Source: Maribacter sp. HTCC2170 (GTDB lineage: Bacteria > Bacteroidota > Bacteroidia > Flavobacteriales > Flavobacteriaceae). From it: a stretch of 64,000 bases of DNA. Both the position numbers and the translations under genes were made by a program. Location of the stretch: NCBI RefSeq assembly GCF_000153165.2, contig NC_014472.1:1671501-1735500 (forward strand), given 5' to 3'. Positions 1 through 64,000 of this stretch are shown here, piece by piece. Numbering within the stretch: position 1 is the first letter of the stretch; the number at the start of each line of letters is the position of its first letter. The notes beneath the pieces are model-generated. The model saw nothing but the letters and a program-made list of their open reading frames with translations. It did not search any database and was not told the origin of the DNA.

Positions 1-1
1 C

Positions 2-349
2 AACAGCAGTCTTTCGTTCCTAGAAGATAATAGCTTAAAGGCAGATGTGAGTTTTCTCTATTCCTCACCTGTAATACAAGGAAATTCTAGACAAGAAGAG
101 TACAGCAGAATGGGGATAGCGCTAAGGAAGACCATATTTAACAAAGCAGGAAGTATATCATTGGGGGTTGATGATATTTTCAATAAAGCAAAGCTTTTTA
201 ACACGAGAAATTATCTTAACCAAAATAATACGTCATTTTACCGACCTGAAAGCCGAATGTTGGTATTAGGATTAAGATACAAGTTTGGGAATACAAAGAT
301 TCGGACAAACAAAAAATCAAGAAAAGTTGAGGAGCGAAATAGAATTTAA
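2..349 (+). CDS. C-terminal end of a TonB-dependent outer-membrane receptor (partial)
   Basis: The reading frame is open from base 2, so the gene starts before the window and only about 115 C-terminal residues are seen. They show alternating beta-strand patterns, the segment SLGVDDIFNKAKLFNTRNY and the near-terminal motif LRYKFGNTK. This is how the last strands of the outer-membrane beta-barrel family that closes many Bacteroidota TonB-dependent receptors look. A basic tail of about 18 residues follows the last strand. The substrate cannot be told from this piece. It is convergent with the next gene, 6 bases away. Confidence 0.72.
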   Translation, partial: NSSLSFLEDNSLKADVSFLYSSPVIQGNSRQEEYSRMGIALRKTIFNKAGSISLGVDDIFNKAKLFNTRNYLNQNNTSFYRPESRMLVLGLRYKFGNTKIRTNKKSRKVEERNRI

Positions 350-355
350 TTCTAG

Positions 356-571
356 CTAAAAACCACCCATTAAGCCACCGCAGATTCCAAGGCTAATCAA
401 TAAATAAACACCAGCAAGAATAAAAAGAACTTTTGACGCTTTCTTTTTTTCATTTGCCCTCAACGCAAAGCCAATAATTACGAGTACTATTGCGGGGCCA
501 AACATAATTAGAAAAAGTATGGCGACAAGACCATCTAAGTTACCAACCTCAAGAACCGATAGACTATTCAT
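356..571 (-). CDS. Small two-helix membrane protein, function unknown
   Basis: A 71-residue protein starting at an ATG. It has one hydrophobic segment at about residues 14-37 and a second at about 47-70, joined by a basic loop (RANEKKKASK), and it ends in a glycine-rich GGLMGGF tail. No catalytic motif is visible and I do not recognise the family. It starts 31 bases after the stop of the radical SAM gene on the same strand, so it is probably the third gene of that operon and may be a membrane partner of it. Confidence 0.6.
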   Translation of the reverse strand: MNSLSVLEVGNLDGLVAILFLIMFGPAIVLVIIGFALRANEKKKASKVLFILAGVYLLISLGICGGLMGGF

Positions 572-602
572 TTGCTATTTGTTGTCTTACTAAGTTATTA
601 AT

Positions 603-1994
603 TTAAATTTCATTTCGAAGATGAGTTAGTTTTTCAACCTTTTCATCTCTGTAAAAAAGATTCATAGTTTCAAAAGGAATTATTTTATAATCTTTGTTCA
701 CAATGTGCACACATGATTTTTTTATTGCTCGAACATCAAAATTATGGGCATCTATGAATTGCATGATAATTATTCTGAATAAATTGTCGTAACCCAATTC
801 AGGGGCATCTATCTCCGGAAGACAGCACATAATCGATTTTAAATTTTCCGAAGCCTTTTCAACAGAATTCCCTGTACTGAAAAGCTCGATCATTTTACCC
901 TGTAATTCGGCATCTTGTTCATAAATAATCGTGTTTTTACCTTCATTCAATAAATCATCAGGATTTATATATCGAGTTAAAGGGCTAACCTCATTGCCCA
1001 TTTTCAGGGCATAGGCCATTACCAATGCATCGGGATTACAAGGTACAGGTATTAGGTCATCTGATTCAAAAACAGGAGATTGTTCCAAAATTTTCCTTCG
1101 GACCTCAGTCAAAGTAATTCGGTTTTCATCTACCTCAAAATTGTCTAACCTTCCCGCAATTTGTGTAGGTTGAAAGGTCACTCCACGAATACATTTTTGT
1201 TTTAAAGCGAAGTCAATGGTTTTACCCATTTCGTGATCATTCAGTCCTTTTTGAAGGGTAACGACCAATGTGGTTGAAAGGTTTAGTTGGTTGAGGTGCT
1301 CCAAGGCCTTCAATCTAGTATCGGCCAAATCGGCGCCTCTCAAAACTTGTAGCACGGTATCATCCAAAGAATCAAACTGAAGATAGATTTCGAAATCCGG
1401 GGCGTAGGCAGCCAGTTTTTTTGCAAAGGCAAATTCTTTGGCAATTTTAATACCATTGGTATTCAGCATTAAATGTCGAATGGGCAACGATTTTGCATAA
1501 TCCAAGATTTCGAAGAAATTGGGATGTATTGTTGGCTCACCTCCGCTTATTTGAACGACATCGGGCTCACCCTCGTTTTTGACAATGGTGTCCAACATTT
1601 TTTTTATCTCGTCCAAGCTTCTATGTCTTCCATAAGTAGGTGAGGACGAGGCATAACATGTGGGACAAGTAAGGTTGCAGCGGTCAGTTACTTCAACTAC
1701 CGTTAAGCACGAATGTTGTTCATGGTCTGGGCAAAGCCCGCAATCATAAGGACAACCGTAGTGGGTTTTTGTATTAAAGGTTTTAGGATATTCAGAGACC
1801 TTGTTATAGTTGCGAATATTCTTATAGTATTCAATATCATCCGCAATCAAGACTTTTGAATTGCCGTGTTCTTTGCAATTCTTGAGCATATATACTTTCT
1901 CATTCTCAAATATAATTTTAGCATCCACACGCCTGAGACAGTCAGGACAAAGGCTTAAAGTAAAATCATAGTACGTGTAGTCTCTTGTAGGCAT
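603..1994 (-). CDS. Radical SAM protein of the Tes/MJ0619-like group
   Basis: A 463-residue radical SAM enzyme. The cluster motif CNLTCPTC (C106, C110, C113) binds the 4Fe-4S that cleaves S-adenosylmethionine, and GGEPT at 151-155 is the usual SAM-contacting motif. Ahead of it lie extra cysteines (C16, C19, C40, and C81/C85/C88 in CPYDCGLCPDHEQHSC), an N-terminal layout that I associate with archaeal MJ0619 and the tetraether lipid synthase (Tes) group. Those enzymes join or modify unreactive C-H bonds in lipids or pterins. The product here is unknown. The start overlaps the 3' end of the Lgt-like gene by 29 bases, suggesting translational coupling. The family call is firm, the lipid role is inference. 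Confidence 0.85.
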   Translation of the reverse strand: MPTRDYTYYDFTLSLCPDCLRRVDAKIIFENEKVYMLKNCKEHGNSKVLIADDIEYYKNIRNYNKVSEYPKTFNTKTHYGCPYDCGLCPDHEQHSCLTVVEVTDRCNLTCPTCYASSSPTYGRHRSLDEIKKMLDTIVKNEGEPDVVQISGGEPTIHPNFFEILDYAKSLPIRHLMLNTNGIKIAKEFAFAKKLAAYAPDFEIYLQFDSLDDTVLQVLRGADLADTRLKALEHLNQLNLSTTLVVTLQKGLNDHEMGKTIDFALKQKCIRGVTFQPTQIAGRLDNFEVDENRITLTEVRRKILEQSPVFESDDLIPVPCNPDALVMAYALKMGNEVSPLTRYINPDDLLNEGKNTIIYEQDAELQGKMIELFSTGNSVEKASENLKSIMCCLPEIDAPELGYDNLFRIIIMQFIDAHNFDVRAIKKSCVHIVNKDYKIIPFETMNLFYRDEKVEKLTHLRNEI

Positions 1995-2739
1995 ATGTTA
2001 TGCTATTTTTTATGAATTTGGAATAATATAATAAACAAAGTAGGCATAAATATTGAATGCTGCTCAAGCCAAGAATTAGAAAGATATTTGGTTTTAGAAA
2101 TTCCATTAAAAATCGAAATGAAAAGTAGGTTATCATGAATAGTTTGAAATAACTTCCATTGAAATCAGGTTCTTTTCTCTCAAGTAGATTTTTGATAATA
2201 ACGAAAAGCACAATAAGGAAAATAACTTCATATAAGGCAATTGGGTGTCTATGGAGTCCATCTCCTAAATCCATTCCCGAAAAGGCGTCGGTGACTTTAC
2301 CATATGTAAATTCATTTATTCCAGATAAGAAACAACCAATTCGGCCAATGATAACACCCAAGATTATGGGTAATGTGAAAAGATTGCCAGACGATTGTTT
2401 CTCTCCAATGATTTTTTTGACAAACTCTACTCCCAGTAGCCCGCCAAAGAGCCCGCCCATAATTGTCTTGTTATTTAAAATTGAAATCCAACCCTGTGCG
2501 TAGTGAACAGTAGGGTTTTCTAGAAAAGCAAAGATTCTCGAAAAAATCAAGGCTCCAAAAATTGCCCCAATGATTATTGAAAGTCGGTTGTTGGTTGAAA
2601 TGTCGTCTTTCGTATTTTTCCTTAAAATAACATAGTATCTAAACCCAACGAAAAAGGCAAGGTATTCCAAAACCAAATGAACATTGGTTTTAAACCCAAA
2701 GAATACGGGTTCGTAGGGGATGGTAAAATCAAAAAACAT
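1966..2739 (-). CDS. Lgt-like integral membrane protein (divergent prolipoprotein diacylglyceryl transferase paralogue)
   Basis: A 257-residue polytopic membrane protein with the Lgt fold. GRIGCF (132-137) matches the Lgt signature region, HPIALYE (165-171) matches the conserved HP..LYE stretch, and R209/E213 in FRFLMEF match the conserved late Arg-Glu pair. However, the HGGL motif holding the essential His of Lgt is MGGL here (94-97), and the Asn after GRxG in the signature is Cys136. It is therefore unlikely to be the ordinary lipoprotein lipidating enzyme, which should be encoded elsewhere. It is the first gene of an operon with the radical SAM protein, which suggests a lipid-linked substrate. 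Confidence 0.78.
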   Translation of the reverse strand: MFFDFTIPYEPVFFGFKTNVHLVLEYLAFFVGFRYYVILRKNTKDDISTNNRLSIIIGAIFGALIFSRIFAFLENPTVHYAQGWISILNNKTIMGGLFGGLLGVEFVKKIIGEKQSSGNLFTLPIILGVIIGRIGCFLSGINEFTYGKVTDAFSGMDLGDGLHRHPIALYEVIFLIVLFVIIKNLLERKEPDFNGSYFKLFMITYFSFRFLMEFLKPNIFLILGLSSIQYLCLLCLLYYSKFIKNSITYAYKRLHVL

Positions 2740-2801
2740 AAGAACGAATATAGGGGGTTTTATGATTTTAAGGCTTTATGTAATAATTGTAAATTTGTGC
2801 C

Positions 2802-3800
2802 ATGCCAAAAATCGGAGACATAAAATTACCAGAATTCCCGCTTTTGCTAGCGCCTATGGAGGATGTGAGCGATCCCCCTTTTCGTGCATTGTGCAAAGAA
2901 CAAGGTGCTGATGTGGTGTATACTGAGTTTATTTCCTCGGAAGGGCTTATTCGTGATGCAGCGAAAAGTGTCATGAAACTCGATATCTATGAGAAAGAGC
3001 GTCCTGTAGGCATTCAGATTTTTGGGGCCAATTTGGATTCTATGTTACGATCGGTTGAGATAGTTGAAGCTTCTAATCCAGATATTATCGATATTAATTT
3101 TGGTTGCCCAGTAAAGAAAGTGGTTAGCAAAGGTGCCGGTGCGGGAATATTAAAGGATATTGACCTTATGGTTTCGTTGACAAAGGCTATGGTTGAGCAT
3201 ACTAAGCTTCCTGTAACGGTAAAGACAAGGTTGGGATGGGACCAAGAATCCATTAAAATAGTTGAAGTAGCGGAAAGATTGCAAGATGTAGGATGTAAAG
3301 CTATTTCAATTCACGGGAGAACCAGAGTTCAAATGTATAAGGGAGAGGCAAATTGGGTGCCTATTGCCGAGGTAAAAAACAATCAACGAATGCATATTCC
3401 TGTCTTTGGAAATGGCGATGTAGATTCTCCAGAGGCCGCTATGAGAATGAGAGATGAGTTTGGATTGGATGGCGCTATGATAGGTCGTGCAAGCATAGGT
3501 TATCCCTGGTTTTTTAATGAGGTGAAGCATTATTTTAAGACAGGAAGACATTTAGCGCCACCAACAATGCAAGAGCGGGTGGAAGCCGCAAGAAGGCATT
3601 TACAAATGGCCATAGATTGGAAAGGTGAAAAATTGGGTGTTTTTGAGACTCGTCGTCATTATACCAATTATTTTAAGGGAATACCGAATTTTAAGGAATA
3701 CCGAATGAAAATGGTTACCAGTGATGAATCAACCGATGTTTTTGCCGCATTTGATGAGGTCTTGGAAAAATTTGGCAACCATGTTTTTGATGATTTCTAG
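2802..3800 (+). CDS. dusB: tRNA-dihydrouridine synthase (DusB type)
   Basis: A 332-residue flavoenzyme that reduces uridines in the tRNA D-loop using FMN and NADPH. The N-terminal LLLAPMEDVSDPPFR begins the TIM barrel and NFGCPVKKV carries the catalytic cysteine (C102). SIHGRTR and a late GDVDSPEAA/IGRASIGYPW stretch bind FMN phosphate. The length is normal for DusB. A TAAATTTG sequence at 2790-2797 lies immediately before the ATG, so the transcript may have almost no leader. The gene is divergent from the Lgt-like gene and its stop overlaps the 3' end of the LolE-like gene by 4 bases. Confidence 0.95.
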   Translation: MPKIGDIKLPEFPLLLAPMEDVSDPPFRALCKEQGADVVYTEFISSEGLIRDAAKSVMKLDIYEKERPVGIQIFGANLDSMLRSVEIVEASNPDIIDINFGCPVKKVVSKGAGAGILKDIDLMVSLTKAMVEHTKLPVTVKTRLGWDQESIKIVEVAERLQDVGCKAISIHGRTRVQMYKGEANWVPIAEVKNNQRMHIPVFGNGDVDSPEAAMRMRDEFGLDGAMIGRASIGYPWFFNEVKHYFKTGRHLAPPTMQERVEAARRHLQMAIDWKGEKLGVFETRRHYTNYFKGIPNFKEYRMKMVTSDESTDVFAAFDEVLEKFGNHVFDDF

Positions 3801-4993
3801 GCCGCAATCAATTTTTTGGTAATTCTGCTACTTGCTATTTTTGAAGCTATGATCCCCAAAACAATAATGGTCCCCAAAACAATCAACACATTGATTAACT
3901 GATATTCGACCGGATAGGCTAAAGAGGGGGTTATTTTCAACCACCCAAAGGCCAATTGTGACCAAATTAATAACGAGGCCAATAGAATGCCTATGATACC
4001 ACCAGCCGCGGTTACAATAACTCCTTGAATAAAGTATATTCTTCTAAGATCTTTTATTGTAGAACCTAGATTATAAAGGGTTTTGGAATTTTGTTGTTTG
4101 TCCAATATCATCATGATAATGGCGCCAACAACATTAAAGAGAGCTATAACAAGAACCAGTGTAAAAATAAGGTATGTGGCCAAATTTTCAGTGTTGAGCA
4201 TACGGTATAAAGTACTGTTCTGCTCTTCTCTATTTTTGAGTACGATACCTTCATCAAAAACAGATGAAATCTGGTTTCTAAGTTCTGGCGTGTCGGCATC
4301 TGGTAATAATTTGAAGTTGATTCCTGATATCTGAGTACTATCCTTTTCTAAAAGGGCTTGTACAAGAGCCAAATTTGTAAACACATATTTTTTATCCAAA
4401 GTCTCCTCCACAGAATAAACTCCGCTTATTACGAGTGGCAACTCATTATATGGCTTTGATTGCGAAATTGAACCTTTCCCCGGTTTGGGTGCAATCACAA
4501 CCAAAGGGTTCCTATGTTGGTTAATGGTCAACCCTAGTTTGTTGGTAAGTCCAATGCCTGCAACACCTTGCTGCTGTGAATAATACCAGTTTCCAAAAAT
4601 AAGAGCACTATCTATAGCCGTTGTGCTGGTATAAGAATCATCCACGCCTTTTATATAGGCAAAATGGTTTTTTCCTTTGTGTGTAAATGATACTTGCTCC
4701 TCCAATTCTTTTGAAAAAGAAGTTATCCCCGTAATTGAAGAAAGCTTTTCTTCTTGCCCTTCGGTAATATTGAAAACCTTACCAGTAACCGGCGAGGCTT
4801 TTATGTCTGGATCAAAAATGTTGGTATAGGAAAGACTGAACGTTTTTAAACCGGCGAATCCCGAAAGAACAATAAACAATGAAGCCGATCCAATAACAAT
4901 AACTAGAAATGTAATGAAATTAATGATGTTCACAGCATTTTGACTGCTTTTAGAGCGTAGATATCGTTGTGCTATGTAAATGGGAAAATTCAA
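3797..4993 (-). CDS. ABC transporter permease, LolE/FtsX type
   Basis: A 398-residue inner-membrane protein. One transmembrane helix lies near residues 20-48, followed by a large periplasmic domain of about 220 residues. Three helices follow at about 275-390, the FtsX-type layout of LolC/LolE and MacB-like permeases. LolE-type proteins extract lipoproteins from the inner membrane with a LolD ATPase, which is not next door. The start is a TTG at 4993, only 3 bases after the rbfA stop. MNFPIYIAQRYLRSK is a typical family N-terminus, which supports the TTG. It is co-transcribed with rbfA. Confidence 0.85.
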   Translation of the reverse strand: MNFPIYIAQRYLRSKSSQNAVNIINFITFLVIVIGSASLFIVLSGFAGLKTFSLSYTNIFDPDIKASPVTGKVFNITEGQEEKLSSITGITSFSKELEEQVSFTHKGKNHFAYIKGVDDSYTSTTAIDSALIFGNWYYSQQQGVAGIGLTNKLGLTINQHRNPLVVIAPKPGKGSISQSKPYNELPLVISGVYSVEETLDKKYVFTNLALVQALLEKDSTQISGINFKLLPDADTPELRNQISSVFDEGIVLKNREEQNSTLYRMLNTENLATYLIFTLVLVIALFNVVGAIIMMILDKQQNSKTLYNLGSTIKDLRRIYFIQGVIVTAAGGIIGILLASLLIWSQLAFGWLKITPSLAYPVEYQLINVLIVLGTIIVLGIIASKIASSRITKKLIAA

Positions 4994-4996
4994 CCG

Positions 4997-5389
4997 CTAG
5001 GATTTTTTTCTTTTTTCAAGCAAGTCTCTGTTTTCAATTGGATTTTCCTCACCTTTTAATGAGTTTTCAATATTTTCTATATAATCCAACGAATCATCTA
5101 AAAAGAACAAAAGCTCAGGAACTCTTCTAAGTTGGTGTTTGGTGCGCTGGGCCAATTCATGCTTGATCAGTGGTTGGTTGGATTGTATACCCTCCAATAA
5201 TTCTTTTGAATCTTTATTTGGGAAAATACTTATATATACTTTGGCAATTGAAAGATCTGTGGTAACGGTTACCTTGGAAACCGAAATCAGAATCCCAGTA
5301 AGACCACCATCTATGGCCGCACGTTGTAAAATATCAACGATATCCTTCTGAATTACCCCTCCAATCTTTTTTTGTCGTTGTGTTTCCAT
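4997..5389 (-). CDS. rbfA: 30S ribosome-binding factor RbfA
   Basis: A 130-residue KH-type protein that binds the maturing 30S subunit and helps 16S rRNA 5'-end processing, notably in the cold. The N-terminus TQRQKKIGGVIQKDIVDIL, the central VTTDLSIAKVYISIFP strand-helix and LRRVPELLFFLDDSLDY are characteristic. It is the first gene of a two-gene unit with the LolE-like permease, an order I recognise from other flavobacteria. A minus-strand TATTTTTG (5394-5401) sits just ahead of the start. Confidence 0.93.
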   Translation of the reverse strand: METQRQKKIGGVIQKDIVDILQRAAIDGGLTGILISVSKVTVTTDLSIAKVYISIFPNKDSKELLEGIQSNQPLIKHELAQRTKHQLRRVPELLFFLDDSLDYIENIENSLKGEENPIENRDLLEKRKKS

Positions 5390-5393
5390 GGGG

Positions 5394-5401
5394 CAAAAAT
5401 A
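5394..5401 (-). promoter_or_regulatory. Possible -7 box ahead of rbfA
   Basis: Read on the minus strand this is TATTTTTG, a match to the Bacteroidota -7 consensus TAnnTTTG, ending 5 bases before the rbfA ATG. No TTG at the expected distance was found, and the transcript would be nearly leaderless, so this is tentative. Confidence 0.3.
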
Positions 5402-5473
5402 CGGAGAATTACGGGTATTTTCGGCTATTATAAATGTTTAGGTGAAATAGCGGCCCATTGGGCCTTATAATGT

Positions 5474-5504
5474 TTGCAGCGTTTAAAAATAAATGCTAAT
5501 TTTG
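5474..5504 (+). promoter_or_regulatory. Promoter of the CAT tRNA gene
   Basis: TTG at 5474-5476 and TAATTTTG at 5497-5504, spaced by 20 bases, match the -33/-7 promoter of the Bacteroidota major sigma factor. The tRNA begins 16 bases after the -7 box, leaving room for a short 5' leader to be trimmed. Confidence 0.7.
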
Positions 5505-5519
5505 CGACCGCATTTTGCG

Positions 5520-5593
5520 GGTCCTATAGCTCAGCTGGTTAGAGCACCTGACTCATAATCAGGGGGTCCATGGTTCGAGCCCATGTGGGACCA
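5520..5593 (+). tRNA. tRNA with CAT anticodon (elongator Met, or Ile2 with lysidine)
   Basis: The cloverleaf can be folded by hand. The acceptor GGTCCTA pairs with TGGGACC (5586-5592), followed by A73. The D arm begins GCTCAG, and the anticodon stem CCTGA/TCAGG holds the loop CTCATAA with CAT at 5554-5556. The T loop is TTCGAGC. The terminal CCA is not encoded. The ordinary G1-C72 pair and the lack of three G-C pairs in the anticodon stem argue against the initiator. Elongator Met and the TilS-modified Ile2 species cannot be separated by eye. Confidence 0.93.
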
Positions 5594-5594
5594 C

Positions 5595-5626
5595 AAAAGC
5601 CTCAGTGAAAACTGGGGCTTTTCTAT
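5595..5626 (+). terminator. Rho-independent terminator of the tRNA gene
   Basis: AAAAGCCTCAG (5595-5605) pairs with CTGGGGCTTTT (5612-5622) over an 11-bp stem with two G-T pairs. The loop is TGAAAA, and the stem itself ends in a T-run. It starts two bases after the tRNA. Confidence 0.7.
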
Positions 5627-5840
5627 TATTCTCTAAATAGTCCTACTTTTTTCATTTCATAGAACCTATGTGCAATTTATCTAGAGGAGATATGATTCAC
5701 CTCTCTCTGCAAAACACATCTTTTTCTCGCCCAACTGTATTTACGGTAGGTTTCATCGATTATTGTTTAAACTTAGTCCAAAAGCAAAATACGATTTGGT
5801 GACTAGACTTAATATTGGGGTATAAATAAAACCCCGAAAT

Positions 5841-5942
5841 ATGAGGACAAGGATAAATTATGTAGAATTAGGAAAATTCCTTATTTGTTTAGGAATTTCT
5901 TGGATAGCCTGGATGTTTAAATGGCACTTAGGCACCATTTAA
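5841..5942 (+). CDS. Possible 33-residue single-helix membrane peptide
   Basis: In the 400-base gap between the tRNA terminator and the GH88 gene, an ATG opens a 33-codon frame. It contains one strongly hydrophobic helix (FLICLGISWIAWMF, about residues 13-26) flanked by basic ends. A hairpin with a T-run starts 28 bases after the stop, as expected for a short transcription unit. A 5-bp GGGGT/ACCCC hairpin (5817-5835) lies just before the start. Nothing else in 5627-6032 looks like a gene. The unit could instead be a small RNA with a chance frame. Confidence 0.4.
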   Translation: MRTRINYVELGKFLICLGISWIAWMFKWHLGTI

Positions 5943-5970
5943 TCAAAAAATTATAAATGAAATCAATAGG

Positions 5971-6001
5971 AGCTGCTTCTTGAAAGGAAGCAGCTTTTTT
6001 A
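5971..6001 (+). terminator. Rho-independent terminator
   Basis: AGCTGCTTC (5971-5979) pairs perfectly with GAAGCAGCT (5987-5995) around a 7-base loop, followed by a run of T. The T-run is only on the plus strand, so it ends a plus-strand transcript from the tRNA/33-residue ORF side and not the convergent GH88 gene. Confidence 0.8.
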
Positions 6002-6032
6002 TTGCTCTCTATTTTGATAGGGACCTGACTAC

Positions 6033-7247
6033 TTAATTGGCATATGATTTCTGATATCTTGTCAATGCTTCTAGATAATAATAGTCTGCATAATTCAAAG
6101 GCACGTCAATTTCGGCGCCATGAGGAATGCTTCCCACACTGTGTTTAAGTATAAAATTCTTGTTTTCCCCAGTTTTATTAGTGTACTCATCGGATGCGAG
6201 TGATGATAAAATTTTATCGATTATAGAACGATATTCTACATCGGAATATGCATCCAACTCGATTAAAGCTGAGACTGTAATTGCCGCCGCCGAAACATCC
6301 CTAGGTTCATTTGGGATTTTTGGAGCATTATAATCCCAATAAGGGATACCATCTTCAGGTAGAGTTTTGTAGGATACGATAAAATCGGCAATTTTTTGCG
6401 CCTGCTCCAAATATTTGGAATCTTTTGTATAGCGATAACATACCGTATAGCCATAAAGGCCCCAGGCTTGCCCTCTTGCCCAGGCGCTTTCATGTTCAAA
6501 GCCTTGAGCAGTTTGTTTGCTGCGCACCTCACCTGTTTCAGGATTATAATCGACCACGTGATAGGAGCTATTGTCGTCCCTAAAATGATTCTTAAGGGTG
6601 GTGCTGGCATGTGTGATGGCAGCTTCTTTGTATTTTTTATTTCCAGTAAGCTCGGTAAGCTCAAATAGCATTTCAAGATTCATCATATTATCAATAATTA
6701 CCGGAAACATCCAGTTTCTTTCAGATTGCCACCCTTTGTCAACGTCCCAACTTTTGATACACCCTACAGTTGGGTCAAAGCGTGTCATTAAAGAATCTCC
6801 GGCCGTAATCATAACTTCTTTAAACACCTCATTCTTGGTCAATCGGTAACCATTTCCATAAGAACAATTGAAAACAAACCCTAAATCATGATATGTGGTG
6901 AAATTTTTATGATCTTCAAACAAAGCTTGAAACTTTTCCGCTGCTGTTTTCCATTTTTCATCTTTTGTGAACTCATATAGATACCAACAACTACCTGGGA
7001 AAAAACCTTCGGTCCAGTCAAAACCTTTGTTTGCCCAATGCATGTTGCCATCAACATCAATTGTTCTTGGAATACGATTTGCTTTTTCGGCATCTATAAG
7101 TTGCAATGTTAACTGCTCTTTGGAATGTTCTATTGGCGAAAATGCGACTTCTTTCCCTGAGGTTGCTTTATCTCTAGTTTTGTTTTCCTTGCATGAAAAT
7201 GACATTCCAGCCAAGATGATTACAAAAAGAATTTTTGATAAATTCAT
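6033..7247 (-). CDS. Unsaturated glucuronyl hydrolase, glycoside hydrolase family 88, lipoprotein
   Basis: A 404-residue protein with a lipoprotein signal (LAGMSFSC, Cys19), so it is exported and membrane-anchored. The rest is the alpha6/alpha6-barrel of GH88, with NKGFDWTEGFFPGSCWYLY, TYHDLGF (the conserved acidic residue) and HESAWARGQAWGLYGY. GH88 enzymes remove the 4,5-unsaturated uronic acid that polysaccharide lyases leave at the non-reducing end; its open-chain product enters the KduI/KduD route. The gene follows lacI by 7 bases on the same strand and is presumably under its control. The exact glycan cannot be told from sequence. Confidence 0.9.
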   Translation of the reverse strand: MNLSKILFVIILAGMSFSCKENKTRDKATSGKEVAFSPIEHSKEQLTLQLIDAEKANRIPRTIDVDGNMHWANKGFDWTEGFFPGSCWYLYEFTKDEKWKTAAEKFQALFEDHKNFTTYHDLGFVFNCSYGNGYRLTKNEVFKEVMITAGDSLMTRFDPTVGCIKSWDVDKGWQSERNWMFPVIIDNMMNLEMLFELTELTGNKKYKEAAITHASTTLKNHFRDDNSSYHVVDYNPETGEVRSKQTAQGFEHESAWARGQAWGLYGYTVCYRYTKDSKYLEQAQKIADFIVSYKTLPEDGIPYWDYNAPKIPNEPRDVSAAAITVSALIELDAYSDVEYRSIIDKILSSLASDEYTNKTGENKNFILKHSVGSIPHGAEIDVPLNYADYYYLEALTRYQKSYAN

Positions 7248-7254
7248 AGAATTA

Positions 7255-8289
7255 TTAGTTTTTAGTTGATATATGTTTTGACGAATCGCGTGATATTAAT
7301 GCAGTTTTTAGCACAAGTGTTTCCGGTTGTATCTGACCTGATTCGTTTTTAATCTGTTTGAGCAATAGTTTGGTTGCTAACTTTCCGATTTTATGGCCTG
7401 ATTGATCTATTGTGGTCAATGACGGCTCTATAACCGCTGAAATAGGTTCGTTGCTAAAACCCACAATTCCAATATCTTCAGGGATTTTTACGCCCTCACT
7501 TTTCAAATGTTTCATGGCACCTATCGCCGATACATCGTTGGCAGCAAAAATCCCATCTATATTTATACCCAATGACATTATCTTTTTTGCATTTTCAATT
7601 CCATCCTCTTCCATCAGTCTGGAAGTGAATACCAATTCCGGCCGATAAGGAATGCAATGCTTTTGCAAAGCCGCGAGATACCCTCTCAGTCGATTTTGAT
7701 ATATTTTTAGTTCCTTGGGGCCTGAGAAGTGAGCGATGATTTTACATCCGTTGGCAATCAAGTGTTCAGTAGCATCGAATCCACTTTGAAAATCATCAAT
7801 CAACACATTACTATTTCCGGGTATTTCGCAATGACGGTCGAAAAAAAGAATCGGAGTACCGTTTTTCTTTAATCCGAGCATGTGGTCATAGTTCGTGGTT
7901 TCCATAGATACCGAAAGCAATACACCAGCTACCCTATTAGCCATTAGGGAGCTAATCAAGTTACGCTCCCTTTCGAGTTCTTCCAAAGATTGACAGATCA
8001 TCACATTGTATCCGAATTCAAATGCAGTCTCCTCTATACCCGCTATTGCAGAAGAAAAGAAATGACGCGAAATTCTGGGCACAATCACTCCGATTGTATT
8101 GGTTTTGTTTTTTCGAAGATTCGAAGCCAATGCATTTCGTTGATAACCAAGTTCGTCGGCTTTTGCCAAAATCTTGGTTTTAGTTTGTTGTGTAACCCTA
8201 GAACTATTGTTCAATGCCCTTGAAACAGTTGATGGGTTAATGTTCAAGGCCTTTGCAAGATCATGAATGGTTACATTGTTTTTTTGCAT
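7255..8289 (-). CDS. LacI-family transcriptional regulator of the uronate locus
   Basis: A 344-residue regulator. The N-terminal helix-turn-helix and hinge helix are clear (VTIHDLAKALNINPSTVSRA, about residues 6-25, with a basic hinge near 50-60). The periplasmic-binding-protein-like ligand domain follows (NTIGVIVPRISRHFFS, then GIFAANDVSAIGAMK and IGIVGFSNEPISAVIEP). It is divergent from kduI-kduD and shares a palindromic operator with it, and it is followed directly by the GH88 gene. The inducer is probably an unsaturated uronate or 2-keto-3-deoxygluconate, which is inference from context. Confidence 0.92.
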   Translation of the reverse strand: MQKNNVTIHDLAKALNINPSTVSRALNNSSRVTQQTKTKILAKADELGYQRNALASNLRKNKTNTIGVIVPRISRHFFSSAIAGIEETAFEFGYNVMICQSLEELERERNLISSLMANRVAGVLLSVSMETTNYDHMLGLKKNGTPILFFDRHCEIPGNSNVLIDDFQSGFDATEHLIANGCKIIAHFSGPKELKIYQNRLRGYLAALQKHCIPYRPELVFTSRLMEEDGIENAKKIMSLGINIDGIFAANDVSAIGAMKHLKSEGVKIPEDIGIVGFSNEPISAVIEPSLTTIDQSGHKIGKLATKLLLKQIKNESGQIQPETLVLKTALISRDSSKHISTKN

Positions 8290-8319
8290 GAAAATCGAGT
8301 GTTAACAGACATTTTGTGA

Positions 8320-8367
8320 CAAATATATAAAAAATACAATCGATTGTATTTTGTTTTATTATTTTTG
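8320..8367. promoter_or_regulatory. Divergent lacI/kduI control region with a 22-bp perfect palindrome
   Basis: A perfect inverted repeat spans 8331-8352, with core ATACAATCGATTGTAT flanked by A and T triplets. It is centred on CG, as is usual for LacI-family operators. On its right is TATTTTTG (8360-8367), a -7 box for kduI. On its left, on the minus strand, is TATATTTG (8320-8327), a -7 box for lacI. The operator lies just upstream of both -7 boxes, so one bound repressor could block both transcription units. No TTG at standard -33 spacing was found for either side. Confidence 0.75.
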
Positions 8368-8399
8368 TATCAAATCTAATTAAGTAACAATTTATAGCG

Positions 8400-9239
8400 A
8401 TGCCAACAGAATATGAAACCAGATATGCTTCTAGTCCTGAAGAAGTAAAAAAACACGATACCTCCAAATTGCGTGAAGAATTTCTCATTGATAATCTTAT
8501 GCAAGAGGGAAAAATAAATCTAACTTATTCTCATTATGATAGATATATTGCTGGTTCGGCGGTTCCCATCTCGCCACTTGAACTTGAGGCAATTGACCCT
8601 ATAAAGGCAGACTATTTTCTGGAACGTCGAGAATTAGGTATCATCAATGTTGGAGGAAAAGGCGCCGTTGAGGTTAATGGAAACACATATTCGTTAAACC
8701 ATAAAGATGCTTTGTATATAGGAAAGGGGAACAAAAAAGTAGTTTTTAAAAGTGAGAATCCTCAAACCCCTGCTAAGTTTTATTTAAATTCAGCACCTGC
8801 GCATACTACCTATCCAACTAAAAAAGTGAGTTTGGCCGATGCCAACAAACTCGAACTAGGTGCCTTGGAAACGGCGAATCATCGAACTGTGAACCAAATG
8901 ATTATTGGAGATGTGGTAACTTCCTGCCAGTTACAGATGGGGATGACCGAATTGAAAACCGGAAGTGTTTGGAATACAATGCCCGCTCATGTTCATGATC
9001 GGAGAATGGAGGTTTATTTTTATTTGGATGTTCCTGAGGAGCAAGCAGTCTGTCATTTTATGGGACAGCCGAATGAAACCAGACATATTTGGATGCATAA
9101 CCATCAAGCCGTTATATCACCACCATGGTCTATTCATTGTGGCTCAGGTACTTCAAACTATACTTTTATTTGGGGTATGGCAGGAGAGAATTTGGACTAT
9201 AACGATATGGATATTGCCAAAATATCTGATTTAAAATAA
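8400..9239 (+). CDS. kduI: 5-dehydro-4-deoxy-D-glucuronate isomerase KduI
   Basis: A 279-residue cupin enzyme that isomerises 5-keto-4-deoxyuronate, the product of unsaturated uronate release, to 2,5-diketo-3-deoxygluconate in the cytoplasm. The metal ligands are in place: H197 and H199 in PAHVHDRRMEVYFYLD, E204 in the same stretch, and H246 in SPPWSIHCGSG. The length matches the family. It is the first gene of the kduI-kduD-DUF4861 operon, under the palindromic operator shared with lacI. Confidence 0.96.
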   Translation: MPTEYETRYASSPEEVKKHDTSKLREEFLIDNLMQEGKINLTYSHYDRYIAGSAVPISPLELEAIDPIKADYFLERRELGIINVGGKGAVEVNGNTYSLNHKDALYIGKGNKKVVFKSENPQTPAKFYLNSAPAHTTYPTKKVSLADANKLELGALETANHRTVNQMIIGDVVTSCQLQMGMTELKTGSVWNTMPAHVHDRRMEVYFYLDVPEEQAVCHFMGQPNETRHIWMHNHQAVISPPWSIHCGSGTSNYTFIWGMAGENLDYNDMDIAKISDLK

Positions 9240-9244
9240 AGAAT

Positions 9245-10039
9245 ATGGGACTATCATTATTCGATATAACAGGAAGAATCGCATTGGTAACTGGTAGTAC
9301 TCATGGTCTGGGCATGGCTATGGCCGAAGGTCTGGGCAAGGCGGGAGCGACCATTATCGTTAATGGAAATTCTTCACAGAAAAAAATTGATCAGGCAATA
9401 AAATACTATAAATCTTTAGGGATCAAGGCGAAAGGGTACAAGTTCGATGTTACGGATGAAGTTGCTGTCAAGGAAGCCATCGAAAAAATTCAGACAGAAA
9501 TAGGATTAATAGACATTCTTATAAATAACGCTGGAATTATCAAAAGGACTCCTTTGGAAGAAATGGAGGTGGCTGATTTTAGAGAAGTAATAGATGTTGA
9601 TTTGGTAAGCCCTTTTATTGTTTCCAAACATGTTGTAAAAAGCATGATAAATCGAAAACAGGGTAAGATTATTAATATTTGCTCTATGATGAGCGAATTA
9701 GGTAGAAACACGGTTGGTGCTTATGCTGCTGCCAAGGGTGGATTGAAAATGTTGACCCAAAACATGGCCACCGAGTGGGCGAGACATAATATTCAAGTGA
9801 ACGGAATAGGACCTGGATATTTTGCTACTTCACAAACGGATTTAATAAGGGTAGAGGGTCATCCCTTTAATGAGTTTATCCTCAATAGGACACCAGCTGC
9901 CAAATGGGGTGACCCTAACGATCTTGCCGGGACAGCAATTTATTTAGCTTCAAAAGCGAGTGATTTTGTAAACGGCCACATTGTTTATGTGGATGGCGGT
10001 ATACTTGCGACCATTGGAAAACCTTCAAACGAAGTGTAG
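9245..10039 (+). CDS. kduD: 2-dehydro-3-deoxy-D-gluconate 5-dehydrogenase KduD
   Basis: A 264-residue short-chain dehydrogenase/reductase that reduces 2,5-diketo-3-deoxygluconate to 2-keto-3-deoxygluconate with NAD(P)H. The nucleotide-binding TGSTHGLG is at 16-23, NNAG at 94-97, and the catalytic Tyr160-x3-Lys164 in AYAAAKGG, with the serine near 147-150. The C-terminal IYLASKASDFVNGHIVYVDG is typical of the family. It starts 5 bases after kduI, so the two steps are translated together. Confidence 0.95.
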   Translation: MGLSLFDITGRIALVTGSTHGLGMAMAEGLGKAGATIIVNGNSSQKKIDQAIKYYKSLGIKAKGYKFDVTDEVAVKEAIEKIQTEIGLIDILINNAGIIKRTPLEEMEVADFREVIDVDLVSPFIVSKHVVKSMINRKQGKIINICSMMSELGRNTVGAYAAAKGGLKMLTQNMATEWARHNIQVNGIGPGYFATSQTDLIRVEGHPFNEFILNRTPAAKWGDPNDLAGTAIYLASKASDFVNGHIVYVDGGILATIGKPSNEV

Positions 10040-10065
10040 CGAACAAATTTTAAAAGCAAGGAGCC

Positions 10066-11247
10066 ATGATTTTTATAAGGAATAGTATGTGTATAATCGG
10101 CCTAGTGCTTATGTCTGCTTGTGCTGAAAAAAGCAAAAAAGTAATATTGGTGAAAAATTCGTTGGATATTGAGCGGTTTTCTGAAACTGTTGAATTGACA
10201 AAAGGACTTTTAAAAATCAATAGCCTTGATGGTTTAGGCGTTAGGGATTTGGAGTCGAATGAGGTATTGATCTCACAATTAGTAGATGAAGACGGGGATA
10301 ATCAATTCGATTTACTAATATTTCAACCAAAAATAAATGGAAAATCAAGAAAATCTTATGAAATCATAAAAACCGCAGACGGTGACCAGCCCCAGAGTAT
10401 AGACTATTGTTATTCAAGATTTGTTCCCGAAAGGACTGATGACTATGCTTGGGAGAACAATAGGGTGGCATTTAGAATGTATGGTCCCACAGCTCAAAAA
10501 ATGGTTGAAGATGGCAAAAAAGGAGGCACACTTTCCAGTGGAGTTGATGCCTGGTTGAAAAAGGTTGATTACCCCATAATAAACAAATGGTATAAAAAGG
10601 AAACCCAAACGGGAGGAACGTATCATGAAGATGATGGTGAGGGACTCGACAATTTTCATGTTGGTGTGAGCAGGGGTGTTGGTGGTGTTGCGGTTAAAAA
10701 GGACTCTTCTTATCATTTCTCTAAGAACTATACAGAATGGAGAACAATTACTACAGGACCAATTAGGACCAGTTTTCATCTTGAAATTGACAAATGGACC
10801 GCCGCAGGGAGTTTAATCAAAGAGTCTAAGGTTATAAGTTTGGATTACGGAAACAATCTGTCAAAATTTGAAGTTATCCTGGAAGGAACAAATGAAATTT
10901 CTGCTGGCTTAACACTTCATGAAAAGGATGGCCAAGTTTCATTTAACAAGGAGCAAGGATGGGTGAGCTATTGGCAGCCCCACGGTAATTCTGAATTGGG
11001 AACAGGAATCATTGCAGAGCCAGGAGCATTCCTTGGCTATGAGAAATATGATGTTGAACAAAAAGATTTGAGCAATGTTTATGCACATTTAAAAGTGTCT
11101 GGTAAAAAAATCACTTATTATGCCGGTTTTGGATGGAAAGAAAGAGGGCGGTTCAATAATCAGCAACAATGGGAACACTATTTGGAGCAGATTTCCAGAC
11201 AATTGCAGAACCCTTTAACAATAACACTTTCAGAGAGCGATTTGTAA
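10066..11247 (+). CDS. DUF4861-type lipoprotein of the uronate operon
   Basis: A 393-residue exported protein with a lipobox (LMSAC, Cys19). The body matches what I know of DUF4861: RFVPERTDDYAWENNRVAFR, then GGTLSSGVDAWLKKVDYPI and YHEDDGEGLDNFHVG with GVSRGVGGVAV. It is mostly beta-structure. DUF4861 proteins recur beside polysaccharide-lyase and Kdu genes, but I know of no established activity. It is preceded by a real Shine-Dalgarno-like AAGGAG, unusual in this window, and lies 26 bases after kduD in the same operon. It may be a carbohydrate-active enzyme on the periplasmic side. Confidence 0.75.
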   Translation: MIFIRNSMCIIGLVLMSACAEKSKKVILVKNSLDIERFSETVELTKGLLKINSLDGLGVRDLESNEVLISQLVDEDGDNQFDLLIFQPKINGKSRKSYEIIKTADGDQPQSIDYCYSRFVPERTDDYAWENNRVAFRMYGPTAQKMVEDGKKGGTLSSGVDAWLKKVDYPIINKWYKKETQTGGTYHEDDGEGLDNFHVGVSRGVGGVAVKKDSSYHFSKNYTEWRTITTGPIRTSFHLEIDKWTAAGSLIKESKVISLDYGNNLSKFEVILEGTNEISAGLTLHEKDGQVSFNKEQGWVSYWQPHGNSELGTGIIAEPGAFLGYEKYDVEQKDLSNVYAHLKVSGKKITYYAGFGWKERGRFNNQQQWEHYLEQISRQLQNPLTITLSESDL

Positions 11248-11253
11248 ATAAAT

Positions 11254-12009
11254 CTATCTGAATAAAATCAAAATCGCCCCCATAGCGGTAAGGATCAATA
11301 TCATTTTTCTATAGAAGTCTTCCTTGATTATTTTCACTAGCCGCACACCAATAAACAAGCCAACAAGAATTCCTGGGATAAGCTTTAAATCTATTAGAAG
11401 CGTCTCTGTAGTAATTGTTCCCCAAGACCAAATATGAAAAGGCACTTTAAAAATATTGATAATAAAGAACAACCATGCAGCGGTTCCTATGAATTCATTT
11501 TTAGGCAACCGCATCGCCAAAAAGAATATATTACTAAAAGCACCTGCTAGGTTCCCTATCATTGTAGTGATTCCTGCTAGAACCCCAATGAAACCAGCAA
11601 AACCCCAATGTGTTGGGACATTTTTTGATTTTTTTTGGTCCCACCAATACATCATAAGCACACTACCTAGAATAATAATGGCCATTCCTATTTTAAATGT
11701 ATTTTCATCTAAGTCTTTTCCAATAAAAACTCCAATGAGTACCCCCGCAACCATCCACGGTAAGAATCGGACAATGTATTTCCATTGTGTATGACGGTTG
11801 TAATAGATTACTGCGAAAATATCGCCAACAATCAAGAGCGGCACTATAATACCGGTTGATTCTTTAGCACCAAATGCTAAAGCCATTAAAGTAACAATGA
11901 TAATCGCAATGCCTTTTATCCCAGCTTTTGAAACGCCAACAACAAATGCAGCCGTGATGGCTAAAACCCATGAGAAAAGAGATATGTTTGATTCTATTGA
12001 TAGGAGCAC
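11254..12009 (-). CDS. Sulfite exporter TauE/SafE family permease
   Basis: A 251-residue protein with about seven to eight hydrophobic helices in the two-repeat TauE/SafE pattern. The first repeat has AAFVVGVSKAGIKGIAIIIV, the second GFIGVLAGITTMIGNLAGAF. Family members export sulfite, sulfoacetate or related organosulfur anions, or act as small-anion permeases. The start is a GTG. The gene is convergent with the DUF4861 gene (6-base gap) and divergent from the symporter. Within a uronate locus it would fit removal of sulfur from a sulfated glycan, but that is inference. Confidence 0.85.
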   Translation of the reverse strand: MLLSIESNISLFSWVLAITAAFVVGVSKAGIKGIAIIIVTLMALAFGAKESTGIIVPLLIVGDIFAVIYYNRHTQWKYIVRFLPWMVAGVLIGVFIGKDLDENTFKIGMAIIILGSVLMMYWWDQKKSKNVPTHWGFAGFIGVLAGITTMIGNLAGAFSNIFFLAMRLPKNEFIGTAAWLFFIINIFKVPFHIWSWGTITTETLLIDLKLIPGILVGLFIGVRLVKIIKEDFYRKMILILTAMGAILILFR

Positions 12010-12085
12010 AGTTGTTATTTAGCGAACAAGGAGCAAATGTATCTCAAAAAATTTTATCTTTAGCTCTTAACCAAAAACCAACCAA

Positions 12086-13894
12086 ATGGAATTAAGTACT
12101 TTGGATTATAGCTTCATAATCGTATTCTTCTCAATAGTATTAGGAATTGGGGTTTATGTTTCAAAAAAATCTGGGAAAAATAGTTCCGAGTTCTTCCTTT
12201 CAGGTAGAACAATGCCTTGGTGGTTGCTAGGTCTATCTATGGTAGCAACCACATTTTCAACAGATACGCCCAATCTGGTTACAGATATTGTGAGAACTGA
12301 CGGTGTTTCGGGAAATTGGGTTTGGTGGTGTTTTCTTATTACGGGAATGTTGACAGTTTTTGTTTACGCAAAGCTTTGGAGAAAATCGAATGTAAATACC
12401 GACTTGGAATTTTATGAATTACGATACGGAGGTAAACCAGCCAGCTTTCTTAGAAAATTTAGAGCAGTTTATTTAGGAGTTATTTTTAATGTAATAACCA
12501 TGTCCGCGGTTACTCTGGCAGCTATTAAAATAGGTGGAATTATGCTAGGGCTCGAGCCTTGGCAAACCGTTGTTGGGGCAGGTCTGATTACAGTGACTTT
12601 TAGTGCTTTGGGCGGTTTTAAAGGGGTGGTTTATACCGATTTTCTTCTGTTTTTTGTGGCCATGGCAGGAGCTATAGGTGCCGCATATTATTTGGTTAAT
12701 TTACCAGAAGTAGGCGGAATAAATGCTGTAATGACAGACGAAAACGTAATCGATAAACTTTCTATATTACCAGAATTCAGTAATACAAAAGCAGTGATTA
12801 CACTATTGGCTATTCCGCTTGCGGTGCAATGGTGGAGTTCTTGGTATCCAGGCGGAGAACCTGGTGGTGGTGGTTATATTGCTCAACGTATGTTAGCGGC
12901 CAAAGACGAGAACCATGCCATAGGTGCCACATTCTTTTTTAATATTATGCATTATGCACTTAGACCTTGGCCTTGGATTTTGGTAGCACTTGCTTCATTG
13001 GTTGTGTATCCAGATATCGCTAGTATTTCAGAAGCATTTCCAAATGTGCCAGCTGATAAATTAGGGCATGATTTAGCTTATTCTGCTATGTTGACCAAAT
13101 TACCTAGTGGTTTATTAGGGTTGGTGTTGGCGTCATTGATTGCGGCATACATGAGTACAATATCAACACAATTAAATTGGGGTTCTTCATACATTGTTTT
13201 TGACTTCTACAAACAACAAATAAACCCGCAAGCTTCCGAAAAAAGATTAGTAGCTGTTGGTAGGTTCTCTACTGTTATCTTAATGGTTTTAAGCGCAATC
13301 TTAGCTTTGGCAATGCAGAATGCAATGCAAATTTTTGATATGTTGTTACTGTTTGGTGCAGGAACTGGATTAATCTTTATACTTAGGTGGTTCTGGTGGC
13401 GAATAAATGCTTGGACAGAGATTTCTGCAATGTTCGCTTCAGGAATATTGTCAATCCTATTGAAAGCAACTCCACTTGGTGATTTCTTTTTCAATGCTGA
13501 CACTGGGATATTTCCTGAGTGGGGAGAGATACCTTTTGTGATGATAGTAACAACCATAATTTGGCTTACAGCAACTTTCACAACACAACCAGAGTCCAAG
13601 GACGTATTGCGTTCATTCTATAAAAAAATACAGCCAGGAGGGCCAGGTTGGAGCAAAATTGTGGACGAAGCCAAACAAGAAAATATCGAAATTGACCAAG
13701 GAGAAAAATGGACCGTTCCTGCAGGTATCGGAGCCATGCTTTTAGGTGTTGTATTGATTTATACTATCATGTTTGCCACAGGCCACTGGATCTATGGCAA
13801 AACAACTTCAGCTATGATTCTTACGGGCGTGGCATTAGTCGCAGGATTTTTACTGATTAAGGCTTGGGGAAAAATGAAAGATGATATTTTATAG
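12086..13894 (+). CDS. Sodium:solute symporter (SSS family)
   Basis: A 602-residue transporter with about 13-14 hydrophobic segments in the LeuT-like SSS fold. SEFFLSGRTMPWWLLGLSMV followed by ATTFSTDTPNLV is the first-helix sodium-site region, and a later LASLIAAYMSTISTQLNWGS matches the conserved helix-8 sodium motif. It probably imports a uronic-acid mono- or disaccharide using the sodium gradient, given its place in the Kdu locus. It is followed after 10 bases by the HGSNAT-like gene in the same operon. The actual substrate is not readable from sequence. Confidence 0.88.
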   Translation: MELSTLDYSFIIVFFSIVLGIGVYVSKKSGKNSSEFFLSGRTMPWWLLGLSMVATTFSTDTPNLVTDIVRTDGVSGNWVWWCFLITGMLTVFVYAKLWRKSNVNTDLEFYELRYGGKPASFLRKFRAVYLGVIFNVITMSAVTLAAIKIGGIMLGLEPWQTVVGAGLITVTFSALGGFKGVVYTDFLLFFVAMAGAIGAAYYLVNLPEVGGINAVMTDENVIDKLSILPEFSNTKAVITLLAIPLAVQWWSSWYPGGEPGGGGYIAQRMLAAKDENHAIGATFFFNIMHYALRPWPWILVALASLVVYPDIASISEAFPNVPADKLGHDLAYSAMLTKLPSGLLGLVLASLIAAYMSTISTQLNWGSSYIVFDFYKQQINPQASEKRLVAVGRFSTVILMVLSAILALAMQNAMQIFDMLLLFGAGTGLIFILRWFWWRINAWTEISAMFASGILSILLKATPLGDFFFNADTGIFPEWGEIPFVMIVTTIIWLTATFTTQPESKDVLRSFYKKIQPGGPGWSKIVDEAKQENIEIDQGEKWTVPAGIGAMLLGVVLIYTIMFATGHWIYGKTTSAMILTGVALVAGFLLIKAWGKMKDDIL

Positions 13895-13904
13895 GCCTTA
13901 GCAA

Positions 13905-14993
13905 ATGAAGAACAGGGTAATTTCGGTTGATATTTTTAGGGGTTTGACCATTGTATTGATGATTTTAGTCAATACTCCAGGGACTTGGTCCAGTGTATAT
14001 ACACCTTTTTTGCATGCTGAGTGGCATGGTTATACACCTACAGATCTCGTATTTCCTTTTTTCCTTTTCATTGTCGGGACATCCATTTCTTTTGCATATC
14101 AGAAAAAAAAGGCCTCCACACAGACGTATAAAAAAATAGCAGTACGTAGTCTAAAACTTATTGGACTTGGATTGTTTTTAGGGGCGTTCACTTTAAGCTT
14201 TCCTTTTATAAAAGACTTTGCGGATATTAGGTTTCCTGGTGTTTTACAACGAATAGGAGTTGTATTTTTATTTACGGCTGTATTGTTCGTTAATTTCAAT
14301 TGGAAAACTTTGTTGGGCATTTGCATAGTCCTTTTGGTAGGATATTGGCTTTTAATGGGTTATGTGCCAGTAGAAGGTATAGAATCTACTTTTGATAGAG
14401 CACCTAACAATCTGGCCAACTACTTGGATGTTAAGATTTTTGGCACTCATAACTATAAACCAGATTATGACCCTGAGGGCTTTCTGAGTACGTTACCTTC
14501 TATAGCCTCTGCTTTAACGGGAGTATTTACTGGTTTGATTCTTACTTCAAAAAAGGATAATAAAACAATGGTCTTAGTCGGTCTTGGAGTTGTAATGTTG
14601 GCTTTAGGGTATTTGTGGCATACGGTTTTTCCAATAAACAAGGCTCTATGGAGTAGTAGTTTTGTGTTGGTTACCTCTGGTTGGGCCAATATTTTTCTGG
14701 CACTTGTCTATTATATTTCTGATGTTAGGCAAATTGAATTTGGTAGCATTTTTAAATATGCCGGTGCAAATGCAATAACGGTTTACTTTTTGTCAAGCTT
14801 TGTATCTAAATTATTTGGCATGATTAAAGTGGGTGGTGAAACCTCATTACATGGTTGGTTGTTCAGTAATATCTATGTTCATGATTTTATGGCAATGGAA
14901 CTCTCTTCCCTGCTATACGCGTTGACTGTTGTGAGTTTTTACATTCTTTTAGCGTACGTAATGTATAAAAAGAAGATATTCATTAAGGTGTAG
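13905..14993 (+). CDS. HGSNAT-like (DUF5009) membrane acyltransferase family protein
   Basis: A 362-residue polytopic membrane protein. The N-terminus SVDIFRGLTIVLMILVNTPG and the following HAEWHGYTPTDLVFPFFLFI are the diagnostic motif of heparan-alpha-glucosaminide N-acetyltransferase and its bacterial relatives. The human enzyme moves acetyl groups across the lysosomal membrane onto glucosamine; bacterial ones lie in glycan loci, but their acceptors are generally unknown. It shares an operon with the symporter. About ten hydrophobic helices are present. Confidence 0.82.
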   Translation: MKNRVISVDIFRGLTIVLMILVNTPGTWSSVYTPFLHAEWHGYTPTDLVFPFFLFIVGTSISFAYQKKKASTQTYKKIAVRSLKLIGLGLFLGAFTLSFPFIKDFADIRFPGVLQRIGVVFLFTAVLFVNFNWKTLLGICIVLLVGYWLLMGYVPVEGIESTFDRAPNNLANYLDVKIFGTHNYKPDYDPEGFLSTLPSIASALTGVFTGLILTSKKDNKTMVLVGLGVVMLALGYLWHTVFPINKALWSSSFVLVTSGWANIFLALVYYISDVRQIEFGSIFKYAGANAITVYFLSSFVSKLFGMIKVGGETSLHGWLFSNIYVHDFMAMELSSLLYALTVVSFYILLAYVMYKKKIFIKV

Positions 14994-15021
14994 CCACAAC
15001 TATTAAATCTCGAAAAATCCC

Positions 15022-15612
15022 TTATTGTCTAAGTTCAAGCATTCGCGCAACATACTTACCAATAACATCAAATTCAAGGTTCACCAGTGAACCAATTTTG
15101 TAACCACCAAACCGGGTATGTTCGTAGGTATAGGGAATTATGGCAACACTAAAAGAATTCTTATTGCTATTCACAACCGTCAAACTCACTCCATCAACTG
15201 TAATTGAACCTTTTTCGATGGTGACATTGTTCAGGTCCGGATCATATTCAAATGTAAAGAACCAACTACCATCTTTTTCAGTGATATTGATACACTTGGC
15301 TGTTTGATCTACATGCCCTTGTACAATATGCCCATCTAATCTTGAACCTAAAATCATTGCCCGTTCAAGGTTTACTTTATCTCTGGTTGTCAATGTTCTA
15401 AGACTTGTTTTTTCCAAGGTTTCCTCAATTGCGGTAACTGTATAAACTTGATCTTTAATTGATACAACTGTTAGACACACGCCATTGTGGGCAACGCTCT
15501 GATCAATTTTCAAGGCGGAAGTAATGTCGGATTTAACGCTGATATGAAGATTTCCACCCTCTTTCTCTAATTGCTCAATTTTGCCTAAAGATTCGATTAT
15601 TCCCGTAAACAT
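15022..15612 (-). CDS. ribE: Riboflavin synthase, alpha subunit
   Basis: A 196-residue enzyme that dismutates two 6,7-dimethyl-8-ribityllumazines into riboflavin. It begins with the invariant MFTGIIESLG and has two lumazine-binding barrels. The first contains AHNGVCLTV and the second GSITVDGVSLTVV, and GHIVQGHVD closes the first. The length is normal. It is divergent from pdxA; the short gap holds a pdxA -7 box. Confidence 0.95.
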   Translation of the reverse strand: MFTGIIESLGKIEQLEKEGGNLHISVKSDITSALKIDQSVAHNGVCLTVVSIKDQVYTVTAIEETLEKTSLRTLTTRDKVNLERAMILGSRLDGHIVQGHVDQTAKCINITEKDGSWFFTFEYDPDLNNVTIEKGSITVDGVSLTVVNSNKNSFSVAIIPYTYEHTRFGGYKIGSLVNLEFDVIGKYVARMLELRQ

Positions 15613-15629
15613 GTGTCGTTTAAATTAAG

Positions 15630-15637
15630 TAGTTTTG
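15630..15637 (+). promoter_or_regulatory. -7 box of the pdxA promoter
   Basis: TAGTTTTG matches TAnnTTTG. Transcription would start near 15644, about 27 bases before the pdxA ATG at 15671. This also argues that the TTG at 15635, inside the box, is not the pdxA start. Confidence 0.45.
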
Positions 15638-15670
15638 TGCAACAATTTAAGTTACAAAGGTAAATATATA

Positions 15671-16717
15671 ATGCAGGAAAGCAGTAAAATTAGGGTAGGA
15701 ATATCTATTGGAGATCTAAACGGAATTGGGTGTGAAATTGCACTCAAAACTTTTGAGGATTCCCGCATGTTAGATTTTTGTACCCCGGTTATTTTTGCTT
15801 CCAATAAAACCATATCCCAACAAAAAAACGAGTTGGGTTTTGCAATTAATTTCAACGGTGTACATGACGCGGCCAAGGCACTTGACGGCAAGGTTAATGT
15901 GGTCAATGTTTGGAAAGAGAATCCCAAAATCGAATTTGGCCAAGAGACCAAAACAGGAGGCGAATATGCCATAAAATCGCTTCGTGCTGCAGTGAAAGCT
16001 TTGAAGGAAAACAAGATTGACGTTTTAGTGACTGCACCAATCAATAAAAAAAACATTCAATCGGACGAATTTAATTTTCCGGGACATACAGATTACCTTG
16101 CTCAGGAATTTGAAGGCGAAAGCCTCATGTTCATGGTAACCAATGACTTGAAAGTTGGATTGTTGACTGATCATGTTGCAGTAAAAGATGCCCCTGAGGC
16201 CATTACCCCAATTTTGATACGAACCAAAGTAAGAATCATTGAAAAATCTTTGCAGATGGATTTTGGCATTCGTAGGCCAAAAATAGCCCTTTTAGGCATC
16301 AACCCTCATAGTGGTGATAATGGTGTTATTGGCAAAGAAGATGATGAGGTTATGAAGCCTGTTATAAAGGAAATGTCAGATGCTGGCCACTTGGTTTTTG
16401 GACCCTATTCTGCCGATAGTTTTTTTGGATCTGATTCATATAAAGATTTCGATGCCATTTTGGCCTCCTATCACGACCAAGGATTAATACCTTTTAAAAC
16501 CCTTTCTTTTGGTAATGGTGTTAATTATACGGCTGGCCTTTCAAGGGTGCGCACATCACCAGACCATGGTACAGCATATGAAATTGCTGGAAAAGGAAAA
16601 GCAGATCATAACTCATTTAAGGAAGCACTTTTCAAGGCCATTGAAATATTTAGGAATCGAAAGGAATATCAGAAGTTGACAGAAAATCAGCTACAAAAAC
16701 AAAAAGCGAGGAGGTAA
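15671..16717 (+). CDS. pdxA: 4-hydroxythreonine-4-phosphate dehydrogenase
   Basis: A 348-residue enzyme of pyridoxal 5'-phosphate synthesis by the DXP-dependent route. It oxidises 4-hydroxythreonine 4-phosphate with NAD. The metal-binding histidines are present: H139 in FPGHTDYLA, H213 in GINPHSGDNG and H268 in SYHDQGLIPFK. I chose the ATG at 15671 because MQESSKIRVGISIGDLNGIG aligns with the normal N-terminus and the longer TTG-started frame would begin inside the promoter. It is convergent with a small frameshifted gene. Confidence 0.95.
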   Translation: MQESSKIRVGISIGDLNGIGCEIALKTFEDSRMLDFCTPVIFASNKTISQQKNELGFAINFNGVHDAAKALDGKVNVVNVWKENPKIEFGQETKTGGEYAIKSLRAAVKALKENKIDVLVTAPINKKNIQSDEFNFPGHTDYLAQEFEGESLMFMVTNDLKVGLLTDHVAVKDAPEAITPILIRTKVRIIEKSLQMDFGIRRPKIALLGINPHSGDNGVIGKEDDEVMKPVIKEMSDAGHLVFGPYSADSFFGSDSYKDFDAILASYHDQGLIPFKTLSFGNGVNYTAGLSRVRTSPDHGTAYEIAGKGKADHNSFKEALFKAIEIFRNRKEYQKLTENQLQKQKARR

Positions 16718-16724
16718 TTTACTT

Positions 16725-16988
16725 TTAAGAATTAACATAAAAGCTATTATTAGCAAAGCCACAATTAGGCCTAGAAAATAACCCATTCTTTACGACGATT
16801 TCTTTTGGCTTGATTTCGGCAAGTTTATCTTCAGATACTTTTTTGAATTTTGTGCCTTTATACTTATCCCCTTGTGAATAGATACTTTCCCGATTATGAT
16901 CTTTGAATTTTGGCCGTTTGGAAGGCGGTTGCGGTCTGTTTTGCCGAATACGGTTGTTCATATCCTGTAAGTGTCCTGACCCACTCAT
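16725..16988 (-). pseudogene. Small conserved-type protein with a frameshifted C-terminus
   Basis: The frame starting at ATG 16988 encodes a basic, soluble N-terminus (SGSGHLQDMNNRIRQNR, SIYSQGDKYKG, KKVSEDKLAEIK). It ends with 87 residues in a non-hydrophobic, unlikely tail. In the +1 frame of the same strand, bases 16773 down to 16691 encode a clean transmembrane helix (YFLGLIVALLIIAFMLIL). In a third frame an intermediate basic stretch AKRNRRKEWVIF directly precedes it. I recall flavobacterial small proteins with this kind of head plus a C-terminal helix, so one or two frameshifts, or sequencing errors, are likely. Confidence 0.5.
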
Positions 16989-17062
16989 GGCTAACTGCTT
17001 TAATCGCCTAGAAATCAATTTAATCAATTTTTCAGCCAATCTTAAAAGTTTACATGAGTTTA

Positions 17063-17092
17063 TTGGCAATTAGCAAAAAAAAATTATCTTTG
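17063..17092 (+). promoter_or_regulatory. Promoter of the yceD-rpmF operon
   Basis: TTG at 17063-17065 and TATCTTTG at 17085-17092 are spaced by 19 bases, an excellent fit to the Bacteroidota -33/-7 promoter. The transcript would start near 17099 with a leader of about 37 bases before the yceD ATG. Confidence 0.75.
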
Positions 17093-17135
17093 CACCCGCC
17101 TTTATATGGGCTAGAGTAATTTAACAAGTGTTGAA

Positions 17136-17669
17136 ATGATGAAGCAAAAGGAGTTCGATATTCCTTTCTCTGGATTGAAGCAAGGAAAACACGAGTTTGA
17201 TTATTATATTGAAAACAAGTTCTTTGAATCTTTTGGGTACGATGAGTTCAATGCTTCTCATGTCAATTTACATGTTGTTCTTCACAAAATGAGCACCATG
17301 TTAGAGTTATACATGCAGGCAGAAGGCTCAGTAAATGTATACTGCGATACAACAGGTGAACCTTTTGACCAGAAAATCTCTGGTGAGCTGGAGCTGGTGG
17401 TAAAGTTTGGTGACGAATATAATGATGAGAATGATGAAATTTTGATTATTCCCCATGCCGAACATCAAGTGAACATAGCGCAATACATTTATGAAATGTT
17501 GGTTTTAGCGGTTCCACAGAAAAGGGTGCACCCTGGAGTATTGGATGGAACTTTAGAATCTGAAACGTTGAAGAAACTAGAAGAGCTTAGTCCAAAAGAA
17601 GAAAAAGAAAATAAGGAAGATACTGATCCCAGATGGGATGAATTAAAAAAGTTACAAACGGATAAATAA
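17136..17669 (+). CDS. yceD: YceD/DUF177 family protein upstream of ribosomal protein L32
   Basis: A 177-residue acidic protein. The family is linked to 23S rRNA metabolism and is almost always encoded directly before rpmF, as here (6-base gap). The N-terminus FDIPFSGLKQGKHEFDY, the middle CDTTGEPFDQ and the later AVPQKRVHPG near the C-terminus fit the family. The last 35 residues are highly charged (KEEKENKEDTDPRWDELKKL). An ATG at 17139 is an equally possible start. The zinc-ligand cysteines seen in some homologues are reduced to one. Confidence 0.88.
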   Translation: MMKQKEFDIPFSGLKQGKHEFDYYIENKFFESFGYDEFNASHVNLHVVLHKMSTMLELYMQAEGSVNVYCDTTGEPFDQKISGELELVVKFGDEYNDENDEILIIPHAEHQVNIAQYIYEMLVLAVPQKRVHPGVLDGTLESETLKKLEELSPKEEKENKEDTDPRWDELKKLQTDK

Positions 17670-17675
17670 ATAACG

Positions 17676-17873
17676 ATGGCACATCCTAAAAGAAAAATTT
17701 CCAAAACTAGGAGAGATAAAAGAAGAACACATTACAAGGCAGTAGCTCCAACAATTGCTAAGGATCCTACAACAGGAGAAATGCACTTGTTTCACAGAGC
17801 TCATTGGCATGAAGGTAAACTTTATTATAAAGGCCAAGTTCTTATTGACAAAACTGAGGAAGCCGAGGCATAG
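17676..17873 (+). CDS. rpmF: 50S ribosomal protein L32
   Basis: A 65-residue basic protein with the family start [20 protein letters not shown]. Where zinc-binding versions have CxxC pairs, this one has histidines and no cysteines ([16 protein letters not shown]), the zinc-independent form usual in Bacteroidota. It is co-transcribed with yceD and followed by a terminator. Confidence 0.96.
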
Positions 17874-17898
17874 TTCTTTAAGTGAAAGTATATGTAAT

Positions 17899-17925
17899 CC
17901 CTGCTATTAATTAGCGGGGTTTTTT
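17899..17925 (+). terminator. Rho-independent terminator after rpmF
   Basis: CCCTGCTA (17899-17906) pairs with TAGCGGGG (17912-17919) over 8 bp with one G-T pair, then six T. It ends the yceD-rpmF unit and separates it from fabH. The remaining 160 bases before fabH are AT-rich, with no gene or clear promoter. Confidence 0.8.
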
Positions 17926-18086
17926 ATGGGGTGGATTTTTAGAATAACCTGAAATTCACTAATAAATGTCAAATACTTCAAAAATCCATAAACAATCACT
18001 TTTTAGTCAAAAAGTCGTAAAAAATCATTAATTTTCCCCACTTTTGACGCATTTTTGAAGGTTTTTGACACAAAAGAAATTCAAGT

Positions 18087-19085
18087 ATGACTAAACTTAC
18101 GGCGGCTATAACGGCTGTGGGAGGATATGTTCCCAAATTTATCATGACCAATAAAATGCTTGAAAGCATGGTTGATACAAATGATGAATGGATTACATCC
18201 AGAACTGGGATTAAAGAAAGAAGGGTTCTTAAGGATGAAGAGGGCAAGGGCACTTCTTACATGGCTATAAAGGCGGCCCAAGATTTGATCGATAAAAGAG
18301 GTATTGACCCTGGGGAGATTGATCTAATAATTGTTGCCACTGCTACACCAGATAGTTTGGTTGCCTCAACAGCAGCTTTTGTGGCATCAGAGATTGGGGC
18401 AACAAATGCATTTGGTTACGATTTATTAGCAGCTTGTTCCAGTTTTCTATTTGGAATGTCGACTGCGTCCAGTTTTGTACAATCAGGCATTTATAAAAAA
18501 GTATTGTTAATTGGAGCCGATAAAATGTCATCTATTATTGACTATACAGACAGGACCACTTGCATAATTTTTGGAGACGGTGCGGGTGCAGTACTTTTTG
18601 AACCAAACATGGAAGGTTTGGGTCTTCAAGACCAATATTTAAGGGCTGATGGTAATGGAAGAAAGTATCTTGGGATGGATGCTGGGGGCTCTTTAATGCC
18701 AGCTACTGAGGAAACAGTAAAAAACAGGAAACATTTCATTTATCAGGATGGTAAATCGGTATTTAAATTTGCCGTATCCAATATGGCAGATGTTGCTGCT
18801 AAGATTATGGAGCGCAATCAACTTACTGGTGATGAGGTTTCATGGTTGGTGCCACACCAAGCCAACAAAAGAATTATTGACGCTACGGCCAATAGGATGG
18901 ATTTGGACCATTCTAAGGTCATGATGAATATACATAGATATGGCAACACAACCTCAGCCACTTTGCCCTTGTTGCTTCATGATTATGAAGAACAGCTTAA
19001 GAAGGGAGACAATCTTGTATTCGCTGCTTTTGGAGGCGGATTCACATGGGGGTCCATTTATTTAAAATGGGCATACAACAAATAA
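18087..19085 (+). CDS. fabH: 3-oxoacyl-ACP synthase III (FabH)
   Basis: A 332-residue condensing enzyme that starts fatty-acid synthesis by joining an acyl-CoA primer to malonyl-ACP. The catalytic triad is complete: C117 in [12 protein letters not shown]257 in [11 protein letters not shown] and N287 in [12 protein letters not shown]. The fold motif [11 protein letters not shown] is present. It lies upstream of accB and accC, so primer condensation and malonyl-CoA supply are encoded together, and behind rpmF as in many bacteria, although a terminator separates the two here. Confidence 0.95.
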
Positions 19086-19113
19086 CCGATCAACTAAACT
19101 AAAATCATTTTCA

Positions 19114-19599
19114 ATGGATATTAAAGAAATTCAAAGCCTCATAAAATTTGTGGCAAAATCCGGAGCTAGCGAAGTAAAGTTAGAAACAGATGACATAAAG
19201 ATTACGATTAGGACGGGATCAACAAGTTCAAGTCCCGAAACTACAATTGTTCAGCAAATTCCAATGGCCCAAGCGGCAATGGCGCCAATCGCACCACCAG
19301 CTCAACAGGAAGCTGCGGCACCTGCAACTCCAGTTAAGGAGGCAGAGGATGACTCAAAATACATCACTATTAAATCACCTATTATTGGCACCTTCTATAG
19401 AAAACCATCACCTGATAAGCCATCTTTTGTTGAGGTTGGTACATCAATAGGACAGGGCGATGTTCTTTGTGTTATTGAAGCTATGAAGTTATTCAATGAT
19501 ATTGAATCAGAGGTTTCTGGTAAGATTGTGAAGATTTTGGTAGAGGATTCCTCTCCAGTAGAATTTGACCAACCATTGTTTTTGGTAGATCCATCTTAG
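19114..19599 (+). CDS. accB: Biotin carboxyl carrier protein of acetyl-CoA carboxylase
   Basis: A 161-residue protein. The C-terminal biotinyl domain carries IEAMKLFND with the biotinylated Lys125. A proline/alanine-rich swinging linker occupies about residues 48-75. The N-terminal domain ([20 protein letters not shown]) contacts the carboxylase. It is 28 bases after fabH and 70 before accC, in one operon. Confidence 0.95.
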
Positions 19600-19669
19600 T
19601 AAATTTTAAGTTGACAATTGGTGCTGACCACCAAAGAGACTTAGAGCTTAAAATTTAAAACCTAAAAAG

Positions 19670-21022
19670 ATGTTCAAAAAAATACTTATTGCAAATAGGG
19701 GCGAAATAGCGCTACGGATCATTAGAACCTGTAAGGAAATGGGGATAAAGACCGTCGCAGTCTATTCTAAAGCCGATGAAGAGAGTTTACATGTTAGGTT
19801 TGCAGATGAGGCCGTTTGTATTGGTCCTGCGCCGAGTAATGAATCATACCTAAAAATACCTAACATAATTGCTGCTGCCGAAATCACAAATGCAGATGCA
19901 ATTCATCCAGGTTACGGTTTTCTCTCAGAAAATTCTAAATTTTCTAAAATTTGTGCTGAGCACGAAATAAAATTCATTGGTGCATCAGGCGAGCATATTG
20001 ACCGCATGGGAGACAAGGCTTCAGCCAAAGAAACCATGAAAAAAGCCGGGGTGCCAACTGTTCCGGGTTCAGCAGGTTTGTTGAAAGATGTAGTTGAAGC
20101 TAAAAAGGTAGCAAAAAAAATGGGCTACCCGGTAATGATAAAGGCGACTGCAGGCGGTGGTGGTAAAGGCATGCGTGCTGTTTGGAGTGAAGATGCCATG
20201 GAAGACCTTTTCGAAAGTGCTGTTCAAGAAGCTACGGCTGCTTTTGGTAATGGGGGTATGTATATGGAAAAGTTGATTGAAGAGCCTCGCCATATCGAAA
20301 TTCAAATTGTTGGTGATCAATATGGTAAAGCATGTCACCTTTCTGAACGTGATTGTTCTATTCAACGAAGGCATCAGAAATTAACTGAGGAAACCCCTTC
20401 ACCGTTCATGACCGATAAACTTCGGGAAGATATGGGAAAGGCGGCTGTAAAAGCAGCGGAGTTCATTAAATATGAAGGTGCCGGGACCATTGAGTTTTTG
20501 GTAGATAAACACCGAAATTTCTACTTTATGGAAATGAATACCCGTATTCAAGTAGAACATCCCATTACAGAGCAAGTTGTTGATTATGATTTGATCAGGG
20601 AGCAAATATTGGTTGCTGGTGGAGTTCCTATTTCTGGGAAAAATTACTATCCTAAACTCCATTCTATAGAATGTAGAATCAATGCAGAGGATCCTTATAA
20701 CGATTTTAGACCTTCACCGGGTAGAATAACAACGCTTCATACTCCAGGGGGTCATGGTGTTAGGATGGACACCCACGTATACAGTGGTTATGTTATTCCA
20801 CCTAATTATGATTCAATGATTGCTAAATTGATTACAACGGCACAGACGCGTGAAGAGGCAATTAATAAAATGAAACGTGCTCTGGATGAGTTTGTAATTG
20901 AAGGGATTAAAACCACAATACCTTTCCATAGACAACTTATGGAACATCCGGATTATTTAGCTGGTAATTACACTACTAAATTCATGGAAGATTTTGAAAT
21001 TGACCCAGAAATGGAAGAATAG
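19670..21022 (+). CDS. accC: Biotin carboxylase subunit of acetyl-CoA carboxylase
   Basis: A 450-residue ATP-grasp enzyme that carboxylates the biotin on AccB. It starts with [20 protein letters not shown]. The glycine-rich ATP loop is [18 protein letters not shown]-type residues appear in [15 protein letters not shown], and the active-site stretch is [15 protein letters not shown]. Full length and intact. A strong terminator follows 7 bases after the stop and closes the fabH-accB-accC operon. Confidence 0.97.
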
Positions 21023-21029
21023 ATAAAAA

Positions 21030-21057
21030 CCCTGACCAAACGGTCAGGGTTTTTTTA
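21030..21057 (+). terminator. Rho-independent terminator after accC
   Basis: CCCTGACC (21030-21037) pairs perfectly with GGTCAGGG (21042-21049) around the tetraloop AAAC, followed by eight T. A strong intrinsic terminator. Confidence 0.9.
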
Positions 21058-21066
21058 TATTAGAGT

Positions 21067-22182
21067 ATGAATCTTAGCTATTGGGAATATAAAACGTGGT
21101 TATCAAATGTTGATTTTACAATTGTCGGCAGTGGTATAGTTGGGTTAAATTGTGCACTTGCACTAAAAAATAAATTCCCAAAGGCAAAAATCTTGATTTT
21201 GGAAAAAGGAGTCTTACCACAAGGTGCAAGTACCAAGAACGCGGGATTTGCATGCTTTGGAAGCATTTCAGAGGTACTCTCCGACCTAGATTCACACGCT
21301 GAGGAAGAAGTGTTTCAATTGGTGCTGAAAAGATGGAAAGGCATTCAACTACTTCGACAGAACTTAGGGGATGATACATTGGATTTCCAACAGCACGGAG
21401 GTCATGAATTATTTGTAGATGAGAAAAGTAAACTGTATGAGAAATGTTTGGATAATTTAAAAAAAGCGAATAAGCTTTTGAACCCAATATTTGGTACCGA
21501 TGCATTTGAAACACAATCCAATAGATTTGATTTTAAGCGAATAAAAGAGAAATATATATCCAATATTCATGAAGGTCAAATTGATACGGGAAAGATGATG
21601 TTAGGATTGATGAACTTGGTATTATCAAAAGGGATTACAATTCTAAACACCATTGCAGTCGAGCAATTTGAGAATATTGGGAATAAAGTCTTGGTTAAAA
21701 CCAATGCCTTTGAATTTAAGACTTCAAATTTGTTCATTGCCACAAATGGTTTTGCCGCACAACTCCTTGACGAAAAAGTACTACCAGCGAGAGCTCAAGT
21801 GTTAATAACCAAACCAATTCCTAATCTCCAAATAAAAGGAACTTTTCATTTGGATGAAGGGTTCTATTATTTTAGGAATATTGAAAACAGAGTACTTTTT
21901 GGCGGCGGGCGTAATTTGGATTTCCAGGGTGAAGAAACCTTTGAACATGGTGAGACCCAACTAATACAAGATAAACTTGAAAAAATGCTTTCAGAAACAA
22001 TACTTCCTAATACCCCTTTTAAGATTGAACGAAGGTGGAGTGGCATTATGGGTGTTGGCTCAATGAAAAAACCAATTGTAAAGCAATTGTCCAACAATGT
22101 TTTTTGTGGTGTTCGTTTAGGGGGTATGGGTGTGGCCATAGGAAGCCAAATAGGTGATGATCTGGCCAATCTAATGGAGTAA
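21067..22182 (+). CDS. FAD-dependent oxidoreductase of the DAO family
   Basis: A 371-residue protein. The N-terminal Rossmann motif is TIVGSGIVGLNCAL (about residues 18-31) with the acidic LEKG end. The substrate-domain hallmarks of the glycine-oxidase/sarcosine-oxidase/PuuB-like group are GASTKNAGFACFGS, near 50-65, and the C-terminal IERRWSGIMGV and GVRLGGMGVAIG stretches that hold the flavin. It probably oxidises an amine or amino acid to an imine. The substrate is unknown. It is a monocistronic gene after the accC terminator. Confidence 0.85.
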   Translation: MNLSYWEYKTWLSNVDFTIVGSGIVGLNCALALKNKFPKAKILILEKGVLPQGASTKNAGFACFGSISEVLSDLDSHAEEEVFQLVLKRWKGIQLLRQNLGDDTLDFQQHGGHELFVDEKSKLYEKCLDNLKKANKLLNPIFGTDAFETQSNRFDFKRIKEKYISNIHEGQIDTGKMMLGLMNLVLSKGITILNTIAVEQFENIGNKVLVKTNAFEFKTSNLFIATNGFAAQLLDEKVLPARAQVLITKPIPNLQIKGTFHLDEGFYYFRNIENRVLFGGGRNLDFQGEETFEHGETQLIQDKLEKMLSETILPNTPFKIERRWSGIMGVGSMKKPIVKQLSNNVFCGVRLGGMGVAIGSQIGDDLANLME

Positions 22183-22322
22183 TTGGCCCTACATAATTAT
22201 TTTCTCACTATATTGTGACACCCCAAAATATTTAGCATTCCTCCATTTTCTTAGCCGTATTTAAAATTGACTGTAGTTCATGTTTTTATGTGACCAGTTG
22301 TTATGGGTTTTTATACAGATTT

Positions 22323-22955
22323 ATGGCAAAGGGAAATTTCAAAACTCTACTCACTATAGTGGTTCTCGGTTGTGTACTTGGTAGTTGTTCAACAACTAAA
22401 TCGAAGTATCAAAGAGAGTACACCCAAGTTTGGAAGGAAATAATCAAATCTGAGGCATGGAAGAATTCGTTGGTCGCCAAGAACAGTAATGAAAAGGAAT
22501 ATAATTCTGATTTTGTAGCAATTAATGAAGATGATGTCCTTGCAGATGATGGCTTATCAACGAAATTAAATTTGGAATCACTATTTGAAGAACGATTTCA
22601 TTCGTTGGTTTCGAGGGCATATTTTAAGATAATTTCGGAGGCCGAAAATGCAGACACTCGACTTTCTGCTGAATATGAAAGATGGAATCGTATGCAAGCG
22701 AATGAGGGCTTAAAAAAAGATCGGGATTTTAAAAAGAAATATGAGGTTGTGACCAAAAAATACCATGCGCATAAACAAATGCTTGAAGGCCTCAAGTCAT
22801 GGAATATATTCAGTGAATATAGGTCCAATGATTTGGATTTTTTCAAGGCCGAGAATAAAGTTGAGATTCAAAGTATGTATGATCAAGGGAGTACGGAGGA
22901 TCAAATGATCAGCTACTTGGTGTACAGATTGGCCGATTTGTACCATTATGAATAA
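22323..22955 (+). CDS. Putative lipoprotein of unknown function
   Basis: A 210-residue protein. I chose the ATG at 22323, since it gives a proper lipoprotein signal (TLLTIVVLGCVLGSC); an upstream non-ATG start at 22290 would put 11 residues before it. The mature part is charged and mainly helical, rich in Lys/Glu, with a central stretch WNRMQANEGLKKDRDFKKKY that may form a coiled coil. I do not recognise a family. It lies 26 bases before the Gre-like gene and may be co-transcribed with it. Confidence 0.65.
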   Translation: MAKGNFKTLLTIVVLGCVLGSCSTTKSKYQREYTQVWKEIIKSEAWKNSLVAKNSNEKEYNSDFVAINEDDVLADDGLSTKLNLESLFEERFHSLVSRAYFKIISEAENADTRLSAEYERWNRMQANEGLKKDRDFKKKYEVVTKKYHAHKQMLEGLKSWNIFSEYRSNDLDFFKAENKVEIQSMYDQGSTEDQMISYLVYRLADLYHYE

Positions 22956-22981
22956 TAAAGCTTCTAGTTAATCTACATAAT

Positions 22982-23440
22982 ATGAGTGAGATCGTTCTTA
23001 AAGAACAATTGTTAGATTTCTGTAAAGGTTTTGTAAACGAGAGAAAGGGACGCATTGAATCTCAGATAAAAGAAGTGCATGAAGCTTTAGGTTCTGAAAC
23101 CAAAAGCAGTGCCGGCGACAAACATGAAACTGGCCGCGCTATGCTTCAGCTGGAGCGCGAAAAGCTTGGGACACAGTTGGCCGAAGTTGAAAAAATGGCC
23201 AAAATCATTAATAAAGTAGATATCACAACTAAAAAAGATTCGGCTTCTTTAGGAAGTTTGGTTTGTACCGATAGTTCCAACTACTTTTTAGCAATATCGG
23301 CAGGCGAATACAAATCCACGGAAAAAAGGACCTATTGCATTTCAATGAATACACCAATAGGAATTATTTTATTAGGAAAAAAGGTCGATGATGTTATTGA
23401 TTTCAATGGAAATCAAATAAAGATTCTTCAGGTACTTTAA
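22982..23440 (+). CDS. GreA/GreB-like transcription factor family protein
   Basis: A 152-residue protein with a helical N-terminal hairpin and a C-terminal beta domain, the layout of GreA/GreB-type factors that enter the RNA polymerase secondary channel. The motif SSAGDKHETGRAMLQLEREK resembles the Gre-like coiled-coil loop, including acidic residues that could act at the active site. The C-terminal PIGIILLGKKVDDVIDFNG fits the FKBP-like domain. Homologues are often mis-annotated as 3-oxoacyl-ACP synthase; no such motif is present. Confidence 0.6.
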   Translation: MSEIVLKEQLLDFCKGFVNERKGRIESQIKEVHEALGSETKSSAGDKHETGRAMLQLEREKLGTQLAEVEKMAKIINKVDITTKKDSASLGSLVCTDSSNYFLAISAGEYKSTEKRTYCISMNTPIGIILLGKKVDDVIDFNGNQIKILQVL

Positions 23441-23503
23441 GATTGTATTTCGCTTTGATCCATCCTTTTGGAAATTTGAATAAAAACTATTTAATTGAAA
23501 ATT

Positions 23504-25114
23504 ATGGTTTACAAACATCACATTAGAACAAATGGAGTAGCATTCCTTACTGCATTTTTTATATCGATAGGAGTTTTTGCCCAAAAGAATGACACGAAAA
23601 TTTTGGTTCAGCCTTTTTTGCAGGATGCTACGCCAAGCTCTATTAAAGTGGTTTGGGAAACCTCGTCCGGTGAGGAAAGTATTGTTGAGTGGGGAGTAAC
23701 CCCAAAGGTAAAGAACAGGACACTGGGCAACTCACATAGTATTAATTTCTCTGATTCAAGGATCCATGAGGTCGAAATCAATGGTTTAAAGCGTTTTTCA
23801 GAATATTATTATAGAGTAAGGACCGAGAAAGCAATTTCTGATGTATACCAGTTTAAAACACCTCCTTTCGCTTCCGATGAGGAGTCGTTCAAAATTGTTG
23901 CTATGAGCGATATGCAGTACGACCACCAGAACCCAGATAAATTTGCCGAAATGGTGAATGAAGGGGTATTAAAATACCTGACTAAAGAATACGAAGGCAG
24001 CCTTCCCAATAATTTGGCGATGGTGATGATACCTGGTGATTTGGTCGAAAACGGTGCAAAATATCACCAATGGAAAAATCATTTTTTCAATCCTGCTGAA
24101 AAACTGTTTGCTGAGGTTCCAGTTTACCCAGTTCCTGGAAACCATGAAAGAAATTCTCGCTTTTATTTCAAATATTTTAGTCTTCCGGAAAATGGAACTG
24201 CCGCTTTTGCAGAGCATTGGTATTATAAGGATTATGGAAATACCCGCATCATTGGCTTAGACTCAAACGAAGGCTATAGGGACATTTCAGCTCAATTGGA
24301 ATGGCTAAAAGTCTTGTTGAAAAAAACAGCTGACGAGTCTTCGATTGATTTTGTGTTTGCACAATTGCACCACCCACATAAATCGGAACTATGGATTCCA
24401 GGAGAGGCTGATTTTGCAGGAAAAGTGGTCAAGCAATTGGAAGAATTCAGCACTAGTACTGGAAAACCCAGCATTCACTTTTTTGGACATACTCATGGGT
24501 ATTCCAGGGGACAGTCCAAAGGCCATAAACATTTATGGGTAAATGTAGCCACAGCAGGAGGTGCAATTGATAATTGGGGTGAATTTGAAGGAAGGGATTA
24601 TGAAGAATTTACAGTTACCCAAGATGAATATGGTTTTGTAATGGTAGAAGTTGATGGATCTAAGGATAACCCAAATTTTACCGTAAAGCGGATAAGTAGG
24701 GGTAATTCCAAACAATTTAGGGAGAACGAACTCAGGGATAGCATCACCATTTTTAAGAAGGGTAGCAAACCCAATGCGCCAAAGTCACTTAGTCCTAATA
24801 GTGAAACTGTGAAATTCAAGGGCATTACCTTGAAGGGAAGTGAATTCAAAAGTGATTATAAAAATAAATTTCATGCTGCATCGCATTGGCAAATAGCTAC
24901 TTCAAGCGATTTTAAAAAGCCGGTTGTTGACAGATGGAAACAACATGAGAATTGGTATTACGAAGCTAATCGCCAGAAAGATGATGACCTTTCAGATGAG
25001 TTGATTCTTAGATTAAAACCCAATCAGCAATATTATTGGAGAGTTCGTTACAGGGATCAAAATTTGAATTGGAGCGATTGGTCTGGTCTGGCCAAATTCA
25101 AGACTGAGGAATAA
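23504..25114 (+). CDS. Secreted calcineurin-like metallophosphoesterase with fibronectin-type domain
   Basis: A 536-residue protein counted from the ATG at 23504, with a signal peptide ending near GVFAQ. Residues about 35-120 form a purple-acid-phosphatase-like fibronectin domain (SSIKVVWETSSGEESIVEWG). The metallophosphoesterase motifs follow in order: MSDMQYD, GDLVENGAKYH, GNHERNS, LHHPHKS and FGHTHGY. A second beta-sandwich with repeated Trp residues (YYWRVRYRDQNLNWSDWSG) closes the protein. It probably hydrolyses phosphomonoesters or diesters outside the cytoplasm. It is convergent with the next phosphodiesterase-like gene (8-base gap). Confidence 0.87.
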   Translation: MVYKHHIRTNGVAFLTAFFISIGVFAQKNDTKILVQPFLQDATPSSIKVVWETSSGEESIVEWGVTPKVKNRTLGNSHSINFSDSRIHEVEINGLKRFSEYYYRVRTEKAISDVYQFKTPPFASDEESFKIVAMSDMQYDHQNPDKFAEMVNEGVLKYLTKEYEGSLPNNLAMVMIPGDLVENGAKYHQWKNHFFNPAEKLFAEVPVYPVPGNHERNSRFYFKYFSLPENGTAAFAEHWYYKDYGNTRIIGLDSNEGYRDISAQLEWLKVLLKKTADESSIDFVFAQLHHPHKSELWIPGEADFAGKVVKQLEEFSTSTGKPSIHFFGHTHGYSRGQSKGHKHLWVNVATAGGAIDNWGEFEGRDYEEFTVTQDEYGFVMVEVDGSKDNPNFTVKRISRGNSKQFRENELRDSITIFKKGSKPNAPKSLSPNSETVKFKGITLKGSEFKSDYKNKFHAASHWQIATSSDFKKPVVDRWKQHENWYYEANRQKDDDLSDELILRLKPNQQYYWRVRYRDQNLNWSDWSGLAKFKTEE

Positions 25115-25122
25115 GGCAAAAT

Positions 25123-26358
25123 TTATTTTTCATCTTTTACGATCCAAGTGTTGCCGTAATTATGCTTGCCTTCAACTACAATTTTGTATAAATTGGTAGG
25201 GATATTGCCAACATCAATTATAAACTCTTCTTCGCCCCCTTTAGCTTTGCCCATAAGTTTATATTCATCTTTATTACCTACTTCAAAATTATTGGTGGTG
25301 CTCAACCATATTTTTACTTTTTTATTTGGATCAAATGATTTCCATGAAACCCGTATTTTGTTTTCTGAAAGCACCGACCTAATATTGGCTGTTGAAAGCT
25401 CACCTGTTATGGGAATACCATCAATTTCAAAGTTTTGCTCCTTTGAAGGAGTCAACCCTAAGGATTTCAGCATACTGGGCATAATATCAACAATACCAGG
25501 CTGGTTACCCATAAAATAAGAATTCAAGTTTTTGGCATTGGTGACAATCCAGGTGAGACGTTCTCTTTCTGATTGGCCCCCATGCCCCTTTCCATTATCT
25601 TGAAGGCGACCATGGTCTGTAGTAATATAAATCTCCCAAGTTTCGCTAAAGAACTTTTTCCGATGCTCAATAGCATCCCATATTTTGCCGATTTGGTTAT
25701 CCATTATGCGAACAGCTTCGTAAAATTGTTCGCTATCCCCATATTTGTGCCCCATATCATCTGTATATTCCAAATAGACCCATGAAAGGTCCGGACCTTT
25801 TTCTTTGATATATTGATGGGTTTCATTAACTACATGTTCATCAATTTTGTGGATATACAATCGATCCTCATCATGTGGAAAGTTAAGTGTGTCCAATTCA
25901 AATCCATCAAAATGGTAGTCTAATTCAAAACCTCCGGTTTTCTTTAAACCCTCTCCTATTAATTTGGTGCGATTATCTAACCAAGTGGAGAAAATGGCTG
26001 TTTTAAGGTCTGGATTTTGTTCTTTGGCAAACCTAAAAATGGTCCAGTAATTATAATTGGGATTTTTAATCCCATTACCCCAAACATTATGCTTGTTAGC
26101 CCAAGTACCCGTCAAAAGACTGTTATATCCTACTGCAGAAATTGTGGGAGTCTGGGAATAGCCGTCTTTTTCTCCTCCTACATATGCTCGAGTGTAGCCA
26201 CCTACTTCAGAAATTGCATCTAGATTTGGAGTTTGGATTTTTTCCAGGACATCGGCAGAAATTCCATCGGCAATAACGAAAAGTACTTTAGTCTGGGAAT
26301 CTTGCGAAATACCAATAACGCTTATAAGTAATAGTATGAGTAGTAGAGGGTATTTCAT
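25123..26358 (-). CDS. Secreted alkaline phosphatase superfamily protein (type I phosphodiesterase/nucleotide pyrophosphatase-like)
   Basis: A 411-residue protein with a signal peptide ([15 protein letters not shown]). The metal site begins at [17 protein letters not shown], the central DDMGHKYG and [17 protein letters not shown] supply further Asp/His ligands, and [11 protein letters not shown] holds the region of the nucleophile. The C-terminal about 90 residues are a beta domain of its own. It probably cleaves phosphoesters in the periplasm; the substrate is unknown. The neighbouring metallophosphoesterase suggests a shared phosphate-scavenging role. Confidence 0.85.
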
Positions 26359-26406
26359 TTTTTAATAGAATTTCCTATGAGTGTTTCACAGTAAATATCT
26401 AAAAAA

Positions 26407-26811
26407 TCAATCAATATCAGGCTTGCGACGGCTCACTTTTTTAAGTGCTGCTTTCTTCTTTGATTTCAGTCTTTTTTCGATTGATGATTTTGTAGGCCTT
26501 GATTTCTTACGTTTCTTTTTGACTTTCAGGGCATTTTCAAGTAATTCGAAAAATCGCTTGATTGCCAGTTCTTTATTTCGGTGTTGACTGCGATAATCAT
26601 CAGCTTGAAGAATTAAAATATTTTCCTTGGTCAATCTAGTGATTAGCTTTTTGGAAATACGTTCTTTTTCAATTTCGGAAAGTGCGTTTGAAGCTAAAAC
26701 ATCAAATGTCAATTCTATTTTGCTTGAAACCTTATTCACGTGCTGCCCACCGGCACCGCTACTTCGTATTGCCTTGAACTTTAATTCTTGAAGTAGTGTG
26801 CTTTTATCCAT
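26407..26811 (-). CDS. arfB: Alternative ribosome-rescue factor ArfB (peptidyl-tRNA hydrolase domain)
   Basis: A 134-residue protein that frees stalled ribosomes lacking a stop codon. The catalytic GGQ is at 21-23 in SSGAGGQHVNKVSSKIEL. The C-terminal tail, rich in Lys/Arg (KKRKKSRPTKSSIEKRLKSK), is the part that enters the empty mRNA channel. There is no codon-recognition domain, which separates it from release factors. Its start overlaps the end of the upstream ABC ATPase gene by 8 bases. Confidence 0.93.
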   Translation of the reverse strand: MDKSTLLQELKFKAIRSSGAGGQHVNKVSSKIELTFDVLASNALSEIEKERISKKLITRLTKENILILQADDYRSQHRNKELAIKRFFELLENALKVKKKRKKSRPTKSSIEKRLKSKKKAALKKVSRRKPDID

Positions 26812-27790
26812 TTGGGTTCTGGTTCAATCGTTGATTGATTGTTTCTATTGAAACATTCAAAAACACCTTCAACTCTGGCTCCAATGCTATCGAATGATTA
26901 AAATGAATTTTCTGTCCTTCATAAATTCCTTGGATCATATAATATCCTCCTTTATAAAAAGAACGTTTTACCTCAACTTCCAATCCTGATTTTTCAGAAA
27001 CCCTAAACTCATGGGCGTAGACTATAATCCTACGTTTTGTATCTGCATAGGTTTTTACAATGTTTATTGGAATTTTATTGGCTTCACTGAACAAGGCAGC
27101 TATGTATAGGTCTTTTGGGTGTTCATAAAGGTTTTTCGGGGTGTCTTTAGCTATGATTTTATGGTCTTTCAGTACAACAACTGTGTCTGCAAATGGCAAC
27201 ATATCATTATGATCATGGGTGGCCGTTATAACCGTCACATCTTTTTCTTTTAAAAACCCAAATAGGTTTCTTCTCAAACTGTTTTTTCTGAAATTGTCGA
27301 TATGGCTAAAAGGTTCGTCCAACAATAATACCTTAGGTCTTTGGGCAAGTACTCTGGCTAGTGCAACACGTTGCTGTTGACCTCCACTCAGGTATTTTAC
27401 CTTTACCTTAGCGAATTTTGTCATCTCGATCATTTCCAAAAGCTCTGAGGTACGCTCTTTTAAATGTTCAGGTTCGAAAACAGATAAAAATTGACCTATG
27501 TTTTCTTCAACTGAAGTAAAAGGCATAAGGTCAAAGTCCTGCGAAAGATATTTCATATAGGGTTCTCCAGGAACTAAGTTGTAGTTGGGACCTAAAATCT
27601 TTGTTTCATCCCAAAAGACCTCACCCTTGTCAACTTGTAAAAGACCATAGATAATCTTTAGTAAGGTGCTTTTTCCACACCCACTTTCCCCAATAATCGA
27701 TACATGTTCACCTTTAGATACTTTTAGGCTAATGTCTTCCAGCACCAAATTATCATCATAACTAAAGGAAATATGATCTACGTTTAGCAT
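26804..27790 (-). CDS. ABC transporter ATP-binding protein
   Basis: A 328-residue nucleotide-binding subunit. Walker A GESGCGKST is near residue 34-42, the signature LSGGQQQRVALARVLAQRP is at about 135-153, Walker B VLLLDEPFSHID follows, and the switch His is in TATHDHND. The extra C-terminal about 100 residues form a TOBE-like beta domain as in spermidine, iron or molybdate importers. No permease or binding protein is adjacent, so the substrate is open. Its 3' end overlaps arfB. Confidence 0.9.
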   Translation of the reverse strand: MLNVDHISFSYDDNLVLEDISLKVSKGEHVSIIGESGCGKSTLLKIIYGLLQVDKGEVFWDETKILGPNYNLVPGEPYMKYLSQDFDLMPFTSVEENIGQFLSVFEPEHLKERTSELLEMIEMTKFAKVKVKYLSGGQQQRVALARVLAQRPKVLLLDEPFSHIDNFRKNSLRRNLFGFLKEKDVTVITATHDHNDMLPFADTVVVLKDHKIIAKDTPKNLYEHPKDLYIAALFSEANKIPINIVKTYADTKRRIIVYAHEFRVSEKSGLEVEVKRSFYKGGYYMIQGIYEGQKIHFNHSIALEPELKVFLNVSIETINQRLNQNPNG

Positions 27791-27810
27791 TTATTTTTTG
27801 TTTTACGGAT

Positions 27811-27839
27811 AAAAAAGTCCGTTTCAATAAGAAACGGAC
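27811..27839 (-). terminator. Rho-independent terminator of the prolyl oligopeptidase gene
   Basis: GTCCGTTTC (27817-27825) pairs perfectly with GAAACGGAC (27831-27839). On the minus strand six T follow (27816-27811). It ends the S9 peptidase transcript coming from the right. Confidence 0.85.
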
Positions 27840-27869
27840 ATTGTTATAAAATATTGATACAAGTTAGTT

Positions 27870-30026
27870 TTAATCCTTGAATTCTTTTAACACCCTTTGG
27901 TTGGGGAGTTCCTCAAATCCCATATTGAACAAGGTGAACCCAAAAATATCGGCATATTGTTCAATGGTCTTACTAACTGGTGTACCTGCGCCGTGTCCAG
28001 CATTGGTCTCAATACGAATCAAGGTGGGATTGGGGCCTGCCTGTTTTGATTGTAATTCTGCTGCAAACTTAAAACTATGTGCAGGAACCACTCTATCGTC
28101 ATGATCACCAGTTGTCACCAAGGTGGCGGGATATTCAGTTCCTTCTTTCACATTGTGAACCGGGGAATATCCTTTTAGGTAATTGAACATTTCTTCACTT
28201 TCTTCGGCAGTACCATAATCATAAGCCCATCCTGCGCCAGCAGTGAAGGTATGGTAGCGCAACATGTCAAGTACCCCGACCGCAGGCAAGGCCACTTTAA
28301 TTAAATCTGGTCGTTGGGTCATCGTAGCCCCAACTAGAAGTCCACCATTGCTCCCTCCGCGAATGGCCAAATAATCTTTAGAAGTGTATTTATTTGCTAT
28401 TAAATATTCCCCGGCTGCGATAAAATCATCAAATACATTCTGTTTTTTGGTTTTAGTACCCGCGTCGTGCCATTTTTTACCGTATTCACCGCCACCACGC
28501 AGGTTGGGAACAGCATATATGCCCCCTTGTTCCATCCATACAGCATTACCAATACTGAAAGATGGTGTAAGACTAATATTAAAACCACCATAACCGTATA
28601 GTATAGTCGGATTTTCCCCGTTTAGTTCCAATCCTTTTTTATGGGTAATGATCATAGGTATTTTCGTCCCATCTTTAGAATTATAAAATACTTGATGCGA
28701 CTCATAATCATTGGGATTAAAATCTATGTCTGGTTTCCAATACTGTTCATATTCACCAGACTCAACATTGTATTTATAAGAAGAACCCGGGGTGTTGTAA
28801 TTGGTAAAAGAGAAATAGAATTCCTTATCTTCTTTCTTTCCTCCAAATCCACTAGCACTACCTACCCCTGGAAGTTTTACCTCCCTTACCAAGTTGCCAT
28901 CATAATCATATTGAAAAACTTTTGAAATGGCATCTACCATATACTCAGCGAAGAAATATTCTCCACCTGTATTTGGAGATAATACGTTCTCTGTTTCCGG
29001 GATGAAATCGATCCATTTTTCTGGGGTTGGATTCGCTGCATCCACGGTTACTATTTTTTGGTTGGGTGCATCCATGTTCGTAACGATATAGAGCTTCGAG
29101 CCTACATTTTCTATAATATAGCTATCTGTATCTGTATGATCCAAAATGGTCACCAATTTACTGTTGGGTTTAGTAAGATCCTTAATGAACAACTTGTTGC
29201 CCGATGTGGATGTGGATGCAGAAATAGTCAAATATCTATTATCCTCACTAACACCAGCACCTATATATCGATGCTTTTCTTCCGGTTTCGCTCCAAAAAT
29301 GACCTTATCCTCTTTTTGAGGGGTCCCTAATTTATGATAATACACTTTGTGCTGGTCAGTTTTGGCTGAAAGTTCACTTCCTTTAGGCTTATCATAGCTA
29401 GAATAGTAAAAGCCTTCATTGCCTTTCCAGGAAACTCCGCTAAACTTAATGTCGACCAATGTATCTTCGACAATCTCTTTTGATTTAGCATCGATTACTA
29501 TTGCTTTTCGCCAATCGCTCCCTCCTTCTGAAATTAGATAAGCTGCTTTTGAACCATCTTTTGTAAATCTGAGCCCGGCCAAAGATGTTGTTCCGTCCTC
29601 TGAAAATGTATTGGGATCCAAAAAGACTTCAGGCTCTTTACTATCTTTTTGTCTATAAACGACATATTGGTTTTGAAGTCCATCATTTTTATAGAAATAC
29701 GTATAGTCCCCTTCTTTGAAAGGCGAGCCTAATTTCTCATAATTCCATAATTTTTCCAACCGTTTCTTTAATCCATCCCTGAAAGGAATTTTCTCCAGAT
29801 ACCCAAAAGTTGTACTGTTCTGTTCTTTAACCCATGCTTCTGTTTCTGGACTCCGGTCGTCTTCTAACCAACGATATGGATCTTTCACTTCTGTTCCAAA
29901 ATAAGTATCAACTGAATCTGCTTTTGTTGTAGTTGGGTAGTTCACGGTGATTGGGTCTTTTTTAGTATTGGTGTTACAGGCTGTAAGTAGCACGACTGCA
30001 ATTGGGATTATGAATACTTTTTTCAT
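27870..30026 (-). CDS. Prolyl oligopeptidase family serine peptidase (S9A), lipoprotein
   Basis: A 718-residue exported peptidase that cuts short peptides after proline. I chose the ATG at 30026, since it gives the lipoprotein signal [14 protein letters not shown]; the longer frame to 30179 would run into the asd terminator region. [20 protein letters not shown] is the family N-terminus, the middle is a seven-bladed propeller, and the hydrolase domain has the triad: Ser in RGGSNGGLL, Asp in [13 protein letters not shown], His in ETNAGHGAG. Single gene with its own terminator. Confidence 0.93.
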
Positions 30027-30061
30027 GACTGATGGATTAATTAGCTCTAAAAATAGCACAA

Positions 30062-30095
30062 AAAAACCTTTAGAACAGTTAGGCTCCAAAGGTTT
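30062..30095 (-). terminator. Probable Rho-independent terminator of asd
   Basis: On the minus strand AAACCTTT (around 30095-30088) can pair with AAAGGTTT (30072-30064) around a 16-base loop, and the right arm runs into a string of T. It lies about 25 bases after the asd stop. Confidence 0.6.
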
Positions 30096-30120
30096 TGAAT
30101 TTATTCGTTTATTGAAGATT

Positions 30121-31110
30121 TTATACCAATTGATTGTTGACCAAGTATTCGGCAATTTGTACGGCGTTGGTTGCGGCACCTTTTCTCAGGTTATCAGCAA
30201 CAATCCACATATTCAACGTATTTCTTTGGGTTTCATCCCTACGAATACGACCAACAAAAACTTCATCCTTATCATGGGCATAAATTGGCATGGGATATGT
30301 GTTGGTATCTGGGTTGTCTTGAACCGTAACACCAGGCGTGTTATTGAGTAACTGACGTACTTCATTCAGTTCAAAATCATTCACGAACTCTACGTTCACC
30401 GATTCTGAATGCCCACCTGCCGTTGGAATTCTCACGGCAGTAGCGGAAACGGAAAATGTTCTATCATCAAATATTTTCTGAGGCTCACGAGCCAATTTCA
30501 TTTCTTCTTTAGTATAACCATTTTCCATGAAAACATCACAATGGGGTAATGCATTGCGACCAATAGGATAAGGGTAGGCCATTTCGCCCTGTACGCCAGC
30601 AATTTCATTTTCCAATTGTTGTACAGCTTTTACGCCAGTTCCTGAAACGGACTGATAGGTTGATACCACAACACGTTTCATTTTATATTTATCATGCAAT
30701 GGGGCCAATGCCATTACCAATTGTATTGTTGAACAATTGGGATTGGCTATTATTTTATCTTCCTTCGTCAACTCCTTGGCATTGATTTCAGGAACCACTA
30801 ATTTTTTTGTTGGATCCATGCGCCATGCTGAAGAATTATCAACTACAGTGGAACCAACTTCGGCAAATTTTGGAGCCCATTCTGTAGAAGTGTCACCACC
30901 GGCGGAAAAAATCGCGATTTCGGGTTTAGCGGCAACCGCATCTTCAAGACCAATTACAGTATGATCTTCTCCCTTATACTTTAGTTTTTTACCCACGGAT
31001 CTTTCGGATGCGACCAATAGCAATTGGGTAATCGGGAAATTACGCTCTGCCAATACTTTCAGCATTACCTCGCCAACCATTCCAGTGGCGCCTATAACAG
31101 CAACTTTCAT
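30121..31110 (-). CDS. asd: Aspartate-semialdehyde dehydrogenase
   Basis: A 329-residue enzyme that reduces aspartyl phosphate to the semialdehyde for lysine/diaminopimelate, threonine and methionine synthesis. The NADP loop is [15 protein letters not shown], the catalytic cysteine is in [12 protein letters not shown], and the His is in [12 protein letters not shown]. The length is as usual. It has its own promoter (31130-31160) and terminator. Confidence 0.96.
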
Positions 31111-31129
31111 TTATTATCAATTTAGAGGG

Positions 31130-31160
31130 CAAATGTACTTCACGATTCGTGAATGGGCAA
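31130..31160 (-). promoter_or_regulatory. Promoter of asd
   Basis: On the minus strand TTG (31160-31158) and TACATTTG (31137-31130) are spaced by 20 bases, matching the Bacteroidota promoter. The start codon follows 20 bases after the -7 box. Confidence 0.68.
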
Positions 31161-31247
31161 GATAAAAAGCGTTGAATAAATATTATTTAACAAAAAGTTA
31201 CAAATACAACAATCAATTAAAACGAAACAATAGTGAATGATGGCTAA

Positions 31248-31278
31248 AAGAAAACCTGCTCTTAAACAAGAGCAGGTT
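31248..31278 (-). terminator. Terminator after mscL
   Basis: AACCTGCTCTT (31253-31263) pairs perfectly with AAGAGCAGGTT (31268-31278) around a 4-base loop. On the minus strand the hairpin is followed by a T-rich TTCTTTT tract. It ends the mscL transcript. Confidence 0.75.
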
Positions 31279-31325
31279 AAATTAATAGTAATGTAGCGGT
31301 AAGTCCAAGGGACTTAGTTTGCAAT

Positions 31326-31727
31326 TTATTTCTTTAAAGAATCGCGAATCTCCGCTAATAATTCTTCAGCAGTTGGTCCTGCAGGAGCTGCTGGTTCAGG
31401 TGGAGTTTTCGTTTTGTTGTATGCCTTAACAATCAAGAACATAACAAAACCTACAATTAACAAATTAACGATGGTGTTTACCCATGCGCCCCAACGAATT
31501 GCATTTTCGGCAACGTACCCTGCTTCACCCTCAACGCCTGAAGCTTCTGTTAGGATTACTTTCATACTTGCAAAGTCCATTCCTCCGGCAAAATGACCAA
31601 CAATTGGCATAATGATATCCGCAACAAATCCGTTTACTACTAGGCCAACTGCACCAGCCAAGATAACAGCAACTGCAAAATCAATTACATTGCCTGTCAT
31701 AATAAAATTCTTGAATTCTTTTAACAT
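31326..31727 (-). CDS. mscL: Large-conductance mechanosensitive channel MscL
   Basis: A 133-residue inner-membrane protein forming a pentameric pore that opens under osmotic downshock. FKNFIMTGNVIDFAVAVILA is the N-terminal helix plus first transmembrane helix. A periplasmic loop follows, then the second helix WVNTIVNLLIVGFVMFLIVK. The C-terminal cytoplasmic helix (PTAEELLAEIRDSLKK) is preceded by a Pro/Ala linker. Intact and monocistronic. Confidence 0.97.
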   Translation of the reverse strand: MLKEFKNFIMTGNVIDFAVAVILAGAVGLVVNGFVADIIMPIVGHFAGGMDFASMKVILTEASGVEGEAGYVAENAIRWGAWVNTIVNLLIVGFVMFLIVKAYNKTKTPPEPAAPAGPTAEELLAEIRDSLKK

Positions 31728-31818
31728 GTCTTAGTGTTTTTAGTTAATTGATTATTATTTATGTTACCGCAATTTAGTTAAAAAGCGGAATCTTAACAAA
31801 ATGTTAAAAGAAATTTTG

Positions 31819-32925
31819 TCAACTCTTGAAAACCCTTTTTATACGTTGGGAGATTCCTGTAATTAATTCATAGGAGATGGTATTTGCCGTTGCTGCAAAT
31901 GAATGGGCCGTAGGATTGCCCCCAAAAATAATAACTTCATCACCTTCTTTACAATCAATACCAGTAATGTCGACCATAATCATGTCCATACAAACATTGC
32001 CTATAATTGGGGCTAAAGTTCCGTTAACACTTACAAAGGTTTTACCCTTACCATATTGTCTGCCAATACCGTCCGCATGACCCAAAGGGAGTGTTGCTGT
32101 TACACGGTAACCTTCGGAAGTGTATGCTCTATTGTAACCCACGCTTTCATTGGGTTCAATTTTGTGGATTTGTGAGATTATGGTTTTTAAAGTAGCGATT
32201 GGTTTTAATTGAGAATCAATTTCTTCATCATTGGCAAACCCATAAAGACCTATACCACTGCGGACCATATCAAAATTGGCTTCTGGATAGTTAATGATTC
32301 CAGAAGTATTCAATATATGTTTTAAAGGGCTATACCCCAGTTTTTCTTCAAAATCAGATACTATTTTGGTAAAAGTATCAATTTGCTTTAGTGTGAATTG
32401 TTTTTCAGTAGAATCTTCGGTAGCAGCCAAATGTGAAAAGATAGATGTTATTCTAATATCCCTTCTTTCCTTTAGCTGATCCATTATATAATCAACATCA
32501 TTTTCCCAAAACCCTAAACGATTCAATCCTGTATTGAACTTAATATGTACAGGATAATCCTTTTGCCCATTCCGCTTAGTTGCTTCTAAAAATTCCCTGA
32601 GAATTTTAGGGGAATAAAGGCTTGGTTCCAAACAATGCTCAATAAGTTTGTCAAAATTTACAGATTGGGGGTGCAAAACCAAAATCGATTTTTTTACGCC
32701 TCCCATACGCAAGGCAACACCCTCATTAACATACGCCACGGCAAAATAATCAACCCCAATAGCCTCAAGTTTAAGAGCAATTTTAACCGCATCCGAACCA
32801 TAGGCATAAGCTTTGACCACTGCCAAGAATTTGGTATCGGAATTCAGCTTTGACCGAAGATAGTTGTAGTTGTGTTCTAGGTTGTTTAAATCGATTTCTA
32901 AAACGGTTTCCGAAGCTTTAGCCAT
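31819..32925 (-). CDS. alr: Alanine racemase
   Basis: A 368-residue PLP enzyme that makes D-alanine for peptidoglycan. I chose the ATG at 32925 because SETVLEIDLNNLEHNYNYLR is the normal beginning; the frame to 32961 adds only 12 residues inside tdk. The PLP lysine is K38 in VVKAYAYGS, the catalytic Tyr is in GYNRAYTSEG, and MDMIMVDITG lies near the C-terminal beta domain. Its start overlaps the tdk stop by 8 bases, so the two are co-translated. Confidence 0.95.
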   Translation of the reverse strand: MAKASETVLEIDLNNLEHNYNYLRSKLNSDTKFLAVVKAYAYGSDAVKIALKLEAIGVDYFAVAYVNEGVALRMGGVKKSILVLHPQSVNFDKLIEHCLEPSLYSPKILREFLEATKRNGQKDYPVHIKFNTGLNRLGFWENDVDYIMDQLKERRDIRITSIFSHLAATEDSTEKQFTLKQIDTFTKIVSDFEEKLGYSPLKHILNTSGIINYPEANFDMVRSGIGLYGFANDEEIDSQLKPIATLKTIISQIHKIEPNESVGYNRAYTSEGYRVTATLPLGHADGIGRQYGKGKTFVSVNGTLAPIIGNVCMDMIMVDITGIDCKEGDEVIIFGGNPTAHSFAATANTISYELITGISQRIKRVFKS

Positions 32926-33562
32926 TGACGTCTTTTTTAGCTTTTGAAATTTCTTCAACATCTACATCAATTTCCTTAACCCGTTCTTTAAGCATAGCCT
33001 TGTAATACGCCGCTCTGCTCAAAGGTTCATATTCTCCAGTTTCACCCAAAAGCACCAGATCATCATTATGGGCTTTTCTAAAACTATAATTGGCCAAATT
33101 TCCAGTGCGTGTACATACGGCATGCACTTTCGTTACATATTCTGCAGTAGCCATTAAGGCAGGCATAGGACCAAAGGGATTTCCTTTAAAATCCATGTCC
33201 AGGCCTGCAACGATTACTCGAACCCCTCTATTTGCTAGGTCATTGCAAACTGTCACTATTTCATCATCAAAAAACTGCGCTTCATCAATGCCAATCACAT
33301 CACAAGTATCGGCCAAAATGCGAATATTCGCTGCAGCAGGTACGGGAGTGGACCTAATTTCATTGGCATCATGGGAAACCACCATTTCTTCATGGTACCT
33401 TTTATCAACCATGGGCTTAAAGATCTCGACCTTTTGTTTAGCAAATTGGGCACGTTTTAATCTCCGAATCAATTCCTCGGTCTTACCAGAAAACATTGAG
33501 CCGCAGATAACTTCTATCCAGCCGAATTGTTCTTTATGATTAACGGTATTTTCGAGAAACAT
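32918..33562 (-). CDS. tdk: Thymidine kinase
   Basis: A 214-residue type II thymidine kinase of the salvage pathway. The P-loop GSMFSGKT is at 21-28, the catalytic region IGIDEAQFFDDE follows, and the lasso is seen in LANYSFRKAHNDDLVLLGE. The C-terminal zinc-finger cysteines of many homologues are not present as CxxC pairs; only one Cys (VCTRTGN) remains, which I have seen in flavobacterial versions. It is the first gene of a tdk-alr pair. Confidence 0.93.
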   Translation of the reverse strand: MFLENTVNHKEQFGWIEVICGSMFSGKTEELIRRLKRAQFAKQKVEIFKPMVDKRYHEEMVVSHDANEIRSTPVPAAANIRILADTCDVIGIDEAQFFDDEIVTVCNDLANRGVRVIVAGLDMDFKGNPFGPMPALMATAEYVTKVHAVCTRTGNLANYSFRKAHNDDLVLLGETGEYEPLSRAAYYKAMLKERVKEIDVDVEEISKAKKDVNG

Positions 33563-33678
33563 TTTGTAATTTTAGACGAAAATAAGGTGTTTTTTCGTTC
33601 TTATTTATAAGAATTATAAAGTTATTCAAAAAAGATTCACCTTTTCCGAAAGGAGAAAATAAAAGAGAAGAAACCATC

Positions 33679-34368
33679 ATGAAAAGAAAATTAAAAGAGG
33701 AATTGGTGAAAATGTCCACAGACATCATTACCTCTAGGAACATCAATGAAATTACCGATTTGTACGAGGCTTCGAAAAACCTGTATGAGAAATTGGCGGT
33801 ATTGAAATTCATTGAAGAAGAATTGAATGACATTGAGGTTGATGTTTCCAAAAATGTGATTGCAGCCAAATTTGAAAAAATGGCAAACTCAGTACTGAAA
33901 GTTGATTCTTCGGTTCCTGAGAGCAATCCCCATGAAGAGGATATCATTACACCGGGAATACAGACCATAAAAGACATGGTTTCTGAAATGCCCAATACAG
34001 CTGCTGTTGATGAAGTTTTGGCCGAATTTATGGCGAAACCTAATTTAATGAAAAATGACAAGGAGCTTTTTGAGCCACAAGTCAAGGAGGTATCCAACAA
34101 AGAAGAAAAAGTAAAATCGTTAAACGATAAACTTGCCGATAAAGAATTGAAAATTGATTTGAACAACCGCCTGGCTTTTGTAAAGCATTTGTTCAATGAG
34201 AGTACAGAAGACTATAATCGCGTCCTATCACAATTGAATACAATAGAAACAGAAGAACGTTCCATTGCGTTTATAAACAGTATGGTAAAACCTGATTATA
34301 ATAACTGGGAAGGTAAAGAGGAATATGAAGAACGTTTTATGACTTTGATAGAGCGAAGATTTTCCTAG
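33679..34368 (+). CDS. Conserved hypothetical helical protein
   Basis: A 229-residue, charged, mainly helical, cytoplasmic protein with no signal peptide. The N-terminal third (INEITDLYEASKNLYEKLAV) and the C-terminal KIDLNNRLAFVKHLFNESTE to YNNWEGKEEYEERFMTLIER look like two folded parts joined by a flexible acidic linker. I recognise it as a flavobacterial hypothetical type with no known role. The antisense frame at 33540-34196 is serine-rich shadow coding and was rejected. It is followed by a terminator. Confidence 0.8.
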   Translation: MKRKLKEELVKMSTDIITSRNINEITDLYEASKNLYEKLAVLKFIEEELNDIEVDVSKNVIAAKFEKMANSVLKVDSSVPESNPHEEDIITPGIQTIKDMVSEMPNTAAVDEVLAEFMAKPNLMKNDKELFEPQVKEVSNKEEKVKSLNDKLADKELKIDLNNRLAFVKHLFNESTEDYNRVLSQLNTIETEERSIAFINSMVKPDYNNWEGKEEYEERFMTLIERRFS

Positions 34369-34390
34369 GTCTTTTTGATATATGAAATTT

Positions 34391-34424
34391 AAAGGTCTCA
34401 CACTATAGTGGGGCCTTTTGATTT
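34391..34424 (+). terminator. Rho-independent terminator
   Basis: AAAGGTCTCAC (34391-34401) pairs with GTGGGGCCTTT (34409-34419) with three G-T pairs around a 7-base loop, ending in a T-rich stretch. It closes the hypothetical gene upstream. Confidence 0.65.
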
Positions 34425-34438
34425 TTCAAAGGTTATTT

Positions 34439-34467
34439 TTGGCTACCTTTAATTTCTACTAAATTTG
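34439..34467 (+). promoter_or_regulatory. Promoter of the DoxX-like/rsmI unit
   Basis: TTG at 34439-34441 and TAAATTTG at 34460-34467 are spaced by 18 bases. The ATG of the DoxX-like gene follows 7 bases later, so the leader would be very short or absent. Confidence 0.62.
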
Positions 34468-34474
34468 CAATTCG

Positions 34475-34831
34475 ATGAATACACAAAAAATAATTTACTG
34501 GATAGCAACAGCGCTATTGACACTACTAGTCCTATTTTCAGCGGGGATGTACTTTTTTAATCACGGCGAAGTTGTAAAAGCTTTTACTGCTTTGGGCTTC
34601 CCAACTTATATAATTTATCCTTTGGCTACACTGAAAGTTTTAGGTCTGATTGTTATTTTAACCAATATTGGAGGTAATCTAAAAGAATGGGCCTATGCTG
34701 GATTCTTTTTCAATTTTGTCTTGGCTTTCTTTGCACATGTCATGGTCAGTGACGGTGAACAATTTGGGGCTTTAATGGCGTTGGTATTCTTGTTAACCTC
34801 ATATTTTTTAGGTAAGAGAGTAAGGTATTAG
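34475..34831 (+). CDS. DoxX-like four-helix membrane protein
   Basis: A 118-residue integral membrane protein with four hydrophobic helices. The second-third helix region, GFPTYIIYPLATLKVLGLIV, is typical of the DoxX-like group, together with the LKEWAYAGFFFNFVLAFFAH stretch. The physiological role of this small subgroup is not established. It lies 8 bases before rsmI and is probably co-transcribed with it. Confidence 0.8.
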   Translation: MNTQKIIYWIATALLTLLVLFSAGMYFFNHGEVVKAFTALGFPTYIIYPLATLKVLGLIVILTNIGGNLKEWAYAGFFFNFVLAFFAHVMVSDGEQFGALMALVFLLTSYFLGKRVRY

Positions 34832-34839
34832 TTCAGATT

Positions 34840-35514
34840 ATGGGAAAACTTTTCATTGTACCTACACCTATAGGAAATCTCGAAGATATTACATTACGTG
34901 CTATAAGGGTTTTAAAGGAAGTGTCTCTTATTCTTGCTGAAGATACCCGAACCAGTGGAAAATTGCTACATCATTTTGAGATCAATACACCAATGCAAAG
35001 TCACCATATGCACAATGAGCATAAAACAGTGGATAATCTGGTGAAGCGGTTGAAAAGCAATTTGGAAGATATCGCCTTGATTTCTGATGCAGGTACTCCA
35101 GCCATTTCGGATCCAGGATTTTTGCTGACCAGGGCTTGTTTAGAAAATGATATTGAAGTGGATTGTTTACCCGGAGCTACTGCCTTTGTACCAGCTTTGG
35201 TAAATAGTGGTTTGCCAAACGATAAATTCGTCTTTGAAGGATTTCTGCCAGTAAAAAAAGGAAGACAAACCAGATTAAAACTATTGGCGGAAGAATCTAG
35301 AACCATGATTTTTTATGAATCACCACATAAATTGGTAAAAACCCTAACTCATTTTGCCGAATATTTTGGGGAAGATAGATTGATTTCAGTTTCCAGGGAA
35401 TTGACTAAACTGTATGAAGAAACAGTACGTGGTACAATTATAGAAGTTTTGGGACATTTTACCACAAAACCACCGAAGGGTGAAATAGTCATTGTGGTTT
35501 CTGGCAGGAAATAA
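34840..35514 (+). CDS. rsmI: 16S rRNA (cytidine-1402-2'-O)-methyltransferase RsmI
   Basis: A 224-residue SAM-dependent methyltransferase of the tetrapyrrole-methylase fold that modifies C1402 in the decoding centre. LFIVPTPIGNLEDITLRAIR opens the protein, LAEDTRTSGKLL and ALISDAGTPAISDPGFLL bind SAM, and CLPGATAFVPALVNSGLP follows. It is slightly shorter than the E. coli protein because the C-terminal extension is missing, as is common in Bacteroidota. Confidence 0.94.
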   Translation: MGKLFIVPTPIGNLEDITLRAIRVLKEVSLILAEDTRTSGKLLHHFEINTPMQSHHMHNEHKTVDNLVKRLKSNLEDIALISDAGTPAISDPGFLLTRACLENDIEVDCLPGATAFVPALVNSGLPNDKFVFEGFLPVKKGRQTRLKLLAEESRTMIFYESPHKLVKTLTHFAEYFGEDRLISVSRELTKLYEETVRGTIIEVLGHFTTKPPKGEIVIVVSGRK

Positions 35515-35573
35515 ATACGTGCCGAACAGCAAAAAAGAATATCTTTAGCTGTACAACCAACCTCAACATACTT

Positions 35574-36626
35574 ATGAATTTATGCAAGCTTCTTTTCTTT
35601 GCGTTTTGTTCATCCGGATTACTTTTTGGCCAAACGGCCAATGAAGTTTTGACTATTCAAGAGATTGATCTGGACAATATCAAAAGCGGAAGCATTCAAA
35701 AATTTTGGTTGCAATTGGGATCGGATAGCCAGAACAAACCTATCTCTATTCCTGTACTTGTTGCCAAAGGAAATGAAACTGGACCAGTCCTAGGGCTTAC
35801 TGCCGCAATTCATGGCAATGAACTTAATGGGATTGCGATAATTCAAAACACCTTCAGGGGCTTAGATGTTTCAATGCTTAAAGGCACCCTAATTGGGGTT
35901 CCAGGGATAAACCCAATAAGTATTTCCAATCACAAGAGAAAATACATAGACGATGAAGACCTTAATAGGAATTTCCCGGGCAAAAAAGAAGGGAACAGGT
36001 CACAACAAATGGCCTATCAAATTAATGAGAAGGTTCTACCTCATTTCGATTTTCATATAGATATGCATACTGCAAGTTTTGGTAGGATAAATGCCCTATA
36101 TGGTAGGGGAGACATGGCCAATGACACATTGGCTGCAATGCTGAAGCTACAGTTACCTGATATTATAGTCTCCAACAAGGGAAAACCAAGTTTTGGAACA
36201 AGTAGCGGTCTAACGATGAGAGCCGCCGCACTTGCGCAAGGTATCAAATCCATTACGGTAGAGTATGGAGACCCACAAGTTTATCAACCAGTAATGATTG
36301 AACGAGGTGAAAGAGGAATAGACAATCTTTTGAAATGGCTTAAAATGAAACCTCAAAATGTTGAGGTTCCCGAAATTGAAAATGTTTGTAGTAAGTCTTA
36401 TTGGCTGTTCGCAGATCAAGGGGGCTTGCTTGAGATAGGCGTAAGTCTAAACGAAAAAGTTTCTAAAGGCCAGCGTATTGCAATGGTTAAAAATTCATTT
36501 GGAGAGGTTTTGAAAGAATTCTATGCCCCTGAAGAAGGTATAGTCATTGGTAAAAGTACCAATCCGGTAAATATGAGCGGGGGAAGAATCATTCATTTAG
36601 GAATCTTAAAAAGTCCTTCTAAATAA
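35574..36626 (+). CDS. Secreted succinylglutamate desuccinylase/aspartoacylase-like (M14-type) hydrolase
   Basis: A 350-residue protein with a signal peptide ending near LLFGQ. It has the zinc-carboxypeptidase fold of the AstE/ASPA group. The zinc ligands are in LGLTAAIHGNELNGIAII (HxxE), and the third is the His of FDFHIDMHTASFG. DLNRNFPGKKEG supplies the substrate arginine. SITVEYGDPQVYQP and the C-terminal biotinyl-like GGLLEIGVSLNEKVSKGQRI resemble the family's end. It probably deacylates an N-acyl amino acid or cuts a peptide in the periplasm. It overlaps the DUF819 gene by one base. Confidence 0.85.
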   Translation: MNLCKLLFFAFCSSGLLFGQTANEVLTIQEIDLDNIKSGSIQKFWLQLGSDSQNKPISIPVLVAKGNETGPVLGLTAAIHGNELNGIAIIQNTFRGLDVSMLKGTLIGVPGINPISISNHKRKYIDDEDLNRNFPGKKEGNRSQQMAYQINEKVLPHFDFHIDMHTASFGRINALYGRGDMANDTLAAMLKLQLPDIIVSNKGKPSFGTSSGLTMRAAALAQGIKSITVEYGDPQVYQPVMIERGERGIDNLLKWLKMKPQNVEVPEIENVCSKSYWLFADQGGLLEIGVSLNEKVSKGQRIAMVKNSFGEVLKEFYAPEEGIVIGKSTNPVNMSGGRIIHLGILKSPSK

Positions 36627-37750
36627 TGACACCCTGGCTAATTTCTTTGTTTACGGTCATTGTGGTTTATTTTTTAGATCGATGGGAGAACAAGCATATT
36701 AAGTCACTTTTCGATTGGGTACCGGCCATATTGTTAGCTTATGTTATTCCGGCAATTATTTCTTATCTCCTGAATGTTGATTATTCGCAGGCAGATATCC
36801 ATACTTTTAGCAAAGACTATTTTATTCCTTTGGCGATCATTGCCGTAATGAGTAGTCTATCATTAAGTCAATTAAAAGCTATTGGGTGGAAGCCTATATT
36901 GCTATTTGCAGCTGGATCAATGTTCATCGCAGTTTTTCCTGTTCTATTGGGTTTGGGCTTGTTTGATACAGATTTGGTTTCCAAAACATTGATAGCTGAA
37001 GAATATTGGATGGGAATCCCTCCAATCGTAGGTAGTTGGATTGGCGGAAGTACGAGTCAACTGGTTTTAAAAGAGCTGGTAGAATGCCCTGAAAACATTT
37101 TTCTTTCTGTTCTTGTTATGGATAATATATTGGTGAACATTTGGACAATTCTAATGTTTCAATTTATTAAGAAGAGTGGTTTGATGAACAAAAAATTAAA
37201 TATAACGGATGCAGGAATACCGGAAGATATAAGAACTGAAAAAGGGAACTTAATAGCTTCTTGGTTATGCTTCGTAATCATTTTAGGAATGGTTGTTCTT
37301 TGTAATTGGACCATTGATAGTTTCGTGGGTAGAATTGTGGCCCTTTCTTTTTTGGGCTTAGTTCTAAGTAATTTATTACCTAATTGGAATTACAGGTTTG
37401 CACTTAAGGTAGGTGGCATACTCATTCTAGTAGTTATGGCCGTTTTAGGATTGAAACTGCAATTTGCAACCCTTGGATTTAACAGCTCGTTTCTTTTGTT
37501 TTTGATTGTCTGGTTGGTAGGCCATTTTGTGTTTATGATGTTAATTGCCAAACTGTTGAACATAAATATGGCTTGGGTGCCAATTGCGAGTATGGCAAAT
37601 ATTGGGGGCATTGCGACTGCGCCGGCCGTAACTGCAGCTTATGAGAAAAAATGGATGCCACATGCCATTGTTCTGGCTATTTTGAGCATGGCCACGGGTA
37701 CATTTTGGGGTATGTTGACTATATTTTTGTTCAAAACCTTTATAATTTAG
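36626..37750 (+). CDS. DUF819 family integral membrane protein
   Basis: A 374-residue protein with about ten hydrophobic helices, matching DUF819 (YjcL-like). The hallmarks are the glycine motif GIPPIVGSWIGGSTSQL near residue 130-146 and MANIGGIATAPAVTAAYEKK near the C-terminus. The family is thought to be transporters, with no proven substrate. The ATG overlaps the stop of the upstream hydrolase (TAATG), so the two are translationally coupled. Import of the hydrolase product is a reasonable guess. Confidence 0.85.
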   Translation: MTPWLISLFTVIVVYFLDRWENKHIKSLFDWVPAILLAYVIPAIISYLLNVDYSQADIHTFSKDYFIPLAIIAVMSSLSLSQLKAIGWKPILLFAAGSMFIAVFPVLLGLGLFDTDLVSKTLIAEEYWMGIPPIVGSWIGGSTSQLVLKELVECPENIFLSVLVMDNILVNIWTILMFQFIKKSGLMNKKLNITDAGIPEDIRTEKGNLIASWLCFVIILGMVVLCNWTIDSFVGRIVALSFLGLVLSNLLPNWNYRFALKVGGILILVVMAVLGLKLQFATLGFNSSFLLFLIVWLVGHFVFMMLIAKLLNINMAWVPIASMANIGGIATAPAVTAAYEKKWMPHAIVLAILSMATGTFWGMLTIFLFKTFII

Positions 37751-37794
37751 GACAAGGGAAGCCTTTTCTGCAGAAGCGGTAATAAATTGAAAAA

Positions 37795-38364
37795 ATGGAA
37801 AAACTACTTTCAGAAATTCGTGGTTGTGAGGTATGTAAGTCTCATCTGCCTTTGGGTCCCAGGCCTATTGTGGCGGCTCATCCCGACTCAAAAATTGTGA
37901 TAATTGGTCAGGCGCCGGGTACTAAAGTGCACAAAACAGGAGTGCCATGGGATGATCCCAGTGGCAGGCAATTACGAAAATGGTTAGGGGTTTCAGATGA
38001 AATTTTTTACGATGACTCCAAAATCGCTTTAATTCCAATGGGCTTTTGTTATCCTGGCAAAGGTAAGTCGGGTGATCTTCCGCCAAGAACTGAATGTGCC
38101 CCCTTATGGCACAAACCCATGTTGGATAAAATGCCGAATTTAGAATTGGTAATCCTGATTGGTATGTATGCCCAAAAATACTATTTGGGAAAAGAGGCTA
38201 AAAAAACACTAACAGAAACAGTGGCCAACTATGAATCTTATTTGCCCAAATGTTTGCCACTACCGCACCCATCTCCCCGCAATCGTTTTTGGTTAACCAA
38301 AAACCCTTGGTTTAATGAAAGCGTTGTACCTGAGTTACAACAACGGGTTTCAAGTATTATTTAA
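37795..38364 (+). CDS. Uracil-DNA glycosylase superfamily protein
   Basis: A 189-residue protein of the UDG fold. IVIIGQAPGTKVHKTGVPW is the water-activating motif I (GQAPG), CGVPW-like DDPSGRQLRKWLG follows, and the DNA-inserting motif is LPHPSPRNRFWL. The cysteines (CEVC near the start, C at FCYPGKG) recall the iron-sulfur UDG groups, though the full cluster set is not clear. It probably removes uracil from DNA, or may belong to a non-catalytic branch. Confidence 0.85.
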   Translation: MEKLLSEIRGCEVCKSHLPLGPRPIVAAHPDSKIVIIGQAPGTKVHKTGVPWDDPSGRQLRKWLGVSDEIFYDDSKIALIPMGFCYPGKGKSGDLPPRTECAPLWHKPMLDKMPNLELVILIGMYAQKYYLGKEAKKTLTETVANYESYLPKCLPLPHPSPRNRFWLTKNPWFNESVVPELQQRVSSII

Positions 38365-38381
38365 AGAGCATTGAGTGATAT

Positions 38382-38460
38382 TATTTCGACCAAAAGGAGA
38401 AATCGCACCATAGAGTAAGACAATGAGATTTCTCCTCACTAAAGTTCGTTCGAAATGACA
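38382..38460. repeat. Imperfect palindromic extragenic repeat
   Basis: The arms are TTTCGA (38384-38389) with GGAGAAATC (38396-38404), and GATTTCTCC (38427-38435) with TCGAAA (38450-38455), ending ATGACA. The inner 9-bp arms pair perfectly and the outer arms add six. I recall similar TTTCGA...GGAGAAATC palindromes scattered between genes in flavobacterial genomes. No second copy was seen in this window. It fills most of the 200-base gap before the OsmC gene, which otherwise holds nothing I recognise. Confidence 0.6.
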
Positions 38461-38561
38461 AATTATGAACCCAGTTGAACATGGGTGACTGGTTATCTAT
38501 GGCAAAAAAATTCAGACTGAATAATTGTAGTTTTATATCGTATTTTTATCCCTTAAATTCA

Positions 38562-38987
38562 ATGAAAATTATGGCAAACACAAATCATATTACCACCAAA
38601 TGGTTGGGTGGAATGGCCTTTGAAAGTAATAACACATCAGGAAATTCATTTAAAATAGAAGATGCTGAGGAAGGTGATGGTCTTAGACCAAAATCGTTGA
38701 TGTTGTCTGCATTAGCTGGGTGCTCGGGCTTGGATGTGGCCTCACTTATCAAGAAGATGAAACTGGAAGTTGAAACTTTCAAAATAGACACAATTGCCAA
38801 TATGACCGAAGAACATCCTAAACACTATGATGCGGTCTTGATTGAATATCATTTTTATGGTAGTGACCTAAACGAAAAGAAGCTACAACGCGCAGTAGAT
38901 CTTTCTGTGGAGAAATATTGTGGTGTGATGGAAATGTTTCGACAGTTCGCAGAGCTCGAAATAAAGACGATTTTTCATACTTCCTAG
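38562..38987 (+). CDS. OsmC family peroxiredoxin-like protein
   Basis: A protein of about 141 residues counted from the ATG at 38562 (a second ATG at 38571 is equally good). The frame continues upstream to 38475, but that part runs into the repeat region and does not fit the family. GLRPKSLMLSALAGCSGLDV carries the peroxidatic cysteine, and the resolving cysteine is in SVEKYCGVMEMFR. OsmC proteins reduce organic hydroperoxides; this group may act with lipoylated partners. It lies 16 bases before recJ. Confidence 0.85.
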   Translation: MKIMANTNHITTKWLGGMAFESNNTSGNSFKIEDAEEGDGLRPKSLMLSALAGCSGLDVASLIKKMKLEVETFKIDTIANMTEEHPKHYDAVLIEYHFYGSDLNEKKLQRAVDLSVEKYCGVMEMFRQFAELEIKTIFHTS

Positions 38988-39003
38988 AATCGAGAATCAT
39001 AAG

Positions 39004-40692
39004 ATGCGTTGGACACTAAAACCAAAACCTGAGCAGAAGCAAATAGAAGAACTTAGCAGTGCCTTGAAAGTTGATGGTTTGGTTGGAACTCTTTTGATTC
39101 AGCGAGGAATTACGACCTACGATCAAGCCAAAAAGTTCTTTCGCCCTGAATTAACAGATTTACACGATCCATTCTTGATGAAAGATATGGACTTGGCAGT
39201 TGCCAGGATTGAAAAGGCAATAGCCAATGATGAGAATATTCTCGTTTACGGTGATTATGATGTGGACGGAACTACATCAGTTGCTTTGGTATCTTCTTAT
39301 TTGTTGCAAGGCTATCCCAATGTTGCGACATATATTCCGGATAGGTATGACGAGGGCTATGGGGTTTCCTATAAGGGAATCGATTTTGCCGAGGATAACG
39401 ATTTTGCCCTGATTGTTGCCCTGGATTGTGGCGTCAAGGCAATTGATAAGGTAACCTATGCCAACGATAAGGGGATAGATTTTATTATCTGTGATCACCA
39501 TAGACCGGGAGATCAATTACCCGATGCAATTGCGGTTTTAGACCCTAAACGGGAAGATTGTGACTACCCTTATGATGAGCTTTGTGGTTGCGGAGTTGGA
39601 TTTAAACTAATCCAAGCTTTGGCTTCAAATAAAGGGGAGACCATTGACGATTTGGTTATGTATTTAGATTTGGTTGCCACGGCTATAGGTGCCGATATTG
39701 TGCCAATGACTGGTGAAAATAGAGTGTTGGCTTATTTTGGATTGAAGGTGATCAACGCAGAACCTAGAATTGGGTTTAAGGCTATAATCAACCAGATTAA
39801 GAAGAATGAACTTACCATAACCGATGTAGTCTTTATTATAGCCCCACGAATAAATGCCGCTGGTCGTATGAAACACGGTCAGCATGCTGTGAATTTGCTT
39901 GTTGAGGAAAATTTAGAACAAGCTGAGGTTATTGCAAAAGAAATAGAACAATTCAACTTTGATAGGCGAAACCTGGATCAAGAAATTACCGCTGAGGCCT
40001 TGGTTCGGATCAAGGAAAACAAAGAGGAAGAACGATTTACCTCGGTAGTTTATAAAGATTCGTGGCACAAAGGGGTGATTGGGATAGTTGCGTCGCGTTT
40101 AACAGAGACCTACTACCGACCTACTTTGGTGTTCACTAAAAGTGGTGATAAATTGGCGGCCTCTGCGCGATCGGTAAAAGGGTTTGATGTTTATAATGCC
40201 TTACAAGCTTGCTCTGAACATATTGAGCAATTTGGAGGCCATAAATATGCCGCAGGTTTGACCTTGTTACCTGAGCAATATGAGCCTTTTAAGGCAAAAT
40301 TTGAGCAAGTGGTTGCCGATACCATAGAGCCCCATTTGTTGACTCCTGAAATAAACGTTGACAATTCGATTTCACTGTCTGATATCACTCCAAAACTATA
40401 CCGGATTATTCGTCAATTTGCTCCTTTTGGACCTGGAAATATGACTCCAGTGTTCATGGCAGAAAATCTAAAGGATTCTGGTTATGCAAAGGGAGTGGGT
40501 GAAGGTGAAAAACATTTAAAATTGGCTGTTACCCAAAATGGTTCACGTTCAATTGGGGGAATTGGTTTTAATCTTGGGGATAAGATGGCGATTGTAAAGA
40601 ATACAAAGCCATTTGATGCCGTTTTTTCAATCGATGAAAATGAATGGAATGGGAGTGTTCGCCTACAATTGAAACTTCGTGATATAAAATAA
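39004..40692 (+). CDS. recJ: Single-stranded-DNA-specific exonuclease RecJ
   Basis: A 562-residue DHH-phosphoesterase that degrades 5' single-stranded ends in recombination and mismatch repair. Motif I is YGDYDVDGTTS (84-89 core) and DHH is at 164-166 in ICDHHRPGD. The DHHA1 part contains KGVIGIVASRLTETYYRPT and GHKYAAGLTL. The C-terminal OB domain is normal. It is 6 bases before the VOC gene. Confidence 0.95.
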   Translation: MRWTLKPKPEQKQIEELSSALKVDGLVGTLLIQRGITTYDQAKKFFRPELTDLHDPFLMKDMDLAVARIEKAIANDENILVYGDYDVDGTTSVALVSSYLLQGYPNVATYIPDRYDEGYGVSYKGIDFAEDNDFALIVALDCGVKAIDKVTYANDKGIDFIICDHHRPGDQLPDAIAVLDPKREDCDYPYDELCGCGVGFKLIQALASNKGETIDDLVMYLDLVATAIGADIVPMTGENRVLAYFGLKVINAEPRIGFKAIINQIKKNELTITDVVFIIAPRINAAGRMKHGQHAVNLLVEENLEQAEVIAKEIEQFNFDRRNLDQEITAEALVRIKENKEEERFTSVVYKDSWHKGVIGIVASRLTETYYRPTLVFTKSGDKLAASARSVKGFDVYNALQACSEHIEQFGGHKYAAGLTLLPEQYEPFKAKFEQVVADTIEPHLLTPEINVDNSISLSDITPKLYRIIRQFAPFGPGNMTPVFMAENLKDSGYAKGVGEGEKHLKLAVTQNGSRSIGGIGFNLGDKMAIVKNTKPFDAVFSIDENEWNGSVRLQLKLRDIK

Positions 40693-40698
40693 GATTCA

Positions 40699-41085
40699 AT
40701 GAAAATAGAACATTTAGCAATTTGGGTAAAGGACTTGGAGGTCATGAAAGGTTTCTATGAAACGTATTTTGGGGCAAGGTCCAACGAAATGTACTATAAT
40801 CCCACTAAAAAATTTACTTCTTATTTTTTAAGTTTCGATGAGGGCCCGCGACTCGAGATTATGCAGAGACCAGATATTACCCAAAGAATGAATGATTTGG
40901 AAGAGGAGTTTGGAATAACCCATTTTGCGGTATCTGTTGGGTCAAAGACAAAAGTTGATTCACTTACTGAGCAGTTAAGAACGGCAGGTTTCAAAATTGT
41001 AGGAGAGCCGAGAACAACTGGCGATGGCTATTACGAAAGTGTGGTTTTGGATCCCGAAAACAATAGGATAGAGATAACAGCTTAA
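40699..41085 (+). CDS. VOC family (glyoxalase/bleomycin resistance-like) protein
   Basis: A 128-residue vicinal-oxygen-chelate fold protein made of two beta-alpha-beta-beta-beta units. Metal ligands could be the His of KIEHLAIWVKDLE and of GITHFAVSVG, with the Glu of RLEIMQRP and the final RIEITA. The substrate is unknown. The stop overlaps the lpxH stop by 4 bases, convergent. Confidence 0.88.
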   Translation: MKIEHLAIWVKDLEVMKGFYETYFGARSNEMYYNPTKKFTSYFLSFDEGPRLEIMQRPDITQRMNDLEEEFGITHFAVSVGSKTKVDSLTEQLRTAGFKIVGEPRTTGDGYYESVVLDPENNRIEITA

Positions 41086-41852
41086 TCTTCGAATTTCTTT
41101 AATGAAAGCTTTTCCCCATCAAATTCCCCATATGTATAAAAAGAGACCCAATCTCCTAAGTTAACGTACTCAGAGGTATCATTCAGATTTATTTCGAGCG
41201 GTAAATGGCGATGGCCGAAAACAAAATAATCTTGGTGTTCCTGTTCCAGTTTTCGCTTACAATACTGTACCAACCACTCCTTGTCCTCTCCCAAGAATTT
41301 AATGTCATCATCTCCGGAAATCAATTTATTCTTGACGGATAGGTATTGCGCTAGTTTAACCCCTAAATCAGGATGTAGCCATTTGTAAAACCATTTCGAC
41401 ATTGGATTCGTGAATACTTTTTTCATCCGCTTGTACCCTTTGTCTCCAGGACCCAATCCGTCACCGTGTCCAATAAAAAAAGAAGTGTTGTTAATGTTAA
41501 ATCGTTGGGGTTTATGAAAAACCGGAATGTTCAATTCTTCTTCAAAATAACCATTCATCCAAAGATCATGGTTCCCAACAAAATAGTAAACTGGGATTCC
41601 GGCATCGGTAATTTCAGCAAGTTTCCCCAAGGTTCTAGTAAAGCCCTTTGGAACAACGGTTTTGTATTCAAACCAGAAATCAAAGAGATCACCCAATAAA
41701 AAAATTGCCGCGGCATCTTGCTTTACCATATTCAACCATGCAACGAATTTTTGTTCACGGGGAAAACTCTTTTCTTTGGTCGGCGCCCCTAAATGGTTAT
41801 CACTAGCGAAGTAGACTTTTTTACCTTCAGGCGTATTTATGGTTTTTGTCAT
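41082..41852 (-). CDS. lpxH: UDP-2,3-diacylglucosamine diphosphatase LpxH
   Basis: A 256-residue metallophosphoesterase that splits UDP-2,3-diacylglucosamine to lipid X in lipid A synthesis, at the inner-membrane face. The motifs are VYFASDNHLGAP, LLGDLFDFWFEY, VGNHDLWM, FFIGHGDG and FGHRHLPLEI. The second aspartate motif is intact and the length is as in other Bacteroidota. A -7 box is present just ahead. Confidence 0.92.
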   Translation of the reverse strand: MTKTINTPEGKKVYFASDNHLGAPTKEKSFPREQKFVAWLNMVKQDAAAIFLLGDLFDFWFEYKTVVPKGFTRTLGKLAEITDAGIPVYYFVGNHDLWMNGYFEEELNIPVFHKPQRFNINNTSFFIGHGDGLGPGDKGYKRMKKVFTNPMSKWFYKWLHPDLGVKLAQYLSVKNKLISGDDDIKFLGEDKEWLVQYCKRKLEQEHQDYFVFGHRHLPLEINLNDTSEYVNLGDWVSFYTYGEFDGEKLSLKKFED

Positions 41853-41859
41853 TTAGTCG

Positions 41860-41867
41860 CAAAGATA
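41860..41867 (-). promoter_or_regulatory. -7 box of lpxH
   Basis: On the minus strand TATCTTTG matches TAnnTTTG, 7 bases before the lpxH ATG. A TTG lies further up at only 15 bases, shorter than usual, so the -33 element is uncertain. Confidence 0.45.
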
Positions 41868-42002
41868 AGGAAAGCCTAAACACAATTTATTCATTTTTTC
41901 TTACGCTAACCCAGGGAGAATTTAAACCTTTATGATTTTTTATACCGAAATGAAATGGAAACCATTGTTTTTGTATAAGCTTGTAAAGCAGTATATTGTT
42001 AA

Positions 42003-42040
42003 TATTTAATGTACGATTAACTGGAAATGTACATTAAATA
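42003..42040. promoter_or_regulatory. Inverted repeat upstream of the PSCyt1 gene, possible operator
   Basis: TATTTAATGTAC (42003-42014) and GTACATTAAATA (42029-42040) form a perfect 12-bp inverted repeat with a 14-base spacer, about 50 bases before the ATG at 42089. There is no T-run after it, so it is not a terminator. The arm spacing of 26 bases places both on the same helix face. It is probably a regulator site for the cytochrome/DUF1501 module. Confidence 0.45.
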
Positions 42041-42088
42041 AATCGTTAAGTATTGCAATTCAGAAGAGCAAGATTTTATAGTTGAATA

Positions 42089-45000
42089 ATGTTGGAACAA
42101 TCATTTTTTATATTTAAGGCAAAGAATCTTTTGGTCTTCATTGTACTTGTGTTCTTCTTTTCTTGTGTAGCCCCAGAATTACCAGAATCAGTGGCTTTGG
42201 AATATAAAAAGCTTCCTGAGAGAATAGATTTCAACCAACACGTAAAACCTATTCTTTCAGATAGATGTTTTTTATGTCATGGTCCTGACAAAGCCAAAAT
42301 AAAGGCTGGCCTTCAGCTACATATTTCCAACTTGGCTTATTCTGAATTACCTGAATCTCCGGGTAAAGTAGCCATTGACCCCGGTAACTTAAAAAATAGT
42401 GAAGTTTTTCATCGAATCATTTCTGAAGACCCAAATTATGTTATGCCTGAACCGGAATCTCACTTATCTCTTTCCGATTATGAGAAAGCGATGTTGATAA
42501 AATGGATTGAAGATGGTGCAGAGTATAAAGATCATTGGGCTTTTATCAAACCTCAAGAGTATGAGGTACCAAAGGTTGAAAATGTAAATTTAGCGGCAAA
42601 TTCAATTGATAATTTTATTCTTGACAGGCTTAAAAAAGAGAAGATACTACCCTCGGCAAAAGCAGATAAGGAGATTTTACTGAGGAGGCTTTCACTAGAT
42701 CTTACAGGATTACCACCTTCTTTGGAAGACTTGGATTTCTTTATGAGAGATACCTCTATCAATGCCTATGAAAGGCAAGTAGATCGATTATTGAATTCCT
42801 CTCATTACGGCGAACAAATGGCATTGGGCTGGATGGATTTATCCAGATTTGCAGATACACATGGTTATAGTGTTGACCGTTATCGTGATATGTCACCTTG
42901 GCGAGATTGGGTAATTGAAGCTTTCAATAAAAATATGCCTTACAATCAATTTGTAACATGGCAACTGGCTGGAGACTTAATAGAAAATGCAACGACTGAA
43001 ATGAATTTGGCTACCGCCTTTAATCGCTTGCATCCGCAGAACATGGAAGGAGGTATCGTAAATGAAGAGTTTTTAGTTGAATATGCCGTTGATAGGGTCA
43101 GTACAGTTGGTCAAGCCTTTATGGGGCTTACCGTTGCATGTGCGCGATGTCATGACCATAAATATGATCCTGTTTCAACAAAGAACTTTTATGAACTAAC
43201 CAGCTATTTTAATTCTATAAATGAATCGGGTCAAATTTCTTTTAATAACGCTATGCCTGTTCCCACTATGTTATTATACACAGATGAAGAGGAAAAAATA
43301 AAAATATATATGGAGGGGTTGTTGGAAGAGTCTCATGCAGAGATAAAGGAAATAGAAAAATCAGAGGTAACCTTGGATTTTAAAGAATGGATAAGATTCC
43401 AAAAATATAAAGGAATTCAAAAAAGGAAACCAAAAGGCATAGTATCTTATTTTGATTTGAACGATGAATCACTTGTAGATGCATTGAATCCCTCTAAAAA
43501 GGCCACTATGAAGCGAGACCAGAAAGATCTACTTACTATGGGGAAATTTGGAAAGGGAATAGTATTTGACGGAGATTCATGGTTAGATTTGAAAGAGACA
43601 GGAGTTTTTGGAAGAAATGATAAGTTTAGTATAAGTGTATGGGCAAATATCCCATCTGAAATAGAAGATGGAAATATTTTTCACAAAGGAGATGGTGCCA
43701 TTTTATATAATTGGCGGGGGTATCATCTAAAGATTAATAACAACAGACTTGAATTAATGATGGCACATACCGCGCCCGATAATGCCATTATCAAAATATC
43801 CAAAAACGGGTTTCCTAGAGATCAATGGATTCATTTAGGAGTCACTTATGACGGTTCCAGCAAGGCTTCAGGATATAGACTTTTTGTAAATGGTAAGAAA
43901 GCAGAGACAGCTATTAAAGTCGATAATCTGTATAAGAATATTCTTTTTGGAAATGAAACAGAGCCAGGACTACAACTAGGAGCTCGGTGGCGAGGCAAAG
44001 GGATTAAGGGAGGAGTTGTTGATGAAGTCAAGGTTTTTAATAAGGAATTATCAACTATTGAGATAATGCAATTGGCAGATAATAAAGATTTATCATTAAT
44101 ACTGTCCAAAAGCAATGTTCAACTAACTGAAAAGGACAAAAAATTATTGAAGGAATATTATATTAAAGTCATTACAAAAAAAACAGACAAGGCTTACCAA
44201 AAATTAGCAAAGCTTCGGAAAGTATATGTAGATAGTGCAGAAAAGATTCAAGAAGTTATGGTTATGCGAAAAACCACAGAGCCTGTAAAGACATATGTTT
44301 TGGAAAGGGGAGTTTATGATAACAAAGGAGAAGAGGTGTCTCCAGACACTCCAGAAGCAATATTACCAATGCCCGATAGCTACCCCAAAAACCGTCTGGG
44401 TTTTGCCAAATGGCTATTTCATAAAGACCACCCATTAACAGCACGAGTGGCTGTTAATAGATACTGGCAGCATTATTTTGGTGTCGGATTGGTAAAAACC
44501 AGTGAGGATTTTGGAAACCAGGGCGAAATGCCCAGTCACCCAAAGTTGTTGGATTGGTTGGCAATATCTTTTAGAAAATCAGGCTGGGACGTCAAGGAAC
44601 TACAAAAAATGATTGTAATGTCGAATACTTATCAGCAATCTTCCATTGTGGATAAAAAAACACGAGAGAATGATACTGAAAATAGGCTGTTGGCGAGAGG
44701 CCCTTCCAAAAGATTGACCGGTGAGATGTTGAGAGACAATGCTCTAGCTTGCTCTGGCTTACTCAATACAGAAATTGGAGGAGAAAGCGTAAAACCTTAT
44801 CAACCTAAAGATTTATGGAAGGTGAACGGGGGAGAATATAAACAGGATACAGGAGATAAACTGTATCGCAGAAGTATGTACACGATTTGGAAAAGATCAG
44901 TGCCTTATCCGACCATAGCGACCTTTGATACACCCACCAGAGATGTATGCACTGTTCGTAGGCAGGAGACCAACACACCATTACAAGCTTTGGTATTACT

Positions 45001-45316
45001 CAATGATCCTACATATATAGAAGCAGCTAGGGTTTTAGGAAAGAAGATGCTGGCTTATGACAGCTCCAAAGAGGGTATAGCATTTATCTTTAGGAAGTTG
45101 ACAGGCAGAAAAATTAAATCCGAAGAATTAGAAATACTTTCTAAGTTCCATAAAGAAGAACATGAAAAATTTAGAATCAACAAATTAAAAACCAAAGGGT
45201 GGATGAATTCAGGAGCATCTAGTATCAAAACCGTAGATGATGAGGCCCTTGTTGCGGCCAATACAGTGATAGTGAGTACTATCATGAATTCCGACGCTAC
45301 TATTACCAAAAGGTAA
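42089..45316 (+). CDS. PSCyt1-DUF1549-LamG-DUF1553 lipoprotein
   Basis: A 1075-residue exported protein with a lipobox at FFFSC (Cys26). The domains in order are: a planctomycete-type cytochrome c domain with one haem site CFLCH (C60-H64); DUF1549 at about 170-370 (LRRLSLDLTGLPPSLEDL, then WMDLSRFADTHGYSVDR and CARCHDHKYDPVS); a LamG/concanavalin-like insert at about 450-680 (GIVFDGDSWLDLKE, GLQLGARW); and DUF1553 at about 770-1040 (LTARVAVNRYWQHYFGVGLV, DTPTRDVCTVRRQETNTPLQ). CARCH looks like a second haem site. It probably transfers electrons or oxidises a carbohydrate outside the cytoplasm. It is 37 bases before the DUF1501 gene. Confidence 0.88.
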   Translation: MLEQSFFIFKAKNLLVFIVLVFFFSCVAPELPESVALEYKKLPERIDFNQHVKPILSDRCFLCHGPDKAKIKAGLQLHISNLAYSELPESPGKVAIDPGNLKNSEVFHRIISEDPNYVMPEPESHLSLSDYEKAMLIKWIEDGAEYKDHWAFIKPQEYEVPKVENVNLAANSIDNFILDRLKKEKILPSAKADKEILLRRLSLDLTGLPPSLEDLDFFMRDTSINAYERQVDRLLNSSHYGEQMALGWMDLSRFADTHGYSVDRYRDMSPWRDWVIEAFNKNMPYNQFVTWQLAGDLIENATTEMNLATAFNRLHPQNMEGGIVNEEFLVEYAVDRVSTVGQAFMGLTVACARCHDHKYDPVSTKNFYELTSYFNSINESGQISFNNAMPVPTMLLYTDEEEKIKIYMEGLLEESHAEIKEIEKSEVTLDFKEWIRFQKYKGIQKRKPKGIVSYFDLNDESLVDALNPSKKATMKRDQKDLLTMGKFGKGIVFDGDSWLDLKETGVFGRNDKFSISVWANIPSEIEDGNIFHKGDGAILYNWRGYHLKINNNRLELMMAHTAPDNAIIKISKNGFPRDQWIHLGVTYDGSSKASGYRLFVNGKKAETAIKVDNLYKNILFGNETEPGLQLGARWRGKGIKGGVVDEVKVFNKELSTIEIMQLADNKDLSLILSKSNVQLTEKDKKLLKEYYIKVITKKTDKAYQKLAKLRKVYVDSAEKIQEVMVMRKTTEPVKTYVLERGVYDNKGEEVSPDTPEAILPMPDSYPKNRLGFAKWLFHKDHPLTARVAVNRYWQHYFGVGLVKTSEDFGNQGEMPSHPKLLDWLAISFRKSGWDVKELQKMIVMSNTYQQSSIVDKKTRENDTENRLLARGPSKRLTGEMLRDNALACSGLLNTEIGGESVKPYQPKDLWKVNGGEYKQDTGDKLYRRSMYTIWKRSVPYPTIATFDTPTRDVCTVRRQETNTPLQALVLLNDPTYIEAARVLGKKMLAYDSSKEGIAFIFRKLTGRKIKSEELEILSKFHKEEHEKFRINKLKTKGWMNSGASSIKTVDDEALVAANTVIVSTIMNSDATITKR

Positions 45317-45353
45317 GTTTTAAAAAAATTGAAAACAGGCATAAAACCTAAAA

Positions 45354-46862
45354 ATGTGTGACCACCACGATATATTGAGATCAAGTAATAAGGACTTACA
45401 GAAAATAGAAAAGCAACTTGATAGGAGAACATTTTTTAAGAAAACCTCATTGGGTCTTGGAGCAATCGCACTAGGCTCTCTACTTAAAACTGACAAGATG
45501 TGGAGTACTGTCGGTACTCAAAATAATGATTTAGACTTATCAATTACCAATACCAATAGTTTGGGGTTGCCGCATTATTTACCCAAAGTAAAACGAATTG
45601 TCTATTTGTTTCAAAGCGGAGGCCCTTCTCAACTGGACCTGTTCGACTATAAGCCTAAACTTATTGATAGGTTTGGTCAGGATTTACCGGATTCTGTACG
45701 TGCAGGGCAAAGGCTAACAGGGATGAGTGCTGACCAAACTGCATTTCCTATAGCCCCGTCCACCATGAACTTTAAGGAGTATGGCGAGTCTAGGGCTTGG
45801 GTTAGCGATGCAATGCCCTATTTGTCAGAAGTTGTTGACGATCTATGTTTTATCAAGAGCATGCATACCGATGCAATCAATCATGACCCGGCCATTACCT
45901 TTTTCCAAACAGGCAGCCAGCTTCCGGGGCGGCCATCTATAGGAGCATGGCTTAGCTACGGTTTAGGGTCGGACAATGAAAATCTACCTACATTCATAAC
46001 ATTGGTGTCTAAAAATGGATCTGGACAACCCTTGTATTCCCGTTTGTGGGGGAATGGGTTTTTGCCAACTGAACATCAGGGGGTACAGTTTAGATCAGGA
46101 AAAGACCCAGTGCTTTACCTTAGTGACCCAGAAAATTATGACGGCAAAGACCGAAGACATATGCTAGATTATTTAAACCAATTAAATAGTGTAGCATATG
46201 ACGCATACGGCGACCCAGAAATCAATGCCCGTATGAAGCAATATGAAATGGCTTTTCGGATGCAAACCTCTGTACCTGAAGTAACCGACCTATCTGATGA
46301 ACCTGATTATATTTTTGAAATGTATGGAGAAGATAGTCGAGATCCTGGTACCTATGCAGCAAACTGTTTAATGGCCCGGAGGCTACTGGAAAAAGACGTG
46401 AAATTCGTACAACTATACCACCAAGGGTGGGACCAACACGGAAATTGCCCAGGAGGAGTTAAGTACCAAAGTAAGAATACTGATCAGGCTACGGCAGCCC
46501 TTATAAAAGATTTAAAGCAAAGAGGAATGTTCGAAGACACATTACTGGTTTGGGGAGGCGAATTTGGAAGAACTGTGTATTCTCAAGGTGAATTAACTGC
46601 TACAAACTATGGTCGTGACCATCACCCAAAGGCATTTACGATGTTTATGGCAGGAGCAGGTGTAAAACCTGGTTTTACATTAGGGGAAACTGATGATTTT
46701 GGTTACAACATAATAAAGGACCCAGTTCATACCCATGATTTTCAAGCTACATTGATGCATTTATTTGGTATAGATCATGAAAGGTTGATTTATAAGTATC
46801 AAGGAAGACGGTTTCGTTTGACCGATGTACACGGAAACGTGGTGAAGGATATTTTAGCATAA
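45354..46862 (+). CDS. DUF1501 protein with Tat signal
   Basis: A 502-residue protein with a twin-arginine signal (RRTFFKKTSLGLGAIALGSL, RR at 24-25), so it crosses the inner membrane folded. The body is the sulfatase-like alkaline-phosphatase fold of DUF1501: YLFQSGGPSQLDLFDYKPK, MHTDAINHDPAITFFQTGS and YNVIKD-type late His-rich HTHDFQATLMHLFG. No activity is firmly known. DUF1501 genes usually follow DUF1549/DUF1553 genes, as here, so the two are partners. Confidence 0.9.
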   Translation: MCDHHDILRSSNKDLQKIEKQLDRRTFFKKTSLGLGAIALGSLLKTDKMWSTVGTQNNDLDLSITNTNSLGLPHYLPKVKRIVYLFQSGGPSQLDLFDYKPKLIDRFGQDLPDSVRAGQRLTGMSADQTAFPIAPSTMNFKEYGESRAWVSDAMPYLSEVVDDLCFIKSMHTDAINHDPAITFFQTGSQLPGRPSIGAWLSYGLGSDNENLPTFITLVSKNGSGQPLYSRLWGNGFLPTEHQGVQFRSGKDPVLYLSDPENYDGKDRRHMLDYLNQLNSVAYDAYGDPEINARMKQYEMAFRMQTSVPEVTDLSDEPDYIFEMYGEDSRDPGTYAANCLMARRLLEKDVKFVQLYHQGWDQHGNCPGGVKYQSKNTDQATAALIKDLKQRGMFEDTLLVWGGEFGRTVYSQGELTATNYGRDHHPKAFTMFMAGAGVKPGFTLGETDDFGYNIIKDPVHTHDFQATLMHLFGIDHERLIYKYQGRRFRLTDVHGNVVKDILA

Positions 46863-46878
46863 GTAAGCAAATAAACCA

Positions 46879-46920
46879 ATGTTGAACTCACGAAGAAATT
46901 TTATCAAAAACCGCCAATGA
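46879..46920 (+). pseudogene. Truncated Tat-signal start, probable gene remnant
   Basis: An ATG opens a 13-codon frame reading LNSRRNFIKNRQ before a TGA. SRRNFIK is the typical first part of a Tat signal peptide, but the hydrophobic part never follows. A second short open frame at 46939-47085, in another frame, encodes 48 residues that I do not recognise. Together the 233 bases between the DUF1501 gene and the next start may be what is left of a deleted Tat-exported gene. Confidence 0.35.
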
Positions 46921-47095
46921 ATAGACCAGTAAAACAAATGTATCAAGATGAAACTGCCATATTTAACAATGGACATGATATATACATAGATGAGGGTAAG
47001 AATCCATACCAGTGCCGCTGGAACTCACATCATACCGCTCCAATCAAGTTAGAAAGGGGTTGGGTCATTTTCAGGAATATTTAATAGTCGTCAAT

Positions 47096-48487
47096 ATGGA
47101 GAGCGCATCTGATTTTATTTTGTTCTTAGGAAGATTTCACCCCTTAATAGTTCATCTGCCTATTGGGTTTTTGATTTTTGCATTTGTATTGGAATTGATT
47201 GGTGGTATAAGGAAAAAACAGACCTTGACTGAGGTTGTTCCTTTGGCTTTGCTATTGGGCATGTTGACGGCCTTGACTGCTTGTATTTTGGGGTATATGT
47301 TATCACAAAGTGGGGATTATGACGAAGAGGCTTTAAACAATCATCTATGGTTTGGTATTGCAACTACGATAATTGCGTTTTTTGCATGGCTTATTAAGAT
47401 TGATAAAATTAGGATACCAAAAATAGAGCACCATAAATTGAGCATTATTATACTAGTACTATTAATGACCTTGTTAATGGTTACAGGGCACTATGGAGGA
47501 AACCTGACTCATGGGAGCGATTATCTCTTTAAATATGCTCCTTTTGGAAAAAAGGAAGAAAAGAAGTTAAAACCATTGGAAACCATTGAGGAAGCCGAAG
47601 TATTTGATTATTTGGTGGAGCCCATTCTGGGGGACAAATGTATTAGCTGTCATAATTCAGGTAAGAAGAAAGGTGGACTGTCCTATGAAGATGAGACTTC
47701 AATTCTGAAAGGAAGTGAAAACGGCCCGGTTTTAACCGCTGGGAATGCCTCAAAATCGGAAATGATTAGACGAATTCAACTTGATTCCCAACATGAAGAC
47801 TTTATGCCTCCCGAAGGTAAGACGCCCTTAACTGAAGAAGAAAAAACAATCCTAATATATTGGATAGAAAATGCCAAAGCCGATTTTACCATAAAAGTTG
47901 ACTCGGTGGAAACCTCGGATGAAATACTATACATTGCGTCAAATATGCTTGGTTTAGAGAGGAAAGGCGAAGGAAGACATGATAAACTGCCAGCTGTAGA
48001 AATGGTTGACCCTGCTATTTTAGAAGAGATTATTCTTGAAGGTTTTAGGATTAGGGAGTTAATATTTGGCTCAAATTTGTATGAGGTCGTATTACCGGCT
48101 AAAACTATTTCCAAAGCCAATTTGGAAATATGGGATGAAAAGCTCCAAAAACTTCTCAAAATAAAAGAAAATATTATATCCCTATCTCTTGCAGATAATT
48201 ATTTAAATGATAAACATTTGAAAAGCATCGGGCAATTTCAGAATTTAAAAAAACTAAGAATTCATAATAACCCAATTACAGATTTTGGGGTTGCTGCACT
48301 TGTCTCAAGTAAAAATATTACGAGACTCAATTTATATGGGACCAAGATTACCAAAGCGAGCCTTGACACTTTTTCAAAAATGGAGTATTTAGAAAAGGTT
48401 TATGTGTGGAAGACGACTATTACGAAGGAAAATATTCAACCCTACATTGCAAATGGGAATTACCCTGAAATAATTTTTGGTATTTAG
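47096..48487 (+). CDS. DUF2231-type membrane protein with cytochrome c and leucine-rich-repeat domains
   Basis: A 463-residue protein from the ATG at 47096, chosen because FHPLIVHLPIGFLIFAFVLE is the normal start of the DUF2231-like four-helix membrane part; the frame to 47012 adds only unlikely residues. A periplasmic PSCyt1-like domain follows with one haem site CISCH (C182-H186) and later HEDFMPPEGKTPLT. The last about 110 residues are leucine-rich repeats (LKKLRIHNNPITDFGVAALV, ITRLNLYGTKIT). It could pass electrons from the cytochrome lipoprotein to the membrane. Confidence 0.85.
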   Translation: MESASDFILFLGRFHPLIVHLPIGFLIFAFVLELIGGIRKKQTLTEVVPLALLLGMLTALTACILGYMLSQSGDYDEEALNNHLWFGIATTIIAFFAWLIKIDKIRIPKIEHHKLSIIILVLLMTLLMVTGHYGGNLTHGSDYLFKYAPFGKKEEKKLKPLETIEEAEVFDYLVEPILGDKCISCHNSGKKKGGLSYEDETSILKGSENGPVLTAGNASKSEMIRRIQLDSQHEDFMPPEGKTPLTEEEKTILIYWIENAKADFTIKVDSVETSDEILYIASNMLGLERKGEGRHDKLPAVEMVDPAILEEIILEGFRIRELIFGSNLYEVVLPAKTISKANLEIWDEKLQKLLKIKENIISLSLADNYLNDKHLKSIGQFQNLKKLRIHNNPITDFGVAALVSSKNITRLNLYGTKITKASLDTFSKMEYLEKVYVWKTTITKENIQPYIANGNYPEIIFGI

Positions 48488-48523
48488 AATAGATGCGACG
48501 CAAATAAATTACAGCGTTTTCAA

Positions 48524-48973
48524 TTAATTATCTGATGCGTACCACTCGGCAAAAGAAGTATCAGTTTCCTGTAGTTTTAATGAATGCAATGAAATATTTT
48601 CTGGAAGTCTGGTCTTTATCTTTTCCGCAAAGTCAATCACCATATTTTCGCTTGTAGGCTGGTAATCTGCAAGTATTACATTATGGCCCCGCTCCATTAA
48701 TTCCTTCGCCAAATCAACATGTGGAGTGTTTTTGTTGAACACAGTTGCGTGATCAAAAGGATCAACAATTTCTTCTTTTACGATTTTCTTTAAATCGCCA
48801 AAATCGATGACCATTCCCAATTTTACATGGGAAGTATCGGCAATAGGAGTCCCAATTACGGTTACAGAAAGTTTGTAACTATGCCCATGTACATTTCTGC
48901 ATTTACCATCATACCCATATAGCGCATGACCGGTTTCGAAAGTAAATTGTTTGGTAATCCTTATGTTTTTCAT
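48524..48973 (-). CDS. queD: 6-pyruvoyl-tetrahydropterin synthase/QueD family protein
   Basis: A 149-residue T-fold enzyme. Zinc ligands are the His of TFETGHALYG and of NVHGHSYKLSV. The catalytic Cys is in GKCRNVHGHS and the late Glu in LKLQETDTSFAEW. QueD makes 6-carboxy-tetrahydropterin for queuosine; the PTPS reaction cannot be excluded. Promoter motifs are present upstream. Confidence 0.87.
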   Translation of the reverse strand: MKNIRITKQFTFETGHALYGYDGKCRNVHGHSYKLSVTVIGTPIADTSHVKLGMVIDFGDLKKIVKEEIVDPFDHATVFNKNTPHVDLAKELMERGHNVILADYQPTSENMVIDFAEKIKTRLPENISLHSLKLQETDTSFAEWYASDN

Positions 48974-48990
48974 GAAGCATGATTAGGTTG

Positions 48991-49022
48991 CAAAGGTATG
49001 CATTCTTTAAAACGAAAGTCAA
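48991..49022 (-). promoter_or_regulatory. Promoter of the queD-like gene
   Basis: On the minus strand TTG (49022-49020) and TACCTTTG (48998-48991) are spaced by 21 bases. The ATG at 48973 follows after a short leader. Confidence 0.6.
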
Positions 49023-49038
49023 TAGTATTACCTCTGGA

Positions 49039-50253
49039 TTATTTTGACCCTAAGATGGGCTGTGTCCATGCCATTTCATAGATTATATCTTCTATGGGAT
49101 TATCTTGTTTTTTCGAGGACGTAACTTTACACCTCACAAATAAAAGATCGTCGGGCATCTTATAGTTTCCACTATTGCCTTTAATTGATTTTAATACCTT
49201 GCTTTCTGAATCACCTTTCATACAACCAATAAAATCCAAGGTATAAGTTACATTGGTCTCTGGAATGACTTCTATTGAAAGCTCTCTAGCTACAGCATCA
49301 ATTTTTTGAAGCTCAACTCCTGTACTGGCATAGAAATCCCCAGATTCCATGGCAGTAATCAATGATTTGGCCGACAACGTATCTGCTTGTACCATGACCC
49401 AACCCCTGCCAGCATTACTCCATTCAGAGCCTTTTCTATGGTAATGGTGTGAATCATCTGTTGCCAACCCGAACATTATGGGTTTTTTATCTCTCAGGTA
49501 TGAAATATTAATCAGGTCCCACATAATCTCTGTTGAAATATGAACGGAATCACCCATGTTATGTACCATTGGGTGCCCGTTGTATACTTCAAAAAAACGC
49601 TCCCCTTTTAGCGATATCATATCTTCCAAAGCCACACCATATCCAAAATTGGGATGGTTAACATGCGGAAACATCAAAGTGCCTGTTTCTTTTCTTTGTT
49701 TAAGTACTTGGTCTAAATTATTCTGCAATACTTCAGCTACATTACCACCACCCGAAGGATCGATTTTATACTCCAAATTGGTGGCATTCATATGCAATGG
49801 CTTCCCATCAAAACTATCGGTGATTTCTTCGGACTGAATGGCCAAAAATTTACCGGGCTCCTCAAATTTACTTTTATACTCGGTGTATGTTTTTAGCTTC
49901 ACCAAGGTTTTACCCGAATCGATTTTATATTCTACCCAATCGGCCCCATAAGTGTCAAGATATTTTTTGAATGCGTTTTGATAAACCGAATCCTCCTTAA
50001 TTTCAATCCATTTATCACCTTCTGCCAAGGTATTATGATCGGTCAATGCCAAGAAATGATAGTTTTGGGATTTATACCAATCAAATATGGGTTCTGGGAA
50101 CTCATCACCATCGCTCCAATAAGAATGTGTATGTAGGTTTCCTTTGAACCATTGCTTAGCAACTTCTTTTTTGGTACTCGCACTTTCGTCTTTACAACTG
50201 TAACTAATAGTGAGAACCAAAATCAATACAAGGGTGGTTTTTAGATATTTCAT
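49039..50253 (-). CDS. PHP-domain lipoprotein
   Basis: A 404-residue exported protein. The ATG at 50253 gives the lipoprotein signal LVLILVLTISYSC; the frame to 50286 would overlap the upstream gene. The PHP metal motifs are WFKGNLHTHSYWSDG and FLALTDHNTL, with later His in FPHVNHPNFGYG and DDSHHYH. PHP proteins are trinuclear-metal phosphoesterases, here on the periplasmic side. The C-terminal about 100 residues are a beta domain. It follows the Gfo/Idh gene by 10 bases and is its operon partner. Confidence 0.87.
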   Translation of the reverse strand: MKYLKTTLVLILVLTISYSCKDESASTKKEVAKQWFKGNLHTHSYWSDGDEFPEPIFDWYKSQNYHFLALTDHNTLAEGDKWIEIKEDSVYQNAFKKYLDTYGADWVEYKIDSGKTLVKLKTYTEYKSKFEEPGKFLAIQSEEITDSFDGKPLHMNATNLEYKIDPSGGGNVAEVLQNNLDQVLKQRKETGTLMFPHVNHPNFGYGVALEDMISLKGERFFEVYNGHPMVHNMGDSVHISTEIMWDLINISYLRDKKPIMFGLATDDSHHYHRKGSEWSNAGRGWVMVQADTLSAKSLITAMESGDFYASTGVELQKIDAVARELSIEVIPETNVTYTLDFIGCMKGDSESKVLKSIKGNSGNYKMPDDLLFVRCKVTSSKKQDNPIEDIIYEMAWTQPILGSK

Positions 50254-50263
50254 GATATACTTA

Positions 50264-51463
50264 TTATTTGTTGGCGAAAAATTCATCCCAAACTATGGTT
50301 CTGCCGGTTTTGGCAGATTCTTTCGCCGCTTCGAGAATCTGCATTACCATTAAATTGTTGTCCAGTGAAGAAAGACCGAAAGACTCCATAGGTTGATTTT
50401 CTTTTATTACTTTGGTGAAATAGGCAAAAGGGTCATGTATACCGTTTTTAAGGGCCAAGGCTTTTAAGGGTTTAGGGCCAACTTTTTCATTTTCTAGAAC
50501 TTCCATATCCTCGCCATTTTTGCAGAGCACGTAACCATGCTTACCATAAACCGCCATGTCTTTTCGGTTGTGCGACCAATTCCACGATGCCTGGATTACT
50601 ACTTGTGTTTTGTCATAGTCCAAGATTATTGTTGCATCATCATCAACCTTGGGGTAGAGGTCCGGTTTGATTGTTTGGGTAATACAGGTTACTGCCTGTG
50701 GCGTTTCACCTTTCATAAACCATGTCGACAAATTAGCTCCATAGCAGCCAAAATCGGTAAGGGCGCCAGCTCCATTTAGTTTTGGATCTGTAAGCCACGA
50801 GACAAATTCTTTGCTGCAACCAATTTCTATTGGCCCTGGATGTCCTGTGTTAAATACTAATTTACGAATGTCTCCAATCTTCTTTTCTTTATGAATTAGG
50901 TCAAAAGCCTTGGCATTACTCCCATACCATGAGGTCTCATAATTAGTCATTAATTGCACTTTATGTTTTTTGGCCAAAGCAATCATTTTTTCGGCATGAT
51001 CCAAGCTCACGGCCAATGGTTTTTCAACCATAATGTGAATGCCTTTAGGGGCAAAATATTCTACAACTTCCAAATGCCCATAAATATCATTAAAGGCCAT
51101 TACTGCTTCTGGCTTAACCACTTTTATCATTTCCTCCATGGTTTTAAAGACCAAATCCATAGAAAACCCATATTGCTTTTGATGTCTTTTAACCAAATTA
51201 AGATTGGGCTCGACAATACCGACAATTTCAATATCACCATGTTGTTCGCGACCAAGAATCCAATGAACATGATCATGGGTCAGACCAATGATTGCCACTT
51301 TTAAAGATTCGCCTTGATAGGTATAGTCTACTTTATCCGCGATTTCATTGGCGGTTTCTTTCTTTGCGGTTTGTTTTTTGGTATCGGACTTTGACCCACA
51401 ACTTATGAGGATAAGAGAAGCAATGGCAACAAAAGGAATTAAGGTTATGTTGCGTAGAGACAT
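50264..51463 (-). CDS. Gfo/Idh/MocA-type oxidoreductase with a lipoprotein signal
   Basis: A 399-residue protein from the ATG at 51463. The N-terminus carries a Sec lipoprotein signal (FVAIASLILISC) and a Lys/Thr-rich linker. The NAD(P)-binding Rossmann part follows, with LKVAIIGLTHDHVHWILG, and the catalytic-motif lysine of the family is in HIMVEKPLAVSLDHAEKM. YETSWYGSNA and the beta-sheet C-terminal domain complete it. An NAD(P)-dependent oxidoreductase as a Sec lipoprotein is unusual. The substrate is unknown, but it is probably a sugar. It is the first gene before the PHP lipoprotein. Confidence 0.87.
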   Translation of the reverse strand: MSLRNITLIPFVAIASLILISCGSKSDTKKQTAKKETANEIADKVDYTYQGESLKVAIIGLTHDHVHWILGREQHGDIEIVGIVEPNLNLVKRHQKQYGFSMDLVFKTMEEMIKVVKPEAVMAFNDIYGHLEVVEYFAPKGIHIMVEKPLAVSLDHAEKMIALAKKHKVQLMTNYETSWYGSNAKAFDLIHKEKKIGDIRKLVFNTGHPGPIEIGCSKEFVSWLTDPKLNGAGALTDFGCYGANLSTWFMKGETPQAVTCITQTIKPDLYPKVDDDATIILDYDKTQVVIQASWNWSHNRKDMAVYGKHGYVLCKNGEDMEVLENEKVGPKPLKALALKNGIHDPFAYFTKVIKENQPMESFGLSSLDNNLMVMQILEAAKESAKTGRTIVWDEFFANK

Positions 51464-51484
51464 ATGTTTTGAATTGAATCTATT

Positions 51485-51492
51485 CAAATATA
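51485..51492 (-). promoter_or_regulatory. -7 box of the Gfo/Idh-PHP operon
   Basis: On the minus strand TATATTTG matches TAnnTTTG, 21 bases before the ATG at 51463. No TTG at the expected distance was found. Confidence 0.4.
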
Positions 51493-51683
51493 ACAAAGTT
51501 AGTTATGCAGGCGCTAATATATAGGATAGAAAACATACCAAAAACATTGTTGCAGCTACTTTGCCGTATAAATCGTATTATGAAAGTTGGGGAGGTAGTA
51601 ACTTAGTTTTTATAAGTGAGGTATAGCTTAGAACTATATCCAATCTTTGTAACCAATACAAGAGATTTTAACACTATTAAAAA

Positions 51684-52760
51684 ATGGCGGGCAAAATTGT
51701 ACATACTGTAGTGCTAACTTTAGCTATTTTTATAACCACTCAAATTTGTTTTGGCCAAAATTCAGAAAATGTTGGAGAAAAATACAAGAATGCTTACAAA
51801 AAGTACTTAAGCGCAAACTGCCCCATACCTGAGGACAGCATTCAACACTTTGTTTATTTTGCTCGAGAAAGGCACGAAATAATCGATCACCCATTACTTC
51901 GTCACCCAATGTTCAAAGGTGCCCAGATTATGTATTTCTGGAAAAATTTTGAACCCTCAAAAGGACAATACGATTTTTCACTACTAAAAGAAGATTATGA
52001 TTACCTGAAAAAACATGGTAAAAAACTGTTTTTACAAATACAAGATGCAACGTTTTATCCAAATAACAATGCTGTGCCAGACTACCTGCTAACAGATGAT
52101 TACGATGGTGGAGCTATACAACAGTATACTGAAAATGGAGAACCAGCTGGTTGGGTGGCAAAAAGATGGAACGAAAAAGTAAGAGAACGTTTTGCATTGT
52201 TTCTACAGGCTTTAGGAGAAGAATACGATGGAAAAATTGAAGGCATCAATCTTCAGGAAACGGCCATTGAAGTAAGTGAAAAAATGGACTCTACGTTTTC
52301 AGAACAGAAATACGTTGCTGGATTAAAGGCAAATATGAAGGCATTAAAAAGAGCTTTTTCGAATTCCACTACTATGATCTATGCTAATTTCATGCCGGGA
52401 GAATGGCTGCCCTGGGAAGACAAAGGTTATCTTAAAAGTATATACAAGTATGGTGAAGAAATTGGTGTAGGGCTAGGAGGCCCTGATTTAATGGTAAAAA
52501 GAACGGGACAATTAAACCATACCATAACATTAATGCATGAAGGTAAATATACAGTACCACTAGGAATTGCTATACAAGATGGAAATTATATTGGGGAAAC
52601 TGGGGAAGTGGAGCACGCAAATGTAGACGAACACAACGAAAACATTGTACCATTGCTTCATGGATTTGCAAAAGATTTTTTAAAAGTCCGCTATATGTTT
52701 TGGGTCAATCAGGAGCCATATTTTAAAGAGCACGTAATTCCTTGCTTCTCAAAAAAATAA
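51684..52760 (+). CDS. Secreted glycoside-hydrolase-like TIM-barrel protein of unknown family
   Basis: A 358-residue protein with a signal peptide (VLTLAIFITTQICFGQ). KGAQIMYFWKNFEPSKGQYD followed by YLKKHGKKLFLQIQDATF reads like the first strands of a (beta/alpha)8 glycosidase. Candidate catalytic acids are the Glu of GINLQETAIEV and the Glu of MFWVNQEPYF. This resembles GH5/GH42-like barrels, but I cannot assign a family. It is divergent from the Gfo/Idh operon. The 187-base gap between them holds only the Gfo/Idh -7 box. Confidence 0.72.
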   Translation: MAGKIVHTVVLTLAIFITTQICFGQNSENVGEKYKNAYKKYLSANCPIPEDSIQHFVYFARERHEIIDHPLLRHPMFKGAQIMYFWKNFEPSKGQYDFSLLKEDYDYLKKHGKKLFLQIQDATFYPNNNAVPDYLLTDDYDGGAIQQYTENGEPAGWVAKRWNEKVRERFALFLQALGEEYDGKIEGINLQETAIEVSEKMDSTFSEQKYVAGLKANMKALKRAFSNSTTMIYANFMPGEWLPWEDKGYLKSIYKYGEEIGVGLGGPDLMVKRTGQLNHTITLMHEGKYTVPLGIAIQDGNYIGETGEVEHANVDEHNENIVPLLHGFAKDFLKVRYMFWVNQEPYFKEHVIPCFSKK

Positions 52761-52984
52761 TACAAAGAAAAAATACGGGGCTCAACAAAACCTATAATCA
52801 ATGCTTGCACCACATAACTTCGGAACTAAACGTGAAACCGAATCATGAATTACCTTTTGAATCTTCTTCTTTTACGAACACGGTTTACAAAGTATATAAC
52901 CACTACGAACAAAGCAAGAATAGGAAAGACGAGGTCACTGTTAAGAAAATCAAGAATATCCATCTGAAATATTTAAAAAAGTAA
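52742..52984 (+). pseudogene. Orphan 80-codon frame without an ATG, possible gene fragment
   Basis: The frame is open from about 52742 and has no in-frame ATG; it would need the TTG at its first codon, inside the preceding gene. The text is basic and hydrophilic (LNKTYNQCLHHITSELNVKP, TVYKVYNHYEQSKNRKDEV). It reads like real protein and not shadow coding, perhaps a C-terminal fragment. I do not recognise a family. Confidence 0.3.
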
Positions 52985-53005
52985 AACGAAATCTGCTCAG
53001 GAATA

Positions 53006-53773
53006 TTATTTTTTGAATTTAGAAAGTGCATTTTTCGTGAACTCAGAGAGCACCAATGTTCCTGTTATAGTAGCACGTTCAGTAAGAAGTGAATCCCAGT
53101 TTTCAGTACCTTCCCACAAAACTTTCTTCCATTCATACAAGGCGTCAGGGTTATAGGATGATAGTTTTTGAGTAAAGAAGTCAAGCTCTTTGTCCAACTC
53201 TTTTAAAGAACCAAACACTTTTGAAAACAATCCCTTTTCTTTACCCCAATAGGCATTTTTCCACTCTGTTGGGGAAAGTGACATTTCTGCAATTGCAGCT
53301 TTACCAATTTTACGCTCAACAGCTGGAGCTATTACAAGCGGAGCTATTCCTATAGATAGTTCAGAAAGACGGATGGAGGCATTTTCGGAGGCGAAAACAT
53401 AATCACAGGCTGCTGCAAGACCAACACCGCCACCAACGGTTTTTCCCTGAACACGACCAACAATTACTTTTTTACATCTCCGCATGGCATTGATCACGTT
53501 GGCGAAGCCACTAAAAAACATTTTACCTTCATCCAAGTTCGAAATTGCCATGAGTTCGGAAAAAGAGGCGCCACCGCAAAAGGCTCTATCTCCTTCCGAT
53601 TTTAGAACAATCACTGTTATGTTGTCATTTTCTGAGAGCGAATTAATTTCATTGGTAAGACGGCCTAAAAGTTCCGCCACGAAAGAATTACTCGCAGGAT
53701 GCCCAAATTCAACAGTGGCAACCTTATTTTCTATATTGGTATAGAGACTTCCGTTTTCCCTGTTAGTGCCCAT
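53006..53773 (-). CDS. Enoyl-CoA hydratase/isomerase family protein
   Basis: A 255-residue crotonase-fold protein. The oxyanion-hole segments are GDRAFCGGASFSEL and QGKTVGGGVGLAAACDYVFA. In place of the usual catalytic Glu pair, LSELSIGIAPLVIAPAVERK gives one Glu in the second position region. It acts on acyl-CoA thioesters in fatty-acid or amino-acid breakdown; the exact substrate is unknown. It lies 21 bases after the MATE gene on the same strand. Confidence 0.88.
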   Translation of the reverse strand: MGTNRENGSLYTNIENKVATVEFGHPASNSFVAELLGRLTNEINSLSENDNITVIVLKSEGDRAFCGGASFSELMAISNLDEGKMFFSGFANVINAMRRCKKVIVGRVQGKTVGGGVGLAAACDYVFASENASIRLSELSIGIAPLVIAPAVERKIGKAAIAEMSLSPTEWKNAYWGKEKGLFSKVFGSLKELDKELDFFTQKLSSYNPDALYEWKKVLWEGTENWDSLLTERATITGTLVLSEFTKNALSKFKK

Positions 53774-53794
53774 AAATTATAGTTTTGTTCAAAA

Positions 53795-55129
53795 TTAAGT
53801 GTTTTGTAATAAGGGGCGAAACTTTCGTCTGAACTTCCATATTAGCGCAGTGCCACGAATGAACATCCAAACCGTAAGGGCTATCCATATTCCATATAGT
53901 CCCCAATTCAAATACTTCGTAATAAATAGTGTTGGTACAAATCCTATAAAAGTAGCTGTTAACAATACATTTCTCAAGTATTTCATTTCTCCCAGGCCTT
54001 TGAACAAACCATCAAAAACAAAGGCAATGGTATTCATTGGAAGGCCAAGTATCAATATAAAAAAGATGGCGTAAAAAGTTTCTAAAACTTGAATTTCATT
54101 GGAAAAAACCCGGCCAATAGGTTGGTAGAATACAAATCCGGTGATCATCAATATTAAACTTACAATGGCCCCATACAACATGATTTTTTTGGCCAATTGC
54201 CATAAACCGTTGTAATCTTTAGCACCCAATAATCGTCCGCCCATTATATTGCCTGCGGCACCATAGCCATCGATAAAGAAAGCACCAAAAAGCCATATAT
54301 TGATGGCTATGGTATGAGCGCCAATGTATTTATCTCCCAAAGCTGTTGCTTCCCTAACCGCTAAGATTAGGGCAACGTTCAGGGCTACTGCACGCACAAA
54401 AAGGTTTAAGCTCATTATGATCAGTCTATTCAATTCTTGATGAAGTGGAAAACGCACTCTTAGGTTTATGTCGGTCTTTGTGATTAGAAGTATAAAGGCC
54501 ATTATTGCCATAATTCCCTGGGCAATTAAACTGGCCCATGCCGCACCTTCTAAATGCATGGCATCGATATACCCTTCTAGGCCATAGACCAACAGAAAAT
54601 CCAATCCTATATTTAAAATGGCCCCAACTATGGCAATCATCATTGGCCAATAGGTGTTTTGCAAACCCCTGAAGATTCCCATGACGGCAAACACAAATAA
54701 AGTGAGCGGAAAACCCCAAACTCTAATGGAATAATAAGAGACACAATATTGTAGAATTTTGCCTGAAGCGTTCATTAATTTAAAAATATCCTCAACGATG
54801 AAAATGGTTGATAAAAGAACGAGGATGCTCAGGAGGATATTGAGGGTAATAGCTTGGGCAGGAAGTGTTTTTACCTGGTCCAATTTGCCAGCACCCAGGT
54901 ATTGTGAAATGATGGCGGAAATGGCACTTCGTGTTTGACCCAAGATCCAAATAAGCATTGATAAAAATGACCCAACAATACCTGCAGCGGCAAGTGACTC
55001 AATACCGTCAACTGGAATATTTCCAACAATAGCCGTATCGGTAATCGACAATATAGGTTCTGCAATACCCGCAATGGTTGCAGGAATAGCCAATTTGTTG
55101 ATTGTTTTAAAACTAACTACTGTTTTCAA
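53795..55129 (-). CDS. MATE family efflux transporter
   Basis: A 444-residue protein with twelve hydrophobic helices in two six-helix halves. IAGIAEPILSITDTAIVGNI is the characteristic first-helix region and ISQYLGAGKLDQVK a conserved loop; AGNIMGGRLLGAKDYNGLWQ is its counterpart in the second half. It exports cationic drugs or metabolites with a Na+ or H+ gradient. The start is a TTG at 55129, 14 bases after the GNAT stop. Confidence 0.92.
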   Translation of the reverse strand: MKTVVSFKTINKLAIPATIAGIAEPILSITDTAIVGNIPVDGIESLAAAGIVGSFLSMLIWILGQTRSAISAIISQYLGAGKLDQVKTLPAQAITLNILLSILVLLSTIFIVEDIFKLMNASGKILQYCVSYYSIRVWGFPLTLFVFAVMGIFRGLQNTYWPMMIAIVGAILNIGLDFLLVYGLEGYIDAMHLEGAAWASLIAQGIMAIMAFILLITKTDINLRVRFPLHQELNRLIIMSLNLFVRAVALNVALILAVREATALGDKYIGAHTIAINIWLFGAFFIDGYGAAGNIMGGRLLGAKDYNGLWQLAKKIMLYGAIVSLILMITGFVFYQPIGRVFSNEIQVLETFYAIFFILILGLPMNTIAFVFDGLFKGLGEMKYLRNVLLTATFIGFVPTLFITKYLNWGLYGIWIALTVWMFIRGTALIWKFRRKFRPLLQNT

Positions 55130-55143
55130 TTGTCATTTTTGGA

Positions 55144-55644
55144 TTACAACACCAATTCATAACAATGAAAAGGATGCTCACTTTGTTTTGGAAAATATAT
55201 ATCACCCAATCTTTGATAGCCTCGGGTTTCATAAAATCTTTGATTGCGCTTATTTTGGCTAAAAGTATCTAAACGAACGGAGACATAACTATGTTCCCTG
55301 GCATAGTTCTCGGCAAAGTCCATTAATTCTTGGGCAAGACCCTTTCCTTGTTGATCGGGATGAATAGAAAGGCGATGAATATAAACATTAAGTGTATTTG
55401 GGGTCAACCATTTGATGGGAACGTATTCTTCATCCATGAATTCAGAAATGACCAAAGTACCTATGATTTTATCATTTTTGACCAACACGAAAAGTTCTTC
55501 ACGTTCAATATCGTTTACAAAAGCTTGTTTAGAAGGGTAGTGCTCATTCCATTGATAAATCCCGTTCTTGATCATATATGCCGCACAAGCCTTAGTTAAG
55601 GCAAGTATTTTACTAATTTCCAATATCTTTGCACGACGAATCAT
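55144..55644 (-). CDS. GNAT family N-acetyltransferase
   Basis: A 166-residue protein with the acetyl-CoA-binding motif RLSIHPDQQGKGLAQELMDF (Q/R-x-x-G-x-G/A) and the C-terminal RLDTFSQNKRNQRFYETRGY strand-helix. The acceptor is unknown. It is the first gene of a GNAT-MATE-enoyl-CoA hydratase run. Confidence 0.9.
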   Translation of the reverse strand: MIRRAKILEISKILALTKACAAYMIKNGIYQWNEHYPSKQAFVNDIEREELFVLVKNDKIIGTLVISEFMDEEYVPIKWLTPNTLNVYIHRLSIHPDQQGKGLAQELMDFAENYAREHSYVSVRLDTFSQNKRNQRFYETRGYQRLGDIYFPKQSEHPFHCYELVL

Positions 55645-55697
55645 GAATTGGTTTTATTTTAATTGTAAATTTAAAGTAATAATAAATACTTATAGAT

Positions 55698-56495
55698 ATG
55701 ATCAACATCCTTGTTCCCATTGGCACATCGCCTAACGCAAATGAAACTTTACAATATGCCGTAGATTTTGCTGCGGACTTCTCAGCTGCAGTTTTTGTGA
55801 TGGAAGTATTTAATGTTAGTGCCAAGGCGGGAAGTCTGGCCAATATTTCAGAAAAGGTTGCTAAAAGTGGTAAGGAACGTTTAAAGGGAGTAATAAATCA
55901 GGTTGATTCTAAAAATGTAAATATTAAAATTGCAACCTATAATGGGGATTTAGTTGATGGTATTAAGAATATTGACAAAGAACTGGGGATAGATATTATT
56001 ATTCTGGCACCCAGAAGTAATGAGATAAAAGAAGGCCTTTATTTAGGCCATACGTCCGGTAGAATCGTGAAAAGAACAGATATACCAGCATTGGTAGTAC
56101 CTAAAGGAACCAAATACAAGCCTTTTAAAAATGTACTTTTGGCGTTTAAATCAGGTGTTGTAAAAAGAAATAGAATAGTGGATCCTTTGGTGGCAATACA
56201 AAAAAAGCATGATTCTAAGGTAAACCTACTTTTGGTCAAAACACCTGGTTATACAGATGAGGACTTAAGAGTTGATACTTCTTTGATGGATTTATGCTCC
56301 CAGCTTACTATAACTGAGAATGCAACAACCTATCTTGGGGTTATGGAGCATTTTCAATCAAAACAGCCAGAACTCCTTAGTGTTTTTAGGAGGAAAAGAG
56401 GTTTTTTCAAAAACATATGGGAAAAGAATACCGTACTAAAATCTGAATTTTCAGTTCCAATCCCTGTTTTGGTTTTGAGTGTTAAGAAAGACTAG
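55698..56495 (+). CDS. Universal stress protein family
   Basis: A 265-residue protein. The first Usp domain has INILVPIGTSPNANETLQYA and ILAPRSNEIKEGLYLGHTSG, close to the ATP-binding loop. PALVVPKGTK ends the first half, and the second half (about 145-265) is a degenerate Usp copy. It probably senses or binds nucleotides under stress. Divergent from the GNAT gene. Confidence 0.88.
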   Translation: MINILVPIGTSPNANETLQYAVDFAADFSAAVFVMEVFNVSAKAGSLANISEKVAKSGKERLKGVINQVDSKNVNIKIATYNGDLVDGIKNIDKELGIDIIILAPRSNEIKEGLYLGHTSGRIVKRTDIPALVVPKGTKYKPFKNVLLAFKSGVVKRNRIVDPLVAIQKKHDSKVNLLLVKTPGYTDEDLRVDTSLMDLCSQLTITENATTYLGVMEHFQSKQPELLSVFRRKRGFFKNIWEKNTVLKSEFSVPIPVLVLSVKKD

Positions 56496-56532
56496 TAAAA
56501 GCCTATTATTCCCTTAATGCAAATTTTGACTC

Positions 56533-57657
56533 ATGAAATTCGTCGTTGCTCCAGATAAGTTTAAAGGATCACTATCTGGGTTTGAGTTTTGCGAGGCGGT
56601 TGAAGAAGGATTACGTATGGTCTTCAAAAATGCCGAAATTACTAAAATCCCTTTGGCAGATGGTGGTGACGGTACTATTGATGTGGTCAATACTTATATT
56701 AATGGTCAACGAATTATAATACAGGCAAAGGACCCTTTTTTTCGATCAATGGAGTCCTCTTATGTTTATTCCCCAGGAAAACAAATTGCATTTATTGAAA
56801 TGGCGGAGGCATCCGGGCTTAAGCTTCTACCTAAATCGGAATATGATTGTATGCAAGCTACTTCATTTGGTACAGGCGAGCTAATTGTAGATGCGTTGGA
56901 AAAAGGAGCCAAAGAAATCATACTTGGTATCGGAGGAAGTGCTACTAATGATGGTGGAATGGGAATGGCAAGTGCGCTCGGCTATCGTTTTCTTGATGCA
57001 GACAATCAAGAATTGGAACCAATTGGTAAAAATATGGTCGCTGTTTGTAAAATTGATAACTCAGAGGTTCGCCCAAGACTTAAAGGAGCCAGGATTAAAG
57101 TTGCTTGTGACGTCACCAATCCTTTTTATGGGGAGCAAGGAGCCGCTAAAATATATGCCGCCCAAAAAGGAGCAACTACTGACGAAATAGAAGTTCTTAA
57201 TGCAGGACTACGTAATTTGGCTGAAGTTGTCCAGAAAGAATATGGTATAGATCTACAACAAGAAAAGGGCGCTGGGGCGGCAGGTGGCACTGGAGGGGGT
57301 GCGATAGCCTTTTTACATGGGCATTTGACCTCTGGGATTGATTTGATAAAAGAACTTTCAGAATTTGACTCGAAAATCGTGAATGCTGATTGGATTATAA
57401 CTGGGGAAGGCCAATTGGATGAACAAACCCTTTCTGGCAAAACCATGGGTGGCGTTGTGCAATCTGCGAAATTGAAAGGGATACCAGTGGCTGCATTTTG
57501 TGGTGCGGTTGATCTTTCGATTGAAATGCAAGAAGAATTTGGGCTTTCGTATGTAACTTCAATTTTAAGAAAGGTCACATCCCTTGAGGATGCTATGAAT
57601 TCAAGCTATGACAATTTGGTGAATGCCAGTTATAACTTTGCCAAAATTTTAGGTTGA
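56533..57657 (+). CDS. garK: Glycerate kinase, type 1 (GlxK/GarK)
   Basis: A 374-residue enzyme that phosphorylates D-glycerate to 2- or 3-phosphoglycerate. VVAPDKFKGSLSGFEFCEAV is the family start and PLADGGDGTIDVV follows. LGIGGSATNDGGMGMASALG and GAAGGTGGGAIAFL are the glycine-rich loops, and TGEGQLDEQTLSGKT is near the active site. Full length. Its last 65 bases overlap the 3' end of the truncated alcohol dehydrogenase on the other strand. Confidence 0.95.
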   Translation: MKFVVAPDKFKGSLSGFEFCEAVEEGLRMVFKNAEITKIPLADGGDGTIDVVNTYINGQRIIIQAKDPFFRSMESSYVYSPGKQIAFIEMAEASGLKLLPKSEYDCMQATSFGTGELIVDALEKGAKEIILGIGGSATNDGGMGMASALGYRFLDADNQELEPIGKNMVAVCKIDNSEVRPRLKGARIKVACDVTNPFYGEQGAAKIYAAQKGATTDEIEVLNAGLRNLAEVVQKEYGIDLQQEKGAGAAGGTGGGAIAFLHGHLTSGIDLIKELSEFDSKIVNADWIITGEGQLDEQTLSGKTMGGVVQSAKLKGIPVAAFCGAVDLSIEMQEEFGLSYVTSILRKVTSLEDAMNSSYDNLVNASYNFAKILG

Positions 57658-58144
57658 AAAAATCTAAATTGGGGCATTGAATATTTGCTTTTCCAATGAG
57701 GTACATTGCAGTCATTGCACCTACGGGTAAAGTGGCAGATGTTGCAAAACTTAAATTTTTAGGCTTCAATGCTACTACTCCATTTTTCCAAGATTGAGGT
57801 AAACATATGTATTCGGCATAAGAACCAGTTTTAAGCATGGTAGTTGTTCCAAATACATCTTTACCAACATTAAAATGAGTAACCTTATTCCCAATAGCTT
57901 CAATAGTTCCAGCTAGCTCATGACATAATATTTTTTTCTTAGGTTTAAATAAACCGAATATGAGTCTAGCTGGTAGCCAAAATAATGGCGGAAAATCTGA
58001 ACTCCGAAGCCTTACATCACCAGAGGTCACAGTTGCTGCATGTATTTTAACAAGAATCTCATTATCCTTTGGTATTGGCTTATCTATTTCCACTACTCTA
58101 AGAACTTCGGGTGAGCCGTAATCATTATAAATTACTGCTTTCAT
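57593..58144 (-). pseudogene. 3'-truncated zinc-type alcohol dehydrogenase/quinone reductase
   Basis: The first about 153 residues are a good MDR N-terminal domain: KAVIYNDYGSPEVLRVVEID, KIHAATVTSGDVRLRSSDFP, HELAGTIEAIGNKVTHFNVG and TLPVGAMTAMYLIGKANIQ. Exactly where the Rossmann NAD(P)-binding domain should begin, the sequence changes to an unrelated tail (CPNLDFFNLKFWQ) that runs antisense over the glycerate kinase 3' end. About 150-180 residues are missing, so it cannot bind cofactor. It is the last gene of an ankyrin-acyltransferase-dehydrogenase run. Confidence 0.8.
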
Positions 58145-58203
58145 AGGGTTGTTCGTTTTTGATTGATTAAATAAACTGTTGATTTAACCGATTTACTGAA
58201 ATT

Positions 58204-59310
58204 TCAGTTCGGAATTAATTTTTTGATTGCTTTCTCAATTATTGATTGTTTTTTTAATCTTGGTTTCCAATTTATTCCAAACAAGAGTTTTAGGAAACCG
58301 ATTCTTTTTAATATGAACTCATAAATAACAAAGCATACAATTACCGTGAACACTGTTATAGAAATAAATTTAAGTACGACGTGCATTTGTAATGGCAAAA
58401 TGAGCGTAGCTCCTGCATACAGGGCGAACATATGTACAATGTAAACAGGGTAAGCAGCCTTACTCAAATAACTTAAGAGATTACTTGGCTTATTCAAGTA
58501 TTTGTATCCTAAACCGAAAACTCCAAAAATCCAGCAATTTGATTCAATTGCAGTAAGATATCTAGGGGCTTCTGTCGCAAAAACGAAATACCTAATTCCA
58601 AATAGAGCGGCTGCTAACCCAATATATAGCCACCTCCATTTTAAAACAGTTTGCCAAAAAGTTTTACCACTATACACAAAAATGAATCCGAAGAAAAACG
58701 CTAGAAGCCCAAGAAAAAAGCCATGCCAAGTTTGAGCATATAAAGCAAATAATTGTGGTTTTACAATGATAGTTTCCATGACAAAAAATGCCGATAATGA
58801 TAAGGGGCCTAGTGGGTTTTTCATAAGTAATGACAATCCCTTTTTTACCTTTCCCCCTTCATTCTTTTTTAAATAGTAGAATAATGGTGTTAGCAATACG
58901 ACATACACAAATATGTTTCCTAAGAACCACAGATGTCCCATGTGTGGATAATAGCCTAAGGGCATATTATGATATTCCTGAAAAAGAAACATATGTAGGG
59001 GTGTAATGGCTACAATCCCGAACAGAAAAGGTAATAAAATTCGTTTTGCACGTTCTAGAATTAATTGTTTCCAGTTTCGTTTGCGCATTGCAAAATATAA
59101 TCCCATACCTGATACATAGAAGAGTAGCGGTATTCTCCATACATTAAGCATTGTCATTGGTTTCCATAATCCTTCTAAAAGTTCGTCACTTCTTATAAAG
59201 GCAATGAACATAGCCCATGGTTGAAATACAATTGCTATATGGTAAATAAGAAGTAATCCAATAGCAATAACTCGTAACCAATCTATATCGTATCTTCTTT
59301 CTGTTGTCAT
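58204..59310 (-). CDS. Acyltransferase family 3 membrane protein
   Basis: A 368-residue integral membrane protein with about ten helices. RRYDIDWLRVIAIGLLLIYH is the catalytic-histidine-bearing start of the acyltransferase 3 family, and MGHLWFLGNIFVYVVLLTPL is the second conserved region. Such proteins move acetyl or succinyl groups onto extracellular glycans (OpgC-like). The acceptor is unknown. It follows the ankyrin lipoprotein gene by 22 bases. Confidence 0.88.
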   Translation of the reverse strand: MTTERRYDIDWLRVIAIGLLLIYHIAIVFQPWAMFIAFIRSDELLEGLWKPMTMLNVWRIPLLFYVSGMGLYFAMRKRNWKQLILERAKRILLPFLFGIVAITPLHMFLFQEYHNMPLGYYPHMGHLWFLGNIFVYVVLLTPLFYYLKKNEGGKVKKGLSLLMKNPLGPLSLSAFFVMETIIVKPQLFALYAQTWHGFFLGLLAFFFGFIFVYSGKTFWQTVLKWRWLYIGLAAALFGIRYFVFATEAPRYLTAIESNCWIFGVFGLGYKYLNKPSNLLSYLSKAAYPVYIVHMFALYAGATLILPLQMHVVLKFISITVFTVIVCFVIYEFILKRIGFLKLLFGINWKPRLKKQSIIEKAIKKLIPN

Positions 59311-59332
59311 CGGAATAAAGTTATTAGGTGAT

Positions 59333-59923
59333 TTATTGTAGCATCATTGCAATAACAGGACGAGTCTTTTCTATCTCGTTTAAGTCAATTTCCATACCCA
59401 TTGGAGCTAATTGTTGTTGTAGCATTTCATAGATAGGTTTCATATCTGAATAGGCTCCCAATACTGATTCTCTCGGTGTTGCGCCAAAATTATTTTTAGC
59501 AGTAGTGTCAGCGTTTGCGTCAATAAGCAATTGTACTATTTCTACTCTACAGAAGAATGCAGCAGAATGTAAGGCGGTAGCTCCGTCATTGTTTTTTGAG
59601 GACATATCTGCCTTGGCATCAATAAGTATTTTAGCAATTTTAGTTTTTCCAAAACTTGCGGCCGTAATTAGCGGAGTAGATCCACTCATTGGATCTTTCG
59701 TATTAATATCGGTACCTGCTTCTATGTGTTGTTTAACGGCCTCAATATTATTTGTAAGTACTGCCGCATTAATATCTATTTCCGGTGCAGCTACTTTAGA
59801 CTGCTCTTCTACACTACTTGATTCTTTTGTTTTGTTTGATTGCCCGCATGCACTAGTAAACAAAAGGAGTGCAAGTGACATGTTTACTAAAATTCTTAAT
59901 GATGTGATTCTAACTAATTTCAT
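59333..59923 (-). CDS. Ankyrin-repeat lipoprotein
   Basis: A 196-residue exported protein with a lipobox (LLLFTSAC, then GQ). Three to four ankyrin repeats span about residues 55-165: IEAVKQHIEAGTDINTKDPM, STPLITAASFGKTKIAKILI, GATALHSAAFFCRVEIVQLL and ADTTAKNNFGATPRESVL. It is a protein-binding scaffold outside the cytoplasm. It is divergent from the membrane-anchored AraC-type regulator and upstream of the acyltransferase. Confidence 0.87.
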   Translation of the reverse strand: MKLVRITSLRILVNMSLALLLFTSACGQSNKTKESSSVEEQSKVAAPEIDINAAVLTNNIEAVKQHIEAGTDINTKDPMSGSTPLITAASFGKTKIAKILIDAKADMSSKNNDGATALHSAAFFCRVEIVQLLIDANADTTAKNNFGATPRESVLGAYSDMKPIYEMLQQQLAPMGMEIDLNEIEKTRPVIAMMLQ

Positions 59924-60037
59924 GATTTAATTTTTAAAATGTTTGTTTTAATTTTTGATATTACAAAGGTTCTATAGAACTTGATGCAAGCCATATGAGC
60001 TATGCGGATATTCATATAAAGTTTCATAAGGGAATAA

Positions 60038-60069
60038 AAATTATGACGCGGCAGTATAAATTATGATGC
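60038..60069 (+). promoter_or_regulatory. Direct repeat upstream of the AraC-type regulator, possible binding sites
   Basis: AAATTATGACGC (60038-60049) and AAATTATGATGC (60058-60069) are the same in 11 of 12 bases and start 20 bases apart, about two helix turns. They lie about 89 bases before the regulator start and in the divergent gap shared with the ankyrin/acyltransferase operon. AraC-family proteins often bind such direct repeats. No promoter box was clear. Nothing else is seen in this 234-base gap. Confidence 0.45.
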
Positions 60070-60157
60070 AAATGGTGCTTTTTTCATAGGCCAAGCACGT
60101 ATTTAATGAAAACCGTTTTTTTAATATTATTTAAAATTTGGGCTAGTAAAGAATAGC

Positions 60158-62218
60158 ATGTCAATACAAGAATCAAATCAGATCGGCTTTATTAATCGGG
60201 CGGAAGCATTAATTCGTGAGAATTTGGCCAACGAGCAGTTTGGAGTCTCAGAATTGGCAGATGCTATGAACATGAGCAGGTCTAATTTGCTTAGAAAAAT
60301 TAAGAGAGAAACGCAGCTTTCTGCAAGTCAGTTTATACGTGAAATCCGTCTTCAAGAGGGTATGGAGCTTTTGAAAAGTTATTCTGAATTAACGGTTTCA
60401 GAAATTTCACACCAAGTGGGGTTTGGTAGTACTTCGTACTTTATAAAATGTTTTCGGGAACAGTATGGATATCCACCAGGAGAAGTTGGTAAACATAAGG
60501 ATGAAGAATTAATTGAGGAACCAACGTCCACTTTTGTTCAAAGGAATCGTTGGTATCTTGTTGCAGGAATGTGTGCAGTACTTGTTGTAGCCTCTTATTT
60601 TATGTTCAATAATAAAGAGGTGCCTCAAGAAAAAAAGATTGTAAAATCTATAGCCGTTTTACCCTTTAAAAACGAAAGTAACGATTCTACAAATCTATAT
60701 TTTGTTAATGGTTTGATGGAATCTGCTTTAAACAACCTTCAAAAAATTGAAGAACTAAGGGTAATAAGTAGAACTTCTGTTGAAAAGTTTAGGCAAACCA
60801 ATTTAAGTGCTCCCGAAATTGCAAAAGAACTCAACGTAAATTATTTGGTTGAAGGTAGTGGGCAACGAGTAGGAAACCAAGTATTGCTCAATATCCAATT
60901 GATTGAAGCTTCAACTGACACTCCTATTTGGGTTGAGCAATACAATCAAGAAATAGTGGATATTTTTGCTTTACAGAATGATGTTGCTAAGAAGATTGCC
61001 GTGTCCATTGAAGCTGTAGTTACACCTGCAGAGTTGGAACGAATTGAAAAAAAACCAACTGATAACTTAGAAGCTTATGATTATTATTTAAAAGCACTGG
61101 AGCCATATCATTCACGAACGAAAGAAGGTTTAGAAGAGGCGGTTTTATTATTTGAAAAAGCTATTAAAGAAGATACTCAATTTGCGAGGGCTTATGCTAA
61201 TATTGCAATTTCATATTATTTTCTAGACATTGATAAAAAGCATAAACAATATACAGAGCTCATAAATAATTATGCCGATAAGGCATTACTGTATGATTCT
61301 AAATCGGACTTAAGTCTTATTGCCAAAGCGTTATATTATGCCCAAACTGATGAGTATAGATTGGCACTTCCGCATTTAGAGAAGGCATTGGAGTATAACC
61401 CTAATTCAACTCCTGTAGTTCAAATGCTTGCGGATTTATATGCCCGTGCAATTCCCAATACAGATAAATATTTGGAGTATGCCTTAAAAGGAGTACAGCT
61501 AGACATTGCGGCCAATGATTCGGTTGCCAAAGGGTACATTTATTTGCACTTAAGTAATGCATTGGTTCAATCGGGATTTGTCGATGAATCTATAACTTTT
61601 ATTAATGAGTCGCTTAATTATGATCCTAAGAATTATTATTCACCATTGGTAAAGGTATACGTAGAGTATGCTAAAAACGAAAATATGGAGGAGACCACAA
61701 AACAGTTAACCTCTGAATGGTCAAAGGATACTACGCGTTTAGATCTCATGCAAGAGGTAGCTAAATTCCATTATTTTCAAGAAGATTATGAAAAAGCTTT
61801 TCACTATTATAAAAAATTCGCTGATTCTCGGGAAGCTTATAATTTAGATATTTACCCTCAAGAGGATATAAAGATTAGTAAAGTATACAAAGAAATGGGT
61901 CTGGATAAAGAAGCTTCAACCTTTTTTAATTCGTATGCCGAATATTGTGAAAAAGATCAATCTATTTATAAAAGTGCAAGCATGGCAGTAAAATATGCTT
62001 ATGAAGGTGAGCTCGATGAAGCCATGGAACAACTCAAAAATTTTGCTACAGAGGATAATTACCAATACTGGATTTTACTATTTATGAGAAAGGACCCAGT
62101 TATGAAACCATTGCAATCTCATCCAGAATTTGACAAAACCCTACAAAAAATTGAAGACCAGTTTTGGGAGAATCAAGCTTTGCTTAGAAAATCATTAGAA
62201 GAAAAGGAGTTGATATAA
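60158..62218 (+). CDS. Membrane-anchored AraC-type regulator with FlgO/TolB-N-like and TPR domains
   Basis: A 686-residue protein. The N-terminal AraC/XylS helix-turn-helix (about 10-110) has FGVSELADAMNMSRSNLLRK and VSEISHQVGFGSTSYFIKCF. One transmembrane helix follows at 132-150. The outer part has a FlgO/TolB-N-like domain (KSIAVLPFKNESNDSTNLYF, YLVEGSGQRVGNQVLLNIQL). About five or more TPR-like helical repeats follow from 295 to the end (FARAYANIAISYYFLDIDKK, LALPHLEKALEYNPNSTPVV). This is an inside-out one-component sensor of the adenylate-cyclase-like type. It probably controls the divergent operon. Confidence 0.85.
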   Translation: MSIQESNQIGFINRAEALIRENLANEQFGVSELADAMNMSRSNLLRKIKRETQLSASQFIREIRLQEGMELLKSYSELTVSEISHQVGFGSTSYFIKCFREQYGYPPGEVGKHKDEELIEEPTSTFVQRNRWYLVAGMCAVLVVASYFMFNNKEVPQEKKIVKSIAVLPFKNESNDSTNLYFVNGLMESALNNLQKIEELRVISRTSVEKFRQTNLSAPEIAKELNVNYLVEGSGQRVGNQVLLNIQLIEASTDTPIWVEQYNQEIVDIFALQNDVAKKIAVSIEAVVTPAELERIEKKPTDNLEAYDYYLKALEPYHSRTKEGLEEAVLLFEKAIKEDTQFARAYANIAISYYFLDIDKKHKQYTELINNYADKALLYDSKSDLSLIAKALYYAQTDEYRLALPHLEKALEYNPNSTPVVQMLADLYARAIPNTDKYLEYALKGVQLDIAANDSVAKGYIYLHLSNALVQSGFVDESITFINESLNYDPKNYYSPLVKVYVEYAKNENMEETTKQLTSEWSKDTTRLDLMQEVAKFHYFQEDYEKAFHYYKKFADSREAYNLDIYPQEDIKISKVYKEMGLDKEASTFFNSYAEYCEKDQSIYKSASMAVKYAYEGELDEAMEQLKNFATEDNYQYWILLFMRKDPVMKPLQSHPEFDKTLQKIEDQFWENQALLRKSLEEKELI

Positions 62219-62798
62219 TCCTAAATAGATTAAAAAAACAAAAAGTACCAAAAGTAGGTGAATCTTGAAACTTTTTTATGCAGTAGGGAATACCGGAGTC
62301 GAACCGGTGACTTCTTGCCTGTTAGGCTTCTGTTTGAAAAACAAAGAAATTTCTATTACGATATATGTAATTGATAATCAATAACATATGAATTATTTTT
62401 TTGAAATCGTTTATTTTCGTTTAAAATCAATGAAAAGTGTGCAATCTGCAAATTTGTTGAAATAACGAAATGTTTGTGCAAATTATGAGACACAAAAATT
62501 GAACCTTAATAAAACCTATAGTATTACTGCAGTACATAAAAATGTTTCTGCGTTCTCTTAATTTCGAATAATTGTCGGTTGAATTATATGGGACTTTCAA
62601 TTGCGCAAAGAATATCAAAAAAGCAAAGAGTTGTAAGCCTTACTACTTTTTTGGTCTAACGAGTCAATTCGTCAATAAAACTGCTTATATTTAATAGGGA
62701 GTCATTAAAAGTTTGACAAATCAATGCCCATTGGGAAAGTCAAAATATTGTGGCTTGTCCCCAAATTGTTAATGGGGCAACCATTATTAAAAGAACAC
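62219..62798. other. 580-base stretch without a gene
   Basis: AT-rich DNA with no convincing coding frame. It holds the tRNA 3'-end remnant (62284-62321). Beyond that, 62332-62700 looks decayed, with short frames only. The minus-strand frame at 62427-62618 has no recognisable features. A CCCC/GGGG stretch at about 62758-62778 is not a clear terminator. The frame beginning at 62724 is upstream of the better start at 62799. Confidence 0.5.
62284..62321 (-). other. tRNA 3'-end remnant, possible att site
   Basis: On the minus strand an anticodon-stem half CAGGC, a variable region AAGAAGTC, a perfect T-arm (stem ACCGG/CCGGT, loop TTCGACT), an acceptor half ATTCCCT and a discriminator A follow in order. 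The 5' half of a tRNA (acceptor, D-arm, anticodon loop) is missing. Such 3' duplicates are left by tyrosine-integrase elements that insert into tRNA genes. No integrase is in the window. The tRNA species cannot be named. Confidence 0.6.
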
Positions 62799-63515
62799 AT
62801 GATTGCAAATAAAAAATGTCTGTTCTTATTAGTTTTTCTTGTTACATGTTTAGGTTCCTATTCACAGTCTGTAACGAAAAGCATTATTCATCATGTATAT
62901 GATGGACTCGTAGGCCTTGATAACACAGGGCTTTTTAATGGCCCCGAATTTAAGGATCAGTATTTAGACTCTTGGGATGACAGTCATATTTATCTAAACT
63001 CCTCTGCCATCATGAGTGGTACAGTCGTATATAACAATCAGTTTTATACCAAAGTATTGATGAAATATGATATTTTGGAGGATAATCTGATTATAAGATC
63101 CAATGACAAGTTGAATCATTTTCTGATTAAACCATTATCTGGGAATATCTCACAATTTAGAATTCATAACAAAACCTTTGTTAGGTTAATGGATGAGAAA
63201 CTGAACCTTGAGGGTAATGGTTTTTTCGAGGCCGCCCTACAGGGTGAAAGGGTATCACTTTATATAAAGCAGGTCAAAAAGAGAAAAAGGCAAACCGTGG
63301 ACAATGTTTTACAGTACCGCTTTTATCAGGACAATTATTACGTGTTGTTGTACAAGGGGAAATATCACACCATTTTTTCTATCAAGGATTTAAAGAATGT
63401 GATTCCTGATAAGTACAAGCAAATCCGAAATTTTCAAAAACAAAACAAAACTTTGTATAGAAACAACATGGATAGTTTTATGACTTCGCTTGTAAAATTT
63501 CTGGATGCAAATTAA
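62799..63515 (+). CDS. Secreted hypothetical protein
   Basis: A 238-residue protein from the ATG at 62799, which gives a clean signal peptide (CLFLLVFLVTCLGSYSQ); an upstream non-ATG start at 62724 is less likely. The mature part is beta-rich, basic at the C-terminus, and has no motif I know. It lies 28 bases before the STN-domain gene, whose frame can start even earlier inside this gene's end, so they are co-transcribed. It is perhaps an accessory protein of that receptor. Confidence 0.65.
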   Translation: MIANKKCLFLLVFLVTCLGSYSQSVTKSIIHHVYDGLVGLDNTGLFNGPEFKDQYLDSWDDSHIYLNSSAIMSGTVVYNNQFYTKVLMKYDILEDNLIIRSNDKLNHFLIKPLSGNISQFRIHNKTFVRLMDEKLNLEGNGFFEAALQGERVSLYIKQVKKRKRQTVDNVLQYRFYQDNYYVLLYKGKYHTIFSIKDLKNVIPDKYKQIRNFQKQNKTLYRNNMDSFMTSLVKFLDAN

Positions 63516-63543
63516 ACCAACCGCTATTGTGGTAAAACGCCGA

Positions 63544-64000
63544 ATGAAAAAGAATCTGCTAATGTTTATTGCCCTGTTTGGCTTTATTTGTGTCATGCAG
63601 GGCCAAAATGAGCGGATCATAACCATAGCATTTGACAACATTCCTCTAAAAGACGCATTACTCAAGCTGGAGGATAAAACCAATTACTTTTTTTACTTTG
63701 AAGAAGTTTGGTTGAAGGATCACAGGGTTACCAAGAATTATAACAACAGGAAAATAAGGGCGATATTAAACGAACTGTTTGAAGAAACAAGCCTCAATTA
63801 TTTTATAAAAGACAATCGTATCATCTTGCTGAACAATGCTATTGTTCTTGAACAGTTGCCCTTTGATTTTTTTGACGAAGGAAATTTAAAAGAAGAAATT
63901 CAGGATAGATCGGCTCCCATTTTTCAAGAGGAATTTCTGCCCAAAGGCACGAATAGAAAACGGGGTCCCATTACCATTGGCAAACAAAACCCTAACACAA
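63544..64000 (+). CDS. STN-domain N-terminus of a TonB-dependent receptor-like protein (partial)
   Basis: The frame is open to the end of the window, giving 152 residues. A signal peptide (KKNLLMFIALFGFICVMQGQ) is followed by an STN (secretin/TonB short N-terminal) domain, ITIAFDNIPLKDALLKLEDK to NYFIKDNRIILLNN. A Pro/Glu-rich linker comes next, before what should be a carboxypeptidase-like and barrel part beyond the window. An in-frame ATG at 63505 could start it 13 codons earlier, overlapping the preceding stop. STN domains pass signals to anti-sigma factors or fold into receptor complexes. Confidence 0.75.
   Translation, partial: MKKNLLMFIALFGFICVMQGQNERIITIAFDNIPLKDALLKLEDKTNYFFYFEEVWLKDHRVTKNYNNRKIRAILNELFEETSLNYFIKDNRIILLNNAIVLEQLPFDFFDEGNLKEEIQDRSAPIFQEEFLPKGTNRKRGPITIGKQNPNT

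Follow-up and report, generated by a model that had tools for sequence, protein, structure and literature searches.

Three adjacent minus-strand genes in Maribacter sp. HTCC2170 are best explained, with a probability that we put at about one half from sequence comparison, as a three-component module for C-terminal protein lipidation. They encode a paralogue of the housekeeping Lgt, a radical SAM enzyme (rSAM) of the Tes/TrsS superfamily and a small membrane protein (Table 1). In the mechanism that we infer, the small membrane protein would be a dedicated substrate. A K/R-rich loop in the cytoplasm would lead into its last helix, which would act like an internal lipoprotein signal; on reaching the outer face of the inner membrane, the helix would end in a lipobox that has been moved and altered, with a short tail after it. 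The Lgt-like paralogue, with its phosphatidylglycerol (PG)-binding residues kept and its acceptor site re-modelled, would move a (diacyl)glyceryl lipid onto the tail Cys thiol. The rSAM, on the cytoplasmic side, may take hydrogen atoms from unactivated carbons of the lipid and form a C-C or C-S bond in its tails, either ahead of the transfer or after it.

The genes lie in the 64,000-nucleotide stretch that we analyzed (the window; contig NC_014472.1, positions 1,671,501 to 1,735,500). They are packed together exactly as described in a first-pass annotation: the Lgt-like gene shares 29 bases with the rSAM gene (1966-1994), and 31 bases (572-602) separate the rSAM gene from the small membrane gene. 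The CNLTCPTC cluster and Cys-rich N-terminus reported there for the rSAM are both present.

Table 1. Features of the three-gene locus, in window coordinates
Feature	Position	Strand	Detail
Lgt-like integral membrane enzyme	1966-2739	minus	257 aa; paralogue of housekeeping Lgt; PF01790
Lgt-like H21, at the place of E. coli Y26	2677-2679	minus	H in 103/105 aligned Lgt-like proteins
Lgt-like M94, at the place of H103 of HGGL	2458-2460	minus	M/V/I/L/A/T in 105/105, His in 0/105
Lgt-like C136, at the place of N146	2332-2334	minus	Cys in 105/105; also in some Lgt outside the module
Tes/TrsS-superfamily radical SAM enzyme (rSAM)	603-1994	minus	463 aa; PF04055 + PF23545
Rubredoxin-type motif C16-X2-C19-X20-C40-X2-H43	1866-1949	minus	Cys in 132-133/133, His in 132/133 core rSAMs
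[4Fe4S]N ligands C81, C85, C88, H91	1722-1754	minus	133/133 core and 3/3 ICMT-type rSAMs
Radical SAM CX3CX2C, C106/C110/C113	1656-1679	minus	Cys in every aligned rSAM row
Small membrane protein, K-rich loop and C-terminal Cys, proposed substrate	356-571	minus	71 aa
Tail motif I-S-L-G-I-C ending at Cys64, then 7 residues	380-397	minus	Cys in 109/111 downstream membrane ORFs

The pairing of rSAM and Lgt-like genes is real, widely conserved and co-inherited; the two are neighbours in related genomes, which bears out what had been noticed at one locus. Of 249 family genomes, the same 31 carry both genes, the rSAM gene being whole in 30 and split between contigs in one. A 32nd genome, G072, has an rSAM fragment only and no Lgt-like match. 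The co-occurrence is not a chance pattern; its log10 p would be about -39.5 if genomes were independent, but they are related. An Lgt-like match lies near the rSAM gene in 55 of the first 57 loci and 73 of the 80 named loci, and is absent within the stored flank at the other seven; at G280 and G510 the two genes are on different contigs. Among the loci listed, adjacency is kept despite differing flanking genes, and among the matches listed any other protein cluster is shared by at most 4 of 20 loci. Some named loci duplicate genomes of our numbered (G) set; 107 of the 111 downstream ORFs, 104 of the 105 Lgt-like proteins and 128 of the 133 core rSAMs used below are distinct.

The three-gene set is carried by many Bacteroidota, among them Mucilaginibacter, Hymenobacter and Maribacter, and by some actinobacterial plasmids. 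It has persisted although its members have diverged strongly and their order has changed. In a group with 39%-identical rSAMs (L072, L074), the order is rSAM-ICMT-DUF4395-Lgt-like-Cys-tail, where the two middle genes are what we take to be ICMT and DUF4395. The triad is also present in a phylum-level relative (G341), on plasmids of M. avium and M. branderi, and in Nonomuraea, where a proline-rich protein of 368 aa ends in the Cys tail. Trees of the rSAM and the Lgt-like protein share the group order ((act, G341),(ICMT, core)). This shared order, the co-occurrence in 31 of 249 genomes and the persistence of the triad through divergence all favour a lipidation module.

The Lgt-like protein passes the Pfam cut-off for PF01790 (LGT; 84 bits, cut-off 24.9) and falls below the equivalog cut-off of TIGR00544 (40.1 bits, cut-off 118.9). 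It is not the housekeeping Lgt; a canonical copy lies elsewhere in the same genome (C1:654232). The nearest solved fold to its predicted structure (AF2, pLDDT 89.9) is E. coli Lgt (5azb, TM 0.61), and the Lgt-like proteins form a branch separate from other Lgt with support 99/98 in a 27-row tree of a subset of sequences. Like Lgt, they retain R143 (105/105), E202 and R239 (104/105; all three in 104-105 of 105, E. coli numbering) and Glu/Asp at 243, and the presumed acceptor Cys sits at the outer end of a helix. Unlike in Lgt, that Cys is near the C-terminus rather than after an N-terminal signal, and three residues essential in E. coli are changed: H103 and N146 are kept in none of 105 and Y26 in two. 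With H103 lost, Y26 mostly His and N146 replaced by Cys, the protein may not do Lgt chemistry at all. Passages of PMC4728403 describe canonical Lgt as using PG to modify a lipobox Cys presented at the periplasmic side, and propose that the HGGL motif, which includes H103, binds the lipobox peptide. Passages of PMC13251419 report that H103 varies (Y, W, F) among other Lgt; they also cover the second Lgt of M. smegmatis, MSMEG_5408, which shares Y26H and N146C with the mycobacterial plasmid module but is presumed there to have low Lgt activity and is linked to no module in those passages. We rejected N146C as a hallmark of the module since three other Lgt rows carry Cys there. G154, which like R143 and R239 is also essential in E. 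coli, has an alignment-dependent column (a gap in one Lgt alignment, Gly in another), and a claim from E151 was dropped because its column differs between two alignments.

The rSAM combines Radical_SAM (PF04055, 98.9 bits) and Zn_ribbon_HMPTM (PF23545, 68.6 bits) domains. Its best NCBIfam model is TrsS (NF045646; 332.2 bits, below the cut-off of 490), followed by Tes (NF045702; 294.7 bits, below the cut-off of 450) and then MoaA at 63 bits. It matches the Tes structure 7tol at 6e-73, and its whole-length fold resembles 7tom/7tol (TM 0.79). The first-pass annotation had placed it with Tes and MJ0619, the latter being Tes itself (GDGT-MAS; passages of PMC13274423 and PMC9433317). This kinship holds at the level of superfamily and fold, but the enzyme falls below both the Tes and TrsS cut-offs and sits in a clade of its own, next to Tes and to the TrsS-type enzymes linked to methyltransferases (split 91/81, 30-row tree of a subset of sequences). 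It did not group with a known non-lipid family, in a tree that held no characterised one.

Like Tes, the rSAM has [4Fe4S]N and radical SAM ligands, a Met439 equivalent (Met in 128/133 core rSAMs) and a rubredoxin motif of the same spacing (C9X2C12X20C33X2H36 in Tes; passages of PMC9433317, which also describe phospholipids bound in the Tes active site). Unlike Tes, it has Ile at the Tyr459 position in 131/133 core rSAMs, and the [4Fe4S]N ligands are missing in three actinobacterial rows and the G341 row of the alignment. Published passages give Met439 and Tyr459 as fully conserved in 1000 archaeal homologues. Several C-terminal Cys positions of Tes are absent, and C319 and C390/C391 are new; H94, C96 and C319 are common to methyltransferase-linked relatives and not Tes. 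We take three such relatives to be TrsS-type; they differ from the rSAM in adjoining a methyltransferase, with no Lgt annotated within the stretch shown. Literature passages on TrsS gave no function. The bacterial membrane-spanning lipid synthase Mss has a Tes-like architecture, a likeness by description only (passages of PMC13274423, which mention no Lgt-like or small-protein partner). A link to defence or phage was set aside, as the pVip (50 bits) and PHROG rSAM matches cover the generic rSAM domain (about residues 92-256). Locus L168 dropped out of the rSAM alignment rows.

The small membrane protein, a bystander in the first-pass annotation, is a likely substrate because of a feature absent from that account, a nearly invariant C-terminal Cys. 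One to four tandem copies lie beside the module, each with a K/R-rich loop, a last helix and then a Cys that in most lies 3-14 residues before the C-terminus; sequence is otherwise variable, and several variable tandem copies look like substrates rather than subunits. We took the most hydrophobic ORF starting -30 to +60 of the rSAM stop, a choice made without regard to Cys, at 134 loci minus 5 with too short a downstream sequence and 18 without a membrane ORF in range (L059-L061 excluded). A C-terminal Cys was present in 109/111 of these ORFs (105/107 distinct); at the two exceptions, L122 and L141, there is another ORF that does contain Cys. Taken by itself, a late Cys is a weak test, since spurious short hydrophobic ORFs often hold one too (142/309). 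The tail motif [LIV]-[GSA]-[LFY]-[GSA]-x-Cys, written after seeing the tails, matched 106/111 downstream ORFs (102/107 distinct) versus 12/309 control ORFs. Cys is tenfold denser in the last 20 residues (121/2220) than elsewhere in the same proteins (31/5733), and mean net charge is +3.1 before the last helix versus 0.06 after the Cys. Under the positive-inside rule, this predicts a cytoplasmic loop and an outside tail. The canonical lipobox, [LVI]-[ASTVI]-[GAS]-C after an N-terminal signal, does not describe these tails: the Cys is near the C-terminus, and the -1 residue is G/A/S in 8/109 and bulky (I, T, V, L, Y, M) in most. Signal peptidase II is not known to accept bulky -1 residues such as these.

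Among the 18 dropped loci, L051-L055 have a Cys-tail ORF between the Lgt-like and rSAM genes, nine have one further downstream (L094, L095, L111, L127, L134, L164, L166, L167, L168) and L153 has one about 2 kb downstream; none was found at L049, L128 and L133, by a motif scan that is not exhaustive (it missed a true tail at L070). At G280 the small gene was not found near the rSAM or Lgt-like gene. The small-protein alignment A1 was built from proteins already seen with Cys, and the choice in part accounts for that residue being invariant there; the alignment has no second invariant residue.

For the window's small protein, no Pfam family was found at E 0.001 and no known family over its cut-off; the best family E-value among the other 25 members is 5.7e-5, and the divergent tail proteins gave nothing over cut-off. 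A match to Gip immunity proteins (5/26 small proteins, best 5.8e-5) was judged a likeness of short membrane helices. The C-terminal anchoring domain NF058595 ('lipo-invert') has a name that suggests an inverted lipoprotein-like tail: it reaches E up to 1 in 5/26 small proteins (best 0.04), but the window protein scores 13.9 bits against a cut-off of 37. The model is over its cut-off in none of 296 genomes (the window's included), below it in 36, and not among the matches of five actinobacterial tail proteins. A genome-wide C-terminal sorting tag is unsupported: a small-protein profile matched the module locus alone in the window genome (next matches E 0.19 or worse).

The evidence for a lipidation module has to be weighed against other readings. 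The predicted geometry matches that of canonical Lgt, which acts on a periplasmic lipobox Cys with PG, and R143, E202 and R239 are kept; the Cys frequency, late-Cys density and charge asymmetry of the small proteins, and the binding of phospholipids by Tes, also favour it. Against it count the tail's failure of the canonical lipobox at -1, the rSAM's divergence from Tes (missed Tes and TrsS cut-offs, Tyr459, several C-terminal Cys, and [4Fe4S]N ligands in actinobacterial and G341 forms) and gaps in the pattern (the G280 and G510 splits, the lack of a small gene at G280, L128 and L133, and of an Lgt-like gene at 7/80 loci). A membrane-lipid pathway without protein lipidation is fairly unlikely: here the rSAM, as a Tes/Mss relative, would couple or remodel phospholipid tails, the Lgt-like enzyme would pass diacylglyceryl on to a small molecule, and the small protein would be a membrane subunit with its Cys as ligand or transient acyl carrier. 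In its favour are the loss of H103, part of the proposed lipobox-binding motif, with R143 and R239 kept, and the phospholipids taken by Tes; variable proteins in one to four copies, conserved mainly in the Cys motif, would be odd for a subunit, and the Nonomuraea tail on its proline-rich protein better suits a tag. The Lgt-like enzyme acting as a second Lgt for normal N-terminal lipoproteins, with unrelated neighbours, is very improbable. It belongs to the same Pfam family, and H103 variation elsewhere (passages of PMC13251419) would suit that role, but the strict rSAM co-occurrence, the separate branch (99/98), a residue 103 that is non-aromatic in 105/105 and the canonical Lgt elsewhere in the genome do not.

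Two further readings centre on the peptide. The rSAM itself might modify it, for instance by using radical chemistry to form a thioether or a C-C crosslink at the Cys or close to it, with the Lgt-like enzyme acting on the product. Peptides are common substrates of radical SAM enzymes that carry auxiliary clusters, this one scores 40-59 bits with models of peptide maturases across the generic domain, and H94, C96 and C319 set it with methyltransferase-linked relatives. We nevertheless consider this distinctly improbable, as Fe-S enzymes are cytoplasmic and the tail is predicted outside, alignment A1 offers no other invariant residue, and in its fold and most of its ligands the rSAM resembles Tes, which acts on lipids. 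Improbable too is a short lipopeptide precursor: once the Lgt-like enzyme had lipidated the Cys, proteolysis in front of it would free a lipopeptide of 4-15 residues (a signal or antimicrobial), with the rSAM as tailoring enzyme. Short, variable tails in tandem copies and the RiPP-lipoprotein hybrids described in Bacteroidota (PMC12636315) are in keeping with such a precursor; the mostly bulky -1 residue is unlike the signal peptidase II preference, and no further protein cluster recurs in more than 4/20 loci among the matches listed.

The earlier suggestion of a lipid or lipoprotein acyl-chain modification stands in its conserved gene pairing and shifts in proposed function, to C-terminal lipidation of a dedicated protein with a putative lipid chemistry. 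A bolder version of the lipidation module, which we hold only tentatively and think somewhat unlikely, is a bacterial counterpart of eukaryotic C-terminal lipidation: the Tes-superfamily enzyme would make a lipid crosslinked by radical chemistry, which might span the membrane or be macrocyclic, and the Lgt paralogue would attach it to a C-terminal Cys of small proteins or tags; in divergent operons carboxyl methylation by an enzyme like isoprenylcysteine methyltransferase (ICMT) may follow. If true, a single protein anchor would unite chemistry of the lipoprotein type with that of archaeal tetraethers.

We found no description of the module or pathway in the titles and abstracts of open PMC papers. 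Lloyd et al. note, in passages of PMC9433317, Tes homologues in bacteria not known to make such lipids; the module gives one large bacterial group of these a specific setting, with a partner Lgt paralogue and a candidate substrate protein in which a single Cys is nearly invariant. Divergent Lgt paralogues of presumed low activity (passages of PMC13251419) gain a possible role. If confirmed, the module would add both a new site and a new chemistry to bacterial protein lipidation, and it is present in many Bacteroidota that are named and can be cultured.

The genes for the Lgt-like protein, the radical SAM enzyme and the small membrane protein lie as the first-pass annotation placed them, and their 29-base overlap and 31-base gap were both re-found. 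Pfam searches gave LGT for the Lgt-like product and Radical_SAM with an HMPTM zinc ribbon for the radical SAM enzyme; the small protein matched no family. The genome is a single contig of 3.87 Mb. Because its housekeeping Lgt (189 bits) sits away from the operon, the Lgt-like gene is a paralogue. A search of the same genome found only one small-protein locus.

Coordinates of the module and related features
Feature	Sequence	Position	Strand
Lgt-like gene	window	1966-2739	minus
Radical SAM gene	window	603-1994	minus
Small membrane protein gene	window	356-571	minus
End of outer-membrane beta-barrel gene (OMP_b-brl_3), convergent with the operon	window	2-349	
Housekeeping Lgt	window genome, C1	654232	
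Radical SAM fragment with internal TGA	G072, C7	758703-758978	
Divergent operon, ICMT-like and clear DUF4395-like genes between radical SAM and Lgt-like genes	L072	7486-11088	
Divergent operon, ICMT-like (and possibly DUF4395-like) between radical SAM and Lgt-like genes	L074	3435-6941	
IS200/IS605 tnpA and TnpB-family gene directly after the module	L189 (M. branderi plasmid)	7734-9379	

The Lgt-like/radical SAM pairing is kept in related genomes. Among 249 family genomes, 32 have a radical SAM match (30 whole, one divided between two contigs in G186, one fragment), and the Lgt-like protein occurs in 31, the same set minus G072. The G072 fragment, in a genome where this search found no Lgt-like match, is possibly the remnant of a lost module. 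In the phylum, 33 of 395 genomes have a radical SAM match, adjoined by the Lgt-like gene in 29. Module genes can be dispersed, as in G280 (loci L067 and L180) and G510 (L070 and L181), where the two genes lie on different contigs; these are the two without a nearby Lgt-like match among 57 loci (55 with, four of them partial at the edge of the available stretch). For G311 and G538, whose radical SAM proteins branch with Tes, the Lgt search returned only Lgt proteins that fall outside the Lgt-like branch. A scan of named genomes gave at least 584 relatives. The best 80, which were examined, include Maribacter, Arenibacter, Flavobacterium, Winogradskyella, Tenacibaculum, Aquimarina, Mucilaginibacter, Chitinophaga, Niabella, Hymenobacter, Fulvivirga, Lewinella and others; 73 of these 80 have the Lgt-like gene upstream (up to 4 kb of flank). 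None was found within that distance at L120, L129, L133, L143, L148, L150 and L164; a contig end lies close to some of these loci. Among the neighbourhoods listed, distant genomes differ in the genes outside the module.

One to four short membrane proteins immediately follow the radical SAM gene. We took the most hydrophobic ORF starting between -30 and +60 of its stop, with cysteine no criterion; 109 of 111 such ORFs (105/107 with repeats removed) have a cysteine within the last 20 residues, followed in most by 3-14 residues. The tails follow the pattern [LIV]-[GSA]-[LFY]-[GSA]-x-Cys. A motif drawn up after the tails had been inspected is matched by 106 of 111 module ORFs (102/107 with repeats removed), against 12 of 309 hydrophobic ORFs taken from these loci as controls. 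Cysteine alone is frequent in these mostly spurious controls (142/309; 58/370 for long ORFs); the argument therefore rests on the motif and on how often it recurs. About a third (41/111) also have an N-terminal LE-x-G-like motif. In L122, the first ORF after the radical SAM gene is a natural decayed copy, with Phe replacing the tail cysteine that its tandem neighbour has. The segment ahead of the last helix has a mean net charge of +3.1, the one behind the cysteine 0.06. The positive-inside rule thus predicts the cysteine at the outer face, where a lipoprotein signal likewise places it.

The AF2 model of the Lgt-like protein (pLDDT 89.9) has E. coli Lgt as its nearest fold (TM 0.61). In a tree, the Lgt-like proteins and the eight remaining Lgt fall on opposite sides of a split with support 99/98. 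Across 105 sequences (104 distinct; E. coli numbering), R143 and E202 are invariant and R239 and H196 are kept in 104 each. H103 never occurs, its place being taken by M, V, I, L, A or T; N146 is always Cys, and Y26 is His in 103. The three actinobacterial proteins and that of G341, a divergent phylum-level relative, agree with this pattern at 26, 103 and 146; ICMT-type proteins retain Tyr26. Two papers give Y26, H103, R143, N146, G154 and R239 (PMC13251419) and H103, Y26 and R143 (PMC4728403) as essential in E. coli. From this pattern, donor-binding residues are kept and the proposed peptide-binding site is altered, which fits a new acceptor. N146C is not module-specific: three other Lgt rows of the tree set have it, and MSMEG_5408 is reported to combine it with Y26H (mBio, PMC13251419). 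A third Lgt type, not part of the module, is encoded at L177, L175 and L178; it pairs N146C with Tyr or Phe at 103.

The radical SAM enzyme had been annotated as a Tes relative. Its model matches the Tes fold over the whole length (TM 0.79, rmsd 5.9; pLDDT 75, below 50 at 68-93, 114-120, 280-283 and 369-400), but the tree, which gave long-branch warnings, sets all module enzymes in it apart from Tes and from methyltransferase-linked relatives with moderate support (91/81). Both trees order the groups as ((actinobacterial, G341),(ICMT, core)). Rubredoxin, [4Fe4S]N and radical SAM ligands are all present in the core group, and Tes Met439 corresponds to Met411 (128/133 core rows). Unlike in Tes, Tyr459 is replaced, the C-terminal cysteine positions are rearranged, and H94, C96 and C319 are present, as in methyltransferase-linked relatives. 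The enzyme falls short of the cut-offs of its nearest NCBIfam models, TrsS and Tes; fold and cofactor ligands make a Tes-like reaction on lipid tails plausible. Relatives in M. vanbaalenii and two haloarchaea adjoin a methyltransferase instead of the triad partners.

Divergent triads also include proteins with cysteine tails. In G363 and G397 the radical SAM protein is about 39% identical, and the order is radical SAM, ICMT-like membrane methyltransferase, DUF4395-like, Lgt-like, small protein; the DUF4395-like position of G397 holds only a short called ORF. Their small proteins end in LLFGAC or LIFGSC and a short tail, and the ICMT-like enzyme might add carboxyl methylation. G341 has the triad with the tail LSGGMC. 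Mycobacterium avium and M. branderi plasmids each carry an Lgt-like gene, two small proteins and the radical SAM gene together, with tails AGIC, AGYC, GGLC and VGVC, each then TGLNP. In Nonomuraea, whose 11.85 Mb record is catalogued with plasmids, a 368-residue proline-rich protein ending AGIC-TGINP precedes the Lgt-like and radical SAM genes.

Literature searches of open-access papers found no description of this module. The NCBIfam 'lipo-invert' model suggests that curators suspect inverted lipoprotein-like tails somewhere; the window's small protein fails it. The genes could instead form a pure lipid pathway, which we consider unlikely; less likely still, the small protein would be a lipopeptide precursor, and slightly less so again, the radical SAM enzyme would modify the peptide. 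Because the Lgt paralogue and a cysteine-ended membrane protein stay together over wide distances, the sequences point to lipidation of the C-terminal cysteine: the paralogue would place a lipid on the cysteine near the end of the membrane protein, and the radical SAM enzyme would most likely alter that lipid.
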